Position numbers and translations under genes: made by a program
Shown: positions 1-33,354 of the stretch, piece after piece
Numbering within the stretch: the stretch's first letter is position 1
Layout of the letters: each line of letters starts with the position of its first letter
The notes under the pieces: generated by a model
Seen by the model: the letters and a program-made list of their open reading frames with translations, nothing else
What the model was told of the DNA's origin: nothing
The model's database searches: none
Assembly (NCBI GenBank): GCA_023151255.1
Contig: JAKLJG010000018.1
Location: 12,277 to 45,630 of the forward strand
From: Cyclobacteriaceae bacterium
GTDB lineage: Bacteria > Bacteroidota > Bacteroidia > Cytophagales > Cyclobacteriaceae
DNA length: 33,354 bases
Direction: 5' to 3'

Positions 1-151
1 TGCCTTAACCGGCTGCGTTTCGGTGTATGAAGAGGTAGCTTTCCAAAAAAACATCTTCACTGTATTTTCTGACAATTTACGGCACGCAACCTGATTTTAC
101 TCATACCTGCCTGTGGATTAAGGGATTACCTTAATTGTTAAAAATGAACTT

Positions 152-349
152 ATGAAACGCATCCTTGTAACCCTTAAAAAGAAAGTGGACCCCGCCCCCA
201 AACTGATGGTTACCGAATGGGTAACGGAAGAAGAACTGAAAGCCATCCGCAAAAAGTACGGCAATCAGTTTGATCCTGAAGAGCCCATTATCAATTTCAT
301 TAGCGACCAGCTTGTACTAGTCTCGTTTACCGTTTGGATAAGCAACTAA
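152..349 (+). CDS. Small hypothetical protein
   Basis: The gene encodes 65 residues starting at an ATG; a nearby ATG at 144 runs straight into a stop, so 152 is the only sensible start. The protein has a basic beginning (MKRILVTLKKK), a charged central helix-like part (EEELKAIRKKYGNQF) and a hydrophobic end (residues about 47-63). I recognise no family. The reading frame has codon use like its neighbours and no internal anomalies, but the protein is short and nothing in context confirms it. The 151 bases before it hold no gene or RNA that I can identify. It could be a small soluble protein or a chance frame. Confidence 0.4.
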   Translation: MKRILVTLKKKVDPAPKLMVTEWVTEEELKAIRKKYGNQFDPEEPIINFISDQLVLVSFTVWISN

Positions 350-420
350 AAAAATTAACGGGGTTCGATTCACGCAACACTAAAATATTTTATACTTTTC
401 AGTCTAAATTTTAAGTTGCT

Positions 421-678
421 ATGGCTAAGAAAAAAGCTACCAAAAAGTCGAAAGCGAAACCCAAAAAGGCTGTGAAGAAATCCAAAGCCAAGGGTAAGAA
501 AGCGGCAAAACCGGCTAAAAAGAAAGTGGTTAAGAAAGCTGCAAAGAAAAAGGCGGCCCCGAAGAAAAAAGCGGCTCCTAAACCTGCGCCAGCCCCTGCA
601 CCCGCTCCGCAGCCTGCCGCACCTGCTGCTCCGCCATCGTTATTCGGTACGAGCGAAGGAAGCGGAACAGGTATGTAA
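421..678 (+). CDS. Histone H1-like lysine/alanine/proline-rich protein
   Basis: The 85-residue protein is almost entirely Lys, Ala and Pro. Residues 2-54 are runs of KKA, KAK and PKK, followed by an Ala-Pro segment (about 55-72) and a short Ser/Gly tail. This composition is that of bacterial histone H1-like (HC1/Hc2-like) nucleoid proteins, which bind DNA through an unstructured basic tail. A role in coating or condensing DNA is inferred from composition only. An AT-rich stretch with a TATACTTTTC element lies about 30 bases before the ATG and may be part of its promoter. The gene ends in a strong hairpin shared with the opposing acyltransferase gene. The long Ala/Phe-rich frame on the opposite strand is a mirror of the Lys/Ala codons and not a gene. 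Confidence 0.8.
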   Translation: MAKKKATKKSKAKPKKAVKKSKAKGKKAAKPAKKKVVKKAAKKKAAPKKKAAPKPAPAPAPAPQPAAPAAPPSLFGTSEGSGTGM

Positions 679-696
679 TGCCGGGTTTCCCGACAC

Positions 697-730
697 AAAA
701 AAAGCGACCGCAAGTGGTCGCTTTTTTTTT
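697..730. terminator. Bidirectional intrinsic terminator
   Basis: A run of seven A, the stem GCGACC (704-709) with GGTCGC (716-721), a six-base loop and a run of nine T form a rho-independent terminator that works on either strand. It lies between two convergent genes, the histone-like gene (+) and the acyltransferase gene (-). Confidence 0.9.
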
Positions 731-731
731 C

Positions 732-1292
732 TTATAAATGCCCCAGGCCCTTATCGGGTATTTTACCTTGAATGGGCCTGAAAAAAGATAGTATCTTTTC
801 AAAGTCTGCAGCCTGGTTATCCGAGGCTTTCCAAGGCTCTGAAAAAATTACCTGTTTATGTTCGAAGTCCAGTGCCACCATAACAATGGGCACATCGGCC
901 TTTTTAGCAATGTTGTAAAAACCGGTGCGCAACCGCTCAACCCGTTTACGGGTACCCTCGGGCGACAAGGCCAGGGCAAACTCATTTTTTGAATTAAAGA
1001 TTTTGACCACCTCATCTACCATATTCTGATTTGAAGTGCGGTCAACAGGCGTACCACCAAGCCACCGGAATATGAAGCCAAATGGTGGCCTGAACAACTC
1101 TTTCTTACCCAGGTAGCGGGCGTGCTCAAGCCGAAGCACGCTGCGGTAAAGTACGCCAATTACAAAGTCCCAATTACTTGTATGCGGGGCTACAATAACC
1201 ACATATTTTTTTTCGCGTATCGGAAAGGCCCCAAGGGGTTCAGGATTCCAGCCTGATATGGTTAAAATAAATTTTGCAAGCCAGCGAAACAT
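732..1292 (-). CDS. Lysophospholipid acyltransferase (PlsC/1-acylglycerol-3-phosphate acyltransferase family)
   Basis: The 186-residue protein carries the acyltransferase signature HTSNWD (His37 and Asp42 of the HX4D catalytic pair), then GGTPVDRTS (acceptor-binding block) and SPEGTRKR (block III). Family members transfer an acyl chain to lysophosphatidate or a related glycerol acceptor at the inner membrane. The protein is short for PlsC (usually about 240) and lacks a long N-terminal membrane segment, like other compact members in Bacteroidota, so the exact acceptor is uncertain. Its ATG lies two bases after the stop codon of the sensor kinase gene, so the two are almost certainly co-transcribed. 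It ends at the shared bidirectional terminator. Confidence 0.88.
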   Translation of the reverse strand: MFRWLAKFILTISGWNPEPLGAFPIREKKYVVIVAPHTSNWDFVIGVLYRSVLRLEHARYLGKKELFRPPFGFIFRWLGGTPVDRTSNQNMVDEVVKIFNSKNEFALALSPEGTRKRVERLRTGFYNIAKKADVPIVMVALDFEHKQVIFSEPWKASDNQAADFEKILSFFRPIQGKIPDKGLGHL

Positions 1293-1294
1293 GC

Positions 1295-3997
1295 TTATAC
1301 GGAGATCATGCTGAGTTTGGTGCTACGGGGCAAAACCACTTTAAAAGTAGTACCCAAATCAATCTGCGAGGTAAAGGATATTTGGCCATCCAGCTTTTCA
1401 ACAGCCTTTTTTACAATGTATAAGCCCAGTCCATTACCTTTAGAATAATGGCTGGCTCTGAAGTACATATCAAAAATTTTATCGTGGTAGGCCGCATCTA
1501 TCCCATGGCCGTTGTCGGTTAATTCCATCACCACCTTGTCTCCTTCTTCATAAACCTGTAAACTAAGTTTGGGGTTTACGGGCGAAGCAAACTGAAGAGA
1601 ATTCTCAACCAGGTTTTCTAAAATAACTTTTATCAGTACCGGGTATGAAGTAAAAGGGGTTGTCAGGTTAACGGTGCAGTCTATCAGAAAATGTTTGTGT
1701 GTTAATTCTTCGCGGTAACTGTCACAAACCGAATCAAACAGTTCACGGATAGCCACTTCTTTATAATACAACTCCAGGGTGCCCACATCGCTGATGGATT
1801 GAAGTTTCACCAGCATTTTATCCAGGTTCATGGCTGTTTCACGCACCCGTTCAAACAGTTCTAACGCAGCCGGATCTTTAACGGTAATTTTAGCCACCTC
1901 GGCCAGCCCCAAAAACGTAGTAAGTGGTCGCCTGAAGTCGTGCGATGACCGGTAAAAAAAGGTATCCAGCTCTTTATAGGCTTGCTTTAATTCGTTAGTA
2001 CGCCTGTTCACCTCTTCTTCCAGGCCGCGGTTAATTTCATTAATGGTTTGGTTGGCCTCCATCAGTTCTTCCGACTGGGCCTGGATTTCTTCCTGCTTCT
2101 CGGCCAACTGTTGGTTAAGTTTGGTTAGTTCCCTGTTCGCCTCGGTCAACTCTTCGGTTTGAGTCTGTATCTCTTCATGTTGCTCCTTTATTTCCAGGTG
2201 AGCGCGTTGAATTGTGCGTTTTGATTTGTAAATGTTCCAGGCCAATGCACTTATCAGTATAAAGGCAAAAATTGTAGATGCGATAACCAATCGCTGTGTT
2301 TGAATTTGCGCCTGCTGTAATAACAGTTGGTTCTCTCTTGTTTGTTTTTCCTGGTTTAGCAGTTGTATCTGCTGTTCTTTCTGTTCAATCTGGTAGATGG
2401 CCTGCATTTCGGCCATCTTTGCCCGGCTGCTGGTAGTATAAATACTGTCGCTCAACACCTTTGCCTTTCGCTGGTATTCAAACGCCTTTTTGTAATCGGC
2501 ACGGTTACTGTAAAACTCCGCATAGTTTTCAAAGTTATTTTTAAGCAGCAACCGTGAGTTGGTTTCGAGGGCCGCTTTATTTGCCAAACGCAGATACTTC
2601 TCGGCTTCTCCAAACTGGTTAAGGCGCATTAGCGTTTTTGCAATGGCATTATACGAAATACCCTGACTAAGCTTATTGGTTACCCGTTCTTCAATGCTTA
2701 TAGCCTGTTTTTGAAGCGCCAGGGCTTTCTCAAGTTGACCCATATCTTCATAGACTAATGATAAGTTGAAGATGACCGCAGATATTCCTTCCAAATGGCC
2801 TATTATTTCTCTGATTTGTTTTGATTTCTCCAATTCCTGAATGGCTTCGGCATGCCGTTTTTGTAACAGGTAAATAAGGCCGCGAACATTGTGACAGTAT
2901 GAAACACCATGTTGGTTGCCAATGGCGGTGTTAATTGTCTGCGAACGATTTACATAATCTAATGCCAGGTCATAGTTTCCTAACTCCTTATATACCCATG
3001 CCAACTCGCTATAAGCAGTTGCCGTACGCAAACGCAGGTTGTGCTTTTCAGTGATTTTAAGCGTTTCGTAAAAATATTTGGCCGCCATCTCAAACTGGCC
3101 AAGGTCCTCGTAAATCTCACCAATGCGTTGAAGCACTTCGGCTTGTTGTGGTGGATATTGGTATTGTTTAAGGATTTCAAATGCTTCAAAGGCTTCTTCA
3201 AGAGCTTCGGAGTAATTGCTTTGGCGCAGCGCCAGGCCAGCCAGACCAAGGTGACATTGAATGAGCTGGTACCGGTTCGAAATTTTATCTACCAGCGCCA
3301 TGCCCTTCAGGTAGTACTCCTTTGCTTTATCATACTGCAACAAATTGGCATAGGCATTTCCGGTATATAACCAGATGCCTATTTGAAGAACAGGATCGTA
3401 AATTTCATCCACATATTGCTGGGCTAATGCCAGCGCCTCCAGTGCTTCAACATTGCGATACCTGATCACGTTGGTTAAGCCAATGTTTTTATAGGCGGTG
3501 GCAATGGATTTTTTATCGTCTGTTGTCATCGCCTCCTTCAGAGCCAGGTTATAGTAATACCCGGCCGAATCAAAGTTGGACAAATCGCGGTAAGCACTAC
3601 CCATCATGGAATAATTATAAACAGTGAGCTCAGTTGCATTTTCAACTTTTACAGAATCAGCAAGACGATAATACCGGAAGGCCATCGGAAAATCGGATTT
3701 GCTGACATAGCCAATCCCCACATAACAGTAACTACGCTTAATACCTTTACCATAATTTAAAGCCAGTGCCTGCTTTAAAGCTTTCTCGGCAAATTCAAGC
3801 GCCAGCGAGTCATCAAAATCATAGAGCTCATAGGCTATATCGCAGAGAATATCAACCCGTTTTTCAGGATTTCGCTCGATGGTTAGTACCGTGCGAAGGC
3901 TGTCGGCCACCGGGGTTTGAGCCCCCAAGCGGACGGTAAGGAGCAGAGCAAAAATGCTCAGTTGCAAAAACCTGATAATTAACCTCACTGCAGACAA
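1295..3997 (-). CDS. TPR-containing membrane sensor histidine kinase
   Basis: The 900-residue protein begins with a signal sequence (about 1-26). A long array of tetratricopeptide repeats follows to about residue 500 in the periplasm (units such as EALEEAFEAFEIL and QFEMAAKYFYETL), then a coiled coil and one membrane helix at about 567-588. A cytoplasmic coiled coil holds the duplicated motif EEIQTQTEEL / EEIQAQSEEL. The kinase core has the phospho-acceptor His686 in SSHDFRRPL, an N box at 792-804, the ATP-binding DNGHG at 828-832 and the glycine box NGLGLYI at about 855. No receiver or output domain is fused and no response regulator lies next to it, so its partner is unknown. Architectures like this are common in Bacteroidota; the signal is not known. 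It heads an operon with the acyltransferase gene. Confidence 0.93.
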   Translation of the reverse strand: MSAVRLIIRFLQLSIFALLLTVRLGAQTPVADSLRTVLTIERNPEKRVDILCDIAYELYDFDDSLALEFAEKALKQALALNYGKGIKRSYCYVGIGYVSKSDFPMAFRYYRLADSVKVENATELTVYNYSMMGSAYRDLSNFDSAGYYYNLALKEAMTTDDKKSIATAYKNIGLTNVIRYRNVEALEALALAQQYVDEIYDPVLQIGIWLYTGNAYANLLQYDKAKEYYLKGMALVDKISNRYQLIQCHLGLAGLALRQSNYSEALEEAFEAFEILKQYQYPPQQAEVLQRIGEIYEDLGQFEMAAKYFYETLKITEKHNLRLRTATAYSELAWVYKELGNYDLALDYVNRSQTINTAIGNQHGVSYCHNVRGLIYLLQKRHAEAIQELEKSKQIREIIGHLEGISAVIFNLSLVYEDMGQLEKALALQKQAISIEERVTNKLSQGISYNAIAKTLMRLNQFGEAEKYLRLANKAALETNSRLLLKNNFENYAEFYSNRADYKKAFEYQRKAKVLSDSIYTTSSRAKMAEMQAIYQIEQKEQQIQLLNQEKQTRENQLLLQQAQIQTQRLVIASTIFAFILISALAWNIYKSKRTIQRAHLEIKEQHEEIQTQTEELTEANRELTKLNQQLAEKQEEIQAQSEELMEANQTINEINRGLEEEVNRRTNELKQAYKELDTFFYRSSHDFRRPLTTFLGLAEVAKITVKDPAALELFERVRETAMNLDKMLVKLQSISDVGTLELYYKEVAIRELFDSVCDSYREELTHKHFLIDCTVNLTTPFTSYPVLIKVILENLVENSLQFASPVNPKLSLQVYEEGDKVVMELTDNGHGIDAAYHDKIFDMYFRASHYSKGNGLGLYIVKKAVEKLDGQISFTSQIDLGTTFKVVLPRSTKLSMISV

Positions 3998-4081
3998 TTT
4001 AATGACCTCAAGCTAAGAGTTTTACGTGGCTCAATCAATAGATTTAATTTCACACCGAAATCCTTAGTAACTTTCGGCCAT

Positions 4082-4825
4082 ATGCTCGGGAAACTATCGT
4101 TTGTTGGCAGTAAAAGCCTTCAGCAGGAAAAGCAAAAAGATTACCGTAATGTAGTGCTCATCCAGGTGGCCATCATTACCATGGGGTTGCTCCTGTCAGG
4201 CCCCCTGCTGGAGGACTCGCGAAGCGAAACCTCCAAACTCATCATCTCGATTTTCTCCTTTTTCGGAGCGCTGTACGCCTTTTTGTTATGGGACCTGCTA
4301 CGGAATTTCACTACCAGCAACCTGCTTATCAGGGTCATTCTTTTCATATTAATAGGCATTGTGGTGTTCGGCATTCTGATTGAATTCCCCTACTATAAAC
4401 TTCTTGAACTTGAAAACAGGCGGGGCGCCCTGCTGATCATTCACGGCTTGCTCTTCCCTATTGAAGTAACCGTAATTGCCTTTACCATACGGGATATATT
4501 CGGTTCAGAATTCCTTACCCCTGATAAACTTTGGGGTTCGGCTTGTGTTTATTTAATGACGGGTATATCATTTGGCAGTTTGTACGATTTAATCTGTATT
4601 AGTGGCTACGGCAACCTGGGTATTGAACTGGAGTTGGGTATACCCAACTATGCCGAGTGCGTTGGGCATAGCCTGAGCCTGCTGGGCGGTATTGACTCGC
4701 GTTATCCGGATGCCACGTACCTGATTAAAAACCTGGGCGTAATTGAAGGACTGTGGGGCAGTTTGTTTACCGTACTCATTATTGGCAAATTGCTGGGGCT
4801 ACCCAAACCCAGTGAAAAAAATTAA
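4082..4825 (+). CDS. Integral membrane protein resembling a two-helix ion channel, with degenerate pore loop
   Basis: The 247-residue protein has about six hydrophobic segments (near 23-43, 53-73, 81-101, 116-137, 151-171 and 218-240). The last two helices with the loop between them resemble the two-helix potassium-channel module: the line LTPDKLWGSACVYL opens the first helix and GVIEGLWGSLFTVLIIGKLL closes the second. Between them, where channels carry a TxGYG-type selectivity filter, this protein has SLLGGIDSRYP (about 199-209). The resemblance is my own pattern reading. It may be a non-selective or non-conducting relative, or an unrelated membrane protein. It is followed after 31 bases by the prohibitin gene, so co-transcription is possible. 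Confidence 0.6.
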   Translation: MLGKLSFVGSKSLQQEKQKDYRNVVLIQVAIITMGLLLSGPLLEDSRSETSKLIISIFSFFGALYAFLLWDLLRNFTTSNLLIRVILFILIGIVVFGILIEFPYYKLLELENRRGALLIIHGLLFPIEVTVIAFTIRDIFGSEFLTPDKLWGSACVYLMTGISFGSLYDLICISGYGNLGIELELGIPNYAECVGHSLSLLGGIDSRYPDATYLIKNLGVIEGLWGSLFTVLIIGKLLGLPKPSEKN

Positions 4826-4856
4826 CATGCACATAAACCAAAATTAAAGTACCACT

Positions 4857-5675
4857 ATGAAAGGAAACCGTTTCTTACCCTTTATTATCCTTGGTGTTAT
4901 CGCCCTGTTTGTAATAGCCGGCATTTCATCAAGCTTATTTTACACCGTTCAGGCCGATGAGCGGGCTGTAATTTTTTACAAATTTGGCAGCGGACTGGAT
5001 AAAGAAAACGTTATTCAGCCAGGATTTCACACCAAGGCCCCTTGGAACGATGTGTACATCTATACGGTGCGCGAAACAGCCACCGATGAGAATATGGATG
5101 TGCTGGATAAAAATGGTTTGCCTATTCATGTGGACGTAACCGTTCGTTTTTATCCCGTTCCGGAAAAAATAGGATACATCCACGAAAAGTTTAACCGCGG
5201 TTACGTAAATACCCTCATTATACCCGAAGCCCGCTCTGCCGTACGCCAGGTGATGGGCCGTTACACAGCCGAAGAGATTTATTCAACCAAACGGGCCGAA
5301 GTGGAAAACACCATCAAGTCGGAATGTGAAAACATCCTCAGCCAAAACAATGTACACATGGCCGCCCTGCTTATTCGGTCCATCCAGTTGCCTGAACAAA
5401 TTCGGGTGGCTATCCAAAACAAATTGCAACAGGAGCAGGAGGCACTGGCATATCAGTTTAGATTGGAAAAAGAAAAAAGTGAAGCCGAACGCAAGCGCAT
5501 TCAGGCCGAAGGTGAAGCCCGTGCAAACAATATTATTAATAACAGCCTTACCGATAAACTGCTAAAAATGAGAGGGATAGAAGCAACTCTTGAATTGGCG
5601 AAATCGCCCAACTCGAAAATTGTAGTAGTGGGCTCAGGCAAAGATGGCTTGCCGATGATACTGGGAAATAATTAA
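4857..5675 (+). CDS. Prohibitin-family SPFH/band 7 membrane protein
   Basis: The 272-residue protein has one N-terminal membrane anchor (about 8-29) followed by a band 7/SPFH domain (about 30-200) beginning TVQADERAVIFYKFG and including the stretch NTLIIPEARSAVRQVM. A charged coiled coil with KEKSEAERKRIQAEGEARA occupies about 200-235. Members assemble into large rings at the cytoplasmic membrane and are thought to organise membrane microdomains and to restrain FtsH-type proteases. The architecture and length match bacterial prohibitin homologues. It lies between a membrane protein and citrate synthase on the same strand. No protease gene is adjacent. Confidence 0.92.
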   Translation: MKGNRFLPFIILGVIALFVIAGISSSLFYTVQADERAVIFYKFGSGLDKENVIQPGFHTKAPWNDVYIYTVRETATDENMDVLDKNGLPIHVDVTVRFYPVPEKIGYIHEKFNRGYVNTLIIPEARSAVRQVMGRYTAEEIYSTKRAEVENTIKSECENILSQNNVHMAALLIRSIQLPEQIRVAIQNKLQQEQEALAYQFRLEKEKSEAERKRIQAEGEARANNIINNSLTDKLLKMRGIEATLELAKSPNSKIVVVGSGKDGLPMILGNN

Positions 5676-5744
5676 TTGCATAACCCATATTTTTTAGAAA
5701 TAGGCAACCTGTTATATTTAGAAGCACCTGAAAATACATACACC

Positions 5745-7031
5745 ATGGCAAAAACGGCTGAACTTATTATCGATGGTAAATCATACACCTTCCCTGTTAT
5801 TGAAGGAAGCGAAAAGGAACTGGCTATCGACATCAGTGACCTTCGCGATAAAACCGGATACATAACGCTTGACATCGGATACAAAAACACCGGTTCAACC
5901 AAAAGTGCCATCACTTTTCTGGACGGTGAGCAGGGTGTATTACACTACCGGGGCTATGCTATCGAAGAACTGGCCGAAAAGTCAACATTTCTGGAAGTAG
6001 CTTACCTGTTGATTTTCGGTGAACTACCCACCAAGGCCGAGTACGAAAAATTTACTTCTGATATTACCAAGCGTACCTTGGTGCATGAAGACATTAAAAA
6101 AATACTGGACGGGTTTCCGTCAACCTCACACCCGATGGGTGTGCTTTCATCACTTTTCTGTGCACAAACGGCCTTTTACCCTGAGTCGCTTAATCCTAAC
6201 CGGCCTCCGGATGGCGTGTACCTGAGCATCATCCGCTCGCTGGGTAAAATGCCCACCTTCGCGGCATGGTCGTACAAAAATGCGGTAGGCCACCCGGTGA
6301 ACTACCCGGATAACAAGCTTGATTACTGCGCCCGATTTTTAAAAATGATGTTTGCCCTTCCCGGGCAGGATTATGAAGTTGACCCGGTTGTTGCCGATGC
6401 CCTTGATAAACTCTTCATCCTCCATGCCGATCACGAGCAGAACTGCTCCACTTCTACGGTTCGGATTGTAGGGTCATCCAAAGCAAGTATTTATTCAGCC
6501 ATATCCGCAGGCATCAATGCCCTGTGGGGCCCCTTGCACGGAGGCGCCAACCAGGAAGTAATCATTATGCTGGAAAACATCCGCAAAGATGGCGGAAACA
6601 TTGACAAGTGGATCGCCAAAGCAAAAGACAAAAACGATCCGTTCCGGCTTATGGGCTTTGGTCACCGGGTTTATAAAAACTTCGATCCCCGCGCCAAAAT
6701 CATCAAAAAAGCAGCTGATGATGTATTGAAAAAGCTGGGCGTAAACGATCCGATTCTGGATATCGCAAAACAACTCGAAGAGATTGCATTAAAGGATCCG
6801 TATTTTGTAGAGCGTAAACTATACCCTAACGTTGATTTCTACTCAGGCATCATTTACCGGGCATTGGGCATTCCGGTAGATATGTTCACCGTTATGTTTG
6901 CCATGGGCCGCCTGCCCGGCTGGATAGCCCAGTGGAAAGAACTACGCGATCAGGGCGAACCCATTGGCAGGCCGCGCCAGGTGTATACCGGTAAAACCCT
7001 CCGGCCGTTTGTTCCCATCGATAAACGTTAG
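5745..7031 (+). CDS. gltA: Citrate synthase
   Basis: This 428-residue enzyme condenses acetyl-CoA with oxaloacetate to citrate, the entry step of the TCA cycle. The catalytic triad is visible: His265 in GPLHGGANQE, His307 in GFGHRVYK and Asp364 in NVDFYSGI, at nearly the same numbering as the E. coli enzyme (264, 305, 362). The N-terminal extra domain beginning AELIIDGKSYTFPVIEG is typical of the hexameric type II enzymes inhibited by NADH. The ATG at 5745 is chosen over an in-frame TTG at 5676 because family members begin at this point and the upstream 23 codons look like leader DNA. That leader contains TATATTTA about 30 bases before the ATG, a possible promoter element. An intrinsic terminator follows the gene. 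Confidence 0.98.
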   Translation: MAKTAELIIDGKSYTFPVIEGSEKELAIDISDLRDKTGYITLDIGYKNTGSTKSAITFLDGEQGVLHYRGYAIEELAEKSTFLEVAYLLIFGELPTKAEYEKFTSDITKRTLVHEDIKKILDGFPSTSHPMGVLSSLFCAQTAFYPESLNPNRPPDGVYLSIIRSLGKMPTFAAWSYKNAVGHPVNYPDNKLDYCARFLKMMFALPGQDYEVDPVVADALDKLFILHADHEQNCSTSTVRIVGSSKASIYSAISAGINALWGPLHGGANQEVIIMLENIRKDGGNIDKWIAKAKDKNDPFRLMGFGHRVYKNFDPRAKIIKKAADDVLKKLGVNDPILDIAKQLEEIALKDPYFVERKLYPNVDFYSGIIYRALGIPVDMFTVMFAMGRLPGWIAQWKELRDQGEPIGRPRQVYTGKTLRPFVPIDKR

Positions 7032-7056
7032 GCAATACCATCCATTTGAATTTCTG

Positions 7057-7089
7057 AGGCTGAAGGATTACTTTCAGCCTTATTTTTTT
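7057..7089 (+). terminator. Intrinsic terminator after citrate synthase, abutting the next start codon
   Basis: AGGCTGAA (7057-7064) pairs perfectly with TTCAGCCT (7073-7080) around an eight-base loop and is followed by TA and seven T (7083-7089). The T run ends directly at the ATG of the acyl-CoA-binding protein gene (7090), so terminator and translation start region overlap. Confidence 0.85.
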
Positions 7090-7353
7090 ATGGAACTAAC
7101 CGAACAATTCGACCAGGCCATAGCCCGATCGAAAGAATTAACCAAACGGCCGACCAATGAAGAGTTGCTTCGGCTCTATGCGTTATATAAACAAGGATCT
7201 GAGGGCGATGTTAACGGAGAGCGTCCCGGTGGTTTTGATTTTAAGGCGCTTGCAAAATACGATGCATGGGCACAACTTAAAGGTAAAACCCGCCAACAGG
7301 CCATGCAAGAGTACATCGACCTGGTAAAAAAGTTAGAGGAAACCTATCGGTAA
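7090..7353 (+). CDS. Acyl-CoA-binding protein (ACBP)
   Basis: The 87-residue protein is a complete ACBP domain: an N-terminal helix ELTEQFDQAIARSKEL, then the signature LRLYALYKQGSEGDVNGERP and the segment KYDAWAQLKGKTRQQAMQEY. ACBPs bind medium- and long-chain acyl-CoA esters in the cytoplasm and buffer or deliver them; they are widespread in eukaryotes and patchy in bacteria. The length matches the family (86-90) only if the ATG at 7090 is used; longer frames run back into citrate synthase. The gene follows citrate synthase and is six bases ahead of rsmE, with which it is probably co-transcribed. The start codon sits against the T run of the preceding terminator, so any transcript must either read through or start within that hairpin. 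Confidence 0.95.
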   Translation: MELTEQFDQAIARSKELTKRPTNEELLRLYALYKQGSEGDVNGERPGGFDFKALAKYDAWAQLKGKTRQQAMQEYIDLVKKLEETYR

Positions 7354-7359
7354 CCGGGT

Positions 7360-8085
7360 ATGCAAACCCTGTTTTATCAGCCGGGCATTTTAGCAGGACT
7401 CAATTACCTTACCCCGGAAGAATCACGGCATTGTATTAAAGTGCTCCGCAAAAAAAATGGCGACCACATTTTTATTACTGATGGAGCGGGAGTACTTGCT
7501 GAAGCCGTCATTACAAACGCTTCGCCTGATAAGTGCGTGTTTAACGTACAGTACGTAAATCACCAGCCAAACCGCGGATATTCATTACGGATGGCTATAG
7601 CCCCAACAAAAAATGCTGAACGGATGGAGTGGCTTATTGAAAAATGTGTGGAGATTGGGATTGATCGCATTTCGTTTATTCAAACTGCACATTCAGAACG
7701 AACAAAAGTAAATGTGGAACGCATGCAGAAAATTGCCATCAGTGCAATGAAGCAGGCCCTACAACCGTTTTGTCCGGTCATTGATCCGCTGCTTTCCTTT
7801 GGTCAGTTCATAAGCAGCATATTTAGCGGCCAGCGATTTATTGCAAAAGGTCATCATGGTAACACCCATCTGATGGATAGTGCTGGGGCCGGCCAGGCTT
7901 ATACGGTTTTGATTGGTCCGGAGGGCGATTTCACCGATGATGAACTTTTGCAGGCCGAAAATTCCGGTTTTATCCCTGTTTCATTGGGTAATTCCAGGCT
8001 GCGTACAGAAACAGCAGGCCTGACGGCCTGCCTCACCATCAGTCTGATAAACAGGCAATTGAACCAAAACCTTACACAGCCATGA
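7360..8085 (+). CDS. rsmE: 16S rRNA (uracil-1498-N3)-methyltransferase
   Basis: The 241-residue protein matches RsmE, a SPOUT-class enzyme that uses S-adenosylmethionine to methylate U1498 of 16S rRNA in the assembled 30S subunit. The N-terminal RNA-binding domain contains LTPEESRHCIKVLRKKNGD. The knotted methyltransferase core shows AERMEWLIEKCVEIGID, AISAMKQALQPFCPVI, IGPEGDFTDDEL and the C-terminal knot SLGNSRLRTETAGLTA. Length and motif order are standard. The start ATG lies six bases after the ACBP gene. The stop codon overlaps an ATG of a 15-codon frame that I do not consider a gene. Confidence 0.97.
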   Translation: MQTLFYQPGILAGLNYLTPEESRHCIKVLRKKNGDHIFITDGAGVLAEAVITNASPDKCVFNVQYVNHQPNRGYSLRMAIAPTKNAERMEWLIEKCVEIGIDRISFIQTAHSERTKVNVERMQKIAISAMKQALQPFCPVIDPLLSFGQFISSIFSGQRFIAKGHHGNTHLMDSAGAGQAYTVLIGPEGDFTDDELLQAENSGFIPVSLGNSRLRTETAGLTACLTISLINRQLNQNLTQP

Positions 8086-8138
8086 AAATGAATATACTGC
8101 CCATGGAGGATGTCATAGTTTCTAAGTAACATTGTGGT

Positions 8139-8588
8139 ATGGAACGAAAAGCCGAAATTCAAAAAACCATTTACGACAACGCCAAGTCGCACTTTTTAGG
8201 AAACTTTCCCGACTCGCTGCCAATCGAACAAGCCTATGTACACATTGGCATGTACCTGGGTTGGATTATTGATAACGACCTTTATTCAGAATACTTTGAA
8301 GAAGAAGCCTCGATCCAGATTTTCCGGTTTAAGCGAAGGGAAATTTCATGTACGATATTAAGCGAGATATGGGACGGTTACCTTGGTTATGAATTATTTA
8401 ACCGGCAAGGCAACATGTTTACATACTACTACTACGGTGGCGGCCTGTATCGTAATGATTATGATGAGATCCTTGTAAAATCACTGCCCTCCATTTACCA
8501 CGTTACCGATAGCTGGGAGAATTACGAAAAAATGAAAACGCGTATTGACATGCGCTTTCAGGACTGGAAAAAACTGGTAGGCAACTGA
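8139..8588 (+). CDS. Conserved hypothetical protein
   Basis: The 149-residue soluble protein has no signal or membrane segment. It is rich in aromatic and acidic residues (AYVHIGMYLGWIIDNDLYSEYF, written in two parts as AYVHIGMYLGWI and DNDLYSEYFEEE, then ISCTILSEIWDGYLGYELF and FTYYYYGGGLY). I recall similar AYxHIGMxLGWxID proteins as a domain of unknown function found in varied bacteria, but I cannot name a role. Such small solitary proteins are sometimes immunity proteins; no toxin gene is visible here. Its stop codon touches the stop codon of the opposing gene with no base between them. Confidence 0.8.
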   Translation: MERKAEIQKTIYDNAKSHFLGNFPDSLPIEQAYVHIGMYLGWIIDNDLYSEYFEEEASIQIFRFKRREISCTILSEIWDGYLGYELFNRQGNMFTYYYYGGGLYRNDYDEILVKSLPSIYHVTDSWENYEKMKTRIDMRFQDWKKLVGN

Positions 8589-10355
8589 TTATTTAATCTT
8601 ACCGGATTTATCAACTACGATTCGCTGCTCGCCAGCCCGCAGTATTAAATCGCCATTTTCAGATTGAAATACCATTTCTTCCGGAACAAAGTCTATCGGC
8701 AGGTTAATAGCCCACGATAATCCATCAGAACGATAAATTTTTGTAAGTGTGGCCGGGTACTTTTCGTTAACCTTCTGACCCCACCAAATAAGTACAAAAA
8801 ATATATTTTCACCCTGATCCACCGTAAGCCGCGCCCGAATACCGTCCAATCTGCGCTCTTTCAGATTTGCGTTATCAATAGGAAACTTAACTTTTATAGT
8901 GGGTTTACGCGAGGGAGTAATATTGTAAAAATATCCTTCGCCATTAACTGAATCTGTAAAAACAAGGCCTGCCGTGTATTTCGGTTCAATAAGCAGGGGC
9001 TTGAATTTCGATTTACGCTGTGTGTTGAGCGGAATAGAATCTGAACCGGTTATCAGCCAGTTGATGGCTTCTGTACGCTGTGCCAATTCCTCAAATTTTT
9101 TCTTCATTTCGCGGTCAGCAAATTCACGTTCAGCTTTTATCCAGCTTTTAAGCAACGCAGTACTACTGTAGGTGGTGGTAACAAAGTGCTGGTAGTTCAG
9201 GGCTTCTTCATCGACATTGCGCATCAACAGCTTAACAGCCAGACTATCCACTTTTTTCACTTGTTTAATTTCGTGTTTGGTCAGTTCAAGCTGCAGAAAA
9301 ACATCGGCCGAATCTTTTAGTTTTCTTGAATCCATCAGGGCCGATTTATATTCCAAATCAGCCATCTTCAGCGCTAAAACATCCATGGGCAACGGCTCCG
9401 GATCCAGCTTTTTGAGTTTGTCGTTCAGTAAACTTTCGGCCAACCGGGCTAAACCGCTTTGCACCGATACCGAGTCGGCCTTTAGCTTATCGGCTAGCTT
9501 ATTGATTTCGATATCATAAGTAACCAGATCAGCTTTTACCGGCTTGAGTTCCTTGTCAATAATCTTAATGGCCTGTTCAGCAAACGATTTATAATTCCAA
9601 ATCAGCAGGTTGTTTTGGTAAAAATCCGTCATCTCGGTTCCATCCGTTTTGAAATCTTTTATTTCATTAAGATTCCATTGCTGATTGTAGGACGATTTTC
9701 CAAGGTTGCTGATACTCGTTTTGTAATTTTCAAACGACTTTGAGGCTGCATCAAACGTAGTTGAAAGTTCGTTCAATTGAGCCACCACACGATCATCGGC
9801 CCTCAGGTAAAATTCACGTAAACCCGGATAACCCTGTTGCAAGCCCACAAACAACTCGTGGCATCGGGTATAGGCAGTTTGTGTTTCTGTGAAGTAATGT
9901 TTAACCATAGTTACCTTATCTTTCCGCTCGCGCATTCCGTTAATCCGGTTTTGCAAATCGAACTGGATATGGGCCAGTTTTATCTCCATAACACCGGTGC
10001 GCAGGTCGCGCTGCGAATACATGGCATAGTAATCCTTCTCCTTTTTGATCTCCTTATCCGTAATCATGGCGTTGGCCTTGTTAAATAACAAGATGGCTGA
10101 ATCCATATTGATCAGGGCCTGTTGGGTATTTTTCAGCACATCTTCTTTAAAGGCTTTTTGCTCATAAATCAAGCCCAGGTACAGGTAAGCGTTTGGATTG
10201 TCGGTAGTTTCTTTAAGGTACTTTTTAAGAAAGGGTTCAGCCGCCTCGTACTGGTTGGTGCTGAGCAGGGAAAAAATATCCTTATACTTCAGTTTCTGCG
10301 AAAAGGCCGCAACCGAAACCAAAACAAAAAGTAGAATGTTTAAGAATCTGGTCAT
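8589..10355 (-). CDS. Secreted protein with N-terminal TPR-like repeats, function unknown
   Basis: The 588-residue protein starts with a signal peptide (about 1-19, ending AAFSQ) without a lipobox cysteine, so it should be free in the periplasm or carried further. Residues about 20-130 read as helical repeats of TPR type (NQYEAAEPFLKKYL, NAYLYLGLIYEQKAF). A long charged, probably coiled-coil middle follows (about 190-420). The C-terminal part (about 450-588) is richer in beta-prone residues, with VKFPIDNANLKERRLDGI and a final ENGDLILRAGEQRIVVDKSGKIK-like strand-rich end (last 23 residues). I recognise no named family. It is a single gene, convergent with the hypothetical gene before it and divergent from the TlpA-type gene after it. 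Confidence 0.85.
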   Translation of the reverse strand: MTRFLNILLFVLVSVAAFSQKLKYKDIFSLLSTNQYEAAEPFLKKYLKETTDNPNAYLYLGLIYEQKAFKEDVLKNTQQALINMDSAILLFNKANAMITDKEIKKEKDYYAMYSQRDLRTGVMEIKLAHIQFDLQNRINGMRERKDKVTMVKHYFTETQTAYTRCHELFVGLQQGYPGLREFYLRADDRVVAQLNELSTTFDAASKSFENYKTSISNLGKSSYNQQWNLNEIKDFKTDGTEMTDFYQNNLLIWNYKSFAEQAIKIIDKELKPVKADLVTYDIEINKLADKLKADSVSVQSGLARLAESLLNDKLKKLDPEPLPMDVLALKMADLEYKSALMDSRKLKDSADVFLQLELTKHEIKQVKKVDSLAVKLLMRNVDEEALNYQHFVTTTYSSTALLKSWIKAEREFADREMKKKFEELAQRTEAINWLITGSDSIPLNTQRKSKFKPLLIEPKYTAGLVFTDSVNGEGYFYNITPSRKPTIKVKFPIDNANLKERRLDGIRARLTVDQGENIFFVLIWWGQKVNEKYPATLTKIYRSDGLSWAINLPIDFVPEEMVFQSENGDLILRAGEQRIVVDKSGKIK

Positions 10356-10431
10356 TCGTTTACTAATCGTTTACGGTCGAAATTAAGTATTTTCTGAATA
10401 TTGCCTAATTTGTACCAACAACTGCGCCAAA

Positions 10432-11040
10432 ATGAAAATTTTAAAAGGAGAAAATAAACTTGATGCTTTATACCGCTATGCTAAACCCTGGCTGGCGGCA
10501 CTGGTTATTGTGCTGACGCTCCACATCACCGGGTTGTTGGCCGGGGTATCGGGCATTGCAAATAATCTGCTGATGAGTTCCGGCCATCGCGATTTTAAAG
10601 AAGAAAGCAGCGCTACGGAGCGATTTAATTACGACTTTAAGGTTAAAGACCTTGAGGGTAAGCGGATTGACTTTAGCGATTACAAAGGTAAAGTTGTTTT
10701 TCTTAATCTGTGGGCTACCTGGTGCGGCCCCTGCCGGGCCGAGATGCCGGGTATCCAAAGTTTGTATTCCAAAATCGATAACGAGAATATTCGCTTTGTT
10801 ATGCTCTCCATTGATGAGGACAGACAACAGGCCAAAGTGAAAAATTATATCGCGGATAAACGATTCTCGTTTCCTGTATTCATGCCCAGCGGCCAGTTAA
10901 CGCAACAGTTGTCAGTACCGTCCATCCCTACCACGTTTATTATTAACAAGCAAGGCATGGTGGTACAGAAAAAAATTGGTACCACCAATTTCGATACACC
11001 GAAATTCAAAAAGTTTCTGGAAGACCTGGCTGCTGAATAA
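10432..11040 (+). CDS. TlpA-type membrane-anchored thioredoxin
   Basis: The 202-residue protein has a cytoplasmic N-terminal stretch, one membrane anchor (about 18-42) and a periplasmic thioredoxin fold of the TlpA/ResA/AhpC-TSA group. The redox motif WCGPC has Cys98 and Cys101, in the context FLNLWATWCGPCRAEMP. The cis-proline loop SIPTTFIINKQG is intact. Relatives reduce periplasmic disulfides, often for cytochrome c maturation or as general thiol-disulfide partners; the specific client here is unknown. The central insert typical of TlpA is present (about 118-145). The gene is a lone plus-strand gene between two minus-strand units and ends three bases from the convergent coaX. Confidence 0.93.
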   Translation: MKILKGENKLDALYRYAKPWLAALVIVLTLHITGLLAGVSGIANNLLMSSGHRDFKEESSATERFNYDFKVKDLEGKRIDFSDYKGKVVFLNLWATWCGPCRAEMPGIQSLYSKIDNENIRFVMLSIDEDRQQAKVKNYIADKRFSFPVFMPSGQLTQQLSVPSIPTTFIINKQGMVVQKKIGTTNFDTPKFKKFLEDLAAE

Positions 11041-11043
11041 CCA

Positions 11044-11808
11044 TTAAACACGCTCCCCAACAAGCCGGAGTCCGTCAAGTGTCAGGTTCGGATCAACCGC
11101 GGTAAACGTTCCGTTTAGTGTGGTGATAATGGATGATAATCCGCCTGTGGCAATGGATTTTATTTCCGGATCATTGAGCTCAGTTTTGATCCGCATAAGC
11201 ATGGATTTAACAAGTCCCTCATAACCCATCAGAATACCCGCCTGAATGGCATGAACCGTATTTTTACCAAGTGCAGATTGGGGCAGCTCCAGCGGAACAT
11301 CAAAAAGCTTAGCCGTATTTTGCGAAAGCGCCCGTATAGCCGTTTTTAAACCAGGTACTATAGCAACACCTTCAATGCTGCCCGCCTCCGATATGGTTGT
11401 GAAGGTTAGTGCCGTCCCGAAATCAACCACTACACAGTTGGCTTTGTATTTATCGTAAGCGGCCACTGCATTGGCTACCAGGTCGCTGCCAATTTCATAG
11501 GGATTAAGAACCTTAATATTAAGCTTAGGATATACTTCAGGGCCAAGCACAACCGGGTTCTTTTCAAAAAGAGTAACGGTTACGTTAATTATTTTGCCGG
11601 TAAGGTTTGGCACCACGCTACTCATGATGATACGGGCCACATCGGTAGTCGCAATACCGGCTTCAGAAAAGAACTCACGAATTTTAATGCCATAGAACAA
11701 CTCGGGCCGATCGGCCACGGCAGGAATACGCCATACATGCAGCCAGGTATTGCCTTTGGCAAGGCCTATGGTTACATCAGAATTGCCAATATCAACTACG
11801 AGTATCAT
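11044..11808 (-). CDS. coaX: Type III pantothenate kinase
   Basis: The 254-residue enzyme phosphorylates pantothenate with ATP, the first committed step of CoA synthesis. It shows the acetate/sugar-kinase fold signatures VVDIGNSDVTIGL (phosphate loop, residues 4-16), VVDFGTALTFTTIS (second phosphate-contacting motif) and GIEGVA-like and IATGGLSS segments near the C-terminus. Type III enzymes are not feedback-inhibited by CoA. The ATG overlaps the stop codon of cobB by four bases (ATGA), so translation is coupled. It is the last gene of the topA-cobB-coaX operon. Confidence 0.96.
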   Translation of the reverse strand: MILVVDIGNSDVTIGLAKGNTWLHVWRIPAVADRPELFYGIKIREFFSEAGIATTDVARIIMSSVVPNLTGKIINVTVTLFEKNPVVLGPEVYPKLNIKVLNPYEIGSDLVANAVAAYDKYKANCVVVDFGTALTFTTISEAGSIEGVAIVPGLKTAIRALSQNTAKLFDVPLELPQSALGKNTVHAIQAGILMGYEGLVKSMLMRIKTELNDPEIKSIATGGLSSIITTLNGTFTAVDPNLTLDGLRLVGERV

Positions 11809-12494
11809 GCCAGGTTGATGAGTTGTTCTTTTAACTTTTTCATTCCGGTGCTGGCTTTATCGGCTATACCGGTTAGTTGGGAAATTCCGTAAACATCCGG
11901 AAGTTTTGGATCAACAACAAATTTAGGCGTATCATAAGGAACGTAGTGAATGAGTCCGGCAGCCGGGTAAACCACCAGTGAAGTACCCACTACCAGAAAG
12001 ACATCGGCTTGCAGAGCCCATCGTATCGCTTCTTCCATGCGCGGAACCAGTTCGCCAAACCAGACAATGTTGGGCCGCAATTGCGATCCTTTTTCGCACA
12101 AATCGCCCAAGTTAAGCTGCCAGCCGGTTATGGGGTAAACCAGGTTTTCATCGGCTGTACTGCGGGATTCAAAAAGGCTTCCGTGCAGATGGATGACACA
12201 GGTTGAACCCGCCCGCTCATGAAGATCATCTACATTCTGCGTAACAACTGTTACATGAAAATATTTCTCAAGCTCAACAATCACACGATGACCATCGTTT
12301 GGTTGAGCCTCACGTGCGCGCTTTCTGCGTTGATTATAAAAATCTAACACCAGGGCCGGGTTACGGGCCCAACCTTCAGGTGATGCTACATCTTCAACGC
12401 GGTAGCCTTCCCACAACCCACCGTTGTCGCGAAAGGTGGGTATACCGCTTTCGGCACTGATGCCCGCCCCGGTAAGCACCACAAGTCTTTTCAT
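11805..12494 (-). CDS. cobB: NAD-dependent protein deacylase, class III sirtuin
   Basis: The 229-residue sirtuin uses NAD to remove acyl groups from lysines. NAD-binding motifs are GAGISAESGIPTFRD (9-23) and TQNVDDLHERAG (85-96), and the catalytic His104 is in HLHGS. The pair Tyr53 and Arg56 (YNQR) is the YxxR motif that marks class III sirtuins acting on succinyl- or malonyl-lysine. The zinc-binding cysteines of classical sirtuins are absent: the zinc module region (about 108-140) has a single Cys in LGDLCEKGSQLRP. This loss is familiar to me from Bacteroidota CobB proteins. The gene starts two bases after topA and overlaps coaX. Confidence 0.95.
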   Translation of the reverse strand: MKRLVVLTGAGISAESGIPTFRDNGGLWEGYRVEDVASPEGWARNPALVLDFYNQRRKRAREAQPNDGHRVIVELEKYFHVTVVTQNVDDLHERAGSTCVIHLHGSLFESRSTADENLVYPITGWQLNLGDLCEKGSQLRPNIVWFGELVPRMEEAIRWALQADVFLVVGTSLVVYPAAGLIHYVPYDTPKFVVDPKLPDVYGISQLTGIADKASTGMKKLKEQLINLA

Positions 12495-12496
12495 GG

Positions 12497-14833
12497 TTAT
12501 TCAGCTGCTTTCTTCCTGCGTGCAAATCCACGGCCCTTTCTTTCGGGTGCAGCATCAGCTAGGGCTACACACTCCTCCAGGGTTAATTCTTTAGGGTTTT
12601 TATCCTTAGGAATCTTTACGTTTTTCTTCCCTGCTTTAATGTAGGGACCAAACCGGCCATTCAATACCTGGATATCCGGGTTCTCATCAAATACCTTAAT
12701 GGTTTTATTGGCATCGGCCACGCGTTTATTTTGTATTAACTCAATGCACCGATCGTACGTAACAGTGTAAGGATCATCTTCCTTTGGGATAGAGACATAC
12801 TTTTTATCGTGCAATACATAAGGACCGAAGCGACCGATGCCTACCATCACAGGCTTACCTTCAAACTCGCCCATCTGCCGGGGCATCTTCATTAACTCCA
12901 GTGCCTCCTCAAGCGTAATGCTTTCGATAAACTGGCCCGGCCGCAGGCTGGCGAATTTTGGTTTTTCACCGCCATTATCATCGGGGTTCTCTCCTATTTG
13001 CACGTACGCACCAAACCTGCCCAACTTGGCATACACATTCTTGCCGGTTTTCGGGTCAACGCCCAACTCACGACTCTTGCCTACTGAGGAACGCTCAACC
13101 TGCTCGGTCTTGCGCACCTTTTTACTGAATGGTTTGTAGAAGTTGTCAATCATCTTGCGCCATTCCAGTTTTCCTTCGGCTATCTCATCAAACTCCAATT
13201 CGATCTCTGAAGTAAACGAGTAGTCAGTAATATCGGGGAAATGCTCAACCAGGAAATCGTTAACCACCATGGCGGTGTTGGTCGGAAACAATTTATTTTT
13301 CTCAGCGCCTGTTATTTCAGTTTCCTTCGTTTTACTTACCGAATTGTTTTTCAAAACAAACACATTGTACTCGCGCTCAACGCCCTCGCGGTTCTCTTTC
13401 ACAACATACCCGCGTTTCTGAATGGTAGAAATTGTTGGTGCATACGTTGATGGACGGCCGATACCCATTTCCTCCAGCTTCTTAACCAGACTGGCTTCAG
13501 TATACCGTGGCGGTGTCCGAGAGAACGTCTGGCGCGCCAGCATTTCATTCAGGTTTAGAATCTGCCCCATGGTGAGAGGCGGCAATACTTTTCCATTTTC
13601 CGGCTCATCATCCTCATCACCCGACTCCATATATACTTTCAGAAAACCTTCAAACTTCACCACCTCGCCAGTAGCCGTCAGCGTTCGCGAGTTGGTGGAT
13701 ATTGAAATGGTGGCGGTGGTTTTTTCCAGTTCGGCATCGGCCATTTGCGAGGCGATGGCACGTTTCCAAATTAACTCGTACAACCGAAGGGCGTTTCGGT
13801 CCATGTTGGGGTCCAACACCGAAAAATCCGTAGGACGGATGGCTTCGTGTGCCTCCTGGGCCGAAGATGATTTGTTTTTATACTGGCGCAATTGAACAAA
13901 TTCATTTCCATAAGCCAAATTGATTTGCTGCCGGGCCCCCTGTTGCGCTTCGTCCGACAGGTTAACCGAGTCGGTACGCATGTAGCTGATTTTACCGGCT
14001 TCATACAACTTCTGGGCCACCACCATGGTTTGCGACACCGAAAAACCCAGCTTGCGGGCTGCTTCCTGTTGCAGGGTTGAGGTTGTAAACGGTGGCGCTG
14101 GCGAACGCTTTACCGGCCGGGTTTGTAAATCAGAAATAGTATAAACCGCCCCTTTACATGATTCAAGAAATTCAAGAGCTTCTTTTTCTGTTTCAAAACG
14201 CTCGCCTAATTCGGCCTGCAATTGCTTACCATTGCTTAGATTGAACTGGGCAGTAACCCGGTAAGCACTTTTAATTTTAAAGTCGGCTATTTCGCGTTCG
14301 CGTTCCACCACCAGGCGCACAGCCACCGACTGTACCCGGCCGGCAGAAAGACCGGTTTTAATTTTCTTCCAGAGTATAGGAGAAAGTTCATAGCCCACCA
14401 GCCGGTCGAGCACCCTGCGGGCCTGTTGGGCATTAACCAGGTCGATATCAATGCCACGCGGATTTTCTATGGCATTGAGAATAGCCTTTTTGGTGATCTC
14501 GGTAAAAACAATTCGCCTGGTTTTTTTATCATTAAGATTAAGAACTTCTTTCAGGTGCCAGGATATGGCCTCTCCTTCGCGATCTTCATCGCTGGCGAGA
14601 TAGACCATCTCAGCATCTTCAGAAAGTTTTTTAAGTTTATCAATAACCTCTTTTTTATCGGGGCTGATTTCGTAAGTAGGTTCGTAGCCGTTCTCCACAT
14701 CGATGGCATCACCGCCTTTGGGTAAATCGCGCACATGCCCCATGCTGGATGCAACTTTATACTCCTTTCCCAGGTAGCTTTCTATTGTTTTTGCTTTCGC
14801 AGGAGACTCAACAATTACAAGGTTCTTTGCCAT
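12497..14833 (-). CDS. topA: DNA topoisomerase I
   Basis: The 778-residue type IA topoisomerase relaxes negative supercoils. The TOPRIM domain begins NLVIVESPAKAKTIESYLG and carries the acidic DEDREGEAISWHL motif. The active-site Tyr284 lies in GKISYMRTDSVNLS and cuts one DNA strand. The C-terminal third replaces the zinc fingers of the E. coli enzyme with repeated modules (GRFGAYVQIG, GRFGPYVLHD, GRFGPYIKAG), as in many other phyla. The tail GRGFARRKKAAE is basic. The gene leads the operon with cobB and coaX. A good promoter candidate lies just upstream at 14856-14885. Confidence 0.99.
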   Translation of the reverse strand: MAKNLVIVESPAKAKTIESYLGKEYKVASSMGHVRDLPKGGDAIDVENGYEPTYEISPDKKEVIDKLKKLSEDAEMVYLASDEDREGEAISWHLKEVLNLNDKKTRRIVFTEITKKAILNAIENPRGIDIDLVNAQQARRVLDRLVGYELSPILWKKIKTGLSAGRVQSVAVRLVVEREREIADFKIKSAYRVTAQFNLSNGKQLQAELGERFETEKEALEFLESCKGAVYTISDLQTRPVKRSPAPPFTTSTLQQEAARKLGFSVSQTMVVAQKLYEAGKISYMRTDSVNLSDEAQQGARQQINLAYGNEFVQLRQYKNKSSSAQEAHEAIRPTDFSVLDPNMDRNALRLYELIWKRAIASQMADAELEKTTATISISTNSRTLTATGEVVKFEGFLKVYMESGDEDDEPENGKVLPPLTMGQILNLNEMLARQTFSRTPPRYTEASLVKKLEEMGIGRPSTYAPTISTIQKRGYVVKENREGVEREYNVFVLKNNSVSKTKETEITGAEKNKLFPTNTAMVVNDFLVEHFPDITDYSFTSEIELEFDEIAEGKLEWRKMIDNFYKPFSKKVRKTEQVERSSVGKSRELGVDPKTGKNVYAKLGRFGAYVQIGENPDDNGGEKPKFASLRPGQFIESITLEEALELMKMPRQMGEFEGKPVMVGIGRFGPYVLHDKKYVSIPKEDDPYTVTYDRCIELIQNKRVADANKTIKVFDENPDIQVLNGRFGPYIKAGKKNVKIPKDKNPKELTLEECVALADAAPERKGRGFARRKKAAE

Positions 14834-14855
14834 GCTTTGTGTTTATGAACGGTTT

Positions 14856-14885
14856 CAAATATCTGTAAAATTTTAAATAATCAAA
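14856..14885 (-). promoter_or_regulatory. Candidate Bacteroidota-type promoter of topA
   Basis: On the minus strand TTTG (14885-14882) is followed after 18 bases by GATATTTG (14863-14856), seven of eight to the TAnnTTTG consensus. The predicted transcript start near 14849 leaves a leader of about 16 bases before the ATG at 14833. The rest of the gap to 15082 holds no gene; it contains one copy each of ATTGCGTATTTC at 14899 and 15021. Confidence 0.5.
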
Positions 14886-15082
14886 TTTTGCCTGGTGTAT
14901 TGCGTATTTCAACAGGATAACTAAGTAACTGAATTACACCAAGGTTACTGCAACTTTATGGTTGTGTTTGCTTATTGATTTTTGAAGTACGTATCATCCG
15001 CTTTTCAGGTAAATTCTTCAATTGCGTATTTCGCGGACTGTGCACAGAAGATATAGTATATTCACGCTAAATTTTTGTTCGT

Positions 15083-16138
15083 ATGACACGCGAAGAGTCA
15101 ATACAATCATTCGATCCAAATGCGCCAGGCCTGACGGGTAATTTATTTGGACTGCCTTTTACACCAGAAAATGCAGCGCTTATTATTGTACCGGTTCCGT
15201 GGGAAGTAACCGTATCATACCAAACCGGTGCAGCACAGGGGCCGCAAGCTATCTTACAAGCATCAGCGCAGGTCGATTTATACGATAAAAACATTGCCGA
15301 TGCCTGGAAGACCGGAATTGCCATGCTCCCGGTAAATGATGAAATCTTAAAAGAAAACACCCGCCTTCGTGAATTGGCTGCTCAGCACATTGCATCGCTA
15401 GAAGGCGAAGACGAAGCAGTAAGCAACAATCCGCTACTCAAAAAAATCAACGAAGGATGTGAAAACCTGAATGTATATGTAAAAGCCACCACCTTAAAGT
15501 ACTTAAAGGAAGGCAAACTGGTTGCTTTGCTGGGTGGCGATCACAGCACACCGCTTGGTTTCATCAGGGCGTTGAGCGAACGGTACGACCGGTTTGGCAT
15601 TTTGCAGATTGATGCTCATGCCGACCTGCGAAAAGCGTACGAAGGATTTATTTACTCGCATGCGTCCATCATGTACAATGCACTAAAACTTCCGGCAGTA
15701 AACCGCCTGGTACAGGTAGGAATCCGCGATTTTTGTGAAGAAGAAGTGCAGGTGATGGAGCGATCAATGGGGCGGATAAAAACATTTTTTGATGAAGACC
15801 TTAAAGCCCAGCAGTTTGCCGGTAAAACCTGGGACACCCTGTGTGATGAGATCATCCGCGAACTGCCTGAACTGGTGTACATAAGCTTTGATATTGACGG
15901 CCTCGATCCGAAACTTTGCCCCAACACGGGTACTCCGGTTGCCGGAGGGTTTGAGTTTCATCAGATTACCTACCTGCTAAAGAAGCTGGTCCGGTCGGGG
16001 CATAAAATCATTGGCTTTGATTTAAACGAAGTAGCTCCGGGCGATGGCGAGTGGGATGCTAACGTAGGCGCCCGTATGCTATACCAATTGTGTAACTGGA
16101 TGGCTGTTTCGCAAGGCAAAGCAAAAGCTACACGCTGA
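15083..16138 (+). CDS. Arginase/agmatinase-family ureohydrolase
   Basis: The 351-residue protein has all binuclear manganese ligands of the ureohydrolase fold: His154 in LGGDHS, Asp177, His179 and Asp181 in IDAHADLR, and Asp270 and Asp272 in SFDIDGLDP. Family members hydrolyse arginine, agmatine or formimidoylglutamate to urea or formamide plus an amine. The sequence NTGTPVAGGFEF fits the agmatinase/formimidoylglutamase branch more than arginase. Substrate cannot be read from the sequence, and no histidine-degradation or polyamine gene is adjacent. The lengthened N-terminal half (insert about 85-135) is typical of Bacteroidota members. It stands 43 bases before a sodium/amino-acid symporter gene on the same strand, which suggests, but does not prove, use of an imported amino compound. 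Confidence 0.9.
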   Translation: MTREESIQSFDPNAPGLTGNLFGLPFTPENAALIIVPVPWEVTVSYQTGAAQGPQAILQASAQVDLYDKNIADAWKTGIAMLPVNDEILKENTRLRELAAQHIASLEGEDEAVSNNPLLKKINEGCENLNVYVKATTLKYLKEGKLVALLGGDHSTPLGFIRALSERYDRFGILQIDAHADLRKAYEGFIYSHASIMYNALKLPAVNRLVQVGIRDFCEEEVQVMERSMGRIKTFFDEDLKAQQFAGKTWDTLCDEIIRELPELVYISFDIDGLDPKLCPNTGTPVAGGFEFHQITYLLKKLVRSGHKIIGFDLNEVAPGDGEWDANVGARMLYQLCNWMAVSQGKAKATR

Positions 16139-16181
16139 TGCTAACGGGTAATTTCCTATTTTGCTGCCTTAACACCTCTGC

Positions 16182-17567
16182 ATGAGCCAACTTATTCAAA
16201 CCCTTGCAAACGGAATCTGGACACCGGTACTCTTCTTGTTGATACTTGGTGGTTTGTTTTTCTTTTTTTACTCACGGTTCATTCAGTACAAATATTTTTT
16301 TCATGCTATCGCCATTCTGCGCGGCAAATACGATAACCCGAACGATCCGGGTTACATCAATGCGTATCAGGCATTATCTACTGCGCTGGCTTCAACCGTA
16401 GGCATGGGGAATATTGCCGGAGTGGCCTTTGCCATTTCCATTGGCGGGCCGGGGGCACTCTTCTGGATGTGGGTTGCTGCGTTTGTAGGTATGTCATCAA
16501 ACTTTTTTACCAGTACGCTTTCGGTTATGTACCGTGGAAAAGATTCGGAGGGTAACATCCAGGGAGGGCCAATGTATGTTATCCGCGAGGCACTCGGAAA
16601 AAGCTGGTATCCTCTTGCCGTAATTTTTAGTGTATGTTGCCTAATCGGGTGTTTACCCATCTTTCAGGCCAATCAGCTAACGCAGGCCATTATTGACATT
16701 GGATTTCCAACGGTTTCATTCGGTGAATTTGTAATCGGTGAGTTTGTGGTTAACAACTTTAAATTAATGATTGGCGTGCTGCTGACTGTTTTTGCAGGGA
16801 TTGTTATCCTGGGAGGAATTCAACGCATCGGTAACTGGGCCGGCAAAATGGTGCCGCTGATGATTGTGCTGTACTTTCTGTGCGTACTTATCATCCTGCT
16901 CTTAAACATCGAAGTTGTGCCCAAATACCTGTGGATGATTTTTACCGATGCCTTTTCAGCCGATTATTACAAAGGGCCGCTCTTCGGGGGTGTTGTTGGC
17001 GGACTGATACAAACCGGAGTACGCAGGGCATCTTTCTCAAACGAAGCTGGAATTGGCACAGCACCCATGGCGTTGGGTGCTTCGCGAAGCAAAGAACCTA
17101 TCCGCGAAGGGTTGGTATCAATGTTAAGTCCGGCTATTGATACCCTGCTGGTTTGCACGCTTACAGCACTCGCCATACTTGTAACCGGTGTATGGCAATC
17201 GAGCGGCTCAAACGGAGTAACACTAACGGCTACCGCGTTTCAAAGTGCCTTGCCCGGCTTTGGCAACTACCTGTTACTCGTGTGCTGCTTCTTTTTTGCA
17301 GTTACTTCGCTGTTTTCGTACAGCTACTATGGAAGCAAGGCCATGTCGTTTCTTGTTGGCGTTAAGAAGGGAAAATTGTACAACTATTTTTACCTGGCCA
17401 CCATTATTTTCGGGGCTGTAGTTTCCATGGAGACCATTATCAATATTATTGATATTGCTTACGCCATCATGGCATTTCCAACCATGATCTCAGGGTTTAT
17501 CCTTGCGCCTAAGGTTATGGAAGAAGCAAAACGGTATTTTGCCAGGTTAAAATCAGCCACTCAATAA
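16182..17567 (+). CDS. Alanine/glycine:cation symporter (AGCS family)
   Basis: The 461-residue membrane protein has about 11 membrane helices and the AGCS signatures AYQALSTALASTVGMGNIAG, GGPGALFWMWVAAFVGM, GGPMYVIREALG and RRASFSNEAGIGTAPMAL. Members import alanine or glycine with sodium ions through the cytoplasmic membrane. Length and motif order are standard. The gene follows the arginase-family gene by 43 bases and ends inside the T run of the opposing terminator. Confidence 0.96.
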   Translation: MSQLIQTLANGIWTPVLFLLILGGLFFFFYSRFIQYKYFFHAIAILRGKYDNPNDPGYINAYQALSTALASTVGMGNIAGVAFAISIGGPGALFWMWVAAFVGMSSNFFTSTLSVMYRGKDSEGNIQGGPMYVIREALGKSWYPLAVIFSVCCLIGCLPIFQANQLTQAIIDIGFPTVSFGEFVIGEFVVNNFKLMIGVLLTVFAGIVILGGIQRIGNWAGKMVPLMIVLYFLCVLIILLLNIEVVPKYLWMIFTDAFSADYYKGPLFGGVVGGLIQTGVRRASFSNEAGIGTAPMALGASRSKEPIREGLVSMLSPAIDTLLVCTLTALAILVTGVWQSSGSNGVTLTATAFQSALPGFGNYLLLVCCFFFAVTSLFSYSYYGSKAMSFLVGVKKGKLYNYFYLATIIFGAVVSMETIINIIDIAYAIMAFPTMISGFILAPKVMEEAKRYFARLKSATQ

Positions 17568-17602
17568 AAAAAGAAAGGGCTGTTTGAAAAAACAACCCTT
17601 TC
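17566..17602 (-). terminator. Intrinsic terminator of the minus-strand lipoprotein gene
   Basis: GAAAGGGCTGTT (17573-17584) pairs with AACAACCCTTTC (17591-17602) with one C-A mismatch. Read on the minus strand, seven T follow at once (17572-17566). On the plus strand no T run follows, so termination of the symporter gene by this hairpin would be weak. Confidence 0.75.
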
Positions 17603-17623
17603 CGTATTGAATATCAACTTAAA

Positions 17624-18373
17624 TTAATACGTGCGCTTTGCACTCCATGTACCGCTGCCTTCACCATCAGCCCAGGTACCGCTCATCGAGTTACCGTTTA
17701 TTGTACCGGTAAATTCCATATCGTCAGTACCATCACCATCCACATCGCAATCGCAAACCAGTGTATTTCCATTCAAGTCACCATCCAGTTCAGCCTCATC
17801 ATCTGCTGAGCCGCCATTGGGGCGGGCCAAGGCTTTCCATTCATCGCCTACAACTAAAAAATTGATGATACCGGAGTCTGAGCCGGAGAAGGTTCCCTCA
17901 AAGCACCGCACCAGTTCAGAGGATTTTTCCTTAACAAGAATGAAGGATACATCAGGATGGCCAGGTATTTCTATACCGAAAAATCCGAATTCGGTACCCG
18001 TGGTATTGGTGTAAAATCCAACGGTAGCAAGACCACCGGTAACTGCCCCGGTGAAATATCCCTGAAACCCAACATCCGGATTATATGTTTGCTCAGTTTC
18101 CAAATCATAGGTTTCACCATCCAGATTTAATGTTAATGTGATGACGCCATCGCCAAGGTTATCGAGGTTAACTTTAATGAAACCGGATGAACCTATAAGT
18201 ACACCTTTGTAAACCCCTTTGCCGCTGGTGTCGTTATCAGGGTTTGCTTCCGGTGTGGTTACAAAAGAGGGTCCTGACTCATCATCGCCACAACCCGTGT
18301 AAACAAGTAGTGATAGTAATAAAAACAACGATGAAATTTTTGTTCGCATAAGGTTTAAAATTTGGTTTAACAT
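17624..18373 (-). CDS. Secreted lipoprotein with calcium-loop-like motif, function unknown
   Basis: The 249-residue protein has a lipoprotein signal peptide with Cys28 in VYTGC, followed at once by GDDE; acidic residues right after the cysteine are a surface-export signal in Bacteroidota lipoproteins. A second ATG at 18349 (MRTKISSLFLLL) would give a more usual signal peptide, and either start is possible. The mature part is a Gly/Thr/Asp-rich beta-type protein. Near the end it holds DVDGDGTDD, a calcium-binding loop of the EF-hand/thrombospondin-3 kind, followed by FTGTINGNSMSGTW, resembling small beta-repeat units of secreted proteins. I cannot name a family. It is a single-gene transcript with its own promoter candidate and terminator. 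Confidence 0.82.
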   Translation of the reverse strand: MLNQILNLMRTKISSLFLLLSLLVYTGCGDDESGPSFVTTPEANPDNDTSGKGVYKGVLIGSSGFIKVNLDNLGDGVITLTLNLDGETYDLETEQTYNPDVGFQGYFTGAVTGGLATVGFYTNTTGTEFGFFGIEIPGHPDVSFILVKEKSSELVRCFEGTFSGSDSGIINFLVVGDEWKALARPNGGSADDEAELDGDLNGNTLVCDCDVDGDGTDDMEFTGTINGNSMSGTWADGEGSGTWSAKRTY

Positions 18374-18400
18374 TTATGGTCGTCCATCCTGCCAATTACT

Positions 18401-18430
18401 CAAAAGTAACCCCGTAGCCCGCTGGCCAAT
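18401..18430 (-). promoter_or_regulatory. Candidate Bacteroidota-type promoter of the lipoprotein gene
   Basis: On the minus strand TTG (18429-18427) lies 18 bases before TACTTTTG (18408-18401), a perfect TAnnTTTG match. The implied transcript start near 18394 gives a leader of about 20 bases to the ATG at 18373 or about 45 to the one at 18349. Confidence 0.6.
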
Positions 18431-18485
18431 GGTTGCAATCGGGAAAACTACTTGTAAATCAGGGGGTAAGGGTAACGCGGATTGA

Positions 18486-19940
18486 TTATTTTTTAAAATA
18501 ATCAACTGCAGTCGGCTTATCTGCTTTATTAAGCGGGTACTCAAATAAACCGTTTTCTTTAATTGCTTCTTCTACCTTGTGCGGTACAAACTTTTCCCAG
18601 CCGGGTTCGCCCTTTTTAATCATGGCCAGCACGTTATCGCTAATGATGTGGAGGTTATTCACGTTGGCATCGTCAATATCTTCAAGCTTGTTGTTGTCCA
18701 TCAGGTAGCGGAACAGGTTTTTAAGATTTTTTGGAAGCGTATGTTCAAAATCGCGGAGGGTGAACAATTTACCTGTTTCATTAATCAGAGCCGGATAAAT
18801 GTACAGCTTAACATTTGTACCGAATAATGAAGCAAAGCACTCAAGAATACCACCCCGGATATTGACATAGGTGCGTTCATCAAATACTTTCTGTAAGGCG
18901 TTAATACCCATAACGATGCCGATTTTCTTTCCTTTGGTAATGCGCGAGAGGTAATCCATCAACCTGTAGTATTCAAAGTAATTTGAAATCAGCACGTTCT
19001 GTCCCAGCGAACAGAGTATATCAGCGCGGTTCAGAAAATCACGTTCATCAATGGCGCCATCAGGACCCAGGTCGTTCAAGGTAAGTTCGGTGAGGAGTAC
19101 CATTTTAGAACGATCAACATCCGGCTCATTCTTAAAATGCCTGCGCGAGGTAAGCAGCATATCCACGTTAACATGGGTAGGCGGACGAAATCTTCCGCGC
19201 AAAACCAGTACATTCTTTTTATACAATTCATCCGATGGCTGCATCACCTCTCCGTCAGGGCCAAACATGGCGGCACGGGTAAGGCCGTTCTTCACCAGCT
19301 TCAGTGCCATCAAGCGGTTATCCACATGTTTAAAATCCGGACCCGTAATGCGAAACATGTCAATCTCTATCCTGCGGGTACTCAACCCGTCCATTAAGGC
19401 CATCAGAATCTGCTCCGGGTCAGTGTAGAAAGAGCAGGCGTAAATCATATTAACCCCAACAATGCCTAATGCCAGTTGCTGCTGTATCGAATCGTTATCA
19501 TGCATCTTCACATGGATGATGCAATCATTAGGTTCAGCTTCCGGGCGCAACTGGAAGCGCAAGCCCATCCAGCCATGTGCCTGGTTGGTACGCTCGAAGT
19601 TCAAAACCTCAACCGTATCGGCAAAGGCAAAAAAGCGGGTATCATTAACCCGGTGGGGCAAGCGCTCGGGCAGTAGTTCGTACTCATGGTCAAGCATTTT
19701 AAAAAGCCGCTCCTCGCACACATAGCGCTCGCAATAGCCGTAAATGGCATCACTGAATTTCATGTCGTAAGCGCTGATAGTTTTAGCAATGGTACCGGAG
19801 GCGCCACCTGCCTTAAAGAAGTTTGCGGCTACTTCCTGCCCTGCCCCGATTTCGGCAAAGGCTCCGTAAATGTCTTTTCTCAGATTGATGCGGAGGGCTT
19901 TCTCCTGCGTGGTTAGTTTCCTGAATTCATCCATATCCAA
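18486..19940 (-). CDS. Conserved protein of unknown function
   Basis: The 484-residue protein is soluble, with no signal or membrane helix. Its N-terminal part has a striking glycine-rich segment, GAFAEIGAGQEVAANFF then GGASGTIAKTISAYDMKFSD (about 25-65), and the middle has LALGIVGVNMIYACSFY. I recall long, well-conserved homologues in Bacteroidota that databases label nicotinate-nucleotide adenylyltransferase or even TonB receptor, but I see neither a nucleotidyl-transferase HxGH motif nor a receptor barrel. I therefore leave the function open. The strong conservation I remember suggests an enzyme or a core cellular role. It is a single minus-strand gene, divergent from the NSS transporter with 128 bases between the start codons. 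Confidence 0.85.
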   Translation of the reverse strand: MDMDEFRKLTTQEKALRINLRKDIYGAFAEIGAGQEVAANFFKAGGASGTIAKTISAYDMKFSDAIYGYCERYVCEERLFKMLDHEYELLPERLPHRVNDTRFFAFADTVEVLNFERTNQAHGWMGLRFQLRPEAEPNDCIIHVKMHDNDSIQQQLALGIVGVNMIYACSFYTDPEQILMALMDGLSTRRIEIDMFRITGPDFKHVDNRLMALKLVKNGLTRAAMFGPDGEVMQPSDELYKKNVLVLRGRFRPPTHVNVDMLLTSRRHFKNEPDVDRSKMVLLTELTLNDLGPDGAIDERDFLNRADILCSLGQNVLISNYFEYYRLMDYLSRITKGKKIGIVMGINALQKVFDERTYVNIRGGILECFASLFGTNVKLYIYPALINETGKLFTLRDFEHTLPKNLKNLFRYLMDNNKLEDIDDANVNNLHIISDNVLAMIKKGEPGWEKFVPHKVEEAIKENGLFEYPLNKADKPTAVDYFKK

Positions 19941-19949
19941 CTGCGACAG

Positions 19950-19980
19950 TAAAAGTAAATCAATTAATCAGGCCATCAAA
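19950..19980 (-). promoter_or_regulatory. Candidate promoter of the 18486-19940 gene
   Basis: On the minus strand TTTG (19980-19977) is followed after 19 bases by TACTTTTA (19957-19950), seven of eight to consensus. The implied transcript start would be only a few bases before the ATG at 19940, so the message would be nearly leaderless or the real translation start may be the second Met. Confidence 0.35.
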
Positions 19981-20015
19981 AGGCTATACAAAGTTTACTG
20001 TATAAGTAACCCATT

Positions 20016-20046
20016 TTTGATAATTAAGGTTTAAGGTCTATTTTTC
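20016..20046 (+). promoter_or_regulatory. Candidate promoter of the NSS transporter gene
   Basis: TTTG (20016-20019) is followed after 19 bases by TATTTTTC (20039-20046), seven of eight to the TAnnTTTG consensus. The leader to the ATG at 20069 would be about 16 bases. Confidence 0.5.
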
Positions 20047-20068
20047 GAAATTCAACCCCCTTCACTGC

Positions 20069-21445
20069 ATGGAGTTACGTGGCAATTTTACAAGTCGGAT
20101 AGGATTTATACTGGCCGCTGCGGGTTCGGCCGTTGGGCTTGGCAATATCTGGCGGTTCCCCTATCTGGCTGGCCAAAATGGTGGTGCGGCTTTTTTGCTT
20201 ATCTATTTAATCTTCATCTTCTTGCTTTGCTTCCCGGTACTGGTTGGCGAAATCGCTATCGGTCGTTCGGCCGGGCGCGATGCCTACGGGTCGTACAGCC
20301 TGTTAGGGGGCAAACGTTGGGGTTACCTGGGTATATTCGGCATACTGGCCGGTATCTTTATACTTTCCTTTTATAACGTGGTGGCCGGCTGGGCGTTTGG
20401 CTATTTTCTGGAGATATCATTCGGCAACCTGCTGGGCGAACCGGATTTTGGAAAATTCTTTGGCAATTATGTTAATGACATCAGCGACAACCTCTGGTTT
20501 TCACTTGGTTTTATGGTTATCACAGCCCTGATCGTGTCACGGGGCATTCAAAAAGGTGTTGAAGCAGCCAACAAAATCATGATGCCGGCACTTTATACTA
20601 TTCTAATCCTGCTCATACTCTACAGCCTAACCTTACCCAACGCCTGGGCCGGTGTACGGTTTTACCTGGTACCCGAACTGAATGAAATTAATTCGCAAAC
20701 TATTTATGACGGCCTTAAACAAGCCTTCTTCTCGCTCTCGCTGGGAATGGGGTGCCTCATAACTTATGGTTCGTATGTTGGCAAAACCCAAAACATAATT
20801 AAATCGGCTGCCATTATCTCAGTGGCCGATGCAATGGTGGCTTTTCTGGCTGGATTTATGATTTTCCCGATGGTCTTTTCACAAAACATTTCACCAACGG
20901 AAGGACCTGCCTTAGTCTTTATTGTGCTACCCGATGTATTCAGGGATATGGGGCCGTTGCTCGGACGAATTATTGGTGGCTCGTTCTTTCTGTTACTATG
21001 TTTTGCTGCGCTTACCTCTACCATTTCATTACTGGAAGTACCAACCACCTACGTGGTTGACCAGCTGAAATTCAGGCGCACACGCGTGGTTTGGTTTCTG
21101 GCATTACTCATTTTTATACTGGGCTTACCCACCATGTTTAGCCAGGGCATGATACCCGCGTTAAATAAACTTCCGTTTTACCTTAACCGCGACTGGCTGT
21201 CGTTTGTATCGGATATGTGCGACATCAGTTTAACCGTGGGGGGCTGCCTGATGTGCATTTTCATCGTCAGGCAATGGAAGATTCATAACATGGATGCAGA
21301 ACTGGTTAACGGAAACCCCGGTTATATGAATTCATTTATGCGGAAGTACCTGCATGTTATGATAACCTGGGTTTGCCCGGTACTTTTAGGCGGACTATCG
21401 GTATTGATAATTGACCGGTATTTTGGTCTGGGCGTGTTCTTTTAG
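20069..21445 (+). CDS. Sodium-dependent transporter of the neurotransmitter:sodium symporter (NSS/SNF) family
   Basis: The 458-residue protein has 11-12 membrane helices and the family hallmark in helix 1, GFILAAAGSAVGLGNIWRFP, which forms the sodium and substrate site in LeuT-type carriers. Helix 6 shows the unwound-helix region AFFSLSLGMGCLITYGSY. Bacterial members import amino acids such as leucine, tryptophan or tyrosine with sodium; the substrate here is not predictable. Length is standard for bacterial NSS proteins. The last four bases overlap the last four of the opposing TerB-fold gene. Confidence 0.96.
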   Translation: MELRGNFTSRIGFILAAAGSAVGLGNIWRFPYLAGQNGGAAFLLIYLIFIFLLCFPVLVGEIAIGRSAGRDAYGSYSLLGGKRWGYLGIFGILAGIFILSFYNVVAGWAFGYFLEISFGNLLGEPDFGKFFGNYVNDISDNLWFSLGFMVITALIVSRGIQKGVEAANKIMMPALYTILILLILYSLTLPNAWAGVRFYLVPELNEINSQTIYDGLKQAFFSLSLGMGCLITYGSYVGKTQNIIKSAAIISVADAMVAFLAGFMIFPMVFSQNISPTEGPALVFIVLPDVFRDMGPLLGRIIGGSFFLLLCFAALTSTISLLEVPTTYVVDQLKFRRTRVVWFLALLIFILGLPTMFSQGMIPALNKLPFYLNRDWLSFVSDMCDISLTVGGCLMCIFIVRQWKIHNMDAELVNGNPGYMNSFMRKYLHVMITWVCPVLLGGLSVLIIDRYFGLGVFF

Positions 21446-21885
21446 CTTTTCTTCTTACTAAGATATTTTTCCTGTGCTTCGCGTTTTATTTCGACCCACT
21501 CATCGGGCGGTGGCGGGGTTCCGTTTTCGAATACCCGGAGCAGCCAGAGCACAATTTCCTTTTTCATCCCAAACCGTTTGGCTACATCCTGGCAAAATTC
21601 AATTTCTCTTTCCTCAACCTTTTCATCTGCATACACCATCAGAATAAGATCGTATAGCAGGTTCATCCGATCATTGAAATTATCAGGAATGTTCAATTCA
21701 AATTTCTCTTTGCTGTCAACCAGGTTTTTTACCTGCCACTCTTTAAGTCCGTACCGTTGCCCGATTTTGTAAAGTAACTCAACTTCTTTTTTATGCATGT
21801 GCCCATCGGCATTGGCTAAGGCCAGCAGGTTACGGATATGATTTTTTTTGTACGACAGGTACTGGTGTTCGAAGAAACCGATCAT
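21442..21885 (-). CDS. TerB-like domain protein
   Basis: The 147-residue protein is a single all-helical domain of the TerB (tellurite-resistance/DjlA N-terminal) type. The two typical acidic metal-loop motifs are ANADGHMHKKEVELLYKIG (about 24-42) and VYADEKVEEREIEFC (about 84-98). TerB folds are thought to bind calcium or other metals and to act as membrane-near scaffolds in stress and phage responses. No other ter gene, TerC or DnaJ partner lies nearby, so the role cannot be fixed. The tail KKKS is basic. Confidence 0.85.
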   Translation of the reverse strand: MIGFFEHQYLSYKKNHIRNLLALANADGHMHKKEVELLYKIGQRYGLKEWQVKNLVDSKEKFELNIPDNFNDRMNLLYDLILMVYADEKVEEREIEFCQDVAKRFGMKKEIVLWLLRVFENGTPPPPDEWVEIKREAQEKYLSKKKS

Positions 21886-21950
21886 AAAGGTGAATGTGTT
21901 AGAAACTGACCTTCAAAAGTATCAAACAAATCCTTAAAGCCCAATTGCAG

Positions 21951-23051
21951 TTAGTCAACCCAATCGGCTACGAACAGGTTGGTATCGCGGGTGCCGTTGT
22001 TATTACGGTTGCTTGAAAAAATAATTCGCTTCCCGTCAGGCGAAAACATGGGAAAGGAGTCGAATACCTTATCGTAAGTAATTTGTTCTAAGCCCGTGCC
22101 GTCTTCATTAATCATAAAAAGATTAAACTGGAAGCCCCGCTGGCTGTGATGGTTCGAACTGAATATGATCTTTTTCCCTGAAGGATGATAAAAAGGCGCC
22201 CAGTTGGCTTTACCCAGGTTGGTAACTTGTTTTAATCCGGAACCATCGGCATTGCAAACAAAAATTTCCATGGCTGTAGGTGCCACCAGCCCCTGTTTTA
22301 AATAATCGAGGTATTCTTGCTTTTCTTCAGTTGTTTTAGGGCGCGAGGCGCGAAACACGATTTTAGATCCATCGGGTGAAAAAAATGCTCCGCCATCATA
22401 GCCAAGCTCGTGGGTAATTTGCTTAACACCCGAACCGTCAATGTTCATCACGTACAAATCAAGGTCACCGTTTCTCATCGAGGTAAACACTATCTTATCG
22501 CCTTGAGGTGAAACCGTAGCTTCGGCATCATAGCCTGGTGTTGAAGTCAGTTGCTTTTTTATCTTTCCTTTCAGGTCTGAAACGAAAACATCATAGGTAT
22601 CATAGATTGGCCATAAGTATTTGCCGCCCGGAGTTCGCCCGGGCTCTGGCGGGCAGGCTTTGTTGCCCAGGTGTGTTGAAGCATAAAGTATTCGTTTGTC
22701 GCCCGGAAGAAAATAAGAACAGGTGGTGCGACCTAAGCCTGTGCTGATTAACGGTGGCTTTTTACCTGGCGGCAGAATGGGGCCGTCAACATTAAGGTAA
22801 AAAATCTGATCACACTCAAGGCCCCATGCCTTGTTGTTGGATTGAAAGGCGACCATTTTGCCGTTAAAACTCCAATAGGCTTCGGCATTATCGCCACCAA
22901 AGGTAAGCTGACGCAGATTTTTCAGGTGCGTTTCCTGCGGATACCGTAATGAATCAATGGGGATTTTAATAAAGGCAATCGTGTAATCAGTAAACGACAA
23001 ACTGAGCACCAAAACAACAAGCAGAAGGAAAACAGAATAAATGCGCTTCAT
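21951..23051 (-). CDS. Secreted PD40/TolB-type beta-propeller protein
   Basis: The 366-residue protein starts with a signal sequence or anchor (about 4-28) and then consists of WD40-like PD40 repeats, seen as SPQGDKIVFTSMRNGDLDLY, FSPDGSKIVFRAS, YHPSGKKIIFSSN and FSPDGKRIIFSSNRN. Five or six blades can be counted, so it is likely a single six-bladed propeller like the C-terminal domain of TolB. No TolB N-terminal domain and no Pal or Tol genes are present, so TolB itself is unlikely. Such propellers often bind peptides or belong to peptidases, but no peptidase domain is fused. It lies 61 bases after fadD on the same strand and has its own promoter-like element. Confidence 0.9.
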   Translation of the reverse strand: MKRIYSVFLLLVVLVLSLSFTDYTIAFIKIPIDSLRYPQETHLKNLRQLTFGGDNAEAYWSFNGKMVAFQSNNKAWGLECDQIFYLNVDGPILPPGKKPPLISTGLGRTTCSYFLPGDKRILYASTHLGNKACPPEPGRTPGGKYLWPIYDTYDVFVSDLKGKIKKQLTSTPGYDAEATVSPQGDKIVFTSMRNGDLDLYVMNIDGSGVKQITHELGYDGGAFFSPDGSKIVFRASRPKTTEEKQEYLDYLKQGLVAPTAMEIFVCNADGSGLKQVTNLGKANWAPFYHPSGKKIIFSSNHHSQRGFQFNLFMINEDGTGLEQITYDKVFDSFPMFSPDGKRIIFSSNRNNNGTRDTNLFVADWVD

Positions 23052-23064
23052 ACCAAAAATTTGG

Positions 23065-23072
23065 CAAAAATA
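23065..23072 (-). promoter_or_regulatory. Candidate -7 promoter element of the PD40 gene
   Basis: TATTTTTG on the minus strand is a perfect TAnnTTTG match, with TTC in place of TTTG about 17 bases upstream. The leader to the ATG at 23051 would be very short. Confidence 0.35.
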
Positions 23073-23112
23073 GGTTCTTTTATGCCAGCGAATATATCCT
23101 TATATGAAATAA

Positions 23113-24792
23113 TTATGCCGCCTGTGAAGAAGTTTCTTCACGCAGCAACCTGCGAATAATTTTACCTACGTTGGATTTGGGCAACTCTGTTCTGAATACA
23201 AAGTAGCGGGGTACTTTATAGTTTGTCAGGTTTTTATGGCAGTACTCTTTGAGTTCCTCTTCGGTAAGGCTTTGATCGCGCTTAACCACAAACGCTTTAA
23301 TAACTTCGCCTGAACGTTCATCCGGCACGCCAATGGCCGCTACTTCCAGCACTTTGGGATGGGCAGCAATGATATTTTCGATTTCGTTGGGATATACATT
23401 GAAGCCGGAAACTTTGATCATATCTTTTTTCCGGTCAACGATTTTGAAAAAGCCCTGCTCGTCCATCAGGCCAATGTCTCCTGTTTTGAACCACCCGCCC
23501 GGATAGAACACATCCGAATTGTCCTTTTCCCAATAACCCGAAAACACCTGCGGACCTCTTGCACAAATTTCACCGGTTTGCCCTTGCGGCAGTTGGTTGC
23601 CATTATCATCGAAGATGGCCACCTCGGTACTTGGCATAGGCAAGCCGATGGTGCCCAGTTTGTGCGTTCCATCCAGCGGATTGCAGCACAACACAGGCGA
23701 AGTTTCGCTAAGACCGTACCCTTCAACCAATGGTTTACCGGTAACCTGCTCCCATTTCTTTGCCACCACATCCTGAACGGCCATGCCACCACCAACAGCA
23801 CCTTTAAGTTTCGAGAAGTCGAGATTTTTGAAATCCGGGTTATTCAACAAGCCATTGAATAGTGTATTCACTCCGGTAATTATGGTGAACTTATGTTTCC
23901 TAAGTTCTTTTATAAATCCGGGTATATCGCGGGGGTTAGTAATCAACACGTTTTTAGCACCAACACTCAGTTTTAAAATACCATTTACAGTAAGGGCAAA
24001 TATGTGGTACATGGGGATGGCCGTAATAATAATATCCTGTTCATCTGATTGCCGATGGTACGGCTTAAACCATTGCGTAATCATGGAGTTGTGCGCTACC
24101 AGGTTGGCGTGTGTTAACGCTGCTCCTTTTGAAAGCCCGGTGGTACCACCGGTATATTGCAACACGGCCACATCGGTAAGCGAAAATGTTGGTTTGGTGA
24201 ATGAAAGCGCTGCACCTTTTTTAAGAGCTGAATTGAATGAAACAGCGCCCGGCAGGTGGTAAGCAGGAACCATCTTCTTTACACGTTTAACAACAAAATT
24301 TACCAAAGCACCTTTAAGGCCGCCAAGCATATCGCCCAATTCAGTAATAATAATATGCTTTATTGGTGTGTTATGAATGATCTGCTGCAGGTTATTGGCG
24401 AAGTTGGCTACGATAACAATAGCCTTGGCACCGGCATCTTTAAACTGGTGCTCCATTTCGCGTGGTGTATAGAGCGGATTGGTATTGACAACAATTAGTC
24501 CGGCACGAAGCGCACCGATAAAAGCCACAGGAAACTGGAGCAGGTTAGGCATTTGAATGGCGATGCGATCGCCTTTCTGAAGCCCCAGTGATTGAAGATA
24601 GGCCGCAAAATCCTTCGAAAGTTTATCAACCTGGGCAAAGGTTAATTGCTTACCCATGTTTTCGTACGCAACCCGGTTGCTATACTTTTTAAAAGCATCC
24701 TCAAACAACTCAATAATCGAGTTGTAATCATACAGATTGATTTCAGCAGGAACACCGGTCGGGTAATTTTTTATCCAGGGAAAGTCTTTCAT
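23113..24792 (-). CDS. fadD: Long-chain fatty-acid-CoA ligase
   Basis: The 559-residue enzyme activates fatty acids to acyl-CoA through an acyl-adenylate, using ATP and CoA at the inner face of the membrane. The adenylate-forming motifs are complete: YTGGTTGLSKGAALTH (ATP loop), EGYGLSETSPV, GWFKTGDIG, the hinge region DRKKDMIKVSGFNVYPNEIE and the C-terminal catalytic Lys in PKSNVGKIIRR. The length and the N-terminal KNYPTGVPAEINL match FadD of E. coli type. Its products are ligands for the acyl-CoA-binding protein at 7090. A promoter element lies 38 bases upstream. Confidence 0.96.
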   Translation of the reverse strand: MKDFPWIKNYPTGVPAEINLYDYNSIIELFEDAFKKYSNRVAYENMGKQLTFAQVDKLSKDFAAYLQSLGLQKGDRIAIQMPNLLQFPVAFIGALRAGLIVVNTNPLYTPREMEHQFKDAGAKAIVIVANFANNLQQIIHNTPIKHIIITELGDMLGGLKGALVNFVVKRVKKMVPAYHLPGAVSFNSALKKGAALSFTKPTFSLTDVAVLQYTGGTTGLSKGAALTHANLVAHNSMITQWFKPYHRQSDEQDIIITAIPMYHIFALTVNGILKLSVGAKNVLITNPRDIPGFIKELRKHKFTIITGVNTLFNGLLNNPDFKNLDFSKLKGAVGGGMAVQDVVAKKWEQVTGKPLVEGYGLSETSPVLCCNPLDGTHKLGTIGLPMPSTEVAIFDDNGNQLPQGQTGEICARGPQVFSGYWEKDNSDVFYPGGWFKTGDIGLMDEQGFFKIVDRKKDMIKVSGFNVYPNEIENIIAAHPKVLEVAAIGVPDERSGEVIKAFVVKRDQSLTEEELKEYCHKNLTNYKVPRYFVFRTELPKSNVGKIIRRLLREETSSQAA

Positions 24793-24829
24793 GGTTGAAG
24801 CAGGTTTTAGCCAAACAACTGTTTGTTTC

Positions 24830-24837
24830 CAAATATA
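24830..24837 (-). promoter_or_regulatory. Candidate -7 promoter element of fadD
   Basis: TATATTTG on the minus strand matches TAnnTTTG perfectly, with an implied leader of about 31 bases to the ATG at 24792. No TTTG stands at the expected upstream distance, where the arm of the preceding terminator lies instead, so activation by a regulator is conceivable. Confidence 0.4.
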
Positions 24838-24848
24838 GGCATCGCAAC

Positions 24849-24878
24849 AAAAAAGTCCTGACCGTTGGTCAGGACTTT
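24849..24878 (-). terminator. Intrinsic terminator of the tRNA-like RNA
   Basis: AAAGTCCTGACC (24852-24863) and GGTCAGGACTTT (24867-24878) form a perfect 12-bp stem with a three-base loop. Read on the minus strand the stem ends in six T (24854-24849). It lies 25 bases after the CCA end of the tRNA-like gene and before fadD, so it must terminate that RNA; no other gene could use it. Confidence 0.9.
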
Positions 24879-24903
24879 ACCCTAAATAATAACCGCGAAA
24901 AAG

Positions 24904-25072
24904 TGGCTGTAGAGGGAGGGCTCGAACCTCCACGGGGAAGTTAGCTACAGAACAACCAGTGGTGGTCAACCCCTGTCTGCCACAATACCTGCGGCAGGCT
25001 ATATCCTGCGTTTATCCTTGACTCCCCACCCCCGAGACAGGAGGGCTTGTCTGCCAATTTCAACACCCTACA
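24904..25072 (-). tRNA. Class II tRNA-like RNA with an 84-nt insertion in the variable arm
   Basis: Read on the minus strand, the 169 bases fold as a complete tRNA. The acceptor stem is TGTAGGG (25072-25066) with CTCTACA (24914-24908), six Watson-Crick pairs and one G-U. Then come T8 and G9, and a three-pair D stem TTG/CAA with loop AAATTGGCAGA, as in leucine tRNAs. The anticodon stem is CCCTC/GGGGG with loop CTGTCTC, so the anticodon would be GTC. The variable stem is GGGGA (25027-25023) with TCCCC (24938-24934), the T arm is GGAGG-TTCGAGC-CCTCC (24931-24915), and the end is G73 and encoded CCA (24904-24906). T8-A14 and A15-T48 tertiary pairs are possible. The 84 bases at 24939-25022 form the variable-arm loop; without them the RNA is 85 nt, the usual class II length. 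Position 37 is T, which is unusual. A strong terminator follows. Whether it is charged and works in translation, is a regulatory RNA, or is a decaying gene cannot be told from the sequence. Confidence 0.7.
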
Positions 25073-25194
25073 GTGTAAAATCGTTGACAAAGAGAAGAAT
25101 GGCTATGTTTTTGTTCAAGATAATGGTATATTTTTTACAATATTTTTAGTTAAATTGTTTTATAGTAAATATTTTTCAATTAAAATAGGGATTA

Positions 25195-25659
25195 ATGCCA
25201 CAGTTTTATAAAATCGACAATACGGACTTAAAGATTCTTGAAATCTTAATGCGCGATGCAAGCAGGCCGCTTACTGAAATAGCCAATAAGGTACATGTAT
25301 CAGTAGGCACCGTGCATGTAAGAACCAACAAGCTACGCGAAGCCGGAATCATTGAGAAAACTACACTTAAAGTGAACTACACAAAGCTTGGGTACGACAT
25401 CACCGCTTTTATAGGTATCTTCCTGGAAAAGAGCGCTTTATACGATTCCGTGATGGCTAAACTTAAAGCCATACCTGAAATTACCAATATCCATTATACT
25501 ACCGGCAACTACAGCATGTTTGTAAAAATCCACTGCAAAGACACCAACCACCTCAAGCAGGTATTACATGATAAAATCCAGCAGGTTGATGGCATTGAAC
25601 GAACTGAAACAATGATTTCACTGGAAGAAAGCCTGGACCGAAACCTGAATCTTCTCTAA
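25195..25659 (+). CDS. Lrp/AsnC-family transcription regulator
   Basis: The 154-residue protein has an N-terminal winged helix-turn-helix (about 6-55; IDNTDLKILEILMRDASRPL then EIANKVHVSVGTVHVRTNKL) and a C-terminal RAM/AsnC ligand-binding domain (about 70-145, with YTTGNYSMFVKIHCKD). Such proteins form dimers to octamers and sense amino acids or related small molecules. The start codon ATG at 25195 is preceded by a very AT-rich stretch (25100-25194), a plausible site for self-regulation, which it shares with the upstream side of the divergent tRNA-like gene. It is 82 bases ahead of sufB, on the same strand. A link to the suf operon is possible but not shown. Confidence 0.95.
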   Translation: MPQFYKIDNTDLKILEILMRDASRPLTEIANKVHVSVGTVHVRTNKLREAGIIEKTTLKVNYTKLGYDITAFIGIFLEKSALYDSVMAKLKAIPEITNIHYTTGNYSMFVKIHCKDTNHLKQVLHDKIQQVDGIERTETMISLEESLDRNLNLL

Positions 25660-25700
25660 ACAAAGGCTGAAAATAGAACCAATCTCCCACATTTCTGTTT

Positions 25701-25708
25701 TATCTTTG
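25701..25708 (+). promoter_or_regulatory. Candidate -7 promoter element of the suf operon
   Basis: TATCTTTG matches TAnnTTTG perfectly and would give a leader of about 27 bases to the sufB ATG at 25742. No TTTG is seen 18-20 bases upstream (the bases there are CCAA), so the promoter may need an activator. Confidence 0.4.
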
Positions 25709-25741
25709 AGCTTTATTTGAAATTAGTCTAAATAATGCCCT

Positions 25742-27187
25742 ATGAGCAAAGACAATCAGCTGTTGGAAGAACTCACCTCCCGGGAATATGAGCACGGCTG
25801 GACTTCCGATATTGAAATGGAGTCGGCTCCAAAGGGCCTTAATGAAGACATCATCCGGTTTATAAGCGCCAAGAAGAATGAACCCGACTGGCTGCTGCAA
25901 TGGCGACTGAAAGCATACCGTACGTGGACAACGATGGCAGAACCAAAATGGCCTAACGTTACCTACCCGGCAATCAATTACCAGGACATCATCTATTATG
26001 CGGCACCCAAGCAAAAAGCAAAGCCTAAAAGCCTGGAAGACGTTGACCCTGAATTACTAAAAACCTTCGAAAAACTGGGCATTTCGCTTACTGAGCAAAA
26101 ACGCCTTACCGGGGTTGCGGTTGATGCCGTGTTGGACAGCGTATCCGTAGCAACAACATTTAAAGAAAAGCTTGCCGAACTGGGCATCATCTTCTGTTCA
26201 TTCAGCGAAGCGGTACGCGAACACCCGGAACTGGTAAAAAAATACCTGGGCTCGGTTGTGCCGATGAATGACAACTACTTCGCGGCTCTTAACTCGGCTG
26301 TTTTCAGCGATGGCTCCTTTTGCTACATACCCAAAGGTGTTCGCTGTCCCATGGAATTGTCAACCTATTTTCGGATCAACGCGGCCAACACCGGCCAGTT
26401 TGAACGTACCCTGATTGTGGCCGATGAAGGTTCGTACGTCAGTTACCTGGAAGGCTGCACAGCCCCTCAGCGCGATGAAAACCAGCTACATGCCGCAGTG
26501 GTTGAAATCTATGCGATGAAAGATGCCCACGTAAAATATTCAACCGTGCAAAACTGGTATCCGGGCGATAAGGAAGGCAAGGGAGGCATCTACAATTTCG
26601 TTACCAAGCGGGCCTTGTGTGCGGGAGAAAACTCCAAAGTATCGTGGACGCAGGTTGAAACCGGCTCGGCCATTACCTGGAAATATCCTTCGTGTGTACT
26701 AAAGGGCGATAACTCCAGCGGTGAGTTCTACTCGGTAGCTGTTACCAACAATTACCAGCAGGCCGATACCGGAACTAAAATGATTCACATCGGCCGCAAC
26801 ACCAAATCGCGAATTGTTTCAAAGGGTATCTCAGCCGGCCATTCACAAAACAGCTACCGTGGCCAGGTGCATGTATTAAAACGTGCTGAAAATGCCCGCA
26901 ACTTTTCGCAGTGCGACTCGCTGCTGATGGGCAACAAATGCGGGGCACACACCTTCCCCTATATTGATGTGGAGAATAATACAGCTCGTGTGGAGCACGA
27001 AGCAACAACATCAAAAATTGGTGAAGACCAGATTTTTTACTGCCTTCAACGAGGCATTGATGAAGAATCAGCCGTGGCCCTGATTGTAAACGGCTACGCC
27101 AAAGAAGTGCTTAACCAGTTACCGATGGAATTCGCAGTAGAAGCACAAAAACTGCTTGCACTAACACTGGAAGGAAGTGTCGGGTGA
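25742..27187 (+). CDS. sufB: Fe-S cluster assembly scaffold SufB
   Basis: The 481-residue protein is SufB, the scaffold subunit of the SufBCD complex on which new Fe-S clusters are built in the cytoplasm. Recognisable parts are the N-terminal [20 protein letters not shown], the core [18 protein letters not shown] and [18 protein letters not shown]. The C-terminal [18 protein letters not shown] carries the cysteine that in E. coli SufB (Cys405) takes part in cluster building, and [20 protein letters not shown] follows it. Length is standard. It opens the suf cluster. A 63-base gap with a 14-base tandem repeat separates it from sufC. Confidence 0.99.
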
Positions 27188-27214
27188 TCGATTCAGCACA
27201 CACATACTTAATAA

Positions 27215-27242
27215 CCTTGAACTTTAAACCTTGAACTTTGAA
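27215..27242 (+). repeat. Tandem 14-base repeat between sufB and sufC
   Basis: Two adjacent 14-base units, CCTTGAACTTTAAA (27215-27228) and CCTTGAACTTTGAA (27229-27242), differ at one base. Each unit is itself two related heptamers of the form CTTNGAA. The array ends eight bases before the sufC ATG, leaving no room for a Shine-Dalgarno sequence. Related arrays occur at 31287 and 31811. Confidence 0.85.
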
Positions 27243-27250
27243 CTATACGT

Positions 27251-28006
27251 ATGCTATCAATAAAAAACTTAAGTGCACAGATTGACGGAAAGCAAATCCT
27301 TAACGGGATAAACCTGGAGGTTAAAGCCGGAGAAGTTCACGCTATTATGGGGCCCAACGGTTCGGGTAAAAGCACATTGGCCTCAGTACTGGCCGGCCGC
27401 GAAGAGTTTGAAGTAACCGGTGGCGAAGTGGAATACCTTGGAAAAAATCTGCTGGAATTGGAGCCTGACGAACGCGCCCGTGAAGGCGTATTCCTGGCAT
27501 TTCAGTACCCGGTTGAAATTCCAGGGGTGAGCACCATCAACTTTATGAAAACAGCGGTGAACCAGGTGCGCGAACACCGCGGACAGGATCCGCTGGATGC
27601 CGTTTCCTTCCTGGGGCTGATGAAAGAAAAAATGAAACTGGTTGAAATCGACCAGTCGCTATTGAACCGGTCCCTCAACGAAGGCTTCTCAGGCGGAGAA
27701 AAAAAACGCAATGAAATTTTTCAGATGGCCATGCTCGAACCCAAACTGGCCATACTGGATGAAACAGACTCCGGGCTTGATATTGACGCCTTGAAAATTG
27801 TAGCCAATGGTGTCAACAAATTGCGGTCTAAGAATAACGCCATTATTGTGGTTACCCACTACCAGCGACTGCTTAACTACATCGTTCCCGATTTTGTACA
27901 CGTGCTCTACAAAGGAAAAATTGTAAAATCAGGTGGAAAAGAGTTGGCATTGGAACTGGAAGCCAAAGGATACGATTGGATTAAAAGTGAGGCAGAAGTC
28001 GTATGA
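27251..28006 (+). CDS. sufC: Fe-S cluster assembly ATPase SufC
   Basis: The 251-residue ABC-type ATPase drives conformational change of SufBCD during cluster assembly. The Walker A motif is GPNGSGKST (34-42), the signature motif is GFSGGEKKRNEIFQM, and Walker B runs into LDETDSGLDIDALK, with the H-loop in VVTHYQRLL. All are intact and at standard spacing for SufC. It overlaps sufD by four bases (ATGA), so translation of the two is coupled. Confidence 0.99.
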   Translation: MLSIKNLSAQIDGKQILNGINLEVKAGEVHAIMGPNGSGKSTLASVLAGREEFEVTGGEVEYLGKNLLELEPDERAREGVFLAFQYPVEIPGVSTINFMKTAVNQVREHRGQDPLDAVSFLGLMKEKMKLVEIDQSLLNRSLNEGFSGGEKKRNEIFQMAMLEPKLAILDETDSGLDIDALKIVANGVNKLRSKNNAIIVVTHYQRLLNYIVPDFVHVLYKGKIVKSGGKELALELEAKGYDWIKSEAEVV

Positions 28007-29280
28007 ACGCAGCTTCAACAAATACCGAATTGCTTGAAGTGCTTGCCGGACAAGCAAGCAATCAAAGTAATCTCCGCCAGGAAGCCCTTCGCGTATTTCG
28101 TCAACTGGGTTTACCCAACAATAAAACCGAAGAGTACAAATACACACCGATTACCCGCGTGCTGCAAAAAGAGTTGCAGCTAAGCAACTTGTTTGTAACC
28201 GATGGTAGTACACCTGCAGAAGAAAAATGGATCATCCCGGTACAGGATACTTACCGGGTTGTATTATTGAACGGGTACTTTGTTACGGATAAATCCTTCC
28301 TGCCCAGTAACGTAACGGTGAAACCCATGCTGCAGGCAGCTGAAAAACTGCACGGGCACATCGGCAGGTATGCCGACTTCAAAACCGATGCCTTCGCAGC
28401 CTGGAACACGGCTGTATGGAGTGACGGCCTTTATCTGGAAATACCTGAGGGCATTAAACTGGACAAACCACTCATTATATATTACCTCCACGATTCCACC
28501 AAAGGGCAGGTTAAATCGGTAAGCCGGAACATGCTAATAGCCGGTGCAGGAAGCGAGGCTACCATAATTGAGAAATGGCAATCGTTTGGGAATAATCCAG
28601 TCATTTCAAATACCCTGTCAGAAATCGTATTACACGAAAATGCACAGGTCAATCACCTGGTTATTCAACACGATGGCCTCACACATATCCAATACCTCTT
28701 TAACCAGTTCTGGCAACACACCAAAAGCTGCCTGAACAGCCATGTATTTACCTTAGAGGGTGCCTTCATCCGAAACAATACACGCGTGTGCCTCGATGGA
28801 GAACATTGTGAAAGCCACCTTTACGGATTATACCTGCTGCATAATAGTACCTTAGCCGATAATCATACGGTGGTTGATCACCGGAAGCCGAACTCGAACA
28901 GTAATGAGTTATATAAAGGAATCCTGGAAGACCAGGCCAAAGGCGTATTTAACGGGAAAATCTTTGTACGACCGGATGCACAAAAAACAAATGCCTTTCA
29001 ATCCAACCGCAATATTTTACTTTCCGACAAAGCTACTATCAATACCAAACCCCAGCTTGAAATCTGGGCCGATGATGTAAAGTGCTCGCACGGCTGCACC
29101 ACCGGCCAACTGGATGAAGAGGCCATCTTTTACCTGCGTTCGCGCGGTATTAACCACGAAACTGCCCGGGCCATGGTACTCTATGCTTTTGCCAGCGAAG
29201 TGCTTGAAACAATAACTGACACTTCACTGAGAACCTATATCGATAACCTTGTCAGCGAGAGGCTGCATAAAAACTTCTGA
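28003..29280 (+). CDS. sufD: Fe-S cluster assembly protein SufD
   Basis: The 425-residue protein is the SufB paralogue SufD, which completes the SufB-SufC2-SufD complex and is needed for iron entry. The start has the helical TEEYKYTPITRVL segment. The beta-helix core includes FVRPDAQKTNAFQSNRNILL, and the C-terminal ADDVKCSHGCTTGQLDEEAI contains the conserved His of the metal site. The final segment FYLRSRGINHETARAMVLYA is family standard. Its ATG overlaps the stop codon of sufC and its stop lies two bases before sufS. Confidence 0.98.
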   Translation: MNAASTNTELLEVLAGQASNQSNLRQEALRVFRQLGLPNNKTEEYKYTPITRVLQKELQLSNLFVTDGSTPAEEKWIIPVQDTYRVVLLNGYFVTDKSFLPSNVTVKPMLQAAEKLHGHIGRYADFKTDAFAAWNTAVWSDGLYLEIPEGIKLDKPLIIYYLHDSTKGQVKSVSRNMLIAGAGSEATIIEKWQSFGNNPVISNTLSEIVLHENAQVNHLVIQHDGLTHIQYLFNQFWQHTKSCLNSHVFTLEGAFIRNNTRVCLDGEHCESHLYGLYLLHNSTLADNHTVVDHRKPNSNSNELYKGILEDQAKGVFNGKIFVRPDAQKTNAFQSNRNILLSDKATINTKPQLEIWADDVKCSHGCTTGQLDEEAIFYLRSRGINHETARAMVLYAFASEVLETITDTSLRTYIDNLVSERLHKNF

Positions 29281-29282
29281 AG

Positions 29283-30518
29283 ATGAACAGTCAGGTTACT
29301 GTTGCTAATGTTGCAGAAATACGGAAGCAATTCCCGGTACTGAACCAGCAGGTAAATGGCCGTAACCTGGTTTATTTTGATAATGCCGCCACCACACAAA
29401 AACCGCTTCGTGTAATCAATGCGTTAATCGAGTACTACACGGGCTATAATGCCAATATACACCGGGGCATTCATACCCTGGCCGAAAGAGCAACCCGGGC
29501 GTATGAAGAAACACGGCAGGCAGCAAAAGACTTCATTAATGCCAATTTTGCGGAAGAGATAATATTTGTTCGCGGAGTTACCGAGGCCATTAACCTCGTT
29601 GCTTCTTCATACGGAAGAACTTTTTTACAGCTTGGTGACGAGGTAATTATCTCCGGCCTTGAGCATCACTCCAACATAGTTCCGTGGCAATTGGTTTGCG
29701 AAGAGAGGAGGGCTTATCTTAAAATCATTCCGGTTTTAGAAAATGGCGAACTTGATCTGGATGCGTACCAGAAACTACTAACCCGGCAAACCAAAATTGT
29801 GGCCGTCAATCACGCATCCAACAGCTTGGGAACGATTAACCCGATTAAAGAGATTATTGACTTGGCCCATCAAGCGGGCGCAGTAGTATTGATTGACGGG
29901 GCACAAGCAGGCGCGCATTTGCCCATTGACGTTCAGCAACTCGATTGTGATTTCTATTGCCTCTCTTCGCATAAAATGTACGGACCAACCGGTACAGGCA
30001 TTCTTTACGGCAAAAGAGAAGTGCTTGAAAAAATGCCTCCCTACCAGGGCGGAGGGGAAATGATCAAAGAAGTTACTTTCGCAAAAACAACATATAATGA
30101 CCTGCCCCATAAATTTGAAGCCGGCACACCCAACATTGCCGATACCATTGCTTTTAAAAGCGCAATAGACTTTATTAATGAGATCGGGAAGGAAAACATA
30201 GCTGCTCATGAAAGCACCCTGCTTGCTTACGCTACCGAAAAAGCAGGAGCCTTACCCGGAGTTCGAATCATCGGCCAGGCACCGCACAAAGTAAGTGTTC
30301 TGTCGTTTATTATTGATGATATTCATCCGTTCGACATTGGCCAAATGCTGGATGCCCGCGGCATAGCCGTCCGCACCGGGCATCATTGCACACAACCCCT
30401 GATGGACCAGTTCGGTGTTGAAGGAACTGTTCGCGCCTCGTTCGCAGTTTATAACACCAAAGATGAAATTGATCATATGATGGAGGGACTTACCCGCATC
30501 ATTAACTTTATGAAATGA
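29283..30518 (+). CDS. sufS: Cysteine desulfurase SufS
   Basis: The 411-residue enzyme takes sulfur from cysteine as a persulfide for Fe-S assembly, using pyridoxal phosphate. Lys231 in SSHKMYGPTG holds the cofactor and Cys369 in RTGHHCTQPLMD carries the persulfide; the short RxGHHC loop marks the group II (SufS) type that needs SufE. The N-terminal NLVYFDNAATTQKP and the histidine in GLEHHSNIVPWQ are also intact. The stop codon overlaps the sufE start in ATGA. Confidence 0.99.
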   Translation: MNSQVTVANVAEIRKQFPVLNQQVNGRNLVYFDNAATTQKPLRVINALIEYYTGYNANIHRGIHTLAERATRAYEETRQAAKDFINANFAEEIIFVRGVTEAINLVASSYGRTFLQLGDEVIISGLEHHSNIVPWQLVCEERRAYLKIIPVLENGELDLDAYQKLLTRQTKIVAVNHASNSLGTINPIKEIIDLAHQAGAVVLIDGAQAGAHLPIDVQQLDCDFYCLSSHKMYGPTGTGILYGKREVLEKMPPYQGGGEMIKEVTFAKTTYNDLPHKFEAGTPNIADTIAFKSAIDFINEIGKENIAAHESTLLAYATEKAGALPGVRIIGQAPHKVSVLSFIIDDIHPFDIGQMLDARGIAVRTGHHCTQPLMDQFGVEGTVRASFAVYNTKDEIDHMMEGLTRIINFMK

Positions 30519-30946
30519 AATCCATCGCTGACATACAAAACGAGATTATACAGGAATTCCTGCTGTTAGATGGCGATATGGAGATGATCGTTTTTTACAT
30601 CATGGAACTTGGGCAAAAACTGCCGGCAATGAACGAATCGGATAAAACAGATGAAAATCTGGTAAAAGGGTGCCAATCAAAGGTGTGGCTCACAGCCCGG
30701 TTACAAAACGACAGCGTTTACTTTGAAGCCGACAGCAACACGGCCATCACCAAAGGCCTGGTAAGTTTACTGGTACGGATTTTCAACGGGCAAACTCCGG
30801 AAGCCATATTAAATGCCGATTTGTACTTTATGAACAAAATCGGAATGGACCGGTTTATCGGTACGCAGCGGTCAAACGGTTTTGCCGCCATGATTAAACA
30901 AATGAAGTTGTACGCGCTGGCTTTTAAAACAAAACAAGAAGCATGA
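30515..30946 (+). CDS. sufE: Sulfur-transfer protein SufE
   Basis: The 143-residue protein accepts the persulfide from SufS on Cys53 (KGCQSKVWL) and passes it to SufB. The SufE family line YIMELGQKLPAM is followed by NESDKTDENLVKGC, and the later TPEAILNADLYFMNKIGM is also typical. It overlaps both its neighbours by four bases, which fixes its start and implies coupled translation with SufS. Confidence 0.98.
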   Translation: MKSIADIQNEIIQEFLLLDGDMEMIVFYIMELGQKLPAMNESDKTDENLVKGCQSKVWLTARLQNDSVYFEADSNTAITKGLVSLLVRIFNGQTPEAILNADLYFMNKIGMDRFIGTQRSNGFAAMIKQMKLYALAFKTKQEA

Positions 30947-31287
30947 AAGAAGAAAATCAAACAGACGTGCAGCAGACCGAAATAACCAACCTTCGGGAGA
31001 AGGTGATAAACGCGATTAAAAGCGTGTATGACCCGGAAATACCCGTTGATATCTACGAACTTGGTTTAATCTATGAAATAAATGTATATCCAATAAACAA
31101 CGTGTATGTGCTGATGACGCTTACCTCACCCTCCTGCCCTTCGGCAGAAGTAATACCCGGTGAAGTGGAGCAGAAGATAAAAGCCATAGAAGGCGTAAAC
31201 GATGTGAAAGTTGAAATTACATTCGATCCGCCCTACTCGCAGGACATGATGAGCGAAGCCGCTAAACTGGAACTCGGATTTTTATAG
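30943..31287 (+). CDS. sufT: SufT-like Fe-S maturation protein (DUF59/MIP18 family)
   Basis: The 114-residue protein is a DUF59 domain with the family lines VYDPEIPVDIYELGLIYEI and MTLTSPSCPSAEVIPGEV, including conserved Cys65. SufT proteins help to maintain or transfer clusters, above all when demand for Fe-S is high; a related domain occurs in PaaD. No A-type carrier (SufA) is present in the cluster, so SufT may be the only extra maturation factor encoded here. The stop codon shares its last base with the first repeat unit that follows. Confidence 0.93.
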   Translation: MKEENQTDVQQTEITNLREKVINAIKSVYDPEIPVDIYELGLIYEINVYPINNVYVLMTLTSPSCPSAEVIPGEVEQKIKAIEGVNDVKVEITFDPPYSQDMMSEAAKLELGFL

Positions 31288-31314
31288 TTCAAGGTTTAAC
31301 GTTCAAGGTTCAAC
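31287..31314 (+). repeat. Tandem 14-base repeat after sufT
   Basis: GTTCAAGGTTTAAC (31287-31300) and GTTCAAGGTTCAAC (31301-31314) differ at one base, with a partial third unit GTTTAA after them. Read on the other strand these are CCTTGAAC-type heptamers, so the array is inverted relative to those at 27215 and 31811. Confidence 0.85.
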
Positions 31315-31330
31315 GTTTAATAAAGAATAA

Positions 31331-31753
31331 GTGGCTAAAATTAACTCGTTCGAAGATCTGGAGGTGTGGAAAAAGGCCAGGGTTCTGGCAAAGGACATTT
31401 ATTTTATCACCAAGCGGGAGAGTTTAAGCAAAGATTATTCGCTTAAAGAAGCTATAAATAAAACAACAGGCTCAATAATGGACAATATAGCGGAGGGTTT
31501 TGACCGTGGAGGAAACAGGGAGTTTATTCAATTTCTGGCCATCGCCAAAGCTTCAGCCTCAGAAGTAAGGTCTCAGCTCTATCGTGCCTTCGATAGAAAT
31601 CATTTAAAGAACCACGAATTTGAGTTGCTGAAGGGTCAGGTAGAAACCATCAGCAGGCAATTATCTGCATTAATTAATTATTTGAAGAGTTCTGAACTTA
31701 AAGGCCCGAAATACGTAAACGAACCATTTGAAAATTATGGTAATCCAGAATAA
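31331..31753 (+). CDS. Four-helix-bundle protein of the S23 (23S rRNA intervening-sequence) family
   Basis: The 140-residue protein is all helical with the family lines SFEDLEVWKKARVLAKDIY, IMDNIAEGFDRGGNREFIQF and LAIAKASASEVRSQLYRA. The start is GTG at 31331; there is no ATG before the middle of the domain. This fold was first seen as the protein encoded in intervening sequences of 23S rRNA genes in Leptospira, and a related one (Avd) serves diversity-generating retroelements. Many free-standing copies exist in Bacteroidota with unknown role. Here no rRNA or reverse transcriptase is near. It stands between sufT and the bacilliredoxin gene, with repeat arrays of opposite orientation on its two sides, as if inserted into the operon. 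Confidence 0.9.
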   Translation: MAKINSFEDLEVWKKARVLAKDIYFITKRESLSKDYSLKEAINKTTGSIMDNIAEGFDRGGNREFIQFLAIAKASASEVRSQLYRAFDRNHLKNHEFELLKGQVETISRQLSALINYLKSSELKGPKYVNEPFENYGNPE

Positions 31754-31810
31754 ACCTCAATCTTCAAACCACGAATTTTGACTTGCAACCTTGAGCCCGG
31801 ATCCATAAAT

Positions 31811-31840
31811 CTTGGAACTTAGAACTTAGAACCTTGAACC
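31811..31840 (+). repeat. Heptamer repeats upstream of the bacilliredoxin gene
   Basis: CTTGGAA, CTTAGAA, CTTAGAA and CCTTGAA follow each other here, and a more decayed set of similar units can be traced back to about 31762. They have the same orientation as the repeat at 27215 and the opposite orientation to the one at 31287. Confidence 0.75.
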
Positions 31841-31875
31841 CGAAATGAATGTCGAACCATAAAAATAAATGAACT

Positions 31876-32292
31876 ATGTATCCCGAACCACTAGTAGCCC
31901 CTATGCGCTCCGACCTGACCAGTGCAGGTTTTAAAGAGTTGCGCACCCCTGCCGATGTTGACCAAACCCTGAAGGAAAGCAAAGGCACTATCCTGCTGGT
32001 ATTTAATTCCGTTTGTGGTTGTGCTGCAGGTGCAGCAAGGCCGGGCATCAAGTGGGCCTTGCAAAACAGCTCTAAGAAACCCGACCAGCTAACCACCGTA
32101 TTTGCCGGTGCGGATATTGAGGCCGTTGCCCGCGCCCGCGAATACACATTGCCCTACCCGCCATCCTCGCCTTCCATTGCGCTGTTCAAAGATGGCGAAC
32201 TGGTGCACTTCGTTGAACGTCATCACATTGAAGGCCGCAACGCCCAGATGATTGGCGAACACCTGGTGGAAGTGTTTGATGAGTATTGTTAA
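31876..32292 (+). CDS. Bacilliredoxin of the BrxA/BrxB (YphP/YqiW) family
   Basis: The 138-residue protein has a thioredoxin-like fold with the CGC redox motif (Cys47 and Cys49) in VFNSVCGCAAGAARPG, which identifies the BrxA/BrxB family. These proteins remove bacillithiol from S-bacillithiolated proteins in the cytoplasm. Presence at the end of the suf cluster links thiol redox control with Fe-S assembly. It implies bacillithiol in this organism, which fits Bacteroidota, though no bsh gene is in the window. The ATG at 31876 lies after the heptamer repeats; a strong terminator follows. Confidence 0.93.
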   Translation: MYPEPLVAPMRSDLTSAGFKELRTPADVDQTLKESKGTILLVFNSVCGCAAGAARPGIKWALQNSSKKPDQLTTVFAGADIEAVARAREYTLPYPPSSPSIALFKDGELVHFVERHHIEGRNAQMIGEHLVEVFDEYC

Positions 32293-32296
32293 CCTA

Positions 32297-32330
32297 TTAC
32301 CGGCCGGTTGAAACCGGCCGGTAAACTTTT
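32297..32330 (+). terminator. Intrinsic terminator of the suf-bacilliredoxin cluster
   Basis: TTACCGGCCGG (32297-32307) pairs perfectly with CCGGCCGGTAA (32314-32324) around a six-base loop. The T run after it is short (CTTTT). The remaining 32331-32583 shows no gene; it contains TTGCGTATTT at 32506, shared with the gap before 15083. Confidence 0.75.
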
Positions 32331-32583
32331 AAACTGGCAGCAACTTTTTTCCTCAAACATTTTTCATCGCAGGTTTCTGTAACAACTTAAGCTCCCCACA
32401 GGCAGAAACTAAATCAAAAATATTCAGCTAGCCGTGGACAGCTAATCGATCCAGCCGGAAGGCGTAGTTTTTTCTCCATCGGGTATTTGTTTTTTACACG
32501 TTGGGTTGCGTATTTTTCTAATAAAGACAGGTCTAACTTATTAGCTACTGAGAACCTTGCATATTTCTTAACATGAAGAAGTC

Positions 32584-33354
32584 ATGAAAAAGTACATTTG
32601 TTTTTCATTTCTCTTCTTAAGCCTCCAGGCTGCCGCCCAAAAAATACCCACCGCCCTTAATAAAACCGATGTTAACGGACTTAAACAGGGAAAGTGGGTG
32701 ATTAGTTTTGATAAAGAGTGGAATGTAACCGATGAGCCTCAGCAGGTATATTATTACCGGCTAATTACTTACAAGAACGGAAAACCTTCAGGCAAAGTAA
32801 AAGACTATTATGCCCGTAATGGCAAACTGCAGTTTGAGGGAGCTATGTTAGACGACACTCCCAAAAACGAGATAGCAACAGGACGTTGTATTTGGTACTA
32901 TGAAAGCGGGAAAGTGTCACAAAAAGCCTGGTTTGATGAAGTAGGAAATTTAATGAAAGTCATTGCTTACGATGAAAAAGGAAAGCCATTGCCTCAAAAC
33001 CCAACACCTGCATCAGAAGATGGCGAGCAAAGTAATACCGAAAGTGAATGGGTAAAATTAAACCAGCAAGGTTTAGAGTTGTACGAAGAAGGACGGTATA
33101 ATGAAGCCATACAGGTATTTGAAAAGGCCCTTCAACAAGCAGAAAAAGAATTCGGCAGAGAACACCCTGACTACGCCACATCCTGTAACAATTTAGCCCT
33201 ATTGTATGCAGAACAGGGCCGCTACAACGAAGCAGAGCTGCTGTATAAGGAAGCAAAAGAGATCCGGATTAAAGTGCTGGGCAAAGAACACCCCGACTAC
33301 GCCACATCCTGTAACAATTTAGCCCTATTGTATGCAGAACAGGGCCGCTACAAC
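32584..33354 (+). CDS. Secreted MORN/TPR repeat protein, 3' end outside the window
   Basis: An open frame of 257 codons runs from ATG 32584 to the window edge without a stop. It starts with a signal peptide (about 1-19, FLSLQAAAQ). Residues about 30-135 are MORN-variant (YwqK-like) repeats, seen as GLKQGKWVI, NGKPSGKVKDYY, GKLQFEGAML and ESGKVSQKAWF. From about 155 follow kinesin-light-chain-type TPR units of 42 residues (EHPDYATSCNNLALLYAEQG, then RYNEAELLYKEAKEIR). In Bacteroidota such TPR arrays often lead to a CHAT peptidase-like domain at the C-terminus, but that part is not in view, so this is only a possibility. The TPR units are nearly identical in DNA. Confidence 0.85.
   Translation, partial: MKKYICFSFLFLSLQAAAQKIPTALNKTDVNGLKQGKWVISFDKEWNVTDEPQQVYYYRLITYKNGKPSGKVKDYYARNGKLQFEGAMLDDTPKNEIATGRCIWYYESGKVSQKAWFDEVGNLMKVIAYDEKGKPLPQNPTPASEDGEQSNTESEWVKLNQQGLELYEEGRYNEAIQVFEKALQQAEKEFGREHPDYATSCNNLALLYAEQGRYNEAELLYKEAKEIRIKVLGKEHPDYATSCNNLALLYAEQGRYN
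33160..33354 (+). repeat. Near-identical DNA repeats encoding TPR units
   Basis: The 69 bases at 33160-33228 recur at 33286-33354 with a single silent change (CCT to CCC in the Pro codon), at a period of 126 bases or 42 codons. The repeat is cut by the window end, so the copy number is unknown. Confidence 0.95.

Follow-up and report, generated by a model that had tools for sequence, protein, structure and literature searches.

We asked what an RNA with a complete class II tRNA fold and a 95-nt variable arm might do in a bacterium. The RNA lies at 25072-24904 on the minus strand of a 33,354-nt stretch of a Cyclobacteriaceae genome (the window, meaning that whole stretch), and its arm falls outside the range of about 10-25 nt that is usual for bacterial class II tRNAs. 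A first-pass annotation had read four tRNA stems, G18-G19, the T loop and an encoded CCA on this strand, a length of 169 nt including CCA and a 12-bp terminator on the 3' side. All of these readings were borne out: the RNA has a 7-bp acceptor stem, D, anticodon and T arms, a TTCRA T loop and G18-G19, and is followed by a terminator-like hairpin of 12 pairs. Its parts, and the gene that diverges from it, are as follows.

24904..25072, minus strand: whole tRNA-like RNA, with U1 at 25072, G73 at 24907 and encoded CCA at 24906-24904
24908..25072, minus strand: acceptor stem, TGTAGGG (25072-25066) paired with CTCTACA (24914-24908)
25047..25063, minus strand: D arm, 3-bp stem TTG/CAA (25063-25061/25049-25047), G18-G19 at 25055-25054
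25029..25045, minus strand: anticodon arm, stem CCCTC/GGGGG (25045-25041/25033-25029), loop CTGTCTC (25040-25034)
25038-25036, 25035 and 25034, minus strand: anticodon loop bases GUC, U37 and C38
24933..25027, minus strand: variable arm of 95 nt, outer stem 25027-25024/24937-24934
25017-25016/24940-24939, minus strand: two-pair step of the variable arm
25015-25011 and 24944-24941, minus strand: internal loop of the variable arm, AUAAA and CUAA, with the variable hairpin between them
24915..24931, minus strand: T arm, GGAGG/CCTCC (24931-24927/24919-24915), loop TTCGAGC
24852..24878, minus strand: terminator-like hairpin of 12 pairs, then a T-rich tail
25195..25659, plus strand: regulator gene of the Lrp/AsnC family, divergent from the element; closest NCBIfam model AsnC (E 4e-50, below its cut-off)

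The fold is supported by comparison

Standard finders passed over the element. ARAGORN called no tRNA within the whole window, and Rfam at E<=1 gave no tRNA match there; its sole match, to MicX, was set aside as chance. A tRNA with a group I intron was also rejected, as Rfam gave no intron match in the window and the extra length lies in the variable arm, not in the anticodon loop. The minimum free energy fold of the single sequence contained no cloverleaf and was no better than shuffles (z -0.05), so that the evidence for the fold is comparative and not energetic.

Sixty copies, 58 of them distinct, were extracted from fetched stretches, and two more were cut by contig ends. The covariation test was based on alignment A1, which holds 41 copies selected by their core with 3 changes allowed. 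Cloverleaf and variable-arm pairing was kept in 95.1% of the 1225 cells of A1, against 86.9% in shuffles, with double-sided changes in 15 of 30 pairs; none of 500 shuffles was as high as the real alignment in any measure, and sliding the partners lowered pairing to 53-61%. The stems of the element thus covary. Within the variable arm, the conserved parts are an outer GGRG/CYCC stem of 4 bp, a two-pair step (paired in 92.7% in A1), an asymmetric internal loop AUAAA/CUAA and an adjoining hairpin that differs greatly in length among copies, which explains why this inner hairpin (helix 6) was paired in just 68.6%. The two inner stems proposed by the first-pass annotation did not hold up: among the 16 distinct copies with both stretches (window copy counted), 7 show complete GTCAA:TTGAC pairing, and stems similar to GCAGG...CCTGC occur in 8 of 58 distinct copies. 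The annotation would have counted the locus as a decayed gene or chance fold if it were neither conserved nor transcribed; conservation was found, and the element family is real, conserved and no pseudogene.

The long arm is variable and dispensable

Element length to G73 ranged from 108 to 178 nt in the 60 copies, without a constant boundary, and 23 of the 58 distinct copies were shorter than 125 nt. The internal-loop arrangement A[TC]AAA...CTAA was present in 214/259 bacterial as against 4/19 viral distinct copies, and the motif GGGTWGACCA, confined to part of the forms of at least 136 nt, in 51/259 and 17/19, respectively. In one genus (g33, nine genomes) the element is a 76-nt class I RNA that lacks the long arm (loci L165 and L329-L336). 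ARAGORN called this form tRNA-Asp(atc) in 9/9 loci, its Rfam tRNA score was 40.8 bits in the 2 loci scanned, and it keeps U1-A72, G73 and the loop CTATCTC (copies read in 7 genomes). Standard annotation would enter it as tRNA-Asp with anticodon ATC, which to our knowledge is not expected in bacteria. Because the 76-nt form keeps the acceptor end and most of the loop, these are not dispensable, whereas the long arm is.

The first-pass annotation had placed all excess length in the variable arm as a discrete 84-nt insertion, and had offered a giant variable arm, an RNA-processed insertion or a tRNA-derived regulatory RNA. The location was right (the arm measures 95 nt), and the first of the three options describes the anatomy correctly, given the comparative fold. 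The lack of a constant boundary and the many short copies leave both the discrete insertion and its processing unsupported; with arms of such varied length, and a class I form in one genus, an insertion is not the essence of the element. The evidence below favours the third option, taken broadly as an RNA with a role beyond decoding.

In some copies the D, anticodon or variable arm is interrupted by a short palindrome, for example TCCCGATAGCTATCGGGA (L108:1674-1805 and 1854-1985, the third copy of L093, and the variable arms of L081, L090 and L102), as if small palindromes were inserting into this tRNA-like gene.

Distribution across Cytophagales and the class

BLASTN against 59 genomes, including the element's own, returned hits at E<=1 from 49, many of them full or two-piece copies and several of the weak ones chance. 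Five genomes of the same family (G012, G013, G024, G026 and G030) gave none or chance matches only. With a covariance model (R1) and presence set at a best E <= 9e-19 in the order and <= 3e-17 in the rest of the class, the element was found in at least 227 of 292 genomes of the order Cytophagales, among them all 54 of the own family in that sample; elsewhere in the class it was present in 56 of 377 genomes. The order count is a lower bound, as the copy of G050 is cut by contig ends. The 65 order genomes outside this count comprise G050, four without a match, the nine with the 76-nt form and a remainder with best E between 4e-7 and 6e-14. We regard the weaker hits as ordinary class II tRNAs picked up by the model, since those listed at E between 1e-11 and 1e-12 measure 80-87 nt, lengths that come from the class table, the order table being mostly without lengths for such matches.

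Holders among the 80 listed of at least 119 stretches include Algoriphagus, Cyclobacterium, Dyadobacter, Flammeovirga, Runella, Emticicia and Fulvivirga, together with a Spirosoma MAG, an uncultured Chitinophaga and Saprospiraceae. Some genomes carry tandem copies. The window copy as blastn query gave no match in a plasmid collection, nor did one viral-contig copy in an annotated-phage collection. We recognised no description of this RNA in the literature searched or in Rfam 15.

Copies among tRNA genes on viral contigs

A search of IMG/VR with an exact anticodon-arm pattern retrieved 24 stretches, on contigs whose sizes range from 4 to 326 kb. The element is complete and scores at least 72 bits in 23 of them, and is truncated by the contig end in the remaining one. 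ARAGORN placed another tRNA or tmRNA within 0.4 kb in 22 of the 24 stretches, and within 0.7 kb in L305 and L326. Eight stretches have tRNA arrays of at least 14, and seven of the 24 carry an ordinary tRNA-Asp.

Other RNAs occur on these contigs. L309 and L314 have a tmRNA gene directly 3' of the element, and one of the two also holds a GOLLD RNA (268 bits); these RNAs lie at L309:5143-5517 and 6933-7342 and at L314:1511-1856. There are also extra tRNA-Leu-like RNAs, 89-148 nt long, whose acceptor, D and T ends are similar and whose interiors differ (L307:6143-6262 and 7683-7830; L308:4907-5049 and 5866-5973; L320:3000-3088 and 3170-3298; L321:5065-5185 and 5270-5412; L323:7479-7599; L324:9201-9320). 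By eye they have no clear anticodon arm, and ARAGORN calls the one at L320:3000 alone.

Neighbouring genes and transcription

In E. coli, asnC is divergent from and adjoins asnA. The element has one recurring neighbour, a divergent AsnC-type gene, which lies within 1.5 kb of it in 26/41 rows of A1, 37/109 of A3 and 50/132 of A4, counts from partly overlapping sets in which many stretches reach just 1.5 kb past the element; it was found in 0/23 viral rows. Twelve loci without a nearby AsnC-type gene had as neighbours a pseudouridine synthase, an FtsX-like permease, the Obg GTPase, alanine dehydrogenase, peptidases and others. These 12 loci had no recurring partner gene, and 6 of the 20 proteins scanned there had no Pfam match. 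Beyond the AsnC-type gene of the window lies a suf cluster (SufB, SufC, SufD, SufE and an FeS assembly protein, 25742-31287); the second-upstream gene belongs to the same protein cluster as the window SufB in 30/60 copies.

The box TAnnTTTG, which we take to be of the Bacteroidota promoter type, occurs at -80 to -15 in 30/60 copies compared with about 4 in shuffles, and a strict hairpin with a T run within 120 nt 3' of the element in 15/60 copies compared with 1/300 shuffles; because the 60 copies are related, neither count is one of independent cases. The window copy lacks an exact box. By these signals the element looks like a stand-alone gene.

An Asp-type loop and a U1-A72 acceptor end

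A1 and A3 together supplied 144 distinct copies for the loop statistics. Rows of A4 (132) and of the viral set (23) were left out because the fetching pattern had fixed most of their loop. G2-C71 is present in 144/144 copies and G73 in 143. Seven-base loops, found in 141 of the 144, have U35 in 141, C36 in 141, C38 in 139 and G34 in 131; position 34 can also be T, A or C. GUC, C38 and G73 stand together in 129/144 copies, including the window copy, which has all five bases; three of the 15 exceptions are due to a loop of another size. Decoding tRNAs as a rule carry U33 and a purine at 37. The element has a pyrimidine 37 in 138/141 loops and U33 in 118/141, with U33 replaced in 23; both decoding features coincide in just 3/144 copies, and the window copy has U33 and U37. 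The host has one ordinary tRNA-Asp; its loop, CTGTCAC, matches the element loop at every position but 37. This tRNA was among 35 ARAGORN calls covering 19 amino acids, from 30 of 37 Rfam tRNA loci; tRNA-Ile was not among them.

The published bacterial Asp identity set, as given in PMC9976931, consists of G73, G10, G34, U35, C36 and C38. The element matches it except for G10: a G occupies position 10 in 14/144 copies, and the window copy has U10. The acceptor end also carries U1-A72, the pair that bacterial GatCAB is described as recognising (PMC4206432), in 144/144 copies. Among 58 distinct copies, nucleotide 74 is C in 58, and CCA is encoded in 12, so that the encoded CCA noted in the window is no general feature. 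Nucleotide -1 varies (C 29, A 15, T 14), which leaves no constant eighth pair with G73.

The element and gatB occur together in glnS-positive genomes

Some bacteria own AsnRS, GlnRS and GatCAB together (67 to 68 of 547 genera), and Bacteroidetes are named among the groups that have all three but lack Asn synthetase (both PMC4206432). The own genome has AspRS, gatB, GlnRS and the ordinary tRNA-Asp, with AsnRS matches on contigs C16 and C3; its GatCAB is thus without an obvious decoding duty. Among 39 relatives, gatB (TIGR00133) was found in 35, AsnRS in 39 (37 over cut-off) and GlnRS over cut-off in 28. Within these 28, the element was present in 23/25 genomes with gatB and in 0/3 without. It was not found in the four gatB-negative relatives, of which G024 (83% complete) and G047 (88% complete) were searched with BLASTN alone. 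G012 and G013, of the own genus, have gatB and glnS and gave no BLASTN element match.

Outside the order, gatB accompanies the element in 55/56 genomes; G638, which lacks it, is an assembly of 390 contigs with 93% completeness. Here gatB matches weaker than 1e-80 (ten) were counted absent and taken as the ten below the family cut-off (299 of 309 class matches were over it), and glnS was scored positive at E <= 1e-60. In glnS-positive genomes, GlnRS makes GatCAB unneeded for Gln-tRNA. Of the 139 such genomes, 37 had both gatB and the element, 92 neither, nine gatB alone and one the element alone, for a Fisher p of 5e-24 that takes no account of kinship. The 238 glnS-negative genomes showed no association (18 both, 216 gatB only, 0 element only, 4 neither). 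Altogether 225/377 genomes have gatB without the element, 216 of them lacking glnS. The other nine, out of 46 with glnS and gatB, are eight genomes of family f33 and G676. The gatB match of f33 is weaker, near 1e-105, and the weaker gatB of these glnS-positive, element-less genomes is possibly a diverged amidotransferase.

The association was also seen within families: 14 genomes with both and 4 with neither in f59, 10 and 2 in f55, and 6 with both, 1 with the element only and 2 with neither in f23 (stratified exact p 4e-7, genomes within a family not being independent events). Kinship, not fully corrected, is the main caveat on this tie. Neither this link with gatB nor the AsnC-type neighbour, the viral copies, the U1-A72 pair or the Asp-type character of the loop had figured in the first-pass annotation.

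A possible carrier for asparagine synthesis

The smallest account of these data, and our best reading, is an RNA that would be chargeable with Asp, amidable by GatCAB and discouraged from the ribosome. We tentatively propose that this conserved class II tRNA-like family may be a dedicated carrier for asparagine synthesis, on which Asp is amidated to Asn, although we put this at somewhat short of an even chance. The fuller version, a biosynthetic tRNA on which AspRS and GatCAB would make Asn, with an AsnC-type regulator, in many Bacteroidota and in phages with their own copy, is possible and is advanced with greater reserve. The element would have its own transcript, which RNase P would trim and to which CCA would be added as in a tRNA; the tRNA fold, G73-C74 and the mostly missing encoded CCA suggest this. 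AspRS would charge it with Asp through G34-U35-C36, C38 and G73, since the conserved bases match the Asp identity set except G10. GatCAB would read U1-A72 and amidate Asp to Asn, as the invariance of that pair and the co-retention of gatB indicate. The Asn would be released or passed on and kept from decoding, given the pyrimidine at position 37, the loss of U33 in some copies and the misreading that Asn on GUC would cause. The divergent AsnC-type regulator might adjust the element to asparagine supply. Against this reading, G10 is not kept and the G1-C72 of bacterial tRNA-Asp is replaced, and the long variable arm and G73 also fit SerRS. The 15/144 copies without the full set of GUC, C38 and G73, the genomes with gatB and no element (G012 and G013 of the own genus included) and the presence of the AsnC-type gene in only a minority of A3 and A4 rows and in no viral row likewise count against it.

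Alternatives differ in what they leave unexplained. The gatB tie could run through tRNA-Asn itself and a relaxed (non-discriminating) AspRS, with no need of the element. The host tRNA-Asn begins with U1, and a non-discriminating AspRS acting on tRNA-Asn is a known route, described for Bdellovibrio (PMC4206432); taken alone, however, it leaves the joint gain and loss of gatB and element unexplained. It is rather unlikely that the element is a tRNA-derived regulatory RNA whose U35-C36-Y37-C38 pairs with GAGA-like sites or binds a protein, and whose charging merely stabilises it or senses how much Asp/Asn is available, a signal that would reach the AsnC-type regulator. Within the loop UCYC varies least, in contrast to positions 32-34, and the AsnC-type neighbour and tandem copies agree with such a role, but pairing alone accounts neither for the kept acceptor arm (U1-A72, G2-C71, G73) nor for the gatB tie.

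That the element decodes GAY codons as a class II tRNA-Asp, phages included, we consider unlikely. The near-constant GUC, the place of the viral copies among tRNA genes and the translational activity of aptamer-tagged allo-tRNAs reported in PMC7590224 would suit it, yet pyrimidine 37, the replaced U33 and the ordinary tRNA-Asp in the host and in 7/24 viral stretches speak against it. Quite improbable is a serine acceptor like allo-tRNAs or tRNA-Sec, charged by SerRS through the long arm and G73. Bacterial Ser identity is given as G73, G2-C71 and a large variable region, and a change of A73 to G73 can turn Leu-type class II tRNAs to Ser (PMC9976931). The same source describes Ser identity as anticodon-independent, yet the element's loop is among its most constant parts; moreover, the 76-nt form keeps U1-A72, G73 and a related loop without the long arm, the element has A72 instead of the C72 of Ser, and the gatB tie would go unexplained. 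A decayed tRNA, attachment site or mobile insertion without a role is highly improbable: a few copies do have palindromic inserts in the D, anticodon or variable arm, but the element is conserved across the order and in some of the rest of the class, its stems covary, promoter-like boxes exceed those in shuffles and viral contigs carry it, all of which contradicts this reading.

Relation to known RNAs

With bacterial tRNA-Asp (GUC) the element shares G34-U35-C36, C38 and G73, and ARAGORN gives its natural 76-nt form that name; it differs in U1-A72 in place of G1-C72, the missing G10, pyrimidine 37 and a class II body with the giant arm. With tRNA-Asn and tRNA-Gln of the GatCAB amidation pathway it shares U1-A72 and co-occurrence with gatB, whereas its anticodon is of the Asp type, its variable arm long and its position 37 a pyrimidine. 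Like tRNA-Sec and allo-tRNAs it is class II with a long arm, but its acceptor/T composition is 7/5, not their 8/5, 8/4 or 9/3. It has tRNA-like ends as tmRNA does, and tmRNA adjoins it on two viral contigs, yet it has a full anticodon arm and ARAGORN does not call it tmRNA. Its D loop, GAAATTGGTAGAC, is close to the GAAATTGGCAGAC of the host tRNA-Leu genes; unlike class II tRNA-Leu it has G73 and not A73 (PMC9976931), another anticodon and a variable arm several times longer.

Taken together, these results describe a tRNA gene family that spans the order, extends into other families of the class and whose long forms are missed by ARAGORN and the Rfam tRNA model. Should the carrier reading be wrong, a conserved, virus-carried and apparently non-decoding tRNA would still need explaining. 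If it is true, a tRNA would act as carrier for amino acid synthesis. This would give a reason for the coexistence of AsnRS, GlnRS and GatCAB in the 67 to 68 of 547 genera counted in PMC4206432, and would answer why many Bacteroidota keep GatCAB despite owning AsnRS and GlnRS.
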